Part shown: positions 1 to 39,708 of the stretch, piece after piece
Numbering within the stretch: position 1 is the first letter of the stretch
Layout of the letters: every line of letters starts with the position of its first letter
Assembly: GCA_029001845.1 (NCBI GenBank)
Contig: JAREWP010000016.1
Span: 1-39,708, forward strand
Length of the DNA stretch: 39,708 nucleotides
Direction of reading: 5' to 3'
Source: Candidatus Magnetocorallium paracelense
GTDB lineage: Bacteria > Nitrospirota > Thermodesulfovibrionia > Thermodesulfovibrionales > Magnetobacteriaceae
Program-made: the position numbers and the translations under genes
The notes under the pieces: generated by a model
What the model was told of the DNA's origin: nothing
Databases searched by the model: none
Seen by the model: only the letters and a program-made list of their open reading frames with translations

Positions 1-2144
1 TCCGTCTCGTCAAGCAGTCTTACTCTGCCGTCCTTACCGTAAATCACCTCTAATAACGGCTCCTTAAGATAATCCCTCAGTATGTCGTTACACCTCTCCA
101 TTGCCAGGCGAAACACTGCCTCTCTTTCGTAAAGCTCCCTTCCCATTCCAACATACTGAGAACCCTGACCGGTAAAAAGAAACACCACGCCCCTGTCGCT
201 TTTAACGGTGACCGACTCCGAACTGCCCCTCTTTACTACTTTTACCGACTCTCCAGATATGTAATGCTCCATCCCCTTGGCAAGCTCTTCCTTTGTTCCT
301 CCGATGACTGCCGCCCTGTACCGAAAATGACTCCTCCCCGTTCCGGCCGTACGGCAGATATCTCCGGCGCTGAACTCCCTGTTCTCCCTTAAAAACTCAC
401 CATACCGTACCGCCAGCTCATTCAACGCCTCTATGCTCTTTGCCGACAGGGGAAGCATATACAACTCACCTTCCTTGTCTCCTCCGGACTTCTCCGGCTC
501 TTCTGCTGCCCTGTCCGGAGCCTCCTCTAAAATCACATGGGCGTTGGTGCCGCTGAATCCGAAGGAACTTACGCCGGCTCTCTTCTTTCTTCCCTCAGGC
601 CAGGGCATTGTCTCTGAAGGCACCTGAAAGGGCAGGGTATCCCAGGGAATGTGGGGATTGGGGGTCTTAAAATGAAGATGGGGAGGGATCCTGTCATGCT
701 GCATGGACAATACCACCTTGATCAGGCCTGCTATTCCGGCGGCAGCCTCAAGGTGGCCTATATTTGTCTTTACCGATCCTACTACCAACGGGCTCTCTTT
801 ATTCTTTTTGTAAAAGACATTTGCCAGTGCTTTGATTTCAACGGGATCGCCAAGGGGTGTACCTGTACCGTGGGATTCAATATATGATATTTCTTCAGGC
901 CCCAGTTCTGCTATTGTCAAAGCTTTACCGATTACGGCTTCCTGGGATAGAACATTCGGAGCTGTTAAACCATTGGATGCGCCGTCATGATTTATCGACG
1001 TTCCCCTTATAACACCCAGAATATGGTCGTTATCTTTAACAGCGTTTATAAGGGGCTTTAATAGAATAACACCACACCCTTCGCTCCTTACGTAACCATT
1101 TGCAGAGGCGTCGAATGTCTTACACCGCCCTTCCGGAGAAAGCATTCCGGCTTTAGAAAATGATATGTTCAACTCTTCCGATAGTATGAGATTAACTCCG
1201 CAGGCAAGAGAAAGATCGCACTCCCCGGTTAACAGACTTTGACAGGCCAGATGAACTGCCGTAAGAGATGAGGAGCAGGCTGTGTCGACAGAAAGACAGG
1301 GGCCGTTAAATCCAAAAGTATAAGATAGACGTCCTGCCGCCGTGGATGCTGAGTTGCCTGTGCCGTAATAGATATCGCAGTTATTTATTTCATTTTGTTT
1401 TAGAGAAAGAATCTCGTAATCATGGGTGAATACTCCTGCAAACACTCCTGTATTCGATCCTGCCAGACTGTCTGGCGCCAGACCTGCGTTCTCAAAGGCC
1501 TCCCATGAGAGCTCAAGGAGTATTCTTTGCTGAGGATCGAGGCTGACCGCCTCTTTTGGCGAAATATTAAAAAATCCGGGATCAAAGCGATCTATGTCAT
1601 CTAAAAAACCGCCGTAAGCAGGAGGGCTGATGTTGCCGGGATTTTCAGTAAGGCCAAAGGTTTTATTCAGAGCCTTGCGAGCCTGCGGGATTGGGGTTAT
1701 TGAATCATTACCATTACGTAAAGCATTCCAATAATCGCTCGGAGATTTTATTCCCCCAGGTAATCGGCATGACATACCGATTATTGCTGTCAATTTATGC
1801 GCACTGTAAAAGGGTTCCCTTTCATCTATGTTTTTGGTGGTTAACCCCTTCGGCTCATTCCGGATATCGACATTAGGGCGAGTTTTCGAATTCTCTGTGT
1901 CATTGGATATGCTTTCCGATTTGAAGTAACGGGCCATAGCCTCCGGGGTATTGTATCTGAAAAAAAAGGTAGAATCGATTTCAATGTTAAATCGACGACT
2001 TAAGATGGACCGGAGTTCAATGATATCCATCGACTCAAGTCCCATGGAGGCTATAGGCAGATCGGAGGCGTAGTCGTTTTTGTCATGCAACAGCAGACAG
2101 ATACACTCTTCTATAACTGACAGTATTGATTGTTTTCCGCTCAT
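1..2144 (-). CDS. Modular polyketide synthase, N-terminal part (ACP-KS-AT), runs off the window
   Basis: The frame is open from an ATG at 2144 to the window edge, about 714 residues, so the C-terminus is missing. Residues ~1-75 form an acyl carrier domain with the phosphopantetheine serine in MGLESMD (Ser38). Residues ~105-530 form a beta-ketoacyl synthase with the active-site Cys in VDTACSSSL (Cys290) and the two histidines in ESHGTGTPLGDP (His425) and NIGHLEAAAG (His464), so the catalytic triad is complete. FGFSGTNAHVILEEAP closes the KS. An acyltransferase begins near residue 650 with FTGQGSQYVGMG; its GHS serine lies outside the window. The enzyme would extend and load an acyl chain in the cytoplasm. 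An in-frame stop lies two codons upstream of the ATG, which fixes the start, although the ribosome site is weak. An ACP ahead of the KS suggests a chain-receiving or loading arrangement. Product unknown. Confidence 0.93.
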   Translation of the reverse strand, partial: MSGKQSILSVIEECICLLLHDKNDYASDLPIASMGLESMDIIELRSILSRRFNIEIDSTFFFRYNTPEAMARYFKSESISNDTENSKTRPNVDIRNEPKGLTTKNIDEREPFYSAHKLTAIIGMSCRLPGGIKSPSDYWNALRNGNDSITPIPQARKALNKTFGLTENPGNISPPAYGGFLDDIDRFDPGFFNISPKEAVSLDPQQRILLELSWEAFENAGLAPDSLAGSNTGVFAGVFTHDYEILSLKQNEINNCDIYYGTGNSASTAAGRLSYTFGFNGPCLSVDTACSSSLTAVHLACQSLLTGECDLSLACGVNLILSEELNISFSKAGMLSPEGRCKTFDASANGYVRSEGCGVILLKPLINAVKDNDHILGVIRGTSINHDGASNGLTAPNVLSQEAVIGKALTIAELGPEEISYIESHGTGTPLGDPVEIKALANVFYKKNKESPLVVGSVKTNIGHLEAAAGIAGLIKVVLSMQHDRIPPHLHFKTPNPHIPWDTLPFQVPSETMPWPEGRKKRAGVSSFGFSGTNAHVILEEAPDRAAEEPEKSGGDKEGELYMLPLSAKSIEALNELAVRYGEFLRENREFSAGDICRTAGTGRSHFRYRAAVIGGTKEELAKGMEHYISGESVKVVKRGSSESVTVKSDRGVVFLFTGQGSQYVGMGRELYEREAVFRLAMERCNDILRDYLKEPLLEVIYGKDGRVRLLDET

Positions 2145-2534
2145 ACTTTATTATCCACGTAAGTCTCCCAAAAATAATAAAAAACCGCAGCTAGCCTTCA
2201 GATAAGGGAATAACTGACATTATGCTGAAAAATAAACATCACCCGGAAGGTTCATAACATTTTAACCTTAAAAAAGCATTTAGCTGTCAGCTTTTAAATC
2301 GCAGTACTTTACAGTTCAAAACACTTTCACCCATAAGGTGAAGCTTGTTATTGGTATAACATTAATTCTTTCCCTAGCTGGAGGCTGACCGCTGATAGCT
2401 GACTGCTGTTTTTAGTAAGCTTATGCCCTGCGCCTGTTACCTTGTGTCTGAAATCGTGTTTATTTTAATATGCAGGATGATGTGTTAAGGCGGAAGATAT
2501 TAGGGCGGGTTTGGCATAATTTAAAAAATATCCG
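2145..2534. other. Intergenic region with a dispersed repeat copy
   Basis: No gene is visible between the polyketide synthase start and the terminator of the DUF697 gene. The middle is occupied by copy A of the ~145-bp repeat family (2275-2410). The AT-rich rest must contain the polyketide synthase promoter, but I cannot place a convincing -10/-35 pair. Confidence 0.6.
2275..2410 (+). repeat. Dispersed ~145-bp intergenic repeat, copy A
   Basis: It starts with TTTAGCTGTCAGC and ends with GCTGACCGCTGATAGCTG, which are imperfect inverted ends. The core runs from TTCAAAACA through a small TCACC/GGTGA palindrome and TTATTGG to ATTCTTTCC. The same order of blocks is seen at 13422-13566 (inverted) and 20048-20190. 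It codes for nothing obvious. It resembles a non-autonomous palindromic-ended element; the family name is unknown to me. Confidence 0.85.
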
Positions 2535-2577
2535 AAAAAAAACCTGACGTCCTGTGAATAACAGGAGCTGTCAGGCT
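2535..2577 (-). terminator. Intrinsic terminator of the DUF697 gene
   Basis: Read on the minus strand, CCTGACAGCTCCTG pairs with CAGGACGTCAGG across a 7-nt loop, with a small internal bulge, and is followed by eight T residues. It begins about 20 nt after the stop codon of the 2597-3076 gene, so it should end that transcript. Confidence 0.88.
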
Positions 2578-2596
2578 TTGTAAAAAAAATTATTTA

Positions 2597-3076
2597 TTAT
2601 ACCGTCTTCTGTGCTGCACCCTGTTTTGCAATCTTTTGTCCTTCCTGAAACTGCTCTGCGAAATAATCCTTTACCTTTGCAGGATCGAAATCGAGAAATG
2701 TGCCGCCCGATTCGAAGTGTTGTACAAAGACTTTACCAACGGCATAGGTTGAAGCCCCGGCCAGGATCGCCATGCTTAATGCACCGGTTGTTTGTCCTAT
2801 TAATGGGACAACCTTTAACATACTGGCAAGAGTACCCGATAATGATGTGGGTATTACACCGCCGAGAAGCGAGGCCAGTATATTCTTGCCTTTATCTTTG
2901 GAAAAGCTGATGTCATAGGTCTTGCACATTTTTCGCAGCATATTGAGCTGAACGCCAGTCAATGCAACGAAATCGACCAGAGGCATTGGAATAAGTCCTA
3001 TCGCCACTGAGCCGTATGTGTGATTTTTAATTAGTTTATCAACTTGTTCAAGCCTGTCATTTGTGTCATTTCCCAT
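2597..3076 (-). CDS. DUF697-family membrane protein
   Basis: This 159-residue protein matches the DUF697 family, which is often found fused to or beside GTPases. Signs are the N-terminal block KNHTYGSVAIGLIPMPLVDF, the following TGVQLNMLRKMCKTY, and the GGVIPTSLSG turn. Two or three hydrophobic stretches (about residues 24-44, 68-85 and 92-115) suggest membrane insertion as a helical hairpin bundle. The ribosome site AGGAGG lies 6-7 nt before the ATG. It stands as a single gene with its own terminator; no GTPase is adjacent, although an EHD-like GTPase lies 27 kb away. The family has no settled biochemical function, so none is assigned. Confidence 0.8.
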   Translation of the reverse strand: MGNDTNDRLEQVDKLIKNHTYGSVAIGLIPMPLVDFVALTGVQLNMLRKMCKTYDISFSKDKGKNILASLLGGVIPTSLSGTLASMLKVVPLIGQTTGALSMAILAGASTYAVGKVFVQHFESGGTFLDFDPAKVKDYFAEQFQEGQKIAKQGAAQKTV

Positions 3077-3265
3077 TGTCTTCCTCCTCTTGTATTCAGG
3101 ACTAAAAATTTAATAAAGCTTCTAACGAATAATACACTTAATAACAGTAGTTTGTCAACATTCGGAAAAGAGTTTATTTTACAATGTCGGCAACCTGTTT
3201 TTAGGAAATATCGTCAAAATAACATAAATACAAGGTCAACAAGGCTGCTAAATGCTCTTTCCCGT

Positions 3266-4555
3266 TTAATCCTTTTTCGGATTTAACGCCCGCTCCACAG
3301 CCTTTATGGCGCACAGGTCGGCGCACATACTACATACGTCCGATTCCGAAGGCGGTGTAGCTGCTCTCCACTCCTGTACACGATCCGGATTAAAGGAGAG
3401 AGAAATCTGACCGTTCCAGTCGAGTTTCTTTCTGAATCTGGCCATCTGTTTGTCCTTCTCAAAAGCCGAAGGTACGCCTTTGGCTATGTCTGCGGCATGA
3501 GCAGCCAGCTTAGAAGCCACGACTCCTTCTATGACATCATCCACATCAGGAAGCCTTATATGTTCCGAGGGGGTTACATAACAGAGGAAATCCGCGCCTG
3601 CCGCACCTGCTATAGCTCCACCAATAGCAGCGGAAATATGATCATAACCCATACCAATATCTGTTACAAGAGGACCGAGAACATAAAAGGGAGCGCCATT
3701 GCAGAGCTCTTTTTCAAGCTTTATGTTAATTTCGACTTGATTTAGAGGGACATGCCCGGGGCCCTCTATCATTGCCTGAACTCCTTCATCGACTGCTTTT
3801 TTATGCAATTCTCCCAATGTCAGAAGCTCCTCTATCTGCGCCCTGTCAGTGGCGTCTTCAAGGCATCCCGGTCTTAAGCCGTCACCAAGGCTGAGTGTCA
3901 TGTCATACTTTTTGGATATATCGAGAAGCCTGTCATAGTTTTCATATAAAGGATTCTCCTTATCGTTATATATCATCCACTCCAATAGAAATGAACCACC
4001 CCTGCTTACCACATCGAGCACTCTCCTGTCCTCTTTTAGCCGTTCGATCGCTCTCATGGTAAGGCCGCAGTGGACAGTGATAAAATCGACACCCTCTTGG
4101 GCCTGGACCTCTATAATCTCGAAAATATCGTCGGCAGTCATCCTTACAATAGATCCACGCTCTTCAACGACTTTAACAGCGGCTTCATATATCGGCACTG
4201 TTCCCACGGATATCGGGGATTCGCCGATCAGACTTCTCCTGAGCTCTCTCAAAGGTCCTCCTGTAGAGAGATCCATCACTGCGTCTGCACCGTACTTAAC
4301 AAGGGCCGCAAGCTTTTCAAGTTCCTCATCTATGGATACATGATCCTTTGAAGTGCCGATGTTGGCGTTAACCTTTGTCTTTAATCCCCTTCCTACACCG
4401 AGAGGCTCAATGTGGTGATTGATGTTTCTGGTTATTACGGTTATGCCCGATGCAATGTGGGAGGCAAGTTTTTCAGCATCCATACCTTCAGTTTCAGCCA
4501 CTTTTTTAATTTCATCGGTTATAATGCCCTGTTTAGCCGATTCTATTCTTGTCAT
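3266..4555 (-). CDS. thiC: Phosphomethylpyrimidine synthase ThiC
   Basis: ThiC is a radical-SAM-type enzyme that rearranges aminoimidazole ribotide to hydroxymethylpyrimidine phosphate, the pyrimidine half of thiamine. The 429-residue product has family blocks such as KVNANIGTSKDH, VMDLSTGGPLRELR, DFITVHCGLT, SRGGSFL, IEGPGHVPLNQV and NGAPFYVLGPLVTDI. The C-terminal cluster motif is Cys408-x2-Cys411-x3-Cys415 (CSMCADLC), the spacing of the short ThiC group. It lacks the long N-terminal domain of the E. coli/plant type. The start codon overlaps the thiE stop (ATGA), indicating translational coupling at the end of the operon. BzaF, the related benzimidazole synthase, has similar length, but the riboswitch and thi neighbours favour ThiC. 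Confidence 0.95.
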   Translation of the reverse strand: MTRIESAKQGIITDEIKKVAETEGMDAEKLASHIASGITVITRNINHHIEPLGVGRGLKTKVNANIGTSKDHVSIDEELEKLAALVKYGADAVMDLSTGGPLRELRRSLIGESPISVGTVPIYEAAVKVVEERGSIVRMTADDIFEIIEVQAQEGVDFITVHCGLTMRAIERLKEDRRVLDVVSRGGSFLLEWMIYNDKENPLYENYDRLLDISKKYDMTLSLGDGLRPGCLEDATDRAQIEELLTLGELHKKAVDEGVQAMIEGPGHVPLNQVEINIKLEKELCNGAPFYVLGPLVTDIGMGYDHISAAIGGAIAGAAGADFLCYVTPSEHIRLPDVDDVIEGVVASKLAAHAADIAKGVPSAFEKDKQMARFRKKLDWNGQISLSFNPDRVQEWRAATPPSESDVCSMCADLCAIKAVERALNPKKD

Positions 4556-5172
4556 TTTAATAGCTCCATAAATTTTTTTGATCTGTTTATTATATCGTCT
4601 GACGCCAAAATTCCCGATATGAGCGCTATGCCGTCAGCCTTGTTTTCCATTGCTTCCTTTATATTTTCAAGCTTGATCCCCCCAATGGCGAATACCGGTA
4701 TTTCAAGCTCGTCCTTAACCTCTTCTATTATTTCAACACCAATAGGGTCTCCGTACGCCATCTTCGAAGGTGTCTCATAAACGGGCCCCAGCGTAATAAA
4801 ATCGGCCCCACTGTCTTCAGCCTTAAATGCCTCGTCTATGCTGTGAGTAGATTGGCCTATAAGAAAATCTTCGCCTGTTATTTTTCTTACTGCATTTACC
4901 GGCATGCTGTTTTGTCCGAGATGCACTCCGTCTGCAGAGCAGCACATGGCAACATCTACCCTGTCATTTATAAAAAGTCTGGCGCTATATTTACTTGTAA
5001 TTTCTCTAATCTTTAATGCAAGAGTTGTTAATTCCCCTGTGGGCATTGACTTTTCCCGTAACTGGACCGCCTTTACGCCTCCTTTAAGGGCATCTTCAAC
5101 AGCGTCGATCAGACTCTTTTTAACGACTCCTCTGTCCGTTATAAGATACAGCTTAAAATCTATCTCCCTCAC
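4552..5172 (-). CDS. thiE: Thiamine-phosphate synthase ThiE
   Basis: ThiE joins hydroxymethylpyrimidine diphosphate and thiazole phosphate to give thiamine phosphate. The 206-residue TIM barrel shows LYLITDR at the N-terminus, VQLREK, the substrate-binding LFINDRVDVA, GVHLGQNSMP, IGQSTHS, the phosphate-binding DFITLGPVYETPSK, FAIGGI and GIALISGI, in the expected order and spacing. The GTG start overlaps the stop of the preceding small gene (GTGA) and follows an AGAGGAA ribosome site. It sits between a small membrane-protein gene and thiC in the TPP-controlled operon. Confidence 0.96.
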   Translation of the reverse strand: MREIDFKLYLITDRGVVKKSLIDAVEDALKGGVKAVQLREKSMPTGELTTLALKIREITSKYSARLFINDRVDVAMCCSADGVHLGQNSMPVNAVRKITGEDFLIGQSTHSIDEAFKAEDSGADFITLGPVYETPSKMAYGDPIGVEIIEEVKDELEIPVFAIGGIKLENIKEAMENKADGIALISGILASDDIINRSKKFMELLK

Positions 5173-5408
5173 TCTTCCTCTTTACTGACATATTCGAGTC
5201 CTTCAAAAACCTCGGTAAAGTGTATTAATACTTTAAATGTCGCGAAAATCACAATGCCGTGGTGTCCGTGAAAATTCAGGTTTTCTATATCCTCTTTCAG
5301 AGAGTCAAAAGTCTCTATCAGACCGGAAACGAGAAAGGCAATTCCCACTAGTAAATTGGCATAAGGATTTTTGACAAAAGATTTAATTTTATTCATTACT
5401 ACTCTCAT
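5169..5408 (-). CDS. Small membrane protein inside the thi operon, function unknown
   Basis: A ~79-residue protein is encoded between thiG and thiE, overlapping the thiE start, so it is co-transcribed and probably translationally coupled. I prefer the ATG at 5408, preceded by GAGGTG, over a GTG six bases earlier. A hydrophobic segment (NLLVGIAFLVSGLIE) lies near residues 18-32. A second, His-rich stretch (FHGHHGIVIFATFKVLIHF) precedes an acidic tail (YVSKEEE). I do not recognise the family. Its place between two thiamine genes hints at a linked role, but there is no direct evidence; two membrane passes would allow a transport or scaffold role. Confidence 0.75.
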   Translation of the reverse strand: MRVVMNKIKSFVKNPYANLLVGIAFLVSGLIETFDSLKEDIENLNFHGHHGIVIFATFKVLIHFTEVFEGLEYVSKEEE

Positions 5409-5416
5409 GAACACCT

Positions 5417-6187
5417 CTATAACATTCCCTCGATCGGGCTGCTTGCCGTTGCATAGAGTTTCTTTGGTATTCTGCCGGCTTTATAGGCGTATCTTCCTGC
5501 AAGAACACCGTATTTCATCGCCTCCGCCATCATTAAGGGGAATTCCGCCCCTGCAATACCTGTGTTAATCAAGACAGCGTCACAACCAAGTTCCATCGCC
5601 CTGGTTGCGTCGGACGCCGTTCCTACGCCGGCGTCTACTATTATCGGGAGATCGATGGTTTCAAGAATTATCTTTATGTTATAAGGGTTTCTCAATCCCA
5701 GGCCCGACCCTATGGGTGCTCCGAGAGGCATAACTGCCGCAGCGCCTGCGTCTACGAGACGGCGCGCCGTAATCGGGTCGTCACTTGTATAGGGTAATAC
5801 GATAAAACCCTCTTTTGCCAGAATTTCCGTGGCTTCAAGGAGACCGCACACATCGGGAAACAATGTTTTTTCATCGCCTATGACTTCAAGCTTTACAAGA
5901 TCGGAAATTCCGGCTTCCCTTGCCAAACGTGCATATCTGAGAGCGTCTTCCACATTGTAGCACCCTGCCGTATTGGGGAGAATTTTATATTTTTTTGGAT
6001 CTACGTAATCGAGGAGATTGGGCGAGTTCCTGTCAACGATATTGACTCTCCTGACCGCAACTGTAACAACATCGGTACCGGAAGCCTCAAGAGCATTTGC
6101 AGTCTCTTCAAAGTCTTTATATTTCCCGGTGCCTACCCAGAGCCTCGACTTAAACTCGATGCCCCCGATAATAAGTTTATCTTCCAT
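5417..6187 (-). CDS. thiG: Thiazole synthase ThiG
   Basis: ThiG builds the thiazole phosphate ring from deoxyxylulose phosphate, dehydroglycine or iminoglycine, and the thiocarboxylate of ThiS. The 256-residue TIM-barrel protein has the family markers [28 protein letters not shown], the Schiff-base lysine region [25 protein letters not shown], the phosphate loop [27 protein letters not shown] and VLINTGIA. The ribosome site AAGGAG is 6 nt before the ATG. It follows thiS by 39 bp. Neither thiH nor thiO is seen beside it, so the glycine-derived partner enzyme must be encoded elsewhere. Confidence 0.97.
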
Positions 6188-6226
6188 AATATACTCCTTA
6201 CATGTAATGGTAATCGTTGGAACAGC

Positions 6227-6433
6227 CTATCCTCCGCCAACGAAATTTACTATTTCGACAGAATCTCCGTCATTTACGGTATATTTCGAATAATTCGCCT
6301 TTTTTATAATCTTGAGATTGACCTCTACTGCGACACCTTCTTTATTTATGTTCAAATTGTCCAAAAGTTCTTCTAAGGTCATAGCAGTCTTTAAAGAGTA
6401 GGCCTCTCCGTTGAGAATAATTTTTATCGCCAT
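6227..6433 (-). CDS. thiS: Sulfur carrier protein ThiS
   Basis: ThiS is the ubiquitin-like sulfur carrier that delivers sulfur to ThiG as a C-terminal thiocarboxylate. The 68-residue product begins MAIKIILNGE, has the beta-grasp pattern and ends in the required Gly-Gly (VNFVGGG). I take the ATG at 6433 because GGAG sits five bases before it; a GTG six bases upstream overlaps that site. It is the first gene after the TPP riboswitch terminator. The activating enzyme ThiF is not in the window. Confidence 0.93.
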   Translation of the reverse strand: MAIKIILNGEAYSLKTAMTLEELLDNLNINKEGVAVEVNLKIIKKANYSKYTVNDGDSVEIVNFVGGG

Positions 6434-6463
6434 TCTCACTCCATTGTGTTTTCGCTTTCAGGT

Positions 6464-6495
6464 ATAAAAAAAACCGTATCCCTAATGGAATACGG
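6464..6495 (-). terminator. Riboswitch expression-platform terminator
   Basis: On the minus strand CCGTATTCC pairs with GGGATACGG (nine pairs, one G-T) around an ATTA loop and runs straight into eight T residues. It lies between the TPP aptamer and thiS, so ligand-dependent transcription termination is the likely control mechanism. Confidence 0.92.
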
Positions 6496-6509
6496 CCTGC
6501 TTCTCTCCC

Positions 6510-6598
6510 TTTCCCTACGTCAGCATTAACCGTATCAGGTTCGAAGGGTCTCCTTAACAACAGGACTCTCAGGCTTCTCAGCCTCCCCCAGGGTAATT
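6510..6598 (-). ncRNA. TPP riboswitch aptamer (THI element)
   Basis: The minus strand shows the conserved thi-box features in order: GGGGGAGGCTGAGA at the 5' side, a variable hairpin, then ACCCTTCGAACCTGATA and CGGTTAATGCTGACGTAGGG. These are the pyrimidine-sensor and pyrophosphate-sensor helices of the thiamine pyrophosphate aptamer. It stands directly upstream of thiS with an intrinsic terminator after it, so high TPP should switch the operon off. Confidence 0.96.
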
Positions 6599-6603
6599 CT
6601 ATA

Positions 6604-6633
6604 ATTCTACTTTAATGTTAAAGTAAAAGTCAA
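6604..6633 (-). promoter_or_regulatory. Sigma70-like promoter of the thi operon
   Basis: Minus strand TTGACT (6633-6628) and TAGAAT (6609-6604) are each five of six matches to the -35 and -10 consensus and are separated by 18 bases. Transcription would begin a few bases before the TPP aptamer, the expected arrangement. Confidence 0.75.
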
Positions 6634-6682
6634 TTTTTCGAATTTCCTCATCAAAACGTCATGAAGCACAGCCCGTTCCTAA

Positions 6683-6784
6683 TTCTACTTTGTTACATTA
6701 CTCAAAAAGCAACGTCTATCAATATAAGGACAAGCGGGACGCCTGTCCATGGTTGCCTCCCAATCATAATGTGAAAAAGTAGAA
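6683..6784. repeat. Fold-back repeat with TTCTACTTTGTTACATT ends, degenerate copy
   Basis: The left end TTCTACTTTGTTACATT is answered at the right by AATGTGAAAAAGTAGAA, an imperfect inverted copy. The same left end occurs in the perfect hairpin at 29158-29222. CTAA flanks both sides (6679-6682 and 6785-6788), which could be a 4-bp target duplication or chance. No coding capacity. Probably a small non-autonomous element. Confidence 0.6.
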
Positions 6785-6979
6785 CTAATAAAGCTTCTTT
6801 TATGCTATTATAATCATTACATGAGGAGAGCAAGCAGGAGTATTGGAGGAAAACACAGAAGTTGCTCAAAGCTGGATGACTGAGGCAGTATTATATAGAT
6901 TGTCCGATACCGAATTGAAATTAGAATTACGAAAGTTATATAGCGATAAAATAATTATAGTGATCACACATTTTATAAT
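6785..6979 (+). other. Leader region of hicB
   Basis: No recognised gene. A TATAAT hexamer lies near 6806-6811 without a good -35. A 46-residue frame opening with TTG at 6843 overlaps the hicB start by one base, but it has no homologue I know and I leave it as a possible small ORF or decayed gene. Confidence 0.35.
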
Positions 6980-7192
6980 ATGAGATATAAAGTCAGTCTA
7001 AAACAAAGTGAAGAAGGCTATGCAGTTTGGTGTCCGGGCTTACCGGGGTGCTGGTCTCAGGGGCGTACGGAAGATGAGGCGTTGGAAAATATTAAAGACG
7101 CAATTGAACTATACTTAGAAACGGCTGAAGAATTATCTAAAGAATTATCTAAGGACAAAGAATCTCGTTATGTTGAAGTAGGTAGTGCCTAA
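6980..7192 (+). CDS. hicB: HicB-family antitoxin
   Basis: This 70-residue protein carries the HicB half-RNase-H fold signature: a beta strand (YKVSLKQSEEGYAVWCP), the GLPGCWSQGRTEDEALENI turn and helix, then an amphipathic helix DAIELYLETAEEL. HicB binds and neutralises the HicA mRNA interferase and usually represses its own operon. No strong ribosome site precedes the ATG. The hicA frame overlaps the last codons, but that gene is broken, so this antitoxin probably has no active partner here. Confidence 0.88.
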   Translation: MRYKVSLKQSEEGYAVWCPGLPGCWSQGRTEDEALENIKDAIELYLETAEELSKELSKDKESRYVEVGSA

Positions 7193-7397
7193 ACTTCCCG
7201 GGATAAACCACCGTCAGGCAGTTAAAACCTTAGAGAAAGCAGGATTTTAGGTTGCACGTCAAGGCAAGCATATAGTAATTACAAATGGAGAACGCATACT
7301 GACCATACCCAGGGCAAATCCTATTGACCCATACACAATAGGTGGAATTATAAAAGATGTCGGTTTGAGTATTGATGAATTTAAAAAGATTTTGTAA
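7185..7397 (+). pseudogene. hicA: hicA toxin interrupted by an in-frame TAG
   Basis: The frame opens with GTG overlapping the end of hicB and reads like HicA: MPKLPGINHRQAVKTLEKAGF, then TAG at 7248-7250, then VARQGKHIVITNG with the catalytic-His region, a basic strand and the usual end DVGLSIDEFKKIL. Everything after the stop remains in frame to TAA at 7395, so a single substitution (CAG, AAG or GAG to TAG) explains it. HicA is a double-stranded-RNA-binding-like mRNA interferase. The break should abolish toxicity unless amber suppression occurs. Confidence 0.85.
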
Positions 7398-7614
7398 AAT
7401 CTAAAACCAGTGAAAATTTCATAATAGGGTGCAGGCCCTTAAGAACAAAATGCTCTGAAAGGTTTAATTATATCGAAGAGGTAGAATAGTTGAGACTCTG
7501 TGAGGGCTTATTAAGATAAAAAATGTGCATCGTTGAAGTGATCAGATACTTTAAGATGTAGAAAATATGTTTTAATAAAAAAAATTCGAGTATAGAATAT
7601 TATTCATAGATTTC
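7398..7614. other. Intergenic region, nothing recognised
   Basis: AT-rich spacer between the hicBA remnant and the formate dehydrogenase terminator. I see no open frame, repeat or RNA motif here. Confidence 0.5.
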
Positions 7615-7616
7615 AA

Positions 7617-7640
7617 CAAAAGTCTGGAGTTCCCTCAGAC
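7617..7640 (-). terminator. Probable terminator of the formate dehydrogenase operon
   Basis: Minus strand GTCTGAG, a GGAA tetraloop and CTCCAGAC form a bulged hairpin followed by TTTTG. It lies about 25 nt after the fdhA stop. The T-run is short, so efficiency is uncertain. Confidence 0.55.
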
Positions 7641-7664
7641 AGTTTAGTCTGTATTATTAAAATA

Positions 7665-10337
7665 CTAAGCCTTCTTAATAGTAACTGCACAGACCTTTAA
7701 TTCGGGGATCTTACATACCGGATCAAGAGCCTTTGGATTTGTCAGCACATTTGCAGCCGCCTCTTTGAAGTGAAAGGGAATAAACACTACTCCTTTATCC
7801 GGTCTGTCCGATACTTTAGCCTTTAAGGTAATGGAACCTCTTCTCGATGTAACGCAAACGTTGTTACCGGCTTCTATAGATAGGTTTTTAGCGTCATCGG
7901 GATTAACTTCTATATAAGGCCCGGAAGAGATTTCGTTAATGGCTTTAACGCGTCTTGTCATCGTACCTGTATGATATTGAAAGAGTTCTCTGCCCGTAGT
8001 GAGTATAAAAGGATATTCCTGATCTGGTTGCTCCTCTGAGGGTCTGTACTTTACGGCGGTGAATTTACCCTTTCCTCTTAGGAATCCGTCTTTAAAAAGA
8101 TAGGGTGTTCCTTTATGATCCTTTGTAGGACATGGCCACTGTATCCCGTGCTTTCTGATACGGCTGTAATCAATGCCTGCAAATGCCGGCCAGAGCTTTC
8201 CTATTTCCAGAAATACTTTGTGTATATTTTCATAGTTCATATCATAACCGAACTTCTTGCTAAGTTCCATAATGATCCATGAATCTTCCTTTGCCTCGCC
8301 CGGCGGTTCGACAGCCTTTCTCACCCTTTGAACTCTTCTGTCCGTATTTGTGAAGGTGCCGTTCTTTTCTGCAAATGTAACAGCCGGTAGCACTACGTGT
8401 GCCAATTCAGCGGTTTCCGTTAAAAAGATGTCCTGAACGATTAATAAATCAAGATTTTTTAGAGCCTTTTTGGTATGCTCTATGTCCGGGTCGCTTAAAG
8501 CGGGATTTTCGCCCATTATATATAAAGCTTTGAGTTTACCGACCTCAGCTTCGTGCATCATATCTATGGCCGTGATTCCCGGTTTTGAAGGGAGATTTGT
8601 TCCCCACTCAATCTCGAATTTCTCTCTTACTTTTTCATCCGTTACCGACTGATATCCAGGTAAATTAACGGGACTTCCGCCCATATCCGAGGATCCCTGC
8701 ACATTATTTTGTCCTCTTAAAGGATTCAGGCCTGTCGATCGTTTTCCAATATTTCCTGTCAGCATGACAAGATTGGCGAGGCTGTAAACATTTTCCGTAC
8801 CATGGGAATGCTGAGTAATACCCATTGTGTAGAAGGTACCGACTTTATCTGACTTGCCATACATTCTTGCGGCTTCGATAATCTTTTCCTTTGGCACGCC
8901 GGTGATCTTTTCGCCGTACTCAGGAGTATACTCGTCAAGACCTTTTAGAAATTCGTCGTAGCCTTCCGTACGTTCCTTTATAAACTTCTCGTCAGCCATA
9001 CCCTCTTTAACGATTACGTGCATCATGCTGTTTAAAAGGGCCACATCAGTACCAGGCTTCTGTTGAATCCAAAGTGCCGAATGTCTGACGAGAGGAACTT
9101 TTCTCGGATCTGCAATTATTATCTTTGCACCCTTCTTTACTGCTTTTAGCATACGCAGGGCGACAATCGGGTGGTTTTCTTTTGTATTTGAACCAATGAT
9201 AAAAATAACATCATTGTCTTCTATTTCGGGGAGGGAATTGGTCATAGCCCCTGTTCCGAATACTGCGGCCAGACCGGCCACGGTGGGGCTGTGTCAGAGA
9301 CGGGCGCAGTGGTCTACATTATTGGTGCCCACCACTGCTCTCATAAATTTTTGAAAGAGATAGTTTTCCTCATTCGTGCATCTGGCTGAAAGCAAGCCTC
9401 CTATAGCGTCAGGTCCATGCTCCTGTTTTATTGAGTCCATTTTATCGTAAATATAATCCAGTGTTTCATCCCAGGAAGCCTTTTCCAGCTTGCCGTTTTT
9501 TCTTATGAGCGGCGCATCGAGTCGGTCGGGACTGTTTATGAATTCATAGGCGAATCGTCCCTTGACACAGAGCCAGCCTTCATTAATCGTATCTGGGTCC
9601 GATGAAACTCTTACAACTTCATTTTCACTTACACGTAGTTTTAGACTGCATCCGCAACCGCAGAACGGGCAGGTTGTCGTTACCTCATTGGTTTTTGCGG
9701 TTCTGCCTTTTCTTGACCAGGCTTTACCTGAAAGTGCGCCTGTAGGGCATACGGATACGCACTGGCCGCAAAATTCACAATTTAGGTCATCCTCAAAGGA
9801 TGGGCATACCTTTGCTTTGAAACCGCGATAGGCGATTTCTATTGCAGATACACCGGCAATCTCTTCACATACTCTTACACACTGACGACAGAGTATGCAC
9901 TTTTCCATATCCCTTTCAAGGAAGGGATTACCGTCTTTTTGAGTGTATTGTCTCTTTTCTCCGTAAAATCTATTATTCTGCAGGTCATAAAGATATGCCA
10001 GTTCCTGAAGCAGACAATCTCCTGCTTTTACACAGACCATGCAGTCGTTGGGATGGTCGGAAAGAAGAAGTTCGACTACGGTCCGTCTCAGCTTATGAAT
10101 ACGTTCCGTTGATGTTTGAACTACCATGCCTTCCTGAATGGGTGTCGTACAGGCTCCGACAGGCCGTGGTAAGCCTTTTATCTCAACGAGACATAAACGA
10201 CAGCCACCATAGGGTTTAAGCTTGGGATTGTCACAAAGGGTGGGTATGTATATGCCATTCTCTCTGGCTGCTTCAAGTACGGTGGCATCCTTTGAAGCCG
10301 ATATCTCTTTGTTATCTATTGTAAGGTTTAAAACCAT
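7665..10337 (-). CDS. fdhA: Formate dehydrogenase catalytic subunit, selenoprotein
   Basis: Read as one 890-residue protein with TGA at 9294-9296 translated as selenocysteine (Sec348). The flanking residues NNVDHCARL and HSPTVAGLA are the FdhA active-site motif, where other members have Cys or Sec. Domains in order are a [2Fe-2S] ferredoxin domain (CGGCRLCLVEI-type Cys, ~1-80), a NuoG-like His/Cys cluster (HPNDCMVCVKAGDC), two [4Fe-4S] motifs (CILCRQCVRVC, CEFCGQCVSVC), the molybdopterin-enzyme cluster CPFCGCGC, then the Mo/W-bisPGD domains to the C-terminal ETGREL- and FIPFHF-type blocks. It oxidises formate, or reduces CO2, and passes electrons through the clusters to the FMN subunit upstream. 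GGAGG lies five bases before the ATG. Ordinary gene callers would split it at the TGA. Confidence 0.95.
9244..9296 (-). promoter_or_regulatory. Bacterial SECIS element in fdhA
   Basis: Directly after the UGA the transcript folds: AGCCCC pairs with GGGGCT at the base and GTGGCC with GGCCGC at the tip, leaving a GGUCU apical loop about 18 nt after the UGA. E. coli fdhF has the same GGUCU loop, which binds SelB. This supports selenocysteine insertion rather than a nonsense mutation. Confidence 0.9.
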
Positions 10338-10352
10338 TTATACCTCCGGTCT

Positions 10353-12131
10353 CTATCCTTTGAGAATGGCGTTGAATTTACAAACATCGAAACATGCGCC
10401 GCATTTGATGCACAATTCATCGTCAATTAAATGCGGTTTTTTCTTCTCTCCCGTAATTGCAGATACAGGGCAGACCTTCACGCACAATGTGCAGCCTTTA
10501 CAATTATCTTCAATAACGGAAAAGGTTAAGAGATTTGCGCATACTCCGGCAGGACAACGCTTTTCATTTATATGAGCCTCATATTCGTCTCTGAAATATT
10601 TAATCGTACTTAATACAGGGTTTGGAGCTGTTTGTCCGAGCCCGCAAATACTGGAGTCCTTAATATCTTCGCTCAGATCCAGAAGCAGCTCTATATCACC
10701 TTTGCGACCTCTGCCCTCTGTGATGCGATTAATGATCTCCAAAAGCCTTTTTGTCCCGATACGGCATGGTGTGCATTTTCCACAGGATTCGTCCTGAGTG
10801 AACTCAAGAAAGAACTTGGCGATATTGACCATGCAGTCTTCTTCGTTTAGAACAACCATACCTCCAGATCCCATAATCGATCCTATGTCAGCGAGAGACT
10901 CGTAGTCTACCTTTAGATCCATGTAATCTTTGGTAATACAACCTCCCGAAGGACCACCTGTCTGGACAGCCTTATACTCTTTTCCGCCTTCCATGCCTCC
11001 GCCCACATCGTAAATGATCTCTTTGAGGGTGATACCCATGGGAACTTCTATCAAGCCTGTATTATTCACTTTTCCTGTAAGGGCGAAAACCTTTGTTCCC
11101 TTACTCTTTTCAGTTCCCAACGAGGCGAACCACTCCGGACCGTTTTTGAAAATATAGGGTAGATTGGCAAGAGTTTCTACGTTGTTAATGATTGTCGGTT
11201 TCCCGTGAAGACCGCTTTGAGCAGGAAAGGGAGGTTTATTTCTGGGCAATCCTCGCTCACCTTCTATGGAAGCAATTAATGCTGTCTCTTCACCACATAC
11301 GAATGCTCCGGCTCCAAGCTTTATCTTTATATCGAATGAAATCTCTGTACCGAATATTTTTTCTCCGAGAAAGCCTCTCTCCCTTGCATGTTCAAGGGCT
11401 CTTCTTAGTCTCTCGACTGCAAGGGGATACTCTGCTCTTATGTATACATAACCTTTTGTCGCTCCAATTCCATAGGCCCCGATAATCATTCCCTCTATCA
11501 TTGCATGGGGGTTGCCTTCAATGATGGACCTGTCCATAAAGGCGCCGGGATCTCCCTCATCTGCATTGCATATTATATATTTTTGTTTGCTGTTTGCTTT
11601 TCTGGCGAACTCCCACTTCAGGCCGGTCGGGAAGCCTCCGCCTCCGCGTCCTCTGAGTCCTGATTTTTTAACGCTTTCTATCGTCTCTTCAGGCGTCATG
11701 GAGGTAAGGACTTTTTTTACGGCGACATAGCCTTCATGATCCAGATAGGCATCTATCTCTTCAGGATCTATTCTTCCACAGTCAGACAGTACGACCTTAA
11801 TCTGTTTTTCGTTGAATTTCCGGTAATCTTCGCCTGTTACCCAGTCCGTAACCGGTTCTCCGCCAATAATATGTTCCTCAATTATTCTTGGCACCATATC
11901 TGCATTCAGGCACTCGTAGGTAGTTACTTCTCCGTCAACCTCTACATCTACGAGTACATCTTTTGCGCAAAAACCACGACAACCGACCTTATCGACATTG
12001 GAACGTTCTTTTACTTCGGCTTTGATGCCGGTTTTGTCCAGTTCCGTTCTGAACATGTCCATGACTTCTGTGCCGCCGGCGGCAATGCCGCCCGTTCCCA
12101 TACAGACTTTTATGTTTACCTGATCAGGCAT
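10353..12131 (-). CDS. fdhB: Formate dehydrogenase NuoF-like flavoprotein subunit
   Basis: This 592-residue subunit has an N-terminal thioredoxin-like iron-sulfur segment (~1-100; CMGTGG, VGCRGFC), a NuoF core with the FMN/NADH motifs GLRGRGGGGFPTGLKW and CNADEGDPGAFMDR, the cluster motif ESCGKCTPCRIGT plus a later Cys in SSICGLGQTAPNP, and two C-terminal [4Fe-4S] motifs (CKGCTLCVKVCP and CIKCGACFDVCK). It should transfer electrons between FdhA and NAD, in the manner of HydB/HylB. The extra ferredoxin domains would also fit ferredoxin contact and possible flavin-based bifurcation, which is inference. The start overlaps the end of the NuoE-like gene, and fdhA follows after 15 bp. Confidence 0.93.
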   Translation of the reverse strand: MPDQVNIKVCMGTGGIAAGGTEVMDMFRTELDKTGIKAEVKERSNVDKVGCRGFCAKDVLVDVEVDGEVTTYECLNADMVPRIIEEHIIGGEPVTDWVTGEDYRKFNEKQIKVVLSDCGRIDPEEIDAYLDHEGYVAVKKVLTSMTPEETIESVKKSGLRGRGGGGFPTGLKWEFARKANSKQKYIICNADEGDPGAFMDRSIIEGNPHAMIEGMIIGAYGIGATKGYVYIRAEYPLAVERLRRALEHARERGFLGEKIFGTEISFDIKIKLGAGAFVCGEETALIASIEGERGLPRNKPPFPAQSGLHGKPTIINNVETLANLPYIFKNGPEWFASLGTEKSKGTKVFALTGKVNNTGLIEVPMGITLKEIIYDVGGGMEGGKEYKAVQTGGPSGGCITKDYMDLKVDYESLADIGSIMGSGGMVVLNEEDCMVNIAKFFLEFTQDESCGKCTPCRIGTKRLLEIINRITEGRGRKGDIELLLDLSEDIKDSSICGLGQTAPNPVLSTIKYFRDEYEAHINEKRCPAGVCANLLTFSVIEDNCKGCTLCVKVCPVSAITGEKKKPHLIDDELCIKCGACFDVCKFNAILKG

Positions 12132-12591
12132 CCTGTTCTTCTTTAATCTCCTTTATTACTTTAGTTAATTCTTTCTTTTGCACTTTGCCCAGTATCTTTT
12201 TATCTACAATAACGACAGGTGCAATACTGCAGGCTCCTACACAGGCGACTTTCTCTGCAGTGCACAAGCCGTCACCGGAAGTATCCTCGTCTCCGGTCAG
12301 ATTGAATTCCTCCCTTACCTGATTGTAGAGCTTATCTGAACCTTTAACATGACATGCCGTACCGCAACAGGTGGTGATGATGTGCTTTCCTCTGGGTTTC
12401 AAATAAAACTGAGAATAAAAAGTAGCAACACCATAAAAGTAGCTTGATGGAATAGAGAGTCTGTCAGATACGTAGTGTATTGCATCTTTGGGAAGGTAGT
12501 TGAATTCTTCCTGTATTTGCTGTAAAACGGAGATTATATTTCCTTCGTTTTCTATATAATCTTCAATAATTTTGTTTAATGCTTCCTGCAC
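12124..12591 (-). CDS. fdhC: Formate dehydrogenase NuoE-like [2Fe-2S] subunit
   Basis: The 155-residue protein is a NuoE/HydA-gamma type thioredoxin-fold [2Fe-2S] subunit. It has a helical N-terminal part with LQQIQEEFNYLPKDA and the block YGVATFYSQFYLKPRGKH. The four cluster cysteines lie in TTCCGTACHVKG and VACVGACSIAPV. It begins with GTG; AAAGGA lies about 14 nt upstream, and the next in-frame ATG would remove conserved residues. It is the first gene of the three-gene formate dehydrogenase operon and overlaps the flavoprotein gene by eight bases. Confidence 0.92.
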   Translation of the reverse strand: MQEALNKIIEDYIENEGNIISVLQQIQEEFNYLPKDAIHYVSDRLSIPSSYFYGVATFYSQFYLKPRGKHIITTCCGTACHVKGSDKLYNQVREEFNLTGDEDTSGDGLCTAEKVACVGACSIAPVVIVDKKILGKVQKKELTKVIKEIKEEQDA

Positions 12592-12809
12592 TCTGTTTTT
12601 CTGTCCTTTTATTTTTTATTATTTACCACGGATATTCTTTCATAATAAAAAGCTTCATTGAACTGATGCTGTAATTGTATACAATCCGAATCTTTAAATG
12701 CAAGATAAAAATTCGGTAAAGGAAATTTTTTTCCTCTCATATAAAATTCTCCGGATCAATGGATTTTGGCTTAATCGGCCAATTGGAAGACTCCGGATCA
12801 TTACGACGA

Positions 12810-13199
12810 TTACCGGCTGTTTTCTATTTCGTCGACAATAGTGTAGAGTAAATCGAGAAAGTCCTTTTCATAAATCGGCTTTGTTAAGTACCCGTGAATG
12901 TTATAGCTCTTTGCCTCCTCTATCGCTTTATCGTCTCCCACGGCAGTCATTATTATAATCGGTACTTTCTCATCGATTTCTCTTATATGGTTTATCATCT
13001 TAAGACCGTCCATTTTCGGCATAATTATATCGGTGATTACGATGTCGGGACAATACTCTTTAAATAGTCTTAAACCATCTTCTCCATCGTTAGCTGTATG
13101 AACGCGTGCAAATCTTCTCTTTAAAATCAGAGCAAGATTCAAGGCGATAACAATCTCGTCCTCTACAAACAATATGGAAATATCTTTTTTTTCTTTCAT
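12810..13199 (-). CDS. Stand-alone response regulator receiver protein
   Basis: A 129-residue CheY-like receiver domain without an output domain. The acidic pair is Glu13-Asp14 in FVEDE, the phosphoacceptor is Asp57 in DIVITDIIMPKMDG, the conserved Thr is Thr85 in IIIMTAVG, and the lysine is Lys107 in YLTKPI. All key residues are present, so it should accept phosphate from a histidine kinase encoded elsewhere. It lies 218 bp upstream of the formate dehydrogenase operon on the same strand, close enough that shared regulation is possible but not shown. Confidence 0.93.
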   Translation of the reverse strand: MKEKKDISILFVEDEIVIALNLALILKRRFARVHTANDGEDGLRLFKEYCPDIVITDIIMPKMDGLKMINHIREIDEKVPIIIMTAVGDDKAIEEAKSYNIHGYLTKPIYEKDFLDLLYTIVDEIENSR

Positions 13200-13421
13200 T
13201 AATGACGCCTTTGCCTAATGTCTCATCATGTTATTATATAATCAATCGTGATGCGGAAACCAGAAAAAAGTGTTATACCGGCTTAAAATCTTAAACTCCT
13301 AAGGACTGGAGCGCTCCCTGCCGAATCGTATCATGCATGAGATTTTCAGATTCATTTTACTGAAAATTATAACACAGAACCCTTTTAAAAGAATATAACA
13401 GAGGTCATTCAACTAAAAAAT
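13200..13421. other. Intergenic region upstream of the response regulator
   Basis: No gene is visible. It is AT-rich and ends at dispersed repeat copy B. It should hold the response regulator promoter, which I cannot place with confidence. Confidence 0.45.
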
Positions 13422-13566
13422 GCAGTCAGTTATCAAAGGTCAGCCTTCAGACCGGGAAAGAATTGATATTATGCCAATAATAAGCTTCACCTTAATGGGT
13501 GATTCTGTTTTGAACCATAAAATATTGCAATTAAAAACTGACAGCTGATGACTGACAGCTAAATGC
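13422..13566 (-). repeat. Dispersed ~145-bp intergenic repeat, copy B (inverted)
   Basis: Reverse complement of the block order at 2275-2410: AGCATTTAGCTGTCAG, TTCAAAACA, TCACC/AAGGTGA palindrome, TTATTATTGGCATAATAT, ATTCTTTCC, then GGCTGACC and a degenerate GATAACTGAC end. It abuts the stop codon of the AEC transporter gene and may serve as its transcript end. Confidence 0.85.
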
Positions 13567-13574
13567 TTTTTTAG

Positions 13575-14477
13575 TTATAAGTAAGTACTCAGCAGGGTGA
13601 GGGTCAGAGGGCAGATAAGTATCCCCCATGCCAAAAGGGAACTCACCAGTGCGGGATTAAAACCTGCAGACGATGCAAGACAGCCTGCAGTAATCATAGA
13701 AGGCATAGCGGCCTCCATTAAAGAGGTTTCAGAGGCGGAACCCGATATGTCAAATAATCTAAATACTGCTAAAACAATAATTGGAATAAAGAGCAGTTTT
13801 CCTGCCAATCCAAAAAAAAAGGGCCTTAGATTTTCAGCCGGCATCTTTAATTGAAATTGAAAACCTACGGCAAGCAATGCTAACGGCGTTAAAGTTCCCG
13901 CCAACATGCCAAGAAGTCTCATAATCCACTCGGGCAATACCTGGTCCTTTAATGAAATCGCCAAAAGAAGCGCCAGGAAAGGAGGGAAGGTAATGAGCTT
14001 TTTTCCTGTGACTTTCCAGTTAAAAGCAGAGTCGCTGTCAAAAATCGACAGAATAAACGAACCGTATGTACTAAGAATTAAAAAAGATCCCAGTTGATCA
14101 TAAAGAACTGCATAGGCGATATGCTTTTCTCCCAAAAATGCCTCGATTAAAGGAATACCGACAAAAGATGTATTGCCCAAAGGAATCAGAAGAAGGAGGC
14201 AGGCCAGGGTAGGGCGATTCCATTTGAAAATCATATGGGAAAAGCAGACGAAGATCACTCCGATTATCAGTGTTCCCCATGCCGTAACAACAGGAATATA
14301 AACATCGGAATTAAAGCTGAGCTCAGGTATTCTGATAAAGATAAGCGCCGGCAGAGAGATATGGATAATGACCATGTTCAGGGTTAACCAGGTATTTTCA
14401 GGAAAATTCCTGTTACATCTCAGCAAATACCCCAGGATCAACAGAAAGAAAATAACCGCCAGGTTAGGAGATATCAT
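13575..14477 (-). CDS. AEC-family (auxin efflux carrier-like) transporter
   Basis: This 300-residue integral membrane protein has about ten hydrophobic segments spread over its whole length and the family pattern PNLAVIFFLLILGYLLR at the N-terminus, LPALIF in TM2, PLGNTSFVGIPLIEAFLG in the middle and AAMPSMITAGCLASSAGFNP in the last third. AEC members are secondary carriers for organic or amino acids and malonate-type substrates; the substrate here cannot be told. GAGG lies 7 nt before the ATG. The multi-hairpin repeat begins 15 bp upstream of the start, so it sits in this gene's promoter/leader region. Confidence 0.88.
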   Translation of the reverse strand: MISPNLAVIFFLLILGYLLRCNRNFPENTWLTLNMVIIHISLPALIFIRIPELSFNSDVYIPVVTAWGTLIIGVIFVCFSHMIFKWNRPTLACLLLLIPLGNTSFVGIPLIEAFLGEKHIAYAVLYDQLGSFLILSTYGSFILSIFDSDSAFNWKVTGKKLITFPPFLALLLAISLKDQVLPEWIMRLLGMLAGTLTPLALLAVGFQFQLKMPAENLRPFFFGLAGKLLFIPIIVLAVFRLFDISGSASETSLMEAAMPSMITAGCLASSAGFNPALVSSLLAWGILICPLTLTLLSTYL

Positions 14478-14492
14478 TTTTTAACCTCATTA

Positions 14493-14651
14493 TTATCCCG
14501 AAAATAACTGGCATCGTACCGGAAGTAGCAGTAATGTCCTGCCAAAACAAGCTGAAACTCGCAGACTCAAACACCACCTTGTTTTGGCAGGACATCACTG
14601 CTACTTCTAACCATTTTCATGCTTTGTGGTGACTCGGAGAGTCATGGAAGT
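14493..14651 (+). repeat. Multi-hairpin dispersed repeat, copy 1
   Basis: A 159-bp element almost identical to 28131-28290. It contains a 5' small hairpin (GGCATCGTACC region), a long fold-back whose left arm (14522-14550) pairs with the right arm (14579-14607) around TGTCCTGCCAAAACAAG, and a downstream GACTC-GGA-GAGTC hairpin. A final GGA...TCC pair lies just outside the identical part. Base changes between the copies preserve pairing. Immediately upstream of both flanking divergent genes. Structured RNA or REP/fold-back element. Confidence 0.9.
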
Positions 14652-14706
14652 CTAGTCCGAATATAGACGAATGCGCACCGGACCACCTGCCTGTAAGGAG
14701 GTTGTC

Positions 14707-14874
14707 ATGACGGGCAGACTTGAAGTTTTAAACAGAAATCTCCTGAAAGAGGCATTGAGCATATGCCTGGAGAGTGATGATCTTTATCTCTCCCTCACTT
14801 TATACGAACGACTCGATGCACTGAAGTATGTATATAATTTACATAAATCTCTTTGCGTCCTGCCTGTCAGTTAA
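14707..14874 (+). CDS. Small hypothetical protein (55 aa)
   Basis: The ATG at 14707 follows a near-perfect AAGGAGGT ribosome site by five bases, which is the main evidence that this is a gene. The product is helical and leucine-rich (RNLLKEALSICLESDDLYL, LYERLDALKYVYNLHK) with no signal peptide or known motif. An upstream in-frame ATG (14671) would add 12 residues but has no ribosome site. It starts 55 bp after the multi-hairpin repeat. Function unknown. Confidence 0.55.
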   Translation: MTGRLEVLNRNLLKEALSICLESDDLYLSLTLYERLDALKYVYNLHKSLCVLPVS

Positions 14875-14877
14875 TTC

Positions 14878-15093
14878 TTACCGCTCCTTTATCCACCATA
14901 TGCTTTTTAGGATTAGAAGCACCCAGGGAGCTCCATGGAGAAAGAGGTCAAACCAGTCCAGAGGTTTTACCAATTCACCTCTGACAAGCATATTGAGCTT
15001 TTCCAATAAATGGGGGGGATTAAAGGGGGCAAGACCGATTGTGAAACAGGCGATCAAAATCAGGGGCCACGATATTTTCGATGCAAACTCCAT
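14878..15093 (-). CDS. Small two-pass membrane protein (71 aa)
   Basis: The protein has two hydrophobic segments, SWPLILIACFTIGLAPF and HGAPWVLLILKSIWW, flanking a polar stretch (HLLEKLNMLVRGELVKPLDW), and ends KER. A strong AAAGGAG site precedes the ATG. Similar ~70-residue proteins with a GLAPF-x-PPH-xx-EKL motif are found in anaerobic proteobacteria and are sometimes labelled RND transporter, for which I see no support. It follows the 55-residue gene by 21 bp and ends the ridA-pyrF cluster. Confidence 0.75.
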   Translation of the reverse strand: MEFASKISWPLILIACFTIGLAPFNPPHLLEKLNMLVRGELVKPLDWFDLFLHGAPWVLLILKSIWWIKER

Positions 15094-15114
15094 TTTTCTC
15101 CTTTCTCATTACTG

Positions 15115-15282
15115 TTAACTTGGCGTATCGATCAATAAACAGGGGGGTATACCACACATAAACAGAATTTTTCTGTTGTCTGTAAAAAGAGTTAAAATCA
15201 TAAGAATTACCGCCATAGCGGCTAAAAAGACTTTCGTGCTGAAATGAATGAAGAGAAGTTTTCTAATGGGAGGAAAAGACAT
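15115..15282 (-). CDS. Small single-pass membrane protein (55 aa)
   Basis: A short frame starts with ATG six bases after the stop of the pyrF-like gene and ends 21 bp before the 71-residue gene. The product is a basic N-terminus (MSFPPIRKLLF), one membrane segment (VFLAAMAVILMILTLF) and a short tail with two cysteines (CGIPPC). No clear ribosome site, so translation would depend on coupling to the gene before. I do not recognise it; its position between two co-directed genes and its membrane character make it plausible. Confidence 0.5.
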   Translation of the reverse strand: MSFPPIRKLLFIHFSTKVFLAAMAVILMILTLFTDNRKILFMCGIPPCLLIDTPS

Positions 15283-15288
15283 TGGAGA

Positions 15289-16011
15289 TTATTCAAGAGT
15301 CATCATGGTTTCGCAAAATTTTTTTGCTTCCCCTTGCATATCGCGGGAGTTGTATATTGATGTTCCTATGATCGCATAGGCCGGATTGTTACCTAAGGCC
15401 ATGACTGTTTCTTTCATATCCCCGCCCTGTCTTCCGATTCCGGGAAAACAGAAGATCGGTTCCTCCACAATTTTTGAAATGTAGTCCCCGTACATTTCGG
15501 TTTTATCGGGCTTTGTTCCGGGCACAATGAAATATCTCACACCATTATGAGCTGCTGTCTTATAAATATCGAAAGGTGAGTTGTCTCTCAGGAACCCGCC
15601 ACCCTTTTCAAGATATGAGAGATGTGTCATCTCACCTCCCACAAAGGTAGTCATATTTAATTTAAAGAGGCCTTTTATAAATGAGACTTCGGAATCGGGG
15701 CCTGCCTGTGGAAATAAAATCACACCCTTTACGCCTCCATCCCTGCATGCTTCGGCAAATGGGTCACCGCTCTGAGGGACGTCGGTTCCCGCCTTTTGGT
15801 GGTCATAGATCACAGGCAGATCGGTCAGATTCCCGATATTTCTCGTGACCTCAGGTAACCCGTGTCTTAGTGCAAGAGTAAAACCAACTTTATAGCCCAC
15901 AATGCCCTCTACATCGCAAGTGGCCGATACCAGAGCATTAAGCTCCGCGATCGTGGCGACGTCACATGAAACGATAACTCCGTGCTTGGTTTTAAAAATA
16001 TTCGATTCCAT
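15289..16011 (-). CDS. pyrF: Orotidine 5'-phosphate decarboxylase-like protein
   Basis: A ~240-residue TIM-barrel protein of the OMP decarboxylase superfamily. It shows GVIVSCDVA at strand 1, VGYKVGF, the charged active-site region VIYDHQKAGTDVP (Asp-x2-Lys-x3-Asp in place of the usual Asp-x-Lys-x2-Asp), TFVGGEMTHLSYLEKGG, YFIVPGTKPDK, and the phosphate-binding end FPGIGRQGGDMKET with AIIGTSIYNS. This would make UMP in pyrimidine synthesis, but the divergent motif leaves room for another superfamily reaction. The ATG at 16011 is four bases after the ridA stop; a start 27 bases earlier would overlap ridA. No good ribosome site, which suggests coupling. Confidence 0.75.
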   Translation of the reverse strand: MESNIFKTKHGVIVSCDVATIAELNALVSATCDVEGIVGYKVGFTLALRHGLPEVTRNIGNLTDLPVIYDHQKAGTDVPQSGDPFAEACRDGGVKGVILFPQAGPDSEVSFIKGLFKLNMTTFVGGEMTHLSYLEKGGGFLRDNSPFDIYKTAAHNGVRYFIVPGTKPDKTEMYGDYISKIVEEPIFCFPGIGRQGGDMKETVMALGNNPAYAIIGTSIYNSRDMQGEAKKFCETMMTLE

Positions 16012-16015
16012 AAAA

Positions 16016-16399
16016 TTATATAATAGCGGCGATGGCATCCATTTCTACCCTCGCCCCCTTTGGAAGCGCAGCGACCTGAATGCAGGAACGGGCCGGTTCT
16101 CCGGTAAAGTACCGGGCATATACACCGTTGACGGCATTAAAATCCATTATGTCGGTAAGATATATCGTTACTCTAAGCGTTGTTTCAAGGGAAGCCCCGG
16201 CCTTTATTAATACTGATTTCAGATTCTCAAGAACCTGACCTGCCTCGTCCTCGATGTTGCCGGATATAAGAAGGCCTGTTCCAGGGTCAATAGGAATTTG
16301 ACCGGAACAATATACAATGCCGCGGTAAGTTACGGCCTGGCTGTATGGCCCCACCGGTTCGGGTGCGTTTTTTGTATATACCTTTTTAATTTTGTCCAT
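16016..16399 (-). CDS. ridA: RidA-family enamine/imine deaminase
   Basis: The 127-residue protein matches the YjgF/YER057c/RidA family: APEPVGPYSQAV near the N-terminus, VYCSGQIPIDPGTG, a central helix NLKSVLIKAGASLE, VTIYLTDIMDFNAVN, and the catalytic arginine region PARSCIQVAALPKGARVEMD. RidA trimers hydrolyse reactive 2-aminoacrylate and related imines made by PLP enzymes. It is the first gene of the cluster running into the pyrF-like gene and two small membrane proteins. Confidence 0.95.
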   Translation of the reverse strand: MDKIKKVYTKNAPEPVGPYSQAVTYRGIVYCSGQIPIDPGTGLLISGNIEDEAGQVLENLKSVLIKAGASLETTLRVTIYLTDIMDFNAVNGVYARYFTGEPARSCIQVAALPKGARVEMDAIAAII

Positions 16400-16558
16400 T
16401 TTTAATCTTCTGACTTTTGACTCCTGCGTCTTTACCTGAAAACTTCTTTCCTGAAAACTTCTTTATGGCAAAGGGTAAATAGTTTACGATCATGACCTTT
16501 GCTGTAAATCGATAACCGTAAACTGTAAACCACTGTCATTAACTATTATTCTTGACTT
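16400..16558. other. Spacer between pheT and ridA with short repeats
   Basis: A direct duplication of CTGAAAACTTCTTT near 16437-16466 and an inverted AGTTTACG/CGTAAACT pair about 26 bases apart near 16487-16530 are visible. No gene is seen. Confidence 0.5.
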
Positions 16559-18970
16559 CTACCTTAGTGTCATGTCGGGGATTTTCTTCTTAAGCCGCTT
16601 TACAATATCAGCTATCAGTGCATCCGCCTCTTCGTCAAGGAGGGTCCTGTCCACAGCTCTAAATACAATAGACAGGGCAATACTCTTTTTTTGTCCCTCC
16701 ACGAAATAGATATCAAAAAGATTTACATCCTCAATAAGTCCGGCGCACCTCCTGACCTCACCGATTACGGTTTCGGCATCCAGTTTTTCGTCAACTACAA
16801 CAGCCAGGTCTCTGGCGATTGAAGGGTATTTGGGAAGTTCTTTAAAGGCCCTGCCCTTTGCAGAGAGAAATATATTATACAAGTACCCCGCTTTATCTGC
16901 AGTTTTTTCATGCACATCTCTTGAAATAAAGCTTAGTTTTAATTCGGCAAGCCATAGATCTTTAGGCAAATCTAAAAAGTCGGCTTTCCCGGGATTTATT
17001 TTGCCGAAGAAACCGGTCTCCTGCCCGTTAACGACAATTTTCGCAGATTCATAGGGGTGAAGGAAAGACAAATCCTCGACACGGTACTCAACAGCCGGCG
17101 CGCCGAGCATAGAGAGATAATTATTTACAATTCTTTTGATTTTCAAGAAAGACCATGCCTCTTCCGTACTGAAAGATATTTTTCCTTTTTTAAATCCGAA
17201 GCCTCCTGCTTCTTTACCGGTAACCAGTATGGCCAAACGCTTCTCTTCATGATTCGTAAAAATGCAGGTAGAGAGTTCGAATATGGCAATATCAGCAATC
17301 CCCTGCCTTATGTTTTCAATAGTCGTATGAATCACACCGGGTATCAAGCTTGTACGAAGATGGCTGTGGTTAATATTGAGGTAATTGCTGATAGCAACCT
17401 CAGGTGGCGTCACTCCCAGATCATCACAACTCTTTTCGTCGAGGAATGTGTAGTTTACGACCTCGTTCAGACTGCAGGCTACCATGAAATCCCTGGTCCG
17501 TGACTCGAAAAGAAAACTCTGGTTCACCTTAAAACACTCGGAGGGAATCCTCGGATAAGAGGGAGCGAAATTATTATAACCCTGAACACGGGCAATCTCC
17601 TCTATCAGATCCACCGGTCTTTCGATGTCTGAGGCTCTGAATGCAGGAATAGCGGCAGTCAAAGATTTATCTGTCATTTTGCAGGCTATACCCAATCGGG
17701 ACAGGTATTGCACCGCCTTTTCTCCTTCCACAGGTTCGCCTAAAATCCTCTCTATTTCACTGAATTTCAGTATCACCTCTTTTGGCGAGTAAGGCTGCGG
17801 AGTAGAATTAAAAAGCTTTTCGATTTTTCCTCCTCCTGCGCTAACAATCAAATTGGCAGCCAGGTTTTGAGCGCTTTCAAGACGGTCAAAATCGATCGAT
17901 CTTTCGAATCTGTAAGATGAATCCGTTTGAAGTCCAAGGCGTTTAGACGTTCTTCTGACATCGCCGGGATCGAATAGGGCCGCTTCAAGAAAAATGTCGC
18001 TTGTTTCATTATCCACCCTTGTATCGTAACCTCCCATAACGCCTGCCACCGCCACTGCCGATTTATCGTCTGCAATAACGACATCTCCCGGGGCGAGTCT
18101 GTAAACCTCCTTATCAATTGTCTTGATCTCTTCCTTGTCTATAGCGCGTCTTACTCTGAGGTTTCCCTTCAATTTAGAAAGATCGAATGCATGCAGTGGT
18201 TGACCTTCCTGATAGAGAATGTAGTTGGTAATGTCGACGATATTATTAATCGGCTGTAAGCCCGACTTAATAAGCCTCAGTCGCACCAATAAAGAAGATG
18301 GTTTGACAACGGCGCCTTTAATGACAATCCCTCTGTATCTGTGCGCGGAAGAGTCGTCAATTTCAAAGGGAAGTTCTTCTAAGCCGACCTCTGTAAGAGC
18401 ATAATTGCGATCTTTAAATTCGATACCAAGCACAGCGGCAATCTCCCGGCCCAGCCCTCGAACGCTGAGCACGTCTCCCCTGTTGGGAGTCGCCTCGATC
18501 TCTATAATGCGCTCCCTGCCCAGACCTGTCTCTTCGCAGCCGTCACAACCGGGTGTGGTATTGTCATCAAGAAGAAAGATTCCCTCATCCTGACAGGCGA
18601 CCCCCAATTCCTGCAATGACAGAAGCATTCCCTCTGATGTCACCCCGCCCATCTCCCTGTGTGCAATCTCATTACCCTCTATTGTAACTCCGGCAGGGGC
18701 GAACAGAGCGCAACTTCCTGTCAATGCATTATTGGCGCCTGTAATTACCGTGTAGTCTCTTTTCCCGTCGGTCACTACGCATTTACGAAGTTTCTCCGTT
18801 CCCACCCGCTTTTCGTTTGAAAGAATTTTAACCGTAATAACACCGGGCGTATCGTTTCCAAAGACCTCACAACCTGCTTCCACTCCGGTTTCAGTCAAAA
18901 TCTCGGCAACTCTCTCCGGCGGCATGTCGGTGTCGATAAAATCTTTAAGCCATGAAAAGGGTATTTTCAT
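16559..18970 (-). CDS. pheT: Phenylalanyl-tRNA synthetase beta subunit
   Basis: The 803-residue protein is a full-length bacterial PheT. It opens with MKIPFSWLKDFIDT, followed by a tRNA-binding domain (GVITVKILSNEK), the B3/B4 editing region with IEIEATPNRGDVLSVRGLGREIA, NNIVDITNYILYQEGQPLHAFD, the B5 domain, the core with YRFERSIDF, and a C-terminal FDX-ACB anticodon-binding domain (FKELPKYPSIARDLAVVVD). It charges tRNA-Phe with PheS as an alpha2-beta2 enzyme. The ATG overlaps the pheS stop by four bases. Confidence 0.98.
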   Translation of the reverse strand: MKIPFSWLKDFIDTDMPPERVAEILTETGVEAGCEVFGNDTPGVITVKILSNEKRVGTEKLRKCVVTDGKRDYTVITGANNALTGSCALFAPAGVTIEGNEIAHREMGGVTSEGMLLSLQELGVACQDEGIFLLDDNTTPGCDGCEETGLGRERIIEIEATPNRGDVLSVRGLGREIAAVLGIEFKDRNYALTEVGLEELPFEIDDSSAHRYRGIVIKGAVVKPSSLLVRLRLIKSGLQPINNIVDITNYILYQEGQPLHAFDLSKLKGNLRVRRAIDKEEIKTIDKEVYRLAPGDVVIADDKSAVAVAGVMGGYDTRVDNETSDIFLEAALFDPGDVRRTSKRLGLQTDSSYRFERSIDFDRLESAQNLAANLIVSAGGGKIEKLFNSTPQPYSPKEVILKFSEIERILGEPVEGEKAVQYLSRLGIACKMTDKSLTAAIPAFRASDIERPVDLIEEIARVQGYNNFAPSYPRIPSECFKVNQSFLFESRTRDFMVACSLNEVVNYTFLDEKSCDDLGVTPPEVAISNYLNINHSHLRTSLIPGVIHTTIENIRQGIADIAIFELSTCIFTNHEEKRLAILVTGKEAGGFGFKKGKISFSTEEAWSFLKIKRIVNNYLSMLGAPAVEYRVEDLSFLHPYESAKIVVNGQETGFFGKINPGKADFLDLPKDLWLAELKLSFISRDVHEKTADKAGYLYNIFLSAKGRAFKELPKYPSIARDLAVVVDEKLDAETVIGEVRRCAGLIEDVNLFDIYFVEGQKKSIALSIVFRAVDRTLLDEEADALIADIVKRLKKKIPDMTLR

Positions 18971-20001
18971 CTCAGTCCTCTGAACTGAAGATTAAATCTC
19001 ATATTATTTGTAAATAACATCCTGATGTCGGGGATTCTGTATTTCAGCATTGCTATTCTTTCGACTCCCATTCCAAAGGCCAGACCGGTGAATCGCAAAG
19101 GATCGATGCCGACGGAGTCGAATACATTGGGATCCACCATACCACAGCCCATAATTTCCAGCCATCCGCTGTCTTTGCACATTTTACAACCGGCGCCGTT
19201 ACACACAGTACAGCCTATATCCACCTCAGCCGACGGTTCGGTAAAAGGGAAAAAACTGGGCCTGAATCTGATAGGTATATCCTTATGGAATATATTATCG
19301 AGTAAAATCCTCACAATTCCTCGGAGGTCTTTGAATGTTACGGCCCTGTCCACCATCAGTCCCTCGATCTGGTGAAACATGGGAGAGTGAGTCTGATCTG
19401 CATCTTTTCTGTAAACTTTGCCCGATGCGATTATCGCTACAGGCGGAGGTTGAACGAGCATTGTACGTATTTGGACAGTTGAGGTGTGAGCTCTTAACAG
19501 GAGTTCGTTGTTTATATAAAATGTATCCTGCATATCTCTGGCAGGATGATCTTCAGGAAAATTCAGCATCTCGAAATTGTACTTTTCAAAATCGACTTCC
19601 GGTCCTTCGGCCATGGAAAACCCCATACTTATAAATATCTCGCATATCTCGATGAGCACGGAATTTACAGGATGGGCGGCGCCTGTGACAGAACCGTGCT
19701 GGGGAAGCGTAATATCCATACGCTCGTCCGCCATTTTCATTTCCAGCGATGAAGCTTTCAATGTCGATGACTTCTCTTTAATGCATGCTTCCAGCTCCTT
19801 TTTAATCTTATTGGATAGAGCGCCTGTCTCCTTACGTTCATCTTGTGGAAGCTTGCCAATGCTCTTGAGAATGGTTGTAAGCTTGCCTTTTTTCCCGAGA
19901 AAAGCAACACGAAGGCTTTCCAGAACCTTTAGTTCTTCCGCACCGGCGAGCTCCCTGAGAGCTTCTTCCCGTAAGTTATTTAACTCCTCGACAGGATTCA
20001 T
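18967..20001 (-). CDS. pheS: Phenylalanyl-tRNA synthetase alpha subunit
   Basis: The 344-residue catalytic subunit has the N-terminal coiled-coil arm (~1-85), then class II motif 1 around GAAHPVNSVLIEICEIF, GFSMAEGPEVDFEKYNFE, NFPEDHPARDMQDTFY, motif 2 GKVYRKDADQTHSPMFHQIE, RFRPSFFPFTEPSAEVD, and motif 3 FGMGVERIAMLKY. A CxxC-x-C type insertion (GCTVCNGAGCKMC) may bind zinc. It forms the first gene of pheST. No clear ribosome site precedes the ATG. rplT and infC are not seen beside it. Confidence 0.98.
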   Translation of the reverse strand: MNPVEELNNLREEALRELAGAEELKVLESLRVAFLGKKGKLTTILKSIGKLPQDERKETGALSNKIKKELEACIKEKSSTLKASSLEMKMADERMDITLPQHGSVTGAAHPVNSVLIEICEIFISMGFSMAEGPEVDFEKYNFEMLNFPEDHPARDMQDTFYINNELLLRAHTSTVQIRTMLVQPPPVAIIASGKVYRKDADQTHSPMFHQIEGLMVDRAVTFKDLRGIVRILLDNIFHKDIPIRFRPSFFPFTEPSAEVDIGCTVCNGAGCKMCKDSGWLEIMGCGMVDPNVFDSVGIDPLRFTGLAFGMGVERIAMLKYRIPDIRMLFTNNMRFNLQFRGLR

Positions 20002-20025
20002 AATCTATAGTTTCTAATCAATGTT

Positions 20026-20042
20026 CAATGTCATTAACTTAA
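20026..20042. repeat. Solo end of the CAATGTCATTAAC MITE
   Basis: CAATGTCATTAACTTAA matches the terminal repeat of the elements at 20311, 24335 and 29638, but no partner end is found nearby. Probably a relic; it lies just upstream of pheS. Confidence 0.65.
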
Positions 20043-20047
20043 TAAAA

Positions 20048-20190
20048 AGTATTTAGCTGTCAGCCATCAACTAACAGCTTTTTAGTTGCAACACTTTATG
20101 TTTCAAAACACATTCACCAATAAGGTGATGCTTATTATTGGCATAATATCAATACTTTCCTTTGATGGAAGCTGACCGCTGATCGCTGCC
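20048..20190 (+). repeat. Dispersed ~145-bp intergenic repeat, copy C
   Basis: Same orientation and block order as 2275-2410: ATTTAGCTGTCAGCC, TTCAAAACACATTCACC, AAGGTGA, TTATTATTGGCATAATAT, ACTTTCC, then AAGCTGACCGCTGATCGCTG. It sits 46 bp upstream of pheS. Confidence 0.85.
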
Positions 20191-20310
20191 TTTAAGATTA
20201 ATTGCCTGTGAATATCCCGGCAATGTAACAGGCATGATATTATAAAGCATTGGAGTGAAATTTTGGCAACTTCGGAATGAGTTTTACATAAGGGAATGCT
20301 TATATAGATT

Positions 20311-20357
20311 CAATGTCATTAACTTAAGGTGCTTTGCTGCTTAAGTTAATGACATTG
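20311..20357. mobile_element. Minimal 47-bp MITE with 10-bp target duplication
   Basis: Perfect 18-bp inverted ends (CAATGTCATTAACTTAAG) enclose only 11 bases (GTGCTTTGCTG). TATATAGATT flanks it exactly on both sides (20301-20310 and 20358-20367). It is an internally deleted relative of the 134-bp elements at 24335 and 29638. Confidence 0.9.
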
Positions 20358-20408
20358 TATATAGATTTGAAGACAAAAAGAGTTTTTTGGTATATTACTC
20401 CTAAATAG

Positions 20409-20456
20409 GTAACTACTCAGTTATTTAGCCTTCAGCCTTGTATACTGAGTAGTTAC
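20409..20456. repeat. Inverted repeat GTAACTACTCAG beside an ATPase remnant
   Basis: GTAACTACTCAG (20409-20420) is perfectly inverted as CTGAGTAGTTAC (20445-20456) around 24 bases. It directly abuts the truncated 5' end of the ATPase remnant, so it may be a small element that inserted there or a deletion junction. Only one copy in the window. Confidence 0.6.
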
Positions 20457-20459
20457 GAA

Positions 20460-20786
20460 GTCTTTAACGAAGGATTAACGAGAAACATCCCCGCCTTTTC
20501 CAGATTTTTCGATTCAATGGCCTATTCCCATGGAGAGATAACGAATTATTCCAACATCGCCCGTGACTGTGGAGTGGACGGGAAAACCGTAAAGGAGTAT
20601 TACCAAATACTTATTGACACCAATCTCGGAAGCATGGTGAAGCCCTTTAAAAAGAAGCAAACCACAGATGTATTGACAAAAGCGTCAAAGTTTTCTCTTT
20701 TTGATGTAGGAGTTGCAGGCTCTATAACAGAATTGTCTCTGTTCAGCACCAAAATGATGTCGGAACGATTGGAGGATGAAAATTGA
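20460..20786 (+). pseudogene. C-terminal remnant of an AAA_14/DUF4143-type ATPase
   Basis: From 20460 the frame reads VFNEGLTRNIPAFSRFFDS, then SNIARDCGVDGKTVKEYYQI and KFSLFDVGVAGSI, which is the winged-helix and DUF4143 part of the common P-loop ATPase family (AAA_14). The N-terminal P-loop half is missing, and the tail stops early at the TTGA shared with the ahbD start. An ATG at 20517 exists, but the homology extends upstream of it, so this is decay and not a complete small gene. Its tail supplies the ahbD ribosome site GGAGG. Confidence 0.8.
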
Positions 20787-21853
20787 TTAAAAAATTCGAA
20801 CCTAAATGGATAGCATGGGAGATTACAAGAAGGTGCAATCTTAATTGTGTGCATTGTCGCTCCTCATCGGAAATGGTAATAAAGGATCATCCTGATTTTG
20901 CCACGGAAGAGGGATACCGGATAATTGACGATATTGCGGGATATGCAAAACCTGTAATGGTGTTGTCAGGTGGAGAACCTCTGATGAGGCGCGATGTTTT
21001 CGATCTCGCTCGATACGGAACAGACAAGGGGCTGAGAATGTGTATCGCCACTAACGGCATGCTTGTAACAGAGGATATTTGTAAAAAAATGAACTCCGCT
21101 GAAATTAAAATGGTCTCTCTCAGTCTTGACGGTTCCACTGAGGAAGGACACGACGACTTCAGAAAACAGAAGGGCGCCTTCGCGGGAGTGATAAAGGCAG
21201 CCGAACTTTTCAATAAACATGGAATCAAGTTTCTGATAAATTCCTCTTTTACAAAGCGTAATCAGGATGAGATACCCAAGGTGTACGACCTTGCCAAAAG
21301 GCTCGGAGCTACGGCCTGGTATATGTTTATGATAGTACCTACCGGCAGAGGCGAAGATATAATGAACGAACTCATATCAAAAGAAGATTACGAAGAGTTG
21401 CTTCAATGGCATTACCGGATGGAAAAGGAAGAAAAAGATTTACTGGTTCGTCCTACCTGCGCACCTCACTATTACAGGATCGTACTTCAGAAGCAAAAGG
21501 AGGACGGTGAAAAATTCGAACGCAGAAGTCTGAAGTTTTCCACAGGAGGCTCTAAGGGCTGCATTGCCGGCCAGGTTATTTGTCTGATAGATGTGGATGA
21601 AAATGTTCTTCCATGCAGCTATTTTCCAAAATCCGCAGGAAACCTGAAAGAGATGTCTTTAAAAGAAATCTGGGAAAATTCCGATCTTTTCAGAGAAATG
21701 AGAGATTTTAAGGGCTATAAGGGCAGGTGTGGTTCCTGCGAATATCTCAATGTATGCGGCGGCTGCCGCGCCAGAGCATATGCCGTAAAGGGCGATTATC
21801 TTGAAGAAGAACCCTTTTGCGGATATATACCTTACAGAATCAGAAAAGCATAG
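20783..21853 (+). CDS. ahbD: AhbD-like heme b synthase (radical SAM/SPASM)
   Basis: This 356-residue radical SAM enzyme has the cluster motif Cys18-x3-Cys22-x2-Cys25 in [11 protein letters not shown], the SAM-binding GGEP, and a C-terminal SPASM-type region with [44 protein letters not shown] and a final Cys in EEPFCGY. The internal [13 protein letters not shown] and [10 protein letters not shown] blocks match AhbD, which converts Fe-coproporphyrin III to heme b by two propionate decarboxylations in the siroheme-dependent pathway. NirJ/AhbC relatives are the main alternative. The start is TTG, seven bases after GGAGG; the next in-frame ATG would cut off the cluster motif. The exporter gene follows after 20 bp. 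Other ahb genes are not in the window. Confidence 0.85.
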
Positions 21854-21873
21854 TCAGGGGGAAAAGGTCTTCA

Positions 21874-24312
21874 ATGAAAAGAGTGACAAAAAAAATTAAT
21901 CGTTTCTTTGAATCGCTGGGCGATTTTTTTTATGTACATAAATATGTATCCATAATAACGATGCTTTCCATTGCCTTTGCCCTGGGATTGCAACTGCCCG
22001 GCTTAAAAGTGGATACCACGATCGAGGGATTCTTGCGTGAAGACGATCCTGCGCTGATTAAATTTTATGAGTTCAGAAAACAGTTCGGCAGAGACGACGC
22101 TATTATCATAGCCCTTAATCCGCCCGATATATTCAGCCTGAATTTTCTAAATATACTAAAATCTCTCCATTATGAACTGGAAGACAATGTCCCCTATCTG
22201 AACGAGATTACCAGTATGATCAATGCCCGATTCACTATAGGGAGAGGCGATGAACTGATTGTAGAAGACCTTCTTGAGAAATGGCCTGAAGATGAGACTC
22301 AGTTAGAAATACTAAGAGAGAAAGTATTTGCCAATCCTCTTTACAAAAACACATTAATCTCAGAAGATGGGAAATTTACTACAATTACGATCAAAATAGA
22401 ATCGTTTATAAACGATGAAACAGACTCCGGTACATCCGAACTTCAGGATTTCAACGACGATTTATTTGAAGATGAGTTGTCGGAATATATCACCGATGCG
22501 GAAGAGACCACATCTCAAAGCGAAATAAACGATCAAAAAATCATTACCTCAATAAAAGAGATTATCTCCGATCACAGAGACCTCGATTTTCCTGTTTATC
22601 TATCGGGCTCGCCTGTGATAAACACAGAGCTGACGGAGGCCATGCAAAGGGATATGACTCTCTTTATGGGGCTGGCTATCTTGGTTATCTCCATTTTTCT
22701 TTATATCCTTTTCCAATCCTGGCATGGTGTGATGCTGCCTTTATTGGTTGTAATACTGACCCTGATTTCCACATTAGGCCTCATGGCCCTGTCAGGCACC
22801 GCCATTAAACTCCCCAGCCAGATCATGCCTTCTTTTCTGCTGGTCGTTTGTGTATGTGATTCCGTTCATATCCTGGCCATCTTTTACCGATCCGTCATGG
22901 AAGGTCGGGAAAAACAGAAGGCCCTTCGTGAGGCCCTCGGCCACTCCGGCACTGCCTTACTAATGACAACAGTAACGACATCGGGAGGCTTACTATCATT
23001 CGCCAATGCGGACATAGCGCCTGTGGCGGATATTGGAATATTCGGGCCTGTTGGCGTCTTACTGGCCTTTATATATACAATTGTCCTGCTGCCTCCTTTA
23101 CTTTCCATTATCCCGATGAAAAATTCGACACCCGGTGAAAAAGCGTATAATGATAAAAAGGGACCAGGGATAATCGACGGAATTTTGACCTGCTTCGGTA
23201 ATATGGCAGTTAACTATCCAAAAACTATAATAGGAGTAAGCCTGGGATTGCTTTGTATCGCCATTGCGAGTATCCCCGGTCTTACATTATCGCATCATCC
23301 TGTTTTATGGTTGCCTGAAAATGCTGAGGTAAGACGGGCTACGGAAATTGTGGATGAGAAACTCAAGGGTACTTCCACTTTGGAGGTGATACTCGATACC
23401 GGGGAAGAGAATGGATGGTATGATCCGGAGTTATTACAGGATCTGAATCGAATGAGCGCTTATGCAGAAAGTTACAGTGAGGGAAATGTCTTTGTCGGTC
23501 AGGCGATCTCGCTTGTCGATATGCTTAAGGAGATCAATCAGGCATTACACGAAAACAGAAGCGATTTTTATACAATACCTGAAGATCGTAATCTGATAGC
23601 CCAGGAGTTTCTTCTCTTTGAAAACAGCGGTTCCGACGATTTGGAAGATCTCGTTGACAGTCAATTCAGCAAATCCAGATTTTCCCTGAAATTGCCGACG
23701 ATCGATGCCGTGGAGTATACGGGCTTTACAAATATTTTTGAAAAGAGACTGATAAATGAATTAAATGGTACTGTCGAGATAACGATTACCGGGATTGTAG
23801 CTCTTTTGCTCAGAACTATCCATGCAATGATGATAAGTATGATAAAGAGTTATACAACGGCATTAATCGTTATTTCCATACTTATGATCATCTTACTGGG
23901 AAGGCTTGGAATCGGCCTTTTGAGTATGATTCCCAATCTTTTTCCGATTATTCTCATCCTGGGAATCATGGAGTGGTTTCATATCTCTTTAGACGCCTTT
24001 ACATTGCTTATCGGAAGTATCGCCATAGGATTGGTAGTAGATGATACGATACACTTTTTCAACAACTTTCAGTTTTTTTATGACAGAGAGGGCGATGTGC
24101 GTAAAGCCGTGGTTTTGACCTTACAGAGTACGGGCAGGGCGGTACTGTTTACGAGTCTTGTCCTTTCGTCGGGTTTTTTTATTTATATGTTCGCGTCCCT
24201 GGGAAATCTTTTTTATTTCGGGCTGCTCACGGGCATTACTATATTATTGGCTCTTTGCGCAGATCTTATTCTTGCACCTGCATTGATGGTTTTATATTTA
24301 GAAAAGAGGTAA
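21874..24312 (+). CDS. RND-superfamily (MMPL/COG1033) exporter
   Basis: The 812-residue protein is an RND-type transporter of the COG1033/MMPL kind. It has two tandem halves, each a leading membrane segment, a large periplasmic loop (about residues 50-255 and 470-640) and a block of five to six membrane segments. Half one shows LQLPGLKVDTTIEGFLREDD after TM1, and half two has the TM4 motif IGLVVDDTIHFF with paired Asp residues for proton relay. The start is the ATG at 21874 behind a GGGGGAAAAGG purine stretch, 20 bp after ahbD. Substrate unknown; lipids, hydrophobic compounds or heme-related molecules are possible from family and context. Confidence 0.9.
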   Translation: MKRVTKKINRFFESLGDFFYVHKYVSIITMLSIAFALGLQLPGLKVDTTIEGFLREDDPALIKFYEFRKQFGRDDAIIIALNPPDIFSLNFLNILKSLHYELEDNVPYLNEITSMINARFTIGRGDELIVEDLLEKWPEDETQLEILREKVFANPLYKNTLISEDGKFTTITIKIESFINDETDSGTSELQDFNDDLFEDELSEYITDAEETTSQSEINDQKIITSIKEIISDHRDLDFPVYLSGSPVINTELTEAMQRDMTLFMGLAILVISIFLYILFQSWHGVMLPLLVVILTLISTLGLMALSGTAIKLPSQIMPSFLLVVCVCDSVHILAIFYRSVMEGREKQKALREALGHSGTALLMTTVTTSGGLLSFANADIAPVADIGIFGPVGVLLAFIYTIVLLPPLLSIIPMKNSTPGEKAYNDKKGPGIIDGILTCFGNMAVNYPKTIIGVSLGLLCIAIASIPGLTLSHHPVLWLPENAEVRRATEIVDEKLKGTSTLEVILDTGEENGWYDPELLQDLNRMSAYAESYSEGNVFVGQAISLVDMLKEINQALHENRSDFYTIPEDRNLIAQEFLLFENSGSDDLEDLVDSQFSKSRFSLKLPTIDAVEYTGFTNIFEKRLINELNGTVEITITGIVALLLRTIHAMMISMIKSYTTALIVISILMIILLGRLGIGLLSMIPNLFPIILILGIMEWFHISLDAFTLLIGSIAIGLVVDDTIHFFNNFQFFYDREGDVRKAVVLTLQSTGRAVLFTSLVLSSGFFIYMFASLGNLFYFGLLTGITILLALCADLILAPALMVLYLEKR

Positions 24313-24334
24313 TAGAGGTTATTGAGTATAAAAA

Positions 24335-24468
24335 CAATGTCATTAACATAAGGAGCAAAGCACCTTCCGCCTTCAGCGGCTAAACTCGAAGGCTCCGCTT
24401 CGCTGCGCCTTCTCAGACATGACCCGCTTCCGTCGGAAGGTGCTTCACCCCTTATGTTAATGGTATTG
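24335..24468 (+). mobile_element. 134-bp MITE with 10-bp target duplication
   Basis: Imperfect ~35-bp inverted ends begin CAATGTCATTAACATAAGG and end with the inverse of CAATACCATTAACATAAGG; both continue into GAAGCACCTTCCG-like sequence. AGTATAAAAA flanks it exactly (24325-24334, 24469-24478). It is about 93% identical by eye to the inverted element at 29638-29771. No coding capacity. It lies 22 bp after the exporter stop and may also end that transcript. Ten-base duplications fit IS4-type transposases, an inference. Confidence 0.92.
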
Positions 24469-24671
24469 AGTATAAAAATATAATTCACACAAAGACTCAT
24501 TGACTTTTGCTTCCCTATCTGTTATCCTTTTACAATTATTTCTATTTAGAATTCTTGACTCAGAACACAGAAAAAAGAGTATTCAAATGCAATTCGGAGG
24601 AACCTTTCCCTCTCCCCAGGCGGGCATAAGCGCTCAAATAAGAGAGAAAATATCGAAAAAGGAGAAAAAGC
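24469..24671 (+). other. Leader of the GGDEF-like gene
   Basis: AT-rich spacer between the MITE and the GGDEF-like gene. A possible 66-codon frame from 24500 begins with TTG, has no ribosome site and overlaps the next gene, so I do not count it. Confidence 0.4.
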
Positions 24672-25658
24672 ATGGGGTCGCTTTCCACTTATCTTTATAA
24701 AATAGTCAATGAATTAAAAGAGCAAAAATATTCTACCTCTACAATTCATAAAGTTCTGTATTCCCTTAGAGACTCCCTTGACATATCGGCGGCAGTACTT
24801 GTTATCAGAAACCAACAGACAGGAAAACTGGAGATTAATAACCGATATAATATAGCAGACAGAGCGGCCAGAACTTTTTACAGAGAAATTGGCAATAACG
24901 TAATAGGAAGAATTTGGTACCACGACGAGATTATTCTGACATCCCATAACGGCCCTGTTGAGGATTATAAAGATATCTATTTGGATGTGGATTACAAAAC
25001 AGCATTAACTGTTCGAATAGAAGCCGAGAATCAAACCAGAGGCTACCTTACTGTTTACTTCGATAAAGAGACAGAGGCTGACAAAGAACAAATAATGTTT
25101 TTAAAGGCCAACGCCGCTATTTGCTCCTTTGCGTTGATGCAGGATCAATACAGGAGAGTTATCAGCAGTCTCCGTCAAACCGACTCCTATACGGGATTGC
25201 TGATTTATAATTTTTTTCATCAAAAACTGGAAGAAGAATTCGAGAGGTCTACACGATACAACATCCCCCTTACTACAGCAATAATGCGTATAGACGATTT
25301 TGTAGATATTCTTGAGTTGTGCGGTACAGATATTGCGCAGACTTTATATAAAGAGGTTGCCGACGATTTGAGAACTCTGATTCGCGGAATTGATGTCCTG
25401 GGCAGTATGGGAAGGGATGAGTTTATACTCTACATGCCAAGCACCACGCATAGTAATGCTGAAATTGTATTCAACAGATTTAAGGAAATGACGGAGAGTA
25501 AAAAATATACCTTAAAGGAGATGAGTATATCCATCACCATTGGAGCAACGACTCTTTTTCAAAACGACACTCTCGTCGATTTGATTAATCGCTTAAAAAT
25601 ATCACTACATAACGCAATTATAAAGGGAAGAGGTTCTGTCTGTCTCCTGTCTGACTGA
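24672..25658 (+). CDS. GAF-like/GGDEF protein with degenerate GRDEF site
   Basis: Of the 328 residues, ~1-155 form a GAF-like sensory domain (SLDISAAVLVIRN, TALTVRIEAENQTRGYLTVYF) and ~165-328 a GGDEF domain. The domain starts normally (RQTDSYTGLLIYNFFHQKL), but the catalytic loop is Gly247-Arg248-Asp-Glu-Phe instead of GGDEF. The inhibitory site Arg238-x-x-Asp241 is kept exactly five residues before it. Diguanylate cyclases make c-di-GMP; the changed second glycine makes activity doubtful, while the intact I-site suggests a c-di-GMP sensor. GGAG precedes the ATG. Soluble; no membrane segment. Confidence 0.87.
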   Translation: MGSLSTYLYKIVNELKEQKYSTSTIHKVLYSLRDSLDISAAVLVIRNQQTGKLEINNRYNIADRAARTFYREIGNNVIGRIWYHDEIILTSHNGPVEDYKDIYLDVDYKTALTVRIEAENQTRGYLTVYFDKETEADKEQIMFLKANAAICSFALMQDQYRRVISSLRQTDSYTGLLIYNFFHQKLEEEFERSTRYNIPLTTAIMRIDDFVDILELCGTDIAQTLYKEVADDLRTLIRGIDVLGSMGRDEFILYMPSTTHSNAEIVFNRFKEMTESKKYTLKEMSISITIGATTLFQNDTLVDLINRLKISLHNAIIKGRGSVCLLSD

Positions 25659-25732
25659 GTGGATGAATATAGCTGCCACAGCGACACCCGGTAAGTCCCG
25701 CGACCTCATATTTCCAAACAGCATGGTTGATA

Positions 25733-28009
25733 CTATGCAGGCCAATGCGACTTCCAAATTTTAATCTTTTCCTTTACAAAATTATAACCTGTCTCAATTA
25801 TCTCTGTCGCCAAGCCATAATCATGGAGATTGTATTTTTCCACAGGCGGTCTGAGGTAAAGGTCCGCAGTCTCTTTTATGGTACGTCTCTGATGTGCTAT
25901 GCCGGCCAACTCTCCGGCTCGAGCAAGAACTGACATGATTGTCGGGACAGCTATCTTTTTTGCAAAAGGATTGAGCTTCTTCCGGATAATTTTCCAACCG
26001 GAGACACTGTCTCCATATGAATAGTTTTCAGCCAGATCGACGGGCGGACTTACATCGATCGCTATTACCCTGCCATGAAATAATGAACGTAATACATCCG
26101 CCGGGAGGTTACTGAGAAATGCTCCGTCAACCAGCAAATCTCCATTCATAACGACAGGGGGAAATATACCGGGCGCCGCATTACTTGCCTGCACTGCCTT
26201 CCATAACGGCCCGGTCCGATGGATAGATACCTCGGCCCGTGTCAGGTTACTGGACACACAAAAGTAAGGCGCCCATAGATCTTCGATATGAATATCACCA
26301 AAAAAACCTTTTAATTCATTGACAAACCCACGCCCCGCAAAGAGGGATAAGACAGGGAAAGTAAAATCTCGTATTATCATTTTTATATCATGAGTAGTGA
26401 GTTGAGCCATTGATTTATAATCCAGTCCGATGGCGTATAGCGCTCCCATAATAGAGCCTATACTGGTTCCTCCGATAATATCGATAGGGACACCTTCCTC
26501 TTTAAGCGCTCTGATGGCTCCTATATGAGAAAATCCCCTTGCTCCGCCACCGCCCAGAGCGACACCGACTGCTGTACCGGAGAGAAATCTCGCCAGACTT
26601 TTAAAGTCGCTCTCATTGTCCATTCGGACATGATGATGCATTTCCACATCCCTCTTATCGAGCCATTTTTGGGTCCCCCTGGGAGGGGTCTTTCCGTCGC
26701 CATGTAACAATATCAGCCTGTAGCTCAAACCTGAAATACAGTCCTTTGTATAAAGAAATTCCTCTTCGATCGCATTCATCCCCGACTCCGCACCGGCATC
26801 GGCTACTACCAGTACCTGATCGGCCTGTCTTATACATCTCTTCGTCCAGTTTGAGGGAGACTTATCGGTTTCCATTAGAATGAAACGATACCTCTCTTCC
26901 TGAAGATTCAGCCATGACGAAATCCTTATACTATTGAGATCATCCGTTGAAATCCGGGAAATACCGGGTGTTCCCATAAAATCATCCAGCACTTCGCCAT
27001 CTATACACAATGTGGAACCAATATAGGAAAGATGCATTGTTAAAGACTTTATAAACTCTTTGAGATTTTCACTCGAATTTACCGGCACAACTGCAAAAAC
27101 AGTGCATTCTTTTGTACTGTTTGAAGATATATTCGCCTTTTTCAGCCTGTTTATAGTCATTTTTGTAATCTGCATGAGGAGTTTAGGGTATTGCTCAAGG
27201 AGATTATAAAAATCTTCTTTTGAAAATCTTGCCAACTCTGAATCCCGAAGAGCATATATTGTGGCTGTTCGATTCTCATCTGACAGGATCGCCAGTTCTC
27301 CTACCGATTCACCCCTATACATATCAGATATCCTGTGAGAAGTGCAATCATCCTCAATATCACTGTTTTTAATAAAACCTCCCAATCGCCCTGTAATTAT
27401 GATATAAAAACTATCCGCCCTGTCTCCCTGCCTGAATAACACCTCTCCTCTTTTTATGTGAACCCATTCGGCCATCTTCTTTATGGCTTGAAGATTGTTT
27501 TTTTCAATGTTCCCGAAAAGGCCGGGAAGGATTTCCGATAATCGATTTTTCAGAAGTCGCTCATTTATTATCCTGTTTATTGTGTGAATAAATCCCGGAA
27601 GTGTTTCGGACAGCTCACTGAAAGAGACTCTTGAAAACTTAATCAATTCAGTGTTCTGAATCGCCGTAATAGTGGCTGTCCTTTTCCCCATTGTCAATAT
27701 CTGGATTTCTCCTGCTATTTCAAAGGGCTTTATCTCTCCGACCACTTTCTCGGGGCAATTTTCCTGTAATGCATCGAGGCACTCTTTCTCTAATACAGCA
27801 GAGACTTGCAGCAGGCCATTGGAGACGATATAAACGGCGTCGGCAATGTCTCCGAGACGAAACAGCACCTCCCCTTTTTTCAAAGTTACCCGTTGACCGT
27901 GAGTAGAGAGTTTCTCTATCGTCTCGTTGTCAAGGTGACCAAAGAGGTCGGTTGATTTAATATATTCGATAATATCGGCTTTTGTCGGCCTTTGAGTCTC
28001 ATCAAACAT
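25733..28009 (-). CDS. NTE-like patatin phospholipase with two cyclic-nucleotide-binding domains
   Basis: The 758-residue product has CNB domain 1 (~20-150; AGEIQIL, KRTATI), CNB domain 2 (~165-295; GESVGELAILSDENRTATI), a linker with an ATPase-like look (ILMETDKSP, VLVVADAG, ~310-480), then a patatin domain (~490-700) with oxyanion loop GGGGARGF, nucleophile serine in GGTSIGS and the dyad Asp in VDGAFLSNLP. It is laid out like eukaryotic neuropathy target esterase, a lysophospholipase. Both CNB domains keep the Glu and Arg that bind the cyclic phosphate. I start at the ATG at 28009 behind GGGAG; a frame extension to 28183 runs into the multi-hairpin repeat and is not credible. Monocistronic. 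Confidence 0.92.
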   Translation of the reverse strand: MFDETQRPTKADIIEYIKSTDLFGHLDNETIEKLSTHGQRVTLKKGEVLFRLGDIADAVYIVSNGLLQVSAVLEKECLDALQENCPEKVVGEIKPFEIAGEIQILTMGKRTATITAIQNTELIKFSRVSFSELSETLPGFIHTINRIINERLLKNRLSEILPGLFGNIEKNNLQAIKKMAEWVHIKRGEVLFRQGDRADSFYIIITGRLGGFIKNSDIEDDCTSHRISDMYRGESVGELAILSDENRTATIYALRDSELARFSKEDFYNLLEQYPKLLMQITKMTINRLKKANISSNSTKECTVFAVVPVNSSENLKEFIKSLTMHLSYIGSTLCIDGEVLDDFMGTPGISRISTDDLNSIRISSWLNLQEERYRFILMETDKSPSNWTKRCIRQADQVLVVADAGAESGMNAIEEEFLYTKDCISGLSYRLILLHGDGKTPPRGTQKWLDKRDVEMHHHVRMDNESDFKSLARFLSGTAVGVALGGGGARGFSHIGAIRALKEEGVPIDIIGGTSIGSIMGALYAIGLDYKSMAQLTTHDIKMIIRDFTFPVLSLFAGRGFVNELKGFFGDIHIEDLWAPYFCVSSNLTRAEVSIHRTGPLWKAVQASNAAPGIFPPVVMNGDLLVDGAFLSNLPADVLRSLFHGRVIAIDVSPPVDLAENYSYGDSVSGWKIIRKKLNPFAKKIAVPTIMSVLARAGELAGIAHQRRTIKETADLYLRPPVEKYNLHDYGLATEIIETGYNFVKEKIKIWKSHWPA

Positions 28010-28130
28010 AGTCTGAAATCTCTCCCTCGTTCTTATTTTGTAAAATAAGAGCAAGAATACCATAATATATGGACTATATTCAAAAAAACAGATGTCCTGA
28101 ATTGATGTTAAGCGCGATATTGAAGAGGTT
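28010..28130 (-). other. Upstream region of the patatin gene
   Basis: Contains the ribosome site for the patatin gene and AT-rich sequence that probably holds its promoter; no gene or distinct motif is seen before the multi-hairpin repeat starts at 28131. Confidence 0.4.
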
Positions 28131-28290
28131 TTATCCCGAAAATAACCGGCATCGTGCCGGAAGGAGCAGTGATGTCCTGCCAAAACAAGCTGAAACTCGC
28201 AGACTCAAACACCACCTTGTTTTGGCAGGACATCACTGCTCCTTCTTAACCATTTTCATGCTTTGTGGTGGCCCGGAGGGCCATGGACGT
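28131..28290 (+). repeat. Multi-hairpin dispersed repeat, copy 2
   Basis: A 160-bp copy of 14493-14651. Hairpins: CCGGCA-TCG-TGCCGG at the 5' side; a perfect long fold-back with GAAGGAGCAGTGATGTCC opposite GGACATCACTGCTCCTTC; GGCCC-GGA-GGGCC; and GGAC-GTTT-GTCC just after. Compared with copy 1, pairs change together (T/A to G/C at 28164/28241; A/T to G/C and T/A to C/G in the small hairpin). Confidence 0.9.
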
Positions 28291-28309
28291 TTGTCCTGCA
28301 ATAAAAACA

Positions 28310-28392
28310 GCGCTCACCTAAAAGTGATGTGCAAGCTTTCTATGTAAAACGTTGAAAACAGAGAGTCGACTGCTGATAGCTGTTTTTTAGAT
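28310..28392 (-). repeat. Possible degenerate copy D of the ~145-bp repeat
   Basis: On the minus strand it shows AACAGCTATCAGCAGTCGAC, GTTTTCAACG, TCACTTTTAGGTGA and GCTGTTTTTATTG, loosely the block order of copies A-C. Similarity is weak and the call is tentative. Confidence 0.35.
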
Positions 28393-28407
28393 AATATGAG
28401 CAATATT

Positions 28408-28434
28408 TGCACACTGAGATATAGGGTGTGTGCA
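28408..28434 (+). promoter_or_regulatory. Inverted repeat, possible activator site
   Basis: TGCACAC and GTGTGCA face each other across 13 bases. It is about 110 bp before the putative -24/-12 promoter, the usual distance for an enhancer-binding protein site. Activator unknown. Confidence 0.4.
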
Positions 28435-28517
28435 GAAGTATCTCACTATTACAAATATCTGCGCCATGTCGGGTGAGTGTAAACCATTATTTTCAACTAT
28501 CTGCCTCTGAGAATAAC

Positions 28518-28534
28518 CTGGCATAGTATTTGAT
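28518..28534 (+). promoter_or_regulatory. Possible sigma54 (-24/-12) promoter
   Basis: CTGGCATAGTATTTGAT fits the YTGGCA-N6-TTGCW consensus with exact spacing and one core change (C to A after TTG). It ends 48 bp before the ATG of the first small Gly/Ser-rich gene. Confidence 0.5.
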
Positions 28535-28582
28535 AGATAAATATCCGGTTACACAAAAAAATTTAAAGGAGGAGACAAGGTT

Positions 28583-28834
28583 ATGGCAGATCAGGATTTC
28601 TTAAACATGTCAAAAAGCGGCGGCGATTCTTCCATAGGAGAAGCATCGACATCATCAGCAGCCTCAGGCGGATATGCCTCAGGTGAAGGAGAGGCAAGTG
28701 TCGTTAATGCTGATCCTTATGGAACGGGATTGGCCTGCGCAAGCGCCGGCGCCATAGGTCAGAACGCTATCGGTTCTACAGGCGGCGGAGTAACGGATAA
28801 CACGGCGATTGACACAATCAACATTTCTTCATAA
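28583..28834 (+). CDS. Small Gly/Ser/Ala-rich protein, paralogue 1 (83 aa)
   Basis: A strong AAAGGAGGAG site precedes the ATG. The product starts MADQDFLNMSKSGGDSSIG, has a low-complexity Gly/Ser/Ala middle (about residues 20-55), and ends with GQNAIGS, GGGVTDNTAIDTINISS. It is acidic, lacks a signal peptide and membrane segment, and has one cysteine (GLACAS). The first ~20 and last ~27 residues are nearly the same as in the next gene, so the pair arose by duplication while the middle diverged. I do not recognise the family. Possibilities are a structural or surface-assembling peptide, or a substrate of an export or modification system; none is demonstrated. Confidence 0.85.
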   Translation: MADQDFLNMSKSGGDSSIGEASTSSAASGGYASGEGEASVVNADPYGTGLACASAGAIGQNAIGSTGGGVTDNTAIDTINISS

Positions 28835-28867
28835 AAAATTAAACAAATAAATAAGGAGGAAACAATC

Positions 28868-29131
28868 ATGTCTAATGAATTTGCAAATATGAGTAAATCA
28901 GGCGGTGACTCAAGCATAGGGGCAGCTGATATTTCTACAGGAGCAGAAGGCGGCAGCGCTTCCGGTTCGGGCGAAGGCGACGTAAGCAGCGGCTGGTGGG
29001 GCGGCGGATACGCCGAAGGAACAGGAGCAGGTTATGCAGGCGCAGGCGCCGTAGGTCAGAATGCAGTCGGTTCCGCAGCAGGCGGAGTGACGGATAATAC
29101 GGCTATTGATTCTATTAATATTTCTTCTTAA
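28868..29131 (+). CDS. Small Gly/Ser/Ala-rich protein, paralogue 2 (87 aa)
   Basis: It lies 33 bp after paralogue 1 with its own AAGGAGGAAA ribosome site, so the two are probably one transcript. Shared blocks are NMSKSGGDSSIG at residues ~7-18 and GAVGQNAVGS plus GGVTDNTAIDSINISS at the end. The middle differs: it is richer in glycine and has aromatic residues (SSGWWGGGYAEG, AGYAGAG). No cysteine, signal peptide or membrane segment. Two strong ribosome sites on very short genes suggest high protein output. Function unknown. Confidence 0.85.
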   Translation: MSNEFANMSKSGGDSSIGAADISTGAEGGSASGSGEGDVSSGWWGGGYAEGTGAGYAGAGAVGQNAVGSAAGGVTDNTAIDSINISS

Positions 29132-29157
29132 GGTATTCTAAAAAACACAAGGAATAA

Positions 29158-29222
29158 TTCTACTTTGTTACATTAAAATTAAAGTTTTCTTACAGCTCTT
29201 TTTGGAATGTAACAAAGTAGAA
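29158..29222. repeat. Perfect fold-back with TTCTACTTTGTTACATT ends
   Basis: TTCTACTTTGTTACATT (29158-29174) and its exact inverse (29206-29222) flank 31 bases. The same end sequence occurs at 6683. It lies 27 bp after the second Gly/Ser-rich gene. There is no T-run on the plus strand, so it is not a typical intrinsic terminator, although it would stabilise the mRNA 3' end. Confidence 0.75.
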
Positions 29223-29282
29223 AAAATGAGCTGTTATTTTTAAGCTTACACCCCCCTTATCTCTTTCTTTCCTCACACAAAG

Positions 29283-29414
29283 ACACTGTTCTATCAGATT
29301 GTGAATAAGCTGAAAAAGAAGAGTGCTTTTTCCTGTTTGTCTTAAACCGATAAGTGCGAGGATTTCTTTTTTCTTCATAAACAGTAGAGTTCTGTCATAA
29401 AAATCGCGGTGTAC
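29283..29414 (-). pseudogene. N-terminal remnant of an AAA_14-type ATPase
   Basis: The minus strand reads VHRDFYDRTLLF, then MKKKEILALIGLRQTGKSTL and FQLIHNLIEQC. This is the N-terminus and Walker A loop (GLRQTGKST) of the same ATPase family whose C-terminal half remains at 20460-20786. After ~44 codons the similarity stops and no downstream domain follows, so it is a fragment. Confidence 0.7.
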
Positions 29415-29637
29415 GATAATTTATTAAAATCAAGCTTTGAAGACGGATTGATCTATCAAACAGATGAGTGTAAGTTTTACTCTAACTTCTTTCTTCTACT
29501 TTATTTTTTCCACCGGAAATTGCTGACATTTATGGTATTATATGTATTCTTTTTTAATCCACAGGCAGGTTTCTTACATGTTTTAAGGTATGGCATGGGT
29601 TGGCGGATATAAAGAATTGGTTTTACAATACTATAAC
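29415..29637. other. Intergenic region, nothing recognised
   Basis: AT-rich sequence between the ATPase remnant and the MITE; a short frame at 29409-29612 has no coding features that I trust. Confidence 0.4.
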
Positions 29638-29771
29638 CAATACTATTAACTTAAGGGGCAAAGTGCCTTCCGACAGAAGCGGGTCATGTCTGAGAAGGCG
29701 GAGAGAAGCGGAGCCTTCGAGTTTAGCCGCTGAAGGCGGAAGGTGCTTTGCTCCTTAAGTTAATGACATTG
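29638..29771 (-). mobile_element. 134-bp MITE, inverted copy, with 10-bp target duplication
   Basis: Reverse-complement copy of 24335-24468, equal in length and differing at about ten positions. Ends are CAATACTATTAACTTAAGG and CCTTAAGTTAATGACATTG. ATACTATAAC flanks it exactly (29628-29637 and 29772-29781). Confidence 0.92.
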
Positions 29772-29836
29772 ATACTATAACTGTTTTGCCCATAGTATTT
29801 TTTTAAGGAACTAACAGCTTTTCTAAATTTTAGTTC

Positions 29837-30346
29837 ATGAGCAACATTTCAATGAAAAAATATAAGTGTGAGAAATGTAATTCAGAAACAGTGAGGGTTG
29901 TCAGGGAGTATTCCATCGTTACCGAGTCCGTTAAACAGGTGTCTTATTCCTGTGACAACAATACGGAAACAGAGATGGAAAAGAGATTTACAAAAAAGGA
30001 TTCATACTGTGACTGGGGCGTTCTTAACGAAGATCACACCATTGCCTGGTTAAAAAAGGATATGACCGGCACGAAAGAGGAAATTCCCGAAATCGGGTTG
30101 AACAGTGAGTGTATCGAAATAGAAAAAAAGGGAGCTGTTACGAGAAATATCTGGTCAGACATTGATAAAGAGAGTGAGGAGTATTACGTGTATTGCGAAG
30201 GATGCGGCAGAGACATTGAGTTCGGCTGGTCCAACCCTGACGGAACAGGCCTCATATGGCCCGTGGAGTGGGATGATTTCGATTTTTCGTCGTGCTACCC
30301 TGAGGCAAGATATATAACGAAATGGAAAAATAGAGAGTGGGTATAA
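29837..30346 (+). CDS. Zinc-ribbon-like protein of unknown function
   Basis: The 169-residue protein has a CEKC pair near the N-terminus and CEGC near residue 131, separated by an acidic, aromatic-rich region, with lone cysteines in SYSCDNN and SYCDWG between. This is consistent with zinc-ribbon or rubredoxin-like metal sites. The C-terminal part is rich in Trp and Asp (WPVEWDDFDFSSCYP). No signal peptide or membrane segment. The start could be the ATG at 29837 or 29852; neither has a clear ribosome site. It ends 12 bp before the EHD-like GTPase gene, so the two are probably co-expressed. Confidence 0.72.
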   Translation: MSNISMKKYKCEKCNSETVRVVREYSIVTESVKQVSYSCDNNTETEMEKRFTKKDSYCDWGVLNEDHTIAWLKKDMTGTKEEIPEIGLNSECIEIEKKGAVTRNIWSDIDKESEEYYVYCEGCGRDIEFGWSNPDGTGLIWPVEWDDFDFSSCYPEARYITKWKNREWV

Positions 30347-30358
30347 AAGGAGAAGTAT

Positions 30359-31699
30359 ATGTCCGAAGAAGTTAAAAAGGAGATAGAGAGATTACTACAA
30401 AGCAAAATTAAACCGATATTCGACATCTATGGTCACAGTATGGACAGCCTTATCAATCTGTTAAAATGGAAACCCATCGCACTGGTAATCGGTAATTACT
30501 CATCGGGAAAGTCTACTTTCATAAATGAACTTATCGGAAGGAACGTGCAGCGGACCGGGCAGTCACCCACTGACGACAGCTTTACGATCCTCACAGCTTC
30601 CAATACAGCCGGCGATAGTGAAGTCTCCATATCGGGCGCATCTCTTGTCAATGACGAGAGCATGCCTTTTACATCACTGAAGAAATTCGGCGAAAGCCTC
30701 TTTTCCCACCTGTCGCTCAAAGACCTGGACGTTCAGGTGCTTAAGGATATTGCTGTTATAGACACGCCGGGCATGCTGGATTCCGTAACGGAAAAAAGCA
30801 GAGGATACGACTACCTCAGCGTAATCGGAGAACTGGCCAGAATATCGGATTTAATAATACTCATGTTCGACCCACATAAGGCCGGCACCATAAATGAGAC
30901 TTATCAGGCCATCAGGAGTACATTGCCCATGTTTTCCGAGGAGGACAGGGTATTTTACGTACTCAACAGGATCGATGAGTGTAAAAGCGTATCCGATCTG
31001 GTGATATCTTACGGTACTCTGTGCTGGAATCTGTCGCAAATGACCGGCAGAAAGGATATACCCAGGATTTATCTTACATTTGCCGAGTCCGTTGAGGAGA
31101 CCCCTCAGGAGTTTCAGACCTGGAGTTCGGAACGTGAAGAGCTGAAGAAAAAAATAATAACAGCCCCTAAACTTCGTATCAGTCATATCCTGGAGGAAAC
31201 GGACAGGGTTGTAAGGGATTTCAATTTACGTCTCGATGTTTTGAACTCTTTTAAGAGAGGGTTTCTGCTTAAGCTGAAGGAGTCATTTAAAGTATTTTCC
31301 CTGATTGCCGTGTTACTCTTCTTTCTGGGAGATATTGCATTAAACAAAGCTTTGGGCTACCCGGAAGTCCTATTTGTAAACGCCTTGAAGGAGAGTTCCC
31401 TGTCACCGGAGAATTTTCTCATTCCGGCAGCAGGCGTTTTTTTGGCTTTTGCCGTATTTATACTCTTTATATTCAATTTTCTCCTCCCTTCCCACAGCAG
31501 GAACTCTGTAAGGAACATCGACAGGCTTATCTCCCTGGATACGACATATAAGCAGGATATCTGGAAGCGGATAAAAGAATCCGTTAAGAGAGATATATCG
31601 GAAACCCCCTGGAAAGTCATATCGAGAAATCACAATCGCACCGGAAAAAAGATTAACAGATTTCTCGAAAAAGATATGAAACAGTTGACAGGGAAGTAG
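30359..31699 (+). CDS. EHD/dynamin-like membrane GTPase
   Basis: The 446-residue protein has a GTPase domain with G1 loop GNYSSGKS (45-52), a switch Thr in SPTDDSF (69-75), G3 DTPG (135-138) followed by RGYDYLSVIGELARISDLII and MFDPHK, and G4 NRID (203-206). The RGYDY...FDPHK block is characteristic of the EHD branch of dynamin-like proteins and differs from ordinary Ras-like GTPases. Helices follow (~265-300), then two membrane segments (about 311-327 and 354-377) and a basic tail. EHD proteins bind and tubulate membranes. Here membrane attachment seems to be by transmembrane segments and no EH domain is present. AAGGAG precedes the ATG. Confidence 0.85.
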   Translation: MSEEVKKEIERLLQSKIKPIFDIYGHSMDSLINLLKWKPIALVIGNYSSGKSTFINELIGRNVQRTGQSPTDDSFTILTASNTAGDSEVSISGASLVNDESMPFTSLKKFGESLFSHLSLKDLDVQVLKDIAVIDTPGMLDSVTEKSRGYDYLSVIGELARISDLIILMFDPHKAGTINETYQAIRSTLPMFSEEDRVFYVLNRIDECKSVSDLVISYGTLCWNLSQMTGRKDIPRIYLTFAESVEETPQEFQTWSSEREELKKKIITAPKLRISHILEETDRVVRDFNLRLDVLNSFKRGFLLKLKESFKVFSLIAVLLFFLGDIALNKALGYPEVLFVNALKESSLSPENFLIPAAGVFLAFAVFILFIFNFLLPSHSRNSVRNIDRLISLDTTYKQDIWKRIKESVKRDISETPWKVISRNHNRTGKKINRFLEKDMKQLTGK

Positions 31700-31721
31700 T
31701 TTTGCAGCAAAGAGAAATCCT

Positions 31722-33134
31722 ATGCTTCATATAATGATGGGCTTATTGATTCAAGCATCGTTAGTATTTCTTATCCTGATTGGAACGACGAATAGCATAT
31801 TCCCAAAGTCCATTGAGGAAACACAGGAGACAGAACCAATCTATATTTTAAACAGTTTTCATATGGACCCTATCGGAATTAGTCCGGAAATCGCACAGAG
31901 TGTATATCCCGACCACCGAGATGCTTTCTTATGGTTACAAGAGCTTGCAGCCCAAAGCGGCATAAAAATCAGTGCATTTGTAACAGGACCCTATGCAGAA
32001 GGATGTGTACGCAGCAACCATTACGAAGATTTTTTAGACTTTATGCCTGAAGGTCCACATGCGCTTGGAGTTCACCTTCATGCCCACCATAAACCATTTA
32101 ACCGACGGAAGCCTCCCTTTATGTGGATTGAAAGATCATCGGATGAAGACAATCCTGTTGTTGTAAAAGCGATTTTTGAAGACCAAATAGCTTTTGTAAA
32201 TAGTATATATCTGTTTAATGGAGTCGATCCGACTGAGAATATGTTTTTCCACGGCGCACATGTTTATTTGGACGATATGAGTGAACTTTTCGGTATCTCT
32301 GACCTCGGAACGGTTTCTTATCCCAACACATTTTGGGTTCATGGAGGTGACAGAGGTTTGTATCATCCTTATCGTGGTCCTTATTCGCAAGTAATAAGAC
32401 AGAGCGACCCTGAACAAAAGGAAGATTTTAACGCACCTTATGTGCACATTCCTATTACATCCGGTATAATTGGCTTTGACCAACTTCATGGTGATGAAGG
32501 AACACTTTATGGCACATTACCATATATCAAGCGAGATTTTATTATGGAAATGCTTGAATGGAGGGAAGTCGAACGAGGAGCAGTCGGCGGGTCACCTCGA
32601 ATTTGGGTCTTCGCATGGGGGGGGCATCCCTATCAAACTACTGACGAAAGTGTTGGAACGGACGGACTATCGGTAAGGGATTCCTGGAGTGCAATCGTTT
32701 CATGGTTTAATAACAAATACATTGAGAAACGTACGCCTCAGGGTTCTTCTATTGCTCGCTGGGCAAACTTCAGAGAGGTTTCAGAGCGATTTCTTGAATG
32801 GGAAAAAGACAATCCAAGGGTCTCTTCAATTGACATTAACGATGATGGAACTGCCAATCGTGTGTTGCAACCACTTTATGAAGCACTCTCTGATGCAAAG
32901 CATGCCGGAGAACTTGAGACTGAAGAGGATGGCTTTCTGGGGGAACGCTTTATGGAACCTGATGGAAAACTTTTATGGTTGTTATGGTCAGATAAAGGGG
33001 AAAGGGAAATTGAGATCAGAGACGAGATTCCATATTCACGCCGGATTCTCTCAGCCGACGGCAGTATCGACACCGAAAAGGGAACAACTCTTATTATAGA
33101 AGAAGAACCGGTAATAATTACAGAGAATAGGTAG
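31722..33134 (+). CDS. Secreted protein, possibly polysaccharide-deacetylase-like
   Basis: The 470-residue product begins with a hydrophobic signal segment (MMGLLIQASLVFLILIG), so it is exported. Its body has a NSFHMDPIG start, a histidine cluster GVHLHAHHKPF, MFFHGAHVYLDD and FAWGGHPYQTTD, which loosely resembles metal-dependent carbohydrate deacetylases (Asp/His motifs in a deformed barrel). I cannot confirm this. It starts 22 bp after the GTPase gene with AAAGAG before the ATG, so it may belong to that operon. A run of eight G (32617-32624) lies within the coding region and could slip. Confidence 0.7.
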   Translation: MLHIMMGLLIQASLVFLILIGTTNSIFPKSIEETQETEPIYILNSFHMDPIGISPEIAQSVYPDHRDAFLWLQELAAQSGIKISAFVTGPYAEGCVRSNHYEDFLDFMPEGPHALGVHLHAHHKPFNRRKPPFMWIERSSDEDNPVVVKAIFEDQIAFVNSIYLFNGVDPTENMFFHGAHVYLDDMSELFGISDLGTVSYPNTFWVHGGDRGLYHPYRGPYSQVIRQSDPEQKEDFNAPYVHIPITSGIIGFDQLHGDEGTLYGTLPYIKRDFIMEMLEWREVERGAVGGSPRIWVFAWGGHPYQTTDESVGTDGLSVRDSWSAIVSWFNNKYIEKRTPQGSSIARWANFREVSERFLEWEKDNPRVSSIDINDDGTANRVLQPLYEALSDAKHAGELETEEDGFLGERFMEPDGKLLWLLWSDKGEREIEIRDEIPYSRRILSADGSIDTEKGTTLIIEEEPVIITENR

Positions 33135-33252
33135 CGGGTTTTCAGGTATAAATCGACAGCGGTATAAAAGGGGATGATATCACTTTCGCAGCACGTCGTC
33201 CTCTCAATTTTTATATTTACCACATTACTTACTTTTACGATTGAGCTGTTAT

Positions 33253-34374
33253 TTATTTCTCGACCCTAATCAAGCAAACATCTCCATAAAACTCTCCTGC
33301 GAGAATAAATCCTTTATCCACTGTTTCTTCAATTGAATTTATCCAGCAGTTCTGAATTGTTTCATACCAGACTTTCTTCCCCTCAGGATCTGTCTTTAAT
33401 AAAAAGCCAGACACAAAAAAAGGTGCATTACTTTCTACTCCGGCGATAAGAAATCCATCTTCAGGAACCTCATATATTGAGTTTATCCAACACTCTTTAT
33501 AAGACATTGTCCAGATTTTTTTTCCGTCATTGCCTACTTTTATTAACATCCTGTCACCGGCAATCATAATATTTTTGTCTAAAGCTATTTGCGATGTCCT
33601 GCCCCATTCATAATCCTCTCCGCCAAATGTACTATGCCATAATTTTTTTCCATCCCTATTCGTTTTAATTACATAAATATCACTTCCTCCTGCACCGGAC
33701 GAGTAGGTTGTTCCGACTATAATGAAACCACCGTCCTCCGTCTCCTCCACAGTCTCCCCGTAATCATTGATTGTACCGCCATAGGTGTTATGCCAAAGCT
33801 CTTTTCCGTCCTTATTCGTTTTAATTATATAAACATCACTTCCCCCTGCACCGTACGAGTAGGTTGATCCGACTATAATGAAGCCACCATCCTTCGTCTC
33901 TCTCACAGATTTCCCGAAATCATTAACTGCGCCTCCATAGGTGCTATTCCATAATTCCTTTCCATTTTCATCCGTTTTAATTACATAAATATCACTTTCC
34001 CCGGCGCCGTACGAGTTTGTTGATCCGACTATTATGAAACCACCATCCATAGTCTCTTGTACAGACTCCCCATAATCACTGACTGTACCGCCATAGGTGT
34101 TATGCCAAAGCTCTTTTCCATCCTTATTCGTTTTAATTATATAAATTTTACTCCCGCTTATATCACTTAATTCTTTATCTCCAATTATAATAAAGCCGCC
34201 GTCTGTCGTCTGCCTCACAAACTTACCGCTTTCTATATCAGCGCCTGAAAATATTTTAGACCATTTAACCTTCAAGTGTTCATTGTTATAAGAGAAGGTT
34301 ATGCCCGGTGAAAAAAGAATAAAAGTCAAAGTTATAAGGCATAAATTAATTATATTTATTTTTAAATATCTCAT
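33253..34374 (-). CDS. Secreted tandem-repeat (beta-propeller-like) protein
   Basis: From the ATG at 34374 the protein has a signal peptide (INLCLITLTFILFSPG) and then about five to six repeats of ~50 residues built on DGGFIIVG, IKTNKDGKELWHNTYGG and DYGESVQET. This is the pattern of WD40/PQQ-like or delta-60-type extracellular propellers, common in environmental bacteria. The last two repeats diverge and contain CWINSIEE-type sequence. An ATG at 34410 would add 12 residues but is less consistent with the signal peptide. Neither start has a good ribosome site. Likely cell-surface or secreted; function unknown. Confidence 0.8.
   Translation of the reverse strand: MRYLKINIINLCLITLTFILFSPGITFSYNNEHLKVKWSKIFSGADIESGKFVRQTTDGGFIIIGDKELSDISGSKIYIIKTNKDGKELWHNTYGGTVSDYGESVQETMDGGFIIVGSTNSYGAGESDIYVIKTDENGKELWNSTYGGAVNDFGKSVRETKDGGFIIVGSTYSYGAGGSDVYIIKTNKDGKELWHNTYGGTINDYGETVEETEDGGFIIVGTTYSSGAGGSDIYVIKTNRDGKKLWHSTFGGEDYEWGRTSQIALDKNIMIAGDRMLIKVGNDGKKIWTMSYKECWINSIYEVPEDGFLIAGVESNAPFFVSGFLLKTDPEGKKVWYETIQNCWINSIEETVDKGFILAGEFYGDVCLIRVEK
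33640..34200. repeat. Tandem ~150-bp coding repeats
   Basis: Near-identical DNA units encode the propeller repeats; for example the block around CATAGGTGTTATGCCAAAGC recurs almost unchanged at about 33782 and 34094. High DNA identity suggests recent duplication or gene conversion, with scope for change in repeat number. Confidence 0.75.
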
Positions 34375-34441
34375 ACAAGTCTGCTTATAAATAATTTCTA
34401 AAATATGCATTTGTTTTAGATAAAATAACTACTATATGTTC

Positions 34442-35626
34442 TTACTTTATAAATTCATGATATTGGTCTGCCAAATAAAAATATAACGACTTCTCTATTA
34501 TCTCTGCTACTACTTCAGCTCCTTTATTTGAAAAATGTATCCCATCTGTAAAATATTTAGAGCTTTTCGGCATCTCCTTTGCCAAATCTACAACCAATAC
34601 ATTCTTTCTCTCCCCAACATGACGTATAACCTCATTAAAAAGTTTTAATTCATGTCCGTAAGGATATGTTTTTGAGAAATTTAAAGATGTAATATCATCT
34701 ATAAAAACACCATGCAAGTATGGCTGAGTTATTAAAATTGGGTCAATGTTGTGTTCTTTTGAAATTCGAATCAACTCTTCCAATCTGTCACCAAAACATT
34801 TAAGACTACTTCTATGAAGTACAGTATATTGAAGGTTTTTAGTCACAGTAGACATCTTCTTTTCATAATATGAGAAGAATGACTTACCTTTTCTTAGGTA
34901 AACGTTTGCTATAAGGTTTTCAAAATTCGCATCAGCGGCGGGAGAAGTCTCCATGCCTGCCTTTTTGGCTTGTGTATACCTGTAGATATTAAGAGCCACT
35001 GCGAATACATCGCTATGTTCGGCCATTAAATAGACAAAGCGTGTTGCTGTTGAAGTGTTCGGCATAACATGATCTTTCATATGTTTTACATCAGCACCTC
35101 TTCCTTTATTACATGATCTTACTATAGTGTCATTAGCACCTACAAGAAAAAGAACCATCTTAGGTTTAATTTTTACAATAATATCATTCATTAAAATTAT
35201 ATGAGCAAATGTTGATAGTCCGACATATCCGGCATTGTTAATCCATACATTTCTGAAATTCCTTTCTAATTTTTTCCCTAACTGAGCAGTCCAGGTTTTA
35301 TCATCGGAGAGATTGAAATTTTCTGTAGTACTTCCGCCGATCGATATTAATGATAAATAATTCTCAAGATCCTTAAATGGTTCATCTCCTCTGAAACCTA
35401 TAGAATTTTTTGAATGAATAATTTTTTTATCAAACTTAGATGAATGTTCGTTTACACGTTCATAACGTTTAAATGAGGGTAAAACCATTTTATCTCCTCT
35501 AATTCTTATCTCTACAGGATTAAATATCCTAAGTGCAATTTCAGCGATTATAAGTGCTAAGATGACACCAATAAATAAGGCCAACAAATTCTTTGAAATT
35601 TTTTTTAGAGCTGTAAAGATTTTCAT
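34442..35626 (-). CDS. Membrane-anchored SGNH/GDSL-type hydrolase
   Basis: The 394-residue protein has one N-terminal membrane segment (about 12-33, LLALFIGVILALIIAEIALR) and an SGNH hydrolase domain. The nucleophile Ser is in SIGGSTTENF, a Gly in NAGYVG, the Asn in VGANDT and the catalytic Asp/His in FTDGIHFSNKGAE. This order and the late D-x2-H dyad identify the fold. Members are esterases or O-acetyl-transfer/removal enzymes acting on glycans and lipids; the domain should face the periplasm. It lies upstream of the propeller gene on the same strand with 67 bp between them. Confidence 0.88.
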   Translation of the reverse strand: MKIFTALKKISKNLLALFIGVILALIIAEIALRIFNPVEIRIRGDKMVLPSFKRYERVNEHSSKFDKKIIHSKNSIGFRGDEPFKDLENYLSLISIGGSTTENFNLSDDKTWTAQLGKKLERNFRNVWINNAGYVGLSTFAHIILMNDIIVKIKPKMVLFLVGANDTIVRSCNKGRGADVKHMKDHVMPNTSTATRFVYLMAEHSDVFAVALNIYRYTQAKKAGMETSPAADANFENLIANVYLRKGKSFFSYYEKKMSTVTKNLQYTVLHRSSLKCFGDRLEELIRISKEHNIDPILITQPYLHGVFIDDITSLNFSKTYPYGHELKLFNEVIRHVGERKNVLVVDLAKEMPKSSKYFTDGIHFSNKGAEVVAEIIEKSLYFYLADQYHEFIK

Positions 35627-36003
35627 TATGGTTTCCGAATCTCTGTTAATGTTCAGTGCTCATTTATCAAATTATTGATGCAGTCGTAATAAATCAGGCT
35701 GCCAATATAAGCTCAAATCTATAGTTAGTGCAAGAAGACCAAGATATCCTCTGTTTTTTTGATGCACTTGATGTAAGTAGTTCCTTGAAATTTAAATACA
35801 CTTTTTTAAGCACAAGGGCTTCAGAACTCAAAGGCATATTATCCCATTTTTCTATTCATAAATGCTACTGCCCTATAGATATTCACTCCGATAGCCTTTA
35901 ACCGGCAAGCCAAAGATATCTTCCATCAAAGGCTAAACCCGTAGGGAGTTGATAAATTTAATAAAATCACAATGACACCTAAACAACTATTAAAGGAGAT
36001 AAG
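35627..36003. other. Intergenic region between divergent genes
   Basis: It separates the SGNH hydrolase and RHH antitoxin genes and should contain both promoters. A possible 47-codon frame on the minus strand and no known RNA or repeat motif are seen. AAGGAG before 36004 is the antitoxin ribosome site. Confidence 0.4.
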
Positions 36004-36240
36004 ATGAGCACACTTAGTTTGAGATTGCCAAACTCAATTCATCGATATATTAAGGAGATAGCTAAAAATGAAGGTGTGTCAATAAATCAATTTATTTCAT
36101 CAGCAGTAGCCGAAAAGATTTCAGCCATCATGACAGAAGATTACTTAAAAAGCAGGGCGAAAAGGGCGAATGAATCAGACCTTAGTAAGATATTGGATAA
36201 AGTCCCAAAACGTAAGCCGATTCACGGTGATGAATTGTAA
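36004..36240 (+). CDS. Solo ribbon-helix-helix (CopG/HicB-like) antitoxin
   Basis: The 78-residue protein begins with a ribbon strand and helix typical of RHH DNA-binding antitoxins (STLSLRLPNSIHRYIKEIAK, EGVSINQFISSAVAEKI), followed by a basic, flexible tail (KRKPIHGDEL) that would contact a toxin. AAAGGAG lies before the ATG. No toxin frame follows: the next 55 bp hold a stop-rich stretch with a run of ten G, then the convergent ABC gene. It may be an orphan regulator or survivor of a lost toxin-antitoxin pair. Confidence 0.78.
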   Translation: MSTLSLRLPNSIHRYIKEIAKNEGVSINQFISSAVAEKISAIMTEDYLKSRAKRANESDLSKILDKVPKRKPIHGDEL

Positions 36241-36295
36241 AAATAGAGGTGGTTTTTTCTCTTATTTGAGCGCTAATGGGGGGGGGGACAGGAAG

Positions 36296-38455
36296 TTACT
36301 CCAAGGTGATATCGTTTTTTATGCGCCTGTTTACTTCCTTTTCCAGTTTTTCCAATAATTCACCGGAATCTTTTAACAGGGTGTCAAATGACTCCTTAAC
36401 AAGAGATAAGACCATACAATCGCTGACAGCCTGAACGGTTGCTGTATGGGGAATTGTTTTAACAAGTGCAATTTCTCCAAAAAAGTCGCCATCCACCATT
36501 TTACGAACCATTTTTTGATTTCCCTTTCCATCACTGACCAAAACCTTTACAATGCCTCTGCCGATTATATAGAATCTCGTACCCCTGTCTCCCTGCTTGA
36601 TTATTTGTTGGCCCTTTTCATATTTTTCCAAGACAAAGTTCCGAGACAAAATATTCAGTTTTGATTCATCCAGATTTTTAAACAGTGGTATTGTTTGGAG
36701 ATAAAAAGTTGCAATATCGTAACTTCTGGCGGGTTTATTGATAGAAATACCTCTTTGCTTTTGAACAAGTTGCCAATACAAACCTTTTTGCGCCATCAGG
36801 GTAGAGTGATTCCCCTGCTCTGATAATCTTCCTTCGTTTAAAACAAATATTTTGTCAAAAAATTCAACAAAAGACAACCTGTGTGTTACATATAAGAGGG
36901 TTCTCTCTTTTTTCAGCTTATTAATCGTTTCATGAATCGCCGCCTCTGTTTCCGCATCCAGTGCAGAGGTAACTTCGTCAAGTAAAAGAATATCGGGATT
37001 TCTGTAAAGAGCACGGGCAATAGCAATACGTTGCCTCTGCCCGCCGGAGAGGTCTCTGTTGCAGATGACGGCTTTGTAACCCTCGGGCAGGTTTATAATA
37101 AAATCGTGTATTCTCGCCATCTTGGCTGCTGCTATGACTTCCTCTTGAGAAGTGTCTGTTTTACCGAGGCAAATATTGTTTTCAACTGTAGTATTAAAAA
37201 GGTAAGTATCCTGGGATACCACTCCGATGTGAGAACGAAGAGAACTGTGAGATACTGAGGCGATATTTATTCCGTCCCAGGTGATCGATCCTGATTGCAG
37301 TTCATAAAGGAGTTGCAGAACTTTCAGAATCGTACTCTTTCCAGAACCGCTGGGCCCCACAAAGGCGATTGTTTCTCCCTTTGATATTTGCAAACTTAAA
37401 TTATTAATAACATATTGATCCGGGGAGTATCCAAAGGTAATATTGTTAATACAAATCTGTGAAGAGAGTGGGGCTAAACTGTTTGTACCTTGTTGCACAG
37501 TGGATTTCTCATAAAGAAGTTCATCTACGCGTCTTATCGCTCCAATGGATTTTAGAATATGGGGAATGGCGAAACTGCACAGAGCCACACCACCGGCGAT
37601 ATTCAAAACGATTGCAAAAAAACTGATAAGAGAGCCCACTGTTATAATCTCTTTGACAGCCAAAATGGCTCCTCCTCCAATCACAAATAATACAACCAGA
37701 TCAATTCCTCTACCGGTAATCTGCTCGATAAGGAAAGTTACAAACCCCAGCTTTGTACTGGAATGCTGTAATTTATTTACAGGAATTAAAAACTTATCGC
37801 GCCAAAATCTTTCTGCTCCAAAAGCACGGATAGTCATTTGCGCAGTTATCGTCTCCTCTAAAATCGATGAAACGGAAGCTTCATCTTCTCTGCGTTGATA
37901 ACCGATCTTATTCGCTTTTTTTCCCAACAGATGATTCCCCGCGGCTAAAAGAGGTAAAACAACGATTGCTACGACTGTAAGACGCCATTCCAATACAAAT
38001 AAAATGATCACACTAAACAGAGAGAGGAAAATTCCGTTAAAACTAACAGGCAGCCCGACTATGAGTGCATTTTCTATTGCACTAATGTCATTTGAGAAAC
38101 GGGACATCGTATTGCCGACAGGTACTTTTGAAAAATAATCGGGATTCACTTCCTGCAACTTGTCAAGCATTTTCAGACGTAAATCTTTAATGATCAAAGA
38201 GCTTGTTTTTGGCATGAAATAACCGGAGAGTATATATGAGCCTATCATTATAATAAACAGCAATCCGGCCCACAATAAAAGTGTAGTCAAATAATCGACA
38301 TCTTTATGGACAATCGCAACATTGAATATTTCACGGTAAAACAGAGGAAAACAGATTTGTACCATAGTTGTTACGGATAATCCTATGGCAATTAATAAAG
38401 CGTACAGCTTATAGGGACTTATAAGTTCAAAAATCCTGCGTATAAAGTAAAACAT
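36296..38455 (-). CDS. ABC exporter with C-terminal cyclic-nucleotide-binding domain
   Basis: The 719-residue protein joins a six-helix type I exporter domain (~1-310), a nucleotide-binding domain and a CNB domain (~590-719). The NBD has Walker A GPSGSGKST, Q-loop SQDTYLF, signature LSGGQRQRIAIARAL, Walker B ILLLDEVTSALD and H-loop VTHRL, all intact. The CNB part reads KGQQIIKQGDRGTRFYIIGR and GDFFGEIALVKTIPHTATV; the arginine that normally binds the phosphate is replaced (PHTATV instead of PR-x-A), so cNMP binding may be lost. It probably works as a homodimer. The TPR and GspE-N-like genes lie upstream on the same strand. Confidence 0.9.
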   Translation of the reverse strand: MFYFIRRIFELISPYKLYALLIAIGLSVTTMVQICFPLFYREIFNVAIVHKDVDYLTTLLLWAGLLFIIMIGSYILSGYFMPKTSSLIIKDLRLKMLDKLQEVNPDYFSKVPVGNTMSRFSNDISAIENALIVGLPVSFNGIFLSLFSVIILFVLEWRLTVVAIVVLPLLAAGNHLLGKKANKIGYQRREDEASVSSILEETITAQMTIRAFGAERFWRDKFLIPVNKLQHSSTKLGFVTFLIEQITGRGIDLVVLFVIGGGAILAVKEIITVGSLISFFAIVLNIAGGVALCSFAIPHILKSIGAIRRVDELLYEKSTVQQGTNSLAPLSSQICINNITFGYSPDQYVINNLSLQISKGETIAFVGPSGSGKSTILKVLQLLYELQSGSITWDGINIASVSHSSLRSHIGVVSQDTYLFNTTVENNICLGKTDTSQEEVIAAAKMARIHDFIINLPEGYKAVICNRDLSGGQRQRIAIARALYRNPDILLLDEVTSALDAETEAAIHETINKLKKERTLLYVTHRLSFVEFFDKIFVLNEGRLSEQGNHSTLMAQKGLYWQLVQKQRGISINKPARSYDIATFYLQTIPLFKNLDESKLNILSRNFVLEKYEKGQQIIKQGDRGTRFYIIGRGIVKVLVSDGKGNQKMVRKMVDGDFFGEIALVKTIPHTATVQAVSDCMVLSLVKESFDTLLKDSGELLEKLEKEVNRRIKNDITLE

Positions 38456-38485
38456 CGAATGTCATCGATTCTTTAACCTTTCATC

Positions 38486-39406
38486 TCAGCCATATCGAGT
38501 ATCAAGATAAAGTTTAAACAAAAAAGGTTGAATCTCTTTCATTATATATCTCATTTGGACAACATCATACTTACCGGTTTGATCGGACCGCGCACCGCAC
38601 TCCGATAATACCATGGCTTGATAGAATAGTTTGGCCTTTACCGAATCCCTTGATTGATCTTTGGCATACTCCTCCTCCAGTTTGTGGAAGTTATGTATAA
38701 ATGATTTAATAATCTCCTGATCTCTTAGAATCTTATAGGGAAAAAGATTTTTTATACATCCCCACGGAGCCAGCCAGTCGAGAGGTTGTGCGACAACCTG
38801 TAACTCCTCCGGCATATCTTCAATTAATGAAAATATTTCCTTGTCTTTTAAAAAGCTCATGTCAACTTCATGAGGATCTGTTTCAAAGGCGTTTCTGTAA
38901 CATATCCTTGCCAAAGATACATCTCCACGGAGGAAATGAACATCTCCGAGATAGCCGTAAACACGAGAATCGTCAGGTTTGTTCGACAGCGCCTTTTCAA
39001 GGTGTTTTACAGCCTTTACAAAGTTACCGGCATGTATAAACAGCAGACCTGACGGGACATTTGAGATGTAGTCGGCAACTACGCCGTTTTTCTCCATAAT
39101 GTTACAGATATGTGTAAAAAAAGTCCTTTTAAACTCTTTTGAATATCCGTAACGCAGAGACAAACGATCTGTAAAATGTTCGAATTCGGTCCAGAGCTTT
39201 ATCAGGTATTCACAATCTTCGGTCTCCATACATCGGGAAAAGATATCGATTAAAGACGACTCCTTTTCGACGCTGCTGTCAGATGGATAAATCTTTTTAA
39301 ATTCCTTGAGATCATCTCCGGCTTTGGAGAAATCGAGACTGAGAATGGAATTGATTATTCTGTTCCTTAATATATGGGTATCTTCAAAAAGCAGTAACTG
39401 ATACAT
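38486..39406 (-). CDS. TPR-containing protein
   Basis: A 306-residue soluble helical protein. Two tetratricopeptide repeats are clear near residues 120-190 (IHAGNFVKAVKHLEKALSNK and GYLGDVHFLRGDVSLARICY, with the Pro-Asp-Asp spacing), and the flanking helices may be diverged repeats. No signal peptide or enzyme motif. It starts 39 bp after the small GspE-N-like gene and ends 30 bp before the ABC exporter gene, so the three may form an operon in which this protein is an adaptor. No ribosome site is evident. Confidence 0.8.
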   Translation of the reverse strand: MYQLLLFEDTHILRNRIINSILSLDFSKAGDDLKEFKKIYPSDSSVEKESSLIDIFSRCMETEDCEYLIKLWTEFEHFTDRLSLRYGYSKEFKRTFFTHICNIMEKNGVVADYISNVPSGLLFIHAGNFVKAVKHLEKALSNKPDDSRVYGYLGDVHFLRGDVSLARICYRNAFETDPHEVDMSFLKDKEIFSLIEDMPEELQVVAQPLDWLAPWGCIKNLFPYKILRDQEIIKSFIHNFHKLEEEYAKDQSRDSVKAKLFYQAMVLSECGARSDQTGKYDVVQMRYIMKEIQPFLFKLYLDTRYG

Positions 39407-39445
39407 CGTTTTCGGTTGGAGATGGTTTATTCGTCAGAATATTTT

Positions 39446-39685
39446 TTACGGCCGGTTATCGTTGTTATGATCTTTAAGGTGTTTCAGGAATTTCTTTATC
39501 TGATTTTCCGACAAAAGACCTTTCTCTATAAAATACTCTCCTATCGGTCTCTGGGTTTTTTGCTGATGCCACAGCAAGACGCTCAATTGAAAGGGGGTGA
39601 TGATCTTGTACCTCAGTAATACATCGCCAAAACGCTCCCCCTTACGCCGATCTTTTAACAGCTCGCCAATCTTTTGCTCAGACAC
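39446..39685 (-). CDS. Small GspE N-terminal-like protein, possibly 5'-truncated by the window edge
   Basis: The frame reads KIGELLKDRRKGERFGDVLL, PFQLSVLLWHQQKTQRPIGE and YFIEKGLLSENQIKKFL, which matches the repeated LGEILVEKGLI-type motif found at the N-terminus of type II/IV secretion ATPases (GspE/PilB). A GTG at 39685 gives 79 residues, but the frame stays open to the window edge, so the real start may lie outside. No ATPase core is present. It precedes the TPR gene and ABC exporter on the same strand. Confidence 0.65.
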   Translation of the reverse strand: MSEQKIGELLKDRRKGERFGDVLLRYKIITPFQLSVLLWHQQKTQRPIGEYFIEKGLLSENQIKKFLKHLKDHNNDNRP

Positions 39686-39708
39686 CCACCCCCAACTGCC
39701 GGCGACTC

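Follow-up and report, generated by a model that had tools for sequence, protein, structure and literature searches.

The window, that is, the whole stretch of 39,708 nucleotides analysed here (positions 1–39,708 of the forward strand of contig JAREWP010000016.1, assembly GCA_029001845.1), comes from Candidatus Magnetocorallium paracelense (GTDB lineage Nitrospirota; Thermodesulfovibrionia; Thermodesulfovibrionales; Magnetobacteriaceae) and contains two nearly identical copies of a repeat. A preliminary description had located both correctly; the extents it gave (14493–14651 and 28131–28290) were slightly off, and the elements proper occupy 14495–14653 and 28133–28292, each directly behind a target triplet. 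The copies differ at 21 positions over 175 aligned columns and have the following parts.

14492–14494 (+): target triplet of copy 1, ATT (TTT in most copies); TTT logo of 73 isolated left ends.
14495–14653 (+): copy 1, subfamily A (palindromic middle); covariance-model match at 14492–14665 (204 bits) and 29-copy alignment.
14495–14506 (+): left end (LE) of copy 1, ATCCCGAAAATA, conserved among all cargo types.
14522–14607 (+): cargo A palindrome of copy 1, with 33-nt arms (14522–14554 and 14575–14607) and a conserved single-stranded loop between them; inverted repeat and covariation.
14614–14653 (+): right end (RE) of copy 1, 40 nt, terminating in AAGTCT (GACGTTT in most copies); pattern match with 2 mismatches.
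14630–14644 (+): RE hairpin of copy 1, TGACTC-GGA-GAGTCA; covariation within the genome and across genomes.
14654–14683 (+): further left-end remnant immediately behind copy 1, AGTCCGAATATAGACGAATGCGCACCGGAC; alignment to the left ends of other copies.
28130–28132 (+): target triplet of copy 2, TTT; left-end logo.
28133–28292 (+): copy 2, subfamily A; covariance-model match at 28130–28304 (210 bits).
28133–28144 (+): LE of copy 2, ATCCCGAAAATA; left-end comparison and logo.
28160–28245 (+): cargo A palindrome of copy 2, arms 28160–28192 and 28213–28245; inverted repeat.
28253–28292 (+): RE of copy 2, terminating in GACGTTT; pattern match with 0 mismatches.
28269–28283 (+): RE hairpin of copy 2, TGGCCC-GGA-GGGCCA; covariation within the genome and across genomes.

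The window also holds other dispersed repeats with AAGGTGCTTTGCTCCTTAAGTTAATGACATTG arms, partly long inverted repeats, in which the ends listed above are absent (20303–20371, 24327–24483 and 29623–29779), and a separate repeat family with GCTGATAGCTGACAGCTAAATGC motifs (2269–2416, 13412–13573 and 20012–20191), similar motifs adjoining several copies of the element studied here. A 156-nt tandem repeat occurs three times at 33608–34155 within an open reading frame on the reverse strand (33253–34410), and a TPP riboswitch lies upstream of thiamine genes (6494–6599, reverse strand).

Both window copies are members of a family, about 100 strong, of small non-coding mobile cassettes with two constant ends and interchangeable palindromic middles. 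In the source genome (6.0 Mb, 103 contigs), a DNA search with copy 1 returned 92 matches, some of them one palindrome read on the opposite strand, and a covariance model built on 29 copies returned 146, of which 73 were counted above 100 bits (two of the 73, C15:7980 and C59:112694, have common flanks and may stem from a single place that was assembled at two contig ends). About 70 copies are near-full. The weaker model matches carried the common left end, TTT|RYYCCGAAAATA, and a right end, TTTTCATGCTTTGTGGTG-hairpin-CATGGACGTTT, around different contents. The constant left end comprises 12 nt (RYYCCGAAAATA) directly after TTT, and the constant right end comprises 40 nt (TATTTTCATG...hairpin...CATGGACGTTT) and terminates in GTTT. 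Given that these ends are common to unrelated middles, the 86-nt palindrome is cargo, one of at least five kinds (A–E) found between them: the palindrome seen in the window copies (A), two GTAG-REP-like hairpins in inverted arrangement (B), a palindrome with CTTCGTGGTT/AACCACGAAG (C), a related but shorter middle (D) and almost no sequence at all (E). What appeared to be separate palindrome families in one genome is thus a single mobile system whose ends are constant and whose contents can be exchanged. Outside any cassette, a REPIN-like inverted GTAG-REP pair (compare cargo B) adjoins the single IS91 gene of the genome (locus L291, 2550–2690).

The ends recur more widely than any one middle. 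The RE pattern alone was found at 92 places at ≤3 mismatches (reversed control, 0), and the DNA retrieved from the genome contained 110 distinct right ends. The cargo A loop occurred 62 times, 48 times with both ends, 12 times with the left end and twice with neither. Right ends that have no recognisable left end were seen at L120, L123, L130, L137, L141, L146 and L147, and left ends that have no right end at L116, L132 and L135; in these last three, cargo A stops straight after the loop, where the second arm begins. Cassette length ranges from roughly 60 to 210 bp. The left terminus (RYYCC) and the right terminus (GACGTTT) are unrelated, and the cassettes hence have no terminal inverted repeats. 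A hairpin lies near the right terminus; the left end has none of its own, barring the cargo and the short repeat GAAAATA/TATTTTC, whose two halves can pair over the cargo between them; GAAAATA is the only such feature near the left terminus.

Folding was much stronger than expected from composition in shuffle tests (z = −6.5 for copy 1 as DNA and z = −9.3 for copy 2 as RNA; none of 200 shuffles folded as well as the real copies). Three or four hairpins had been described from the two copies, along with base differences that keep pairing, and an alignment of further copies had been suggested as a check. The 29-copy alignment, with 11 pairs showing two-sided changes, supports two hairpins well (the long stem and the small hairpin on the right), but not the remainder, because the 5′ hairpin (CCGGCATCGTGCCGG) is restricted to one subfamily and the ACCA/TGGT pairing is disrupted in others. 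Comparison of the window copies shows three pairs with both bases changed, one belonging to the long stem (35/112) and two to the small hairpin (142/152 and 144/150). All four bases quoted earlier (T14526, A14603, G28164 and C28241) are correct, but not every difference preserves pairing, as A14533 (G28171 in copy 2) breaks a long-stem pair in copy 1. For the RE hairpin, the covariation score was equalled by none of 500 shuffles in the source genome and again by none of 500 across genomes, where 97.7% of cells were paired in 22 right ends (21 from other genomes), a biased sample given that these were picked by resemblance.

Strong folding and compensatory changes, together with the strikingly conserved cargo A loop in the 29-copy alignment, are also what a functional structured RNA (a cis-regulator or small RNA family) amplified by chance would present, and a structured RNA was among the readings first offered. 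We nevertheless consider this very unlikely. Copies are intergenic in 86 of 90 cases with no preference in gene orientation, and the position upstream of protein genes, correctly noted for both window copies, is no rule across the family. The main hairpin is swapped wholesale for unrelated sequence among sister elements, and no Rfam family reached its gathering score, the only hits, all below threshold, being microRNA and further hairpin look-alikes. Mismatches in the RE hairpin are symmetric (24 G.T against 29 A.C, the latter being G.T on the other strand). The long-stem wobble count is lopsided (22 against 129), yet 90 of the 129 fall in two columns, and these two fixed mismatch columns dominate the count so that it makes no call of a transcribed strand. 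At long-stem pair 5, G-C occurs in 27 copies, C-G in 25 and T-A in 8, and mismatched cells are few. Switches of this kind are more easily explained by copying from arm to arm in a DNA palindrome than by selection on RNA, and arm-to-arm copying along with amplification of master copies is the more likely origin of the long-stem changes. Compensatory changes alone are no proof of a structured RNA where the sequence is a DNA palindrome, and an RNA function is not needed to explain the cassettes. The part of the earlier reading that finds support is that of a mobile palindrome, as indicated by the numerous dispersed copies, sharp ends, target motif and tandem arrays.

The boundaries of the cassettes define an insertion site. 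A logo of 73 isolated left ends showed a conserved TTT (each base present in 65–68 of the 73) and no information further left, and the right flanks of 50 copies that have no LE-like follower showed a preference for RYYCTGWAA up to +9 and nothing beyond. Insertion sites resemble TTT|RYYCTGWAA, with the cassette always in the same orientation to them. The right flank is close to LE but differs from it at +5 and ends sooner, so that a preference for certain targets is a more likely source than decay of a former left end. Empty sites bearing this type of motif occur elsewhere in the genome. One target motif, TTTATCCTGTAATCCTGTCTGAATAGTTAC, recurs at L293 (11719), L302 (1752) and L330 (7957 and 4426) and is occupied in L087, L097 and L301. 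No target duplication was found, the two flanks differing within copies (for example, at 14492 and C99:22410). LE-like sequence directly follows 60 of the 110 right ends and is often the start of another cassette, and many of these RE–LE junctions can be seen as two or three copies arrayed head to tail. As RE terminates in TTT and LE is itself target-like, cassettes already in place offer suitable sites for further insertion; they may be preferred as targets, which would generate the head-to-tail arrays.

The likeness of the RE–LE junction to the target on the right side also fits a circular cassette integrated by site-specific recombination, in which a tyrosine, serine or IS110-like recombinase would join the GTTT|RYYCCGAAAATA junction to TTT|RYYCTGWAA, a logic akin to that of integrons with the RE hairpin in the role of attC. 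The head-to-tail order and the combination of constant ends with variable content agree with such a route, and joining would allow TATTTTC to pair with GAAAATA so as to enclose the RE hairpin. Conservative recombination, however, usually requires both half-sites, and the target has no conservation left of TTT. The cassettes are moreover scattered over ~99 loci in short arrays with no platform seen, their ends have no integron core sites (RYYYAAC/GTTRRRY) and the joint folds weakly (z −0.7 to −2.2); its outer stem is invariant, so that covariation cannot support it. On balance, integration of a circle appears unlikely. Copying through RNA, in the manner of SINEs, is highly improbable. A transcript ending at RE would be reverse-transcribed into TTT|RYYC sites to leave copies shortened at the 5′ side, in agreement with the right ends that have no recognisable left end, but left ends with no right end occur as well (L116, L132 and L135), most copies have a full left end with a sharp boundary, and one-strand G.U pairs are not dominant in the RE hairpin. 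Unsystematic inspection also brought no linked reverse transcriptase to notice.

Orientation of the cassettes was compared with proxies for the direction of replication. Agreement with the coding-strand-corrected GC skew was found for 61 of the 90 loci (p = 0.001) and, counted per contig, on 28 of 37 contigs (p = 0.003); keto skew agreed at 56 of 90 loci (p = 0.026), and orientation also showed clustering by contig (p = 0.006). No signal came from uncorrected GC skew (20 kb), which mainly tracks genes rather than replication. These tests are proxies on a draft genome, and the strand bias is only suggestive because several proxies were tried and the loci are not fully independent. The bias fits insertion into the lagging-strand template, which is known for IS608 and ISDra2, and lagging-strand preference together with subterminal hairpins are hallmarks of the IS200/IS605 family (PMC6006769).

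A RAYT/IS200-type transposase with matching ends, for which a search had been recommended, was not encountered. The genome encodes five RAYT-like Y1 genes (NCBIfam REP_Tyr_transpos, below its cut-off), and RAYT was rejected as the mobiliser given that their flanks have no cassette ends. The one IS91 transposase was set aside on the ground that its locus, L291, has no right-end match, and TnpB was dismissed as a partner, its gene having no match in the genome. Cassette ends bound no gene at 30 Y1 loci of other genomes, and at the Y1 locus L034 an ordinary cassette copy lies ~0.7 kb off, past another gene. Right ends are present with no reported Y1_Tnp match in G077, G087, G042 and G098 (some of them incomplete). 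At 20 further loci viewed with 4–8 kb of sequence, much of it upstream, inspection by eye recognised no transposase-like gene between the ends that would mark an autonomous copy, and no cassette encodes a Y1 transposase. The five RAYT-like proteins could act in trans.

Those five genes and cargo B, an inverted GTAG-type REP pair, are the points in favour of a REP/BIME family of a resident RAYT gene or a classical MITE dependent on a DDE transposase, both close to what the preliminary description had listed. We regard this as most improbable. The RAYT flanks have no cassette ends, and a GTAG or GGAG foot, terminal inverted repeats and target duplication are all absent, so that the cassettes are neither canonical REPs nor canonical MITEs. 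The RE hairpin is preceded by TTTGTGG or CCTTTG; where the source genome has GTGG, other genomes have TTTG, and there is consequently no conserved GT[AG]G foot.

On the basis of the directly observed family with its constant ends, target, arrays, covarying RE hairpin and orientation bias, we propose that the cassettes are mobile but non-autonomous, resemble PATEs and move as single-stranded DNA through a trans-acting enzyme, with a rough probability of 0.55. The enzyme would recognise the folded ends on single-stranded DNA, probably on the lagging-strand template, and would move the cassette as an IS200/IS605-type HUH transposase does. Against this proposal stand the lack of a mobilising gene adjoining the cassette ends and a left end that has no hairpin of its own; IS200/IS605 elements also do not typically select sequence to the right of the insertion. 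A bolder and rather unlikely version holds that the folded 40-nt RE and the 12-nt LE suffice for an enzyme to insert arbitrary, mostly palindromic middles serially, on one replication strand, at sites of the type TTT|RYYC; the system would then parallel integron cassettes without coding for proteins, and a new recombinase or transposase would drive it. The ends, target and empty sites provide a defined substrate for an enzyme search.

The system is present across a bacterial order. A search with the RE model across 176 genomes of the same order detected the right end in 20, including the source genome and 19 further genomes that hold 1 to 7 copies each (a few of the weakest matches were unconvincing by eye), often with LE-like starts and various palindromic middles. 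Among these 176 genomes, no other member of the source's own family had a match, indicating that the distribution is patchy. Phages, plasmids and viral contigs gave no match to the element. In the genome collection the cargo A loop had one exact 27-nt match, within an amidohydrolase coding sequence of a Luminiphilus MAG (L069, 2029–2055); we take it as chance, as a homologue of this amidohydrolase was not found in the source genome.

Compared with known systems, the cassettes resemble IS200/IS605 elements such as IS608 and ISDra2 in insertion 3′ of a short motif with no duplication, in the hairpin near the right end and possibly in an orientation bias consistent with the lagging-strand template (by proxy, on a draft genome), but they have no tnpA or tnpB between the ends, show an extra preference right of the insertion and have no fixed left hairpin. 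They differ from IS91/ISCR elements, the resident IS91 locus having no right-end match, and from MITEs in having neither terminal inverted repeats nor target duplication. Head-to-tail order, a structured 3′ site and variable content recall integron cassettes (attC), whereas the consensus (TATTTTC / GTTTRYY) departs from the core sites (RYYYAAC / GTTRRRY) and the cassettes here are non-coding and scattered. The bcr1 repeats of the Bacillus cereus group are dispersed, ~155 bp long and predicted to fold, with mobile traits, and by description the cassettes are like them in size, dispersal, mobility and folding. The bcr1 repeats are listed among MITEs (PMC3733652). High copy number, intergenic position, hairpins and clusters are shared with REP/BIME/REPIN sequences (RAYT = TnpA-REP; PMC3733652, PMC6006769), as are RAYT-like genes in the genome and a cargo B that resembles an inverted GTAG REP pair; the constant ends differ in having no GTAG/GGAG foot and in flanking no RAYT gene.

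We file the cassettes under none of PATE, REP and MITE, because the relation to an IS605 element that is a trait of PATEs failed here, as did the defining traits of REP and MITE. The nearest known kind is the palindrome-associated transposable elements (PATEs) of Haloquadratum walsbyi, which are non-coding, have no terminal inverted repeats or target duplication, carry a palindrome near a terminus and comprise homogeneous and heterogeneous members with common ends, the end palindromes resembling those of resident IS605-type transposons (PMC3119063). The cassettes differ from PATEs in that no such transposon was found in this genome, a hairpin is not fixed at the left end, the middle is as a rule itself palindromic and tandem arrays are common. 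They share with PATEs the lack of terminal inverted repeats and target duplication, a length too short for a transposase, a palindrome near one terminus (the right) and common ends around heterogeneous contents.

Follow-up and report, generated by a model that had tools for sequence, protein, structure and literature searches.

The gene pair and its 16-copy family

The window, by which we mean the whole stretch of 39,708 nucleotides analysed here, carries two adjacent short genes at 28583 to 29131. These genes and the features that surround them are given below in their order along the forward strand (+).

28397..28413 (+): upstream palindrome 1, TGAGCA-ATATT-TGCACA, with 0 mismatches to TGwGCA-N5-TGCwCA; predicted enhancer-binding-protein site
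28429..28445 (+): upstream palindrome 2, TGTGCA-GAAGT-ATCTCA, with 2 mismatches; predicted second enhancer-binding-protein site
28519..28535 (+): predicted sigma-54 -24/-12 element, TGGCATAGTATTTGATA, with the exact pattern YGGCAYRDTHYTTGATA
28567..28576 (+): Shine-Dalgarno sequence of gene 1, AAAGGAGGAG
28583..28834 (+): gene 1, 83 aa, subtype A (MADQDFLNMSKSGGDSSIG...VTDNTAIDTINISS), ATG start, under purifying selection
28853..28860 (+): Shine-Dalgarno sequence of gene 2, AAGGAGGA (AAGGAGG site)
28868..29131 (+): gene 2, 87 aa, subtype B (MSNEFANMSKSGGDSSIGAAD...VTDNTAIDSINISS), ATG start
29158..29222 (+): 17-bp hairpin 3' of gene 2 (TTCTACTTTGTTACATT ... AATGTAACAAAGTAGAA), fold z-score -4.6

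Both open reading frames start with ATG and possess ideal Shine-Dalgarno sites (AAAGGAGGAG and AAGGAGG, respectively), where an earlier note on this DNA had described near-ideal ribosome sites. The hairpin downstream of gene 2, for which none of 200 shuffles folded equally stably, is a probable transcript end. The note took the genes for a tandem pair; they are indeed real and adjacent, but they belong to a much larger set. A search of the genome (6.0 Mb in 103 contigs) with protein 1 located 16 copies, and a profile built on all 16 returned, at E up to 10, the same copies and none extra. The family consists of exactly 16 intact paralogues in eight operons, which contain two genes (C80, the operon of the window, C96, C66 and C102), three genes (C90 and C38 at ~76 kb) or a single gene (C38 at ~166 kb and C77). 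Every copy has its own Shine-Dalgarno site, none of the 16 is interrupted by a stop or a frameshift, and the encoded proteins are 83-90 aa long. Subtype A, which carries DPYGTG in its middle, forms a separate clade (bootstrap 100%) and, where present, is always the first gene of its operon. By motif, the non-A members mostly adopt SEIGSAS and SSIGAAD forms, in that order in most operons, a grouping and order that represent our own reading of the sequences. This layout suggests an ancestral A-B-B operon, followed by duplication and loss of members.

Alignment of the 16 paralogues revealed invariant residues at the N-terminus (F6, N8, M9, K11-S12-G13-G14-D15, I18 and G19) and at the C-terminus (V70-T71-D72-N73-T74, I76 and I79-N80-I81-S82-S83), which extends to the whole family the shared end blocks first seen in the pair. 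The end consensus reads F-x-N-M-x-K-S-G-G-D-x-x-I-G and V-T-D-N-T-x-I-x-x-I-N-I-S-S, respectively. The middle also has invariant positions (A27, G29, G30, A32, G34, G36 and G47-T48-G49), with a mean conservation of 0.73 compared to 0.86 and 0.85 for the two ends. Pooled pN/pS is 0.29 overall; by region, it is lowest at the C-terminus (0.16), intermediate at the N-terminus (0.27) and highest in the middle (0.43). The low-complexity middle is less conserved, as had been noted, but its divergence was overstated. The proposed design of a recognition tag and a payload is at best partly supported, because the middle is likewise under purifying selection, contains invariant columns and is near-identical within the first-gene subtype. 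In close paralogue pairs, the substitutions at codon positions 1/2/3 number 6/1/37, 7/2/33 and 2/0/31, the last between gene 2 and its C90 copy. With third positions dominating in this way, the genes are truly protein-coding and under purifying selection; the note's second refuting condition, substitution ratios that show no coding selection, does not hold.

No homologue was found at E <= 1e-3 in 59 relatives, 18 of them from the same taxonomic family, nor did the remaining members of a phylum sample of 396 genomes yield one. Scanning 84,980 species by sequence pattern also gave none, by a method that detects close relatives only and may omit records of the window's own genome. Two scans of IMG/VR and searches of PDB sequences and PHROGs returned no family match; no Pfam or NCBIfam model matches the protein of gene 1 or gene 2, and none of the 16 members has a Pfam match above cut-off, in keeping with the earlier label of an unknown family. 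A phage or plasmid origin was rejected, as tblastn gave no match to phage or plasmid sequences up to E 10 and the IMG/VR scans were empty. The homologues with conserved ends that the note would have sought in related genomes are missing there, and 14 further paralogues occur within the genome itself; these paralogues and the codon-level selection argue that the genes are real despite the relatives without homologues. On these searches, the family appears to be specific to one lineage.

Two dispersed repeats also occur around the gene pair. The first, a palindromic repeat with GCAGGACATCACTGCTCC arms, lies at 28120-28250 of the window, with pairs often ~62 bp apart; when up to 3 mismatches are allowed, it matches 131 genomic sites compared to 1 for a reversed control, and copies are located upstream of the C80, C90 and C102 operons. 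The second, at 24213-24500 and ~29640-29765 of the window, reads SDGSGSCLRR.SEAEPSSLAAEGGRC in a spurious frame, is found close to six of the family's eight operons and is probably a MITE- or REP-like element. Elsewhere in the window, a TPP riboswitch (6494-6599, minus strand) precedes genes of the thiS-thiG-thiE-thiC type (names by eye), and at 20517-24312 a DUF4143-like fragment is followed by a radical SAM protein (AhbD/TIGR04053-like, below its cut-off) and then by an MMPL/RND transporter.

Paired palindromes and a predicted sigma-54 promoter

Aligning the upstream regions of the operons brought out the palindromes and the sigma-54 element. Six of the eight operons possess two 17-bp palindromes of the form TGwGCA-N5-TGCwCA, with 0-2 mismatches in total, followed by the sigma-54 element; for each of the six, none of 1000 shuffles gave as good a combination. 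The C102 and C77 operons have no paired palindromes and no such switch upstream. The palindrome centres are 31 or 32 bp apart (32 bp in the window, 42 bp in one operon), and a further 82-84, 94 or 113 bp separate the second palindrome from the GG of the sigma-54 element, spacings that fit about whole helical turns.

The exact pattern YGGCAYRDTHYTTGATA has nine matches in the genome, six of which belong to the family; at 1 mismatch, there are 31 matches genome-wide against 2 for the reversed control. Others of this kind precede flagellin, DnaK-like, MFS and Spy-like genes (names by eye), and we therefore regard it as a general sigma-54 element of this genome, which encodes rpoN (PF04552, E 1.6e-59). 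The family thus combines the hallmarks of a sigma-54 regulon: a -24/-12 element, rpoN and phased predicted enhancer sites upstream. The architecture resembles the sigma-54 regulome of Desulfovibrio vulgaris (PMC4641369) in its -24/-12 element and in its sites ~100 bp upstream at a spacing compatible with looping. Compared to known sigma-54 promoters, the -12 part reads TTGAT instead of TTGC (A for C), and the paired TGwGCA-N5-TGCwCA serves no other genes in the genome.

A model of the paired palindromes retrieved the six family places as full two-site matches (E 5.6e-11 to 5.2e-7), all on the family strand, whereas the next independent match is of half length (E 0.16). This paired site, found in the genome only before the family, therefore implies a dedicated enhancer-binding protein, which apparently has this family as its only target. 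Single palindromes without mismatch lie elsewhere at just two positions, C74:82616 and C1:3401, the latter in front of what by eye is an IS66-like fragment; a wider regulon through these two was rejected, as neither has a partner site or a recognisable sigma-54 element. Separately, a 49-aa basic ORF (G000:C40:51827, L047), possibly a further regulon member, is preceded by a sigma-54-like element plus an incomplete TGTGCA-N5-TGCA site.

Protein properties and candidate export route

Glycine, serine and alanine make up 54% of the residues of the family, with 18-26% glycine, and cysteine accounts for 0.3%. The proteins have a pI of ~4, with 8-10 acidic and 1-2 basic residues, a net charge of ~-8 and a GRAVY of -0.07 to -0.32. 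They are unusually cheap to synthesise: on the Akashi-Gojobori scale, their residues cost 17.7 on average, compared to 24.1 (sd 1.3) for 105 large ORFs from this genome (z -5). Extracellular proteins are on average built from cheaper residues (PMC7005277); low cost and disorder would suit an abundant cytoplasmic protein as well. AlphaFold2, run with the 16-row alignment, gave no fold for the two window proteins (pLDDT 52 and 48), which agrees with disorder as well as with a fold dependent on assembly; the family proteins are probably disordered. The segment of highest beta-propensity, IDTINI or IDSINI, sits at the invariant C-terminus.

No signal peptide or hydrophobic N-terminal stretch was found. 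Like the curlins CsgA and CsgB, the family proteins are small, contain Gly/Ser/Asn and are putatively self-assembling, but they lack the signal peptide and the curlin repeat. None of the 16 members matches a curlin or any other Pfam model, and neither a Sec signal peptide nor linked csg genes or other common neighbours accompany them, so that the curlin likeness, itself offered as speculation, is not borne out.

All 16 members carry KSGG at about residues 10-14, which places a Gly-Gly within the first 12-30 residues, as in double-glycine substrates. LahT150 binds hydrophobic residues at -4, -7 and -12 (PMC6363468). In the family, every one of the 16 members has Lys at -4 and Asn at -7, and -12 is Ser, Asp, Asn, Thr or Ala and never Leu; we therefore do not file these proteins as canonical PCAT substrates.

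The genome encodes a single C39 (PF03412) protein of 1060 aa (C77:1701-4883), which consists of two cNMP domains, a C39 domain and an ABC exporter, with Gln/Cys/His/Asp in place by eye. It is the first gene of an operon (L089:1701-8128) that continues with an FHA/membrane protein and a TolC-like protein; the best NCBIfam model is HlyB-type, below cut-off. This protein is a candidate exporter of the family. The operon lies ~26 kb from the nearest family copy, to which it is unlinked, and has no copy of the paired palindrome site. No full-length counterpart was found in 39 relatives, though ABC exporters are present there, and the same 39 also lack the family; this co-restriction carries little weight because the genome is nearly twice the size of those of the relatives. 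The HetC-type cNMP-C39-ABC exporter of Nostoc (PMC10986499) similarly joins a cyclic-nucleotide-binding N-terminus, C39 catalytic residues and ABC in one chain, with its substrate not encoded adjacent; the C77 transporter differs in its two cNMP matches and in the FHA/membrane and TolC-like genes that follow. Another cyclic-nucleotide-coupled exporter, an ABC protein with a C-terminal cNMP domain, is encoded at 36296-38455 of the window.

A linked operon partner was sought by comparing the ORFs within ~10 kb of the eight operons all-against-all, and no shared partner emerged. The comparison returned nothing beyond generic domains (radical SAM, GGDEF, cNMP and HDOD), frames antisense to the family genes and a DNA repeat of the dispersed kind. 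Maturation by the radical SAM protein of the window was also rejected, as this protein is AhbD-like and unlinked to the other copies.

Possible function and related systems

Most copies stand under the same switch, and the cell therefore seems to mass-produce these proteins together. We tentatively favour, as a serious possibility short of a probable one, that they are co-induced, mass-produced and exported proteins that self-assemble into a matrix, fibre or gel and work like EbfG1-4, with no homology claimed. One dedicated sigma-54 enhancer-binding protein would turn on the whole family as a unit, its proteins would be made in bulk as structural material, and these would then be exported and assembled outside the cell into such a material. 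Contacts for export or assembly would come from the conserved ends, the beta-prone ...IDxINISS end might serve as the assembly segment, the Gly/Ser/Ala middle may act as flexible filler, and the C77 C39 peptidase ABC transporter could be the exporter. Of these steps, coordinated induction by one activator can be inferred with good confidence and bulk synthesis of structural material with moderate confidence; for export and extracellular assembly, via the C77 transporter or another route, confidence is low. The earlier idea of self-assembling proteins or export substrates is compatible with the composition and stays the best guess of function.

The nearest functional analogue would be EbfG1-4 of Synechococcus elongatus, a set that biofilm formation requires and that is secreted by PteB (PMC4997328, PMC9981879); for EbfG1-3, amyloid formation was shown, with a hotspot of A-Phi-N-I-small (PMC9981879). 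Both sets comprise tandem small paralogues (~9-10 kDa precursors) with a Gly-Gly near the N-terminus and a C39 transporter in the genome, and EbfG1-4 have no homologues reported from other cyanobacteria, just as none was found elsewhere for the present family. All 16 members end in I-N-I-S-S, a likeness to the hotspot that spans four residues and is suggestive only. The resemblance concerns the kind of protein and implies no homology; EbfG1-4 are encoded by one four-gene operon beside pteB, whereas the family has 16 copies in eight unlinked operons and lacks the canonical hydrophobic leader positions.

The chief alternative is a disordered protein that is abundant inside the cell. In such a case, hydrophilin-like or granule- or condensate-forming proteins of the same sigma-54 regulon would be made in bulk under a specific stress or nutrient state and never exported, which is possible if on the unlikely side. 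Neither a signal peptide nor a canonical leader nor a linked transporter is present, and the predicted disorder, acidity, glycine content of 18-26% and cheap residues all fit. By contrast, both ends are fixed to single residues, beyond the needs of generic disorder, and a GRAVY of -0.07 to -0.32 is less hydrophilic than that of typical hydrophilins.

Bacteriocins or signalling peptides, trimmed after KSGG by the C39 transporter and with subtypes A and B as a two-peptide unit, are improbable. The small genes in tandem, the Gly-Gly at residues 12-14 invariant in 16 of 16 and the single C39-ABC protein with Gln/Cys/His/Asp and a TolC-like partner agree with this reading, but the hydrophobic residues at -4/-7/-12 are absent, the net charge is ~-8, no common immunity-like gene stands beside the operons, and the diversification typical of bacteriocins does not match 16 near-redundant copies whose "mature" parts are conserved. 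Still less probable are precursors of a ribosomally made, enzyme-modified product with a maturase elsewhere in the genome, comparable to the prochlorosins. The many dispersed precursors, the conserved N-terminal block, the Ser/Thr-rich interior and a radical SAM/SPASM gene in the window (20783-21853) are set against a C-terminus that is the most conserved part, opposite to a leader with a hypervariable core; cysteine is at 0.3%, no common enzyme lies beside the operons, and the radical SAM protein scores best against the heme-b synthase AhbD, below cut-off. The combination of conserved leader, variable core and linked maturase that defines RiPP precursors is not found here. That the frames are no protein genes and belong to a dispersed GC-rich repeat staying open by chance, as the multiple copies and the dispersed non-coding palindromic repeats nearby might suggest, is refuted by the third-position substitutions (2/0/31), the 16 copies without frameshift or stop and their individual Shine-Dalgarno sites, and its probability is practically nil.

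Returning to the exported, self-assembling proteins, it is conceivable, though unlikely, that they constitute an undescribed system, restricted to one lineage, with many unlinked operons of one to three genes, one dedicated sigma-54 activator that fires them together and a non-canonical export signal (F-x-N-M-x-K-S-G-G-D or VTDNTxIxxINISS). A real, unusual orphan family, by its looks strongly expressed, and its regulatory account are well supported: 16 copies in one species, none found elsewhere, whose coding nature and selection are clear. Since the switch appears to be private, the role of the family can be tested directly through the activator, its signal and what the cell builds. If extracellular assembly is true, the family would represent a new route to a functional protein matrix that relies on neither a signal peptide nor the curli or Fap machinery; it would also be a source of self-assembling sequences that are very small and cheap.
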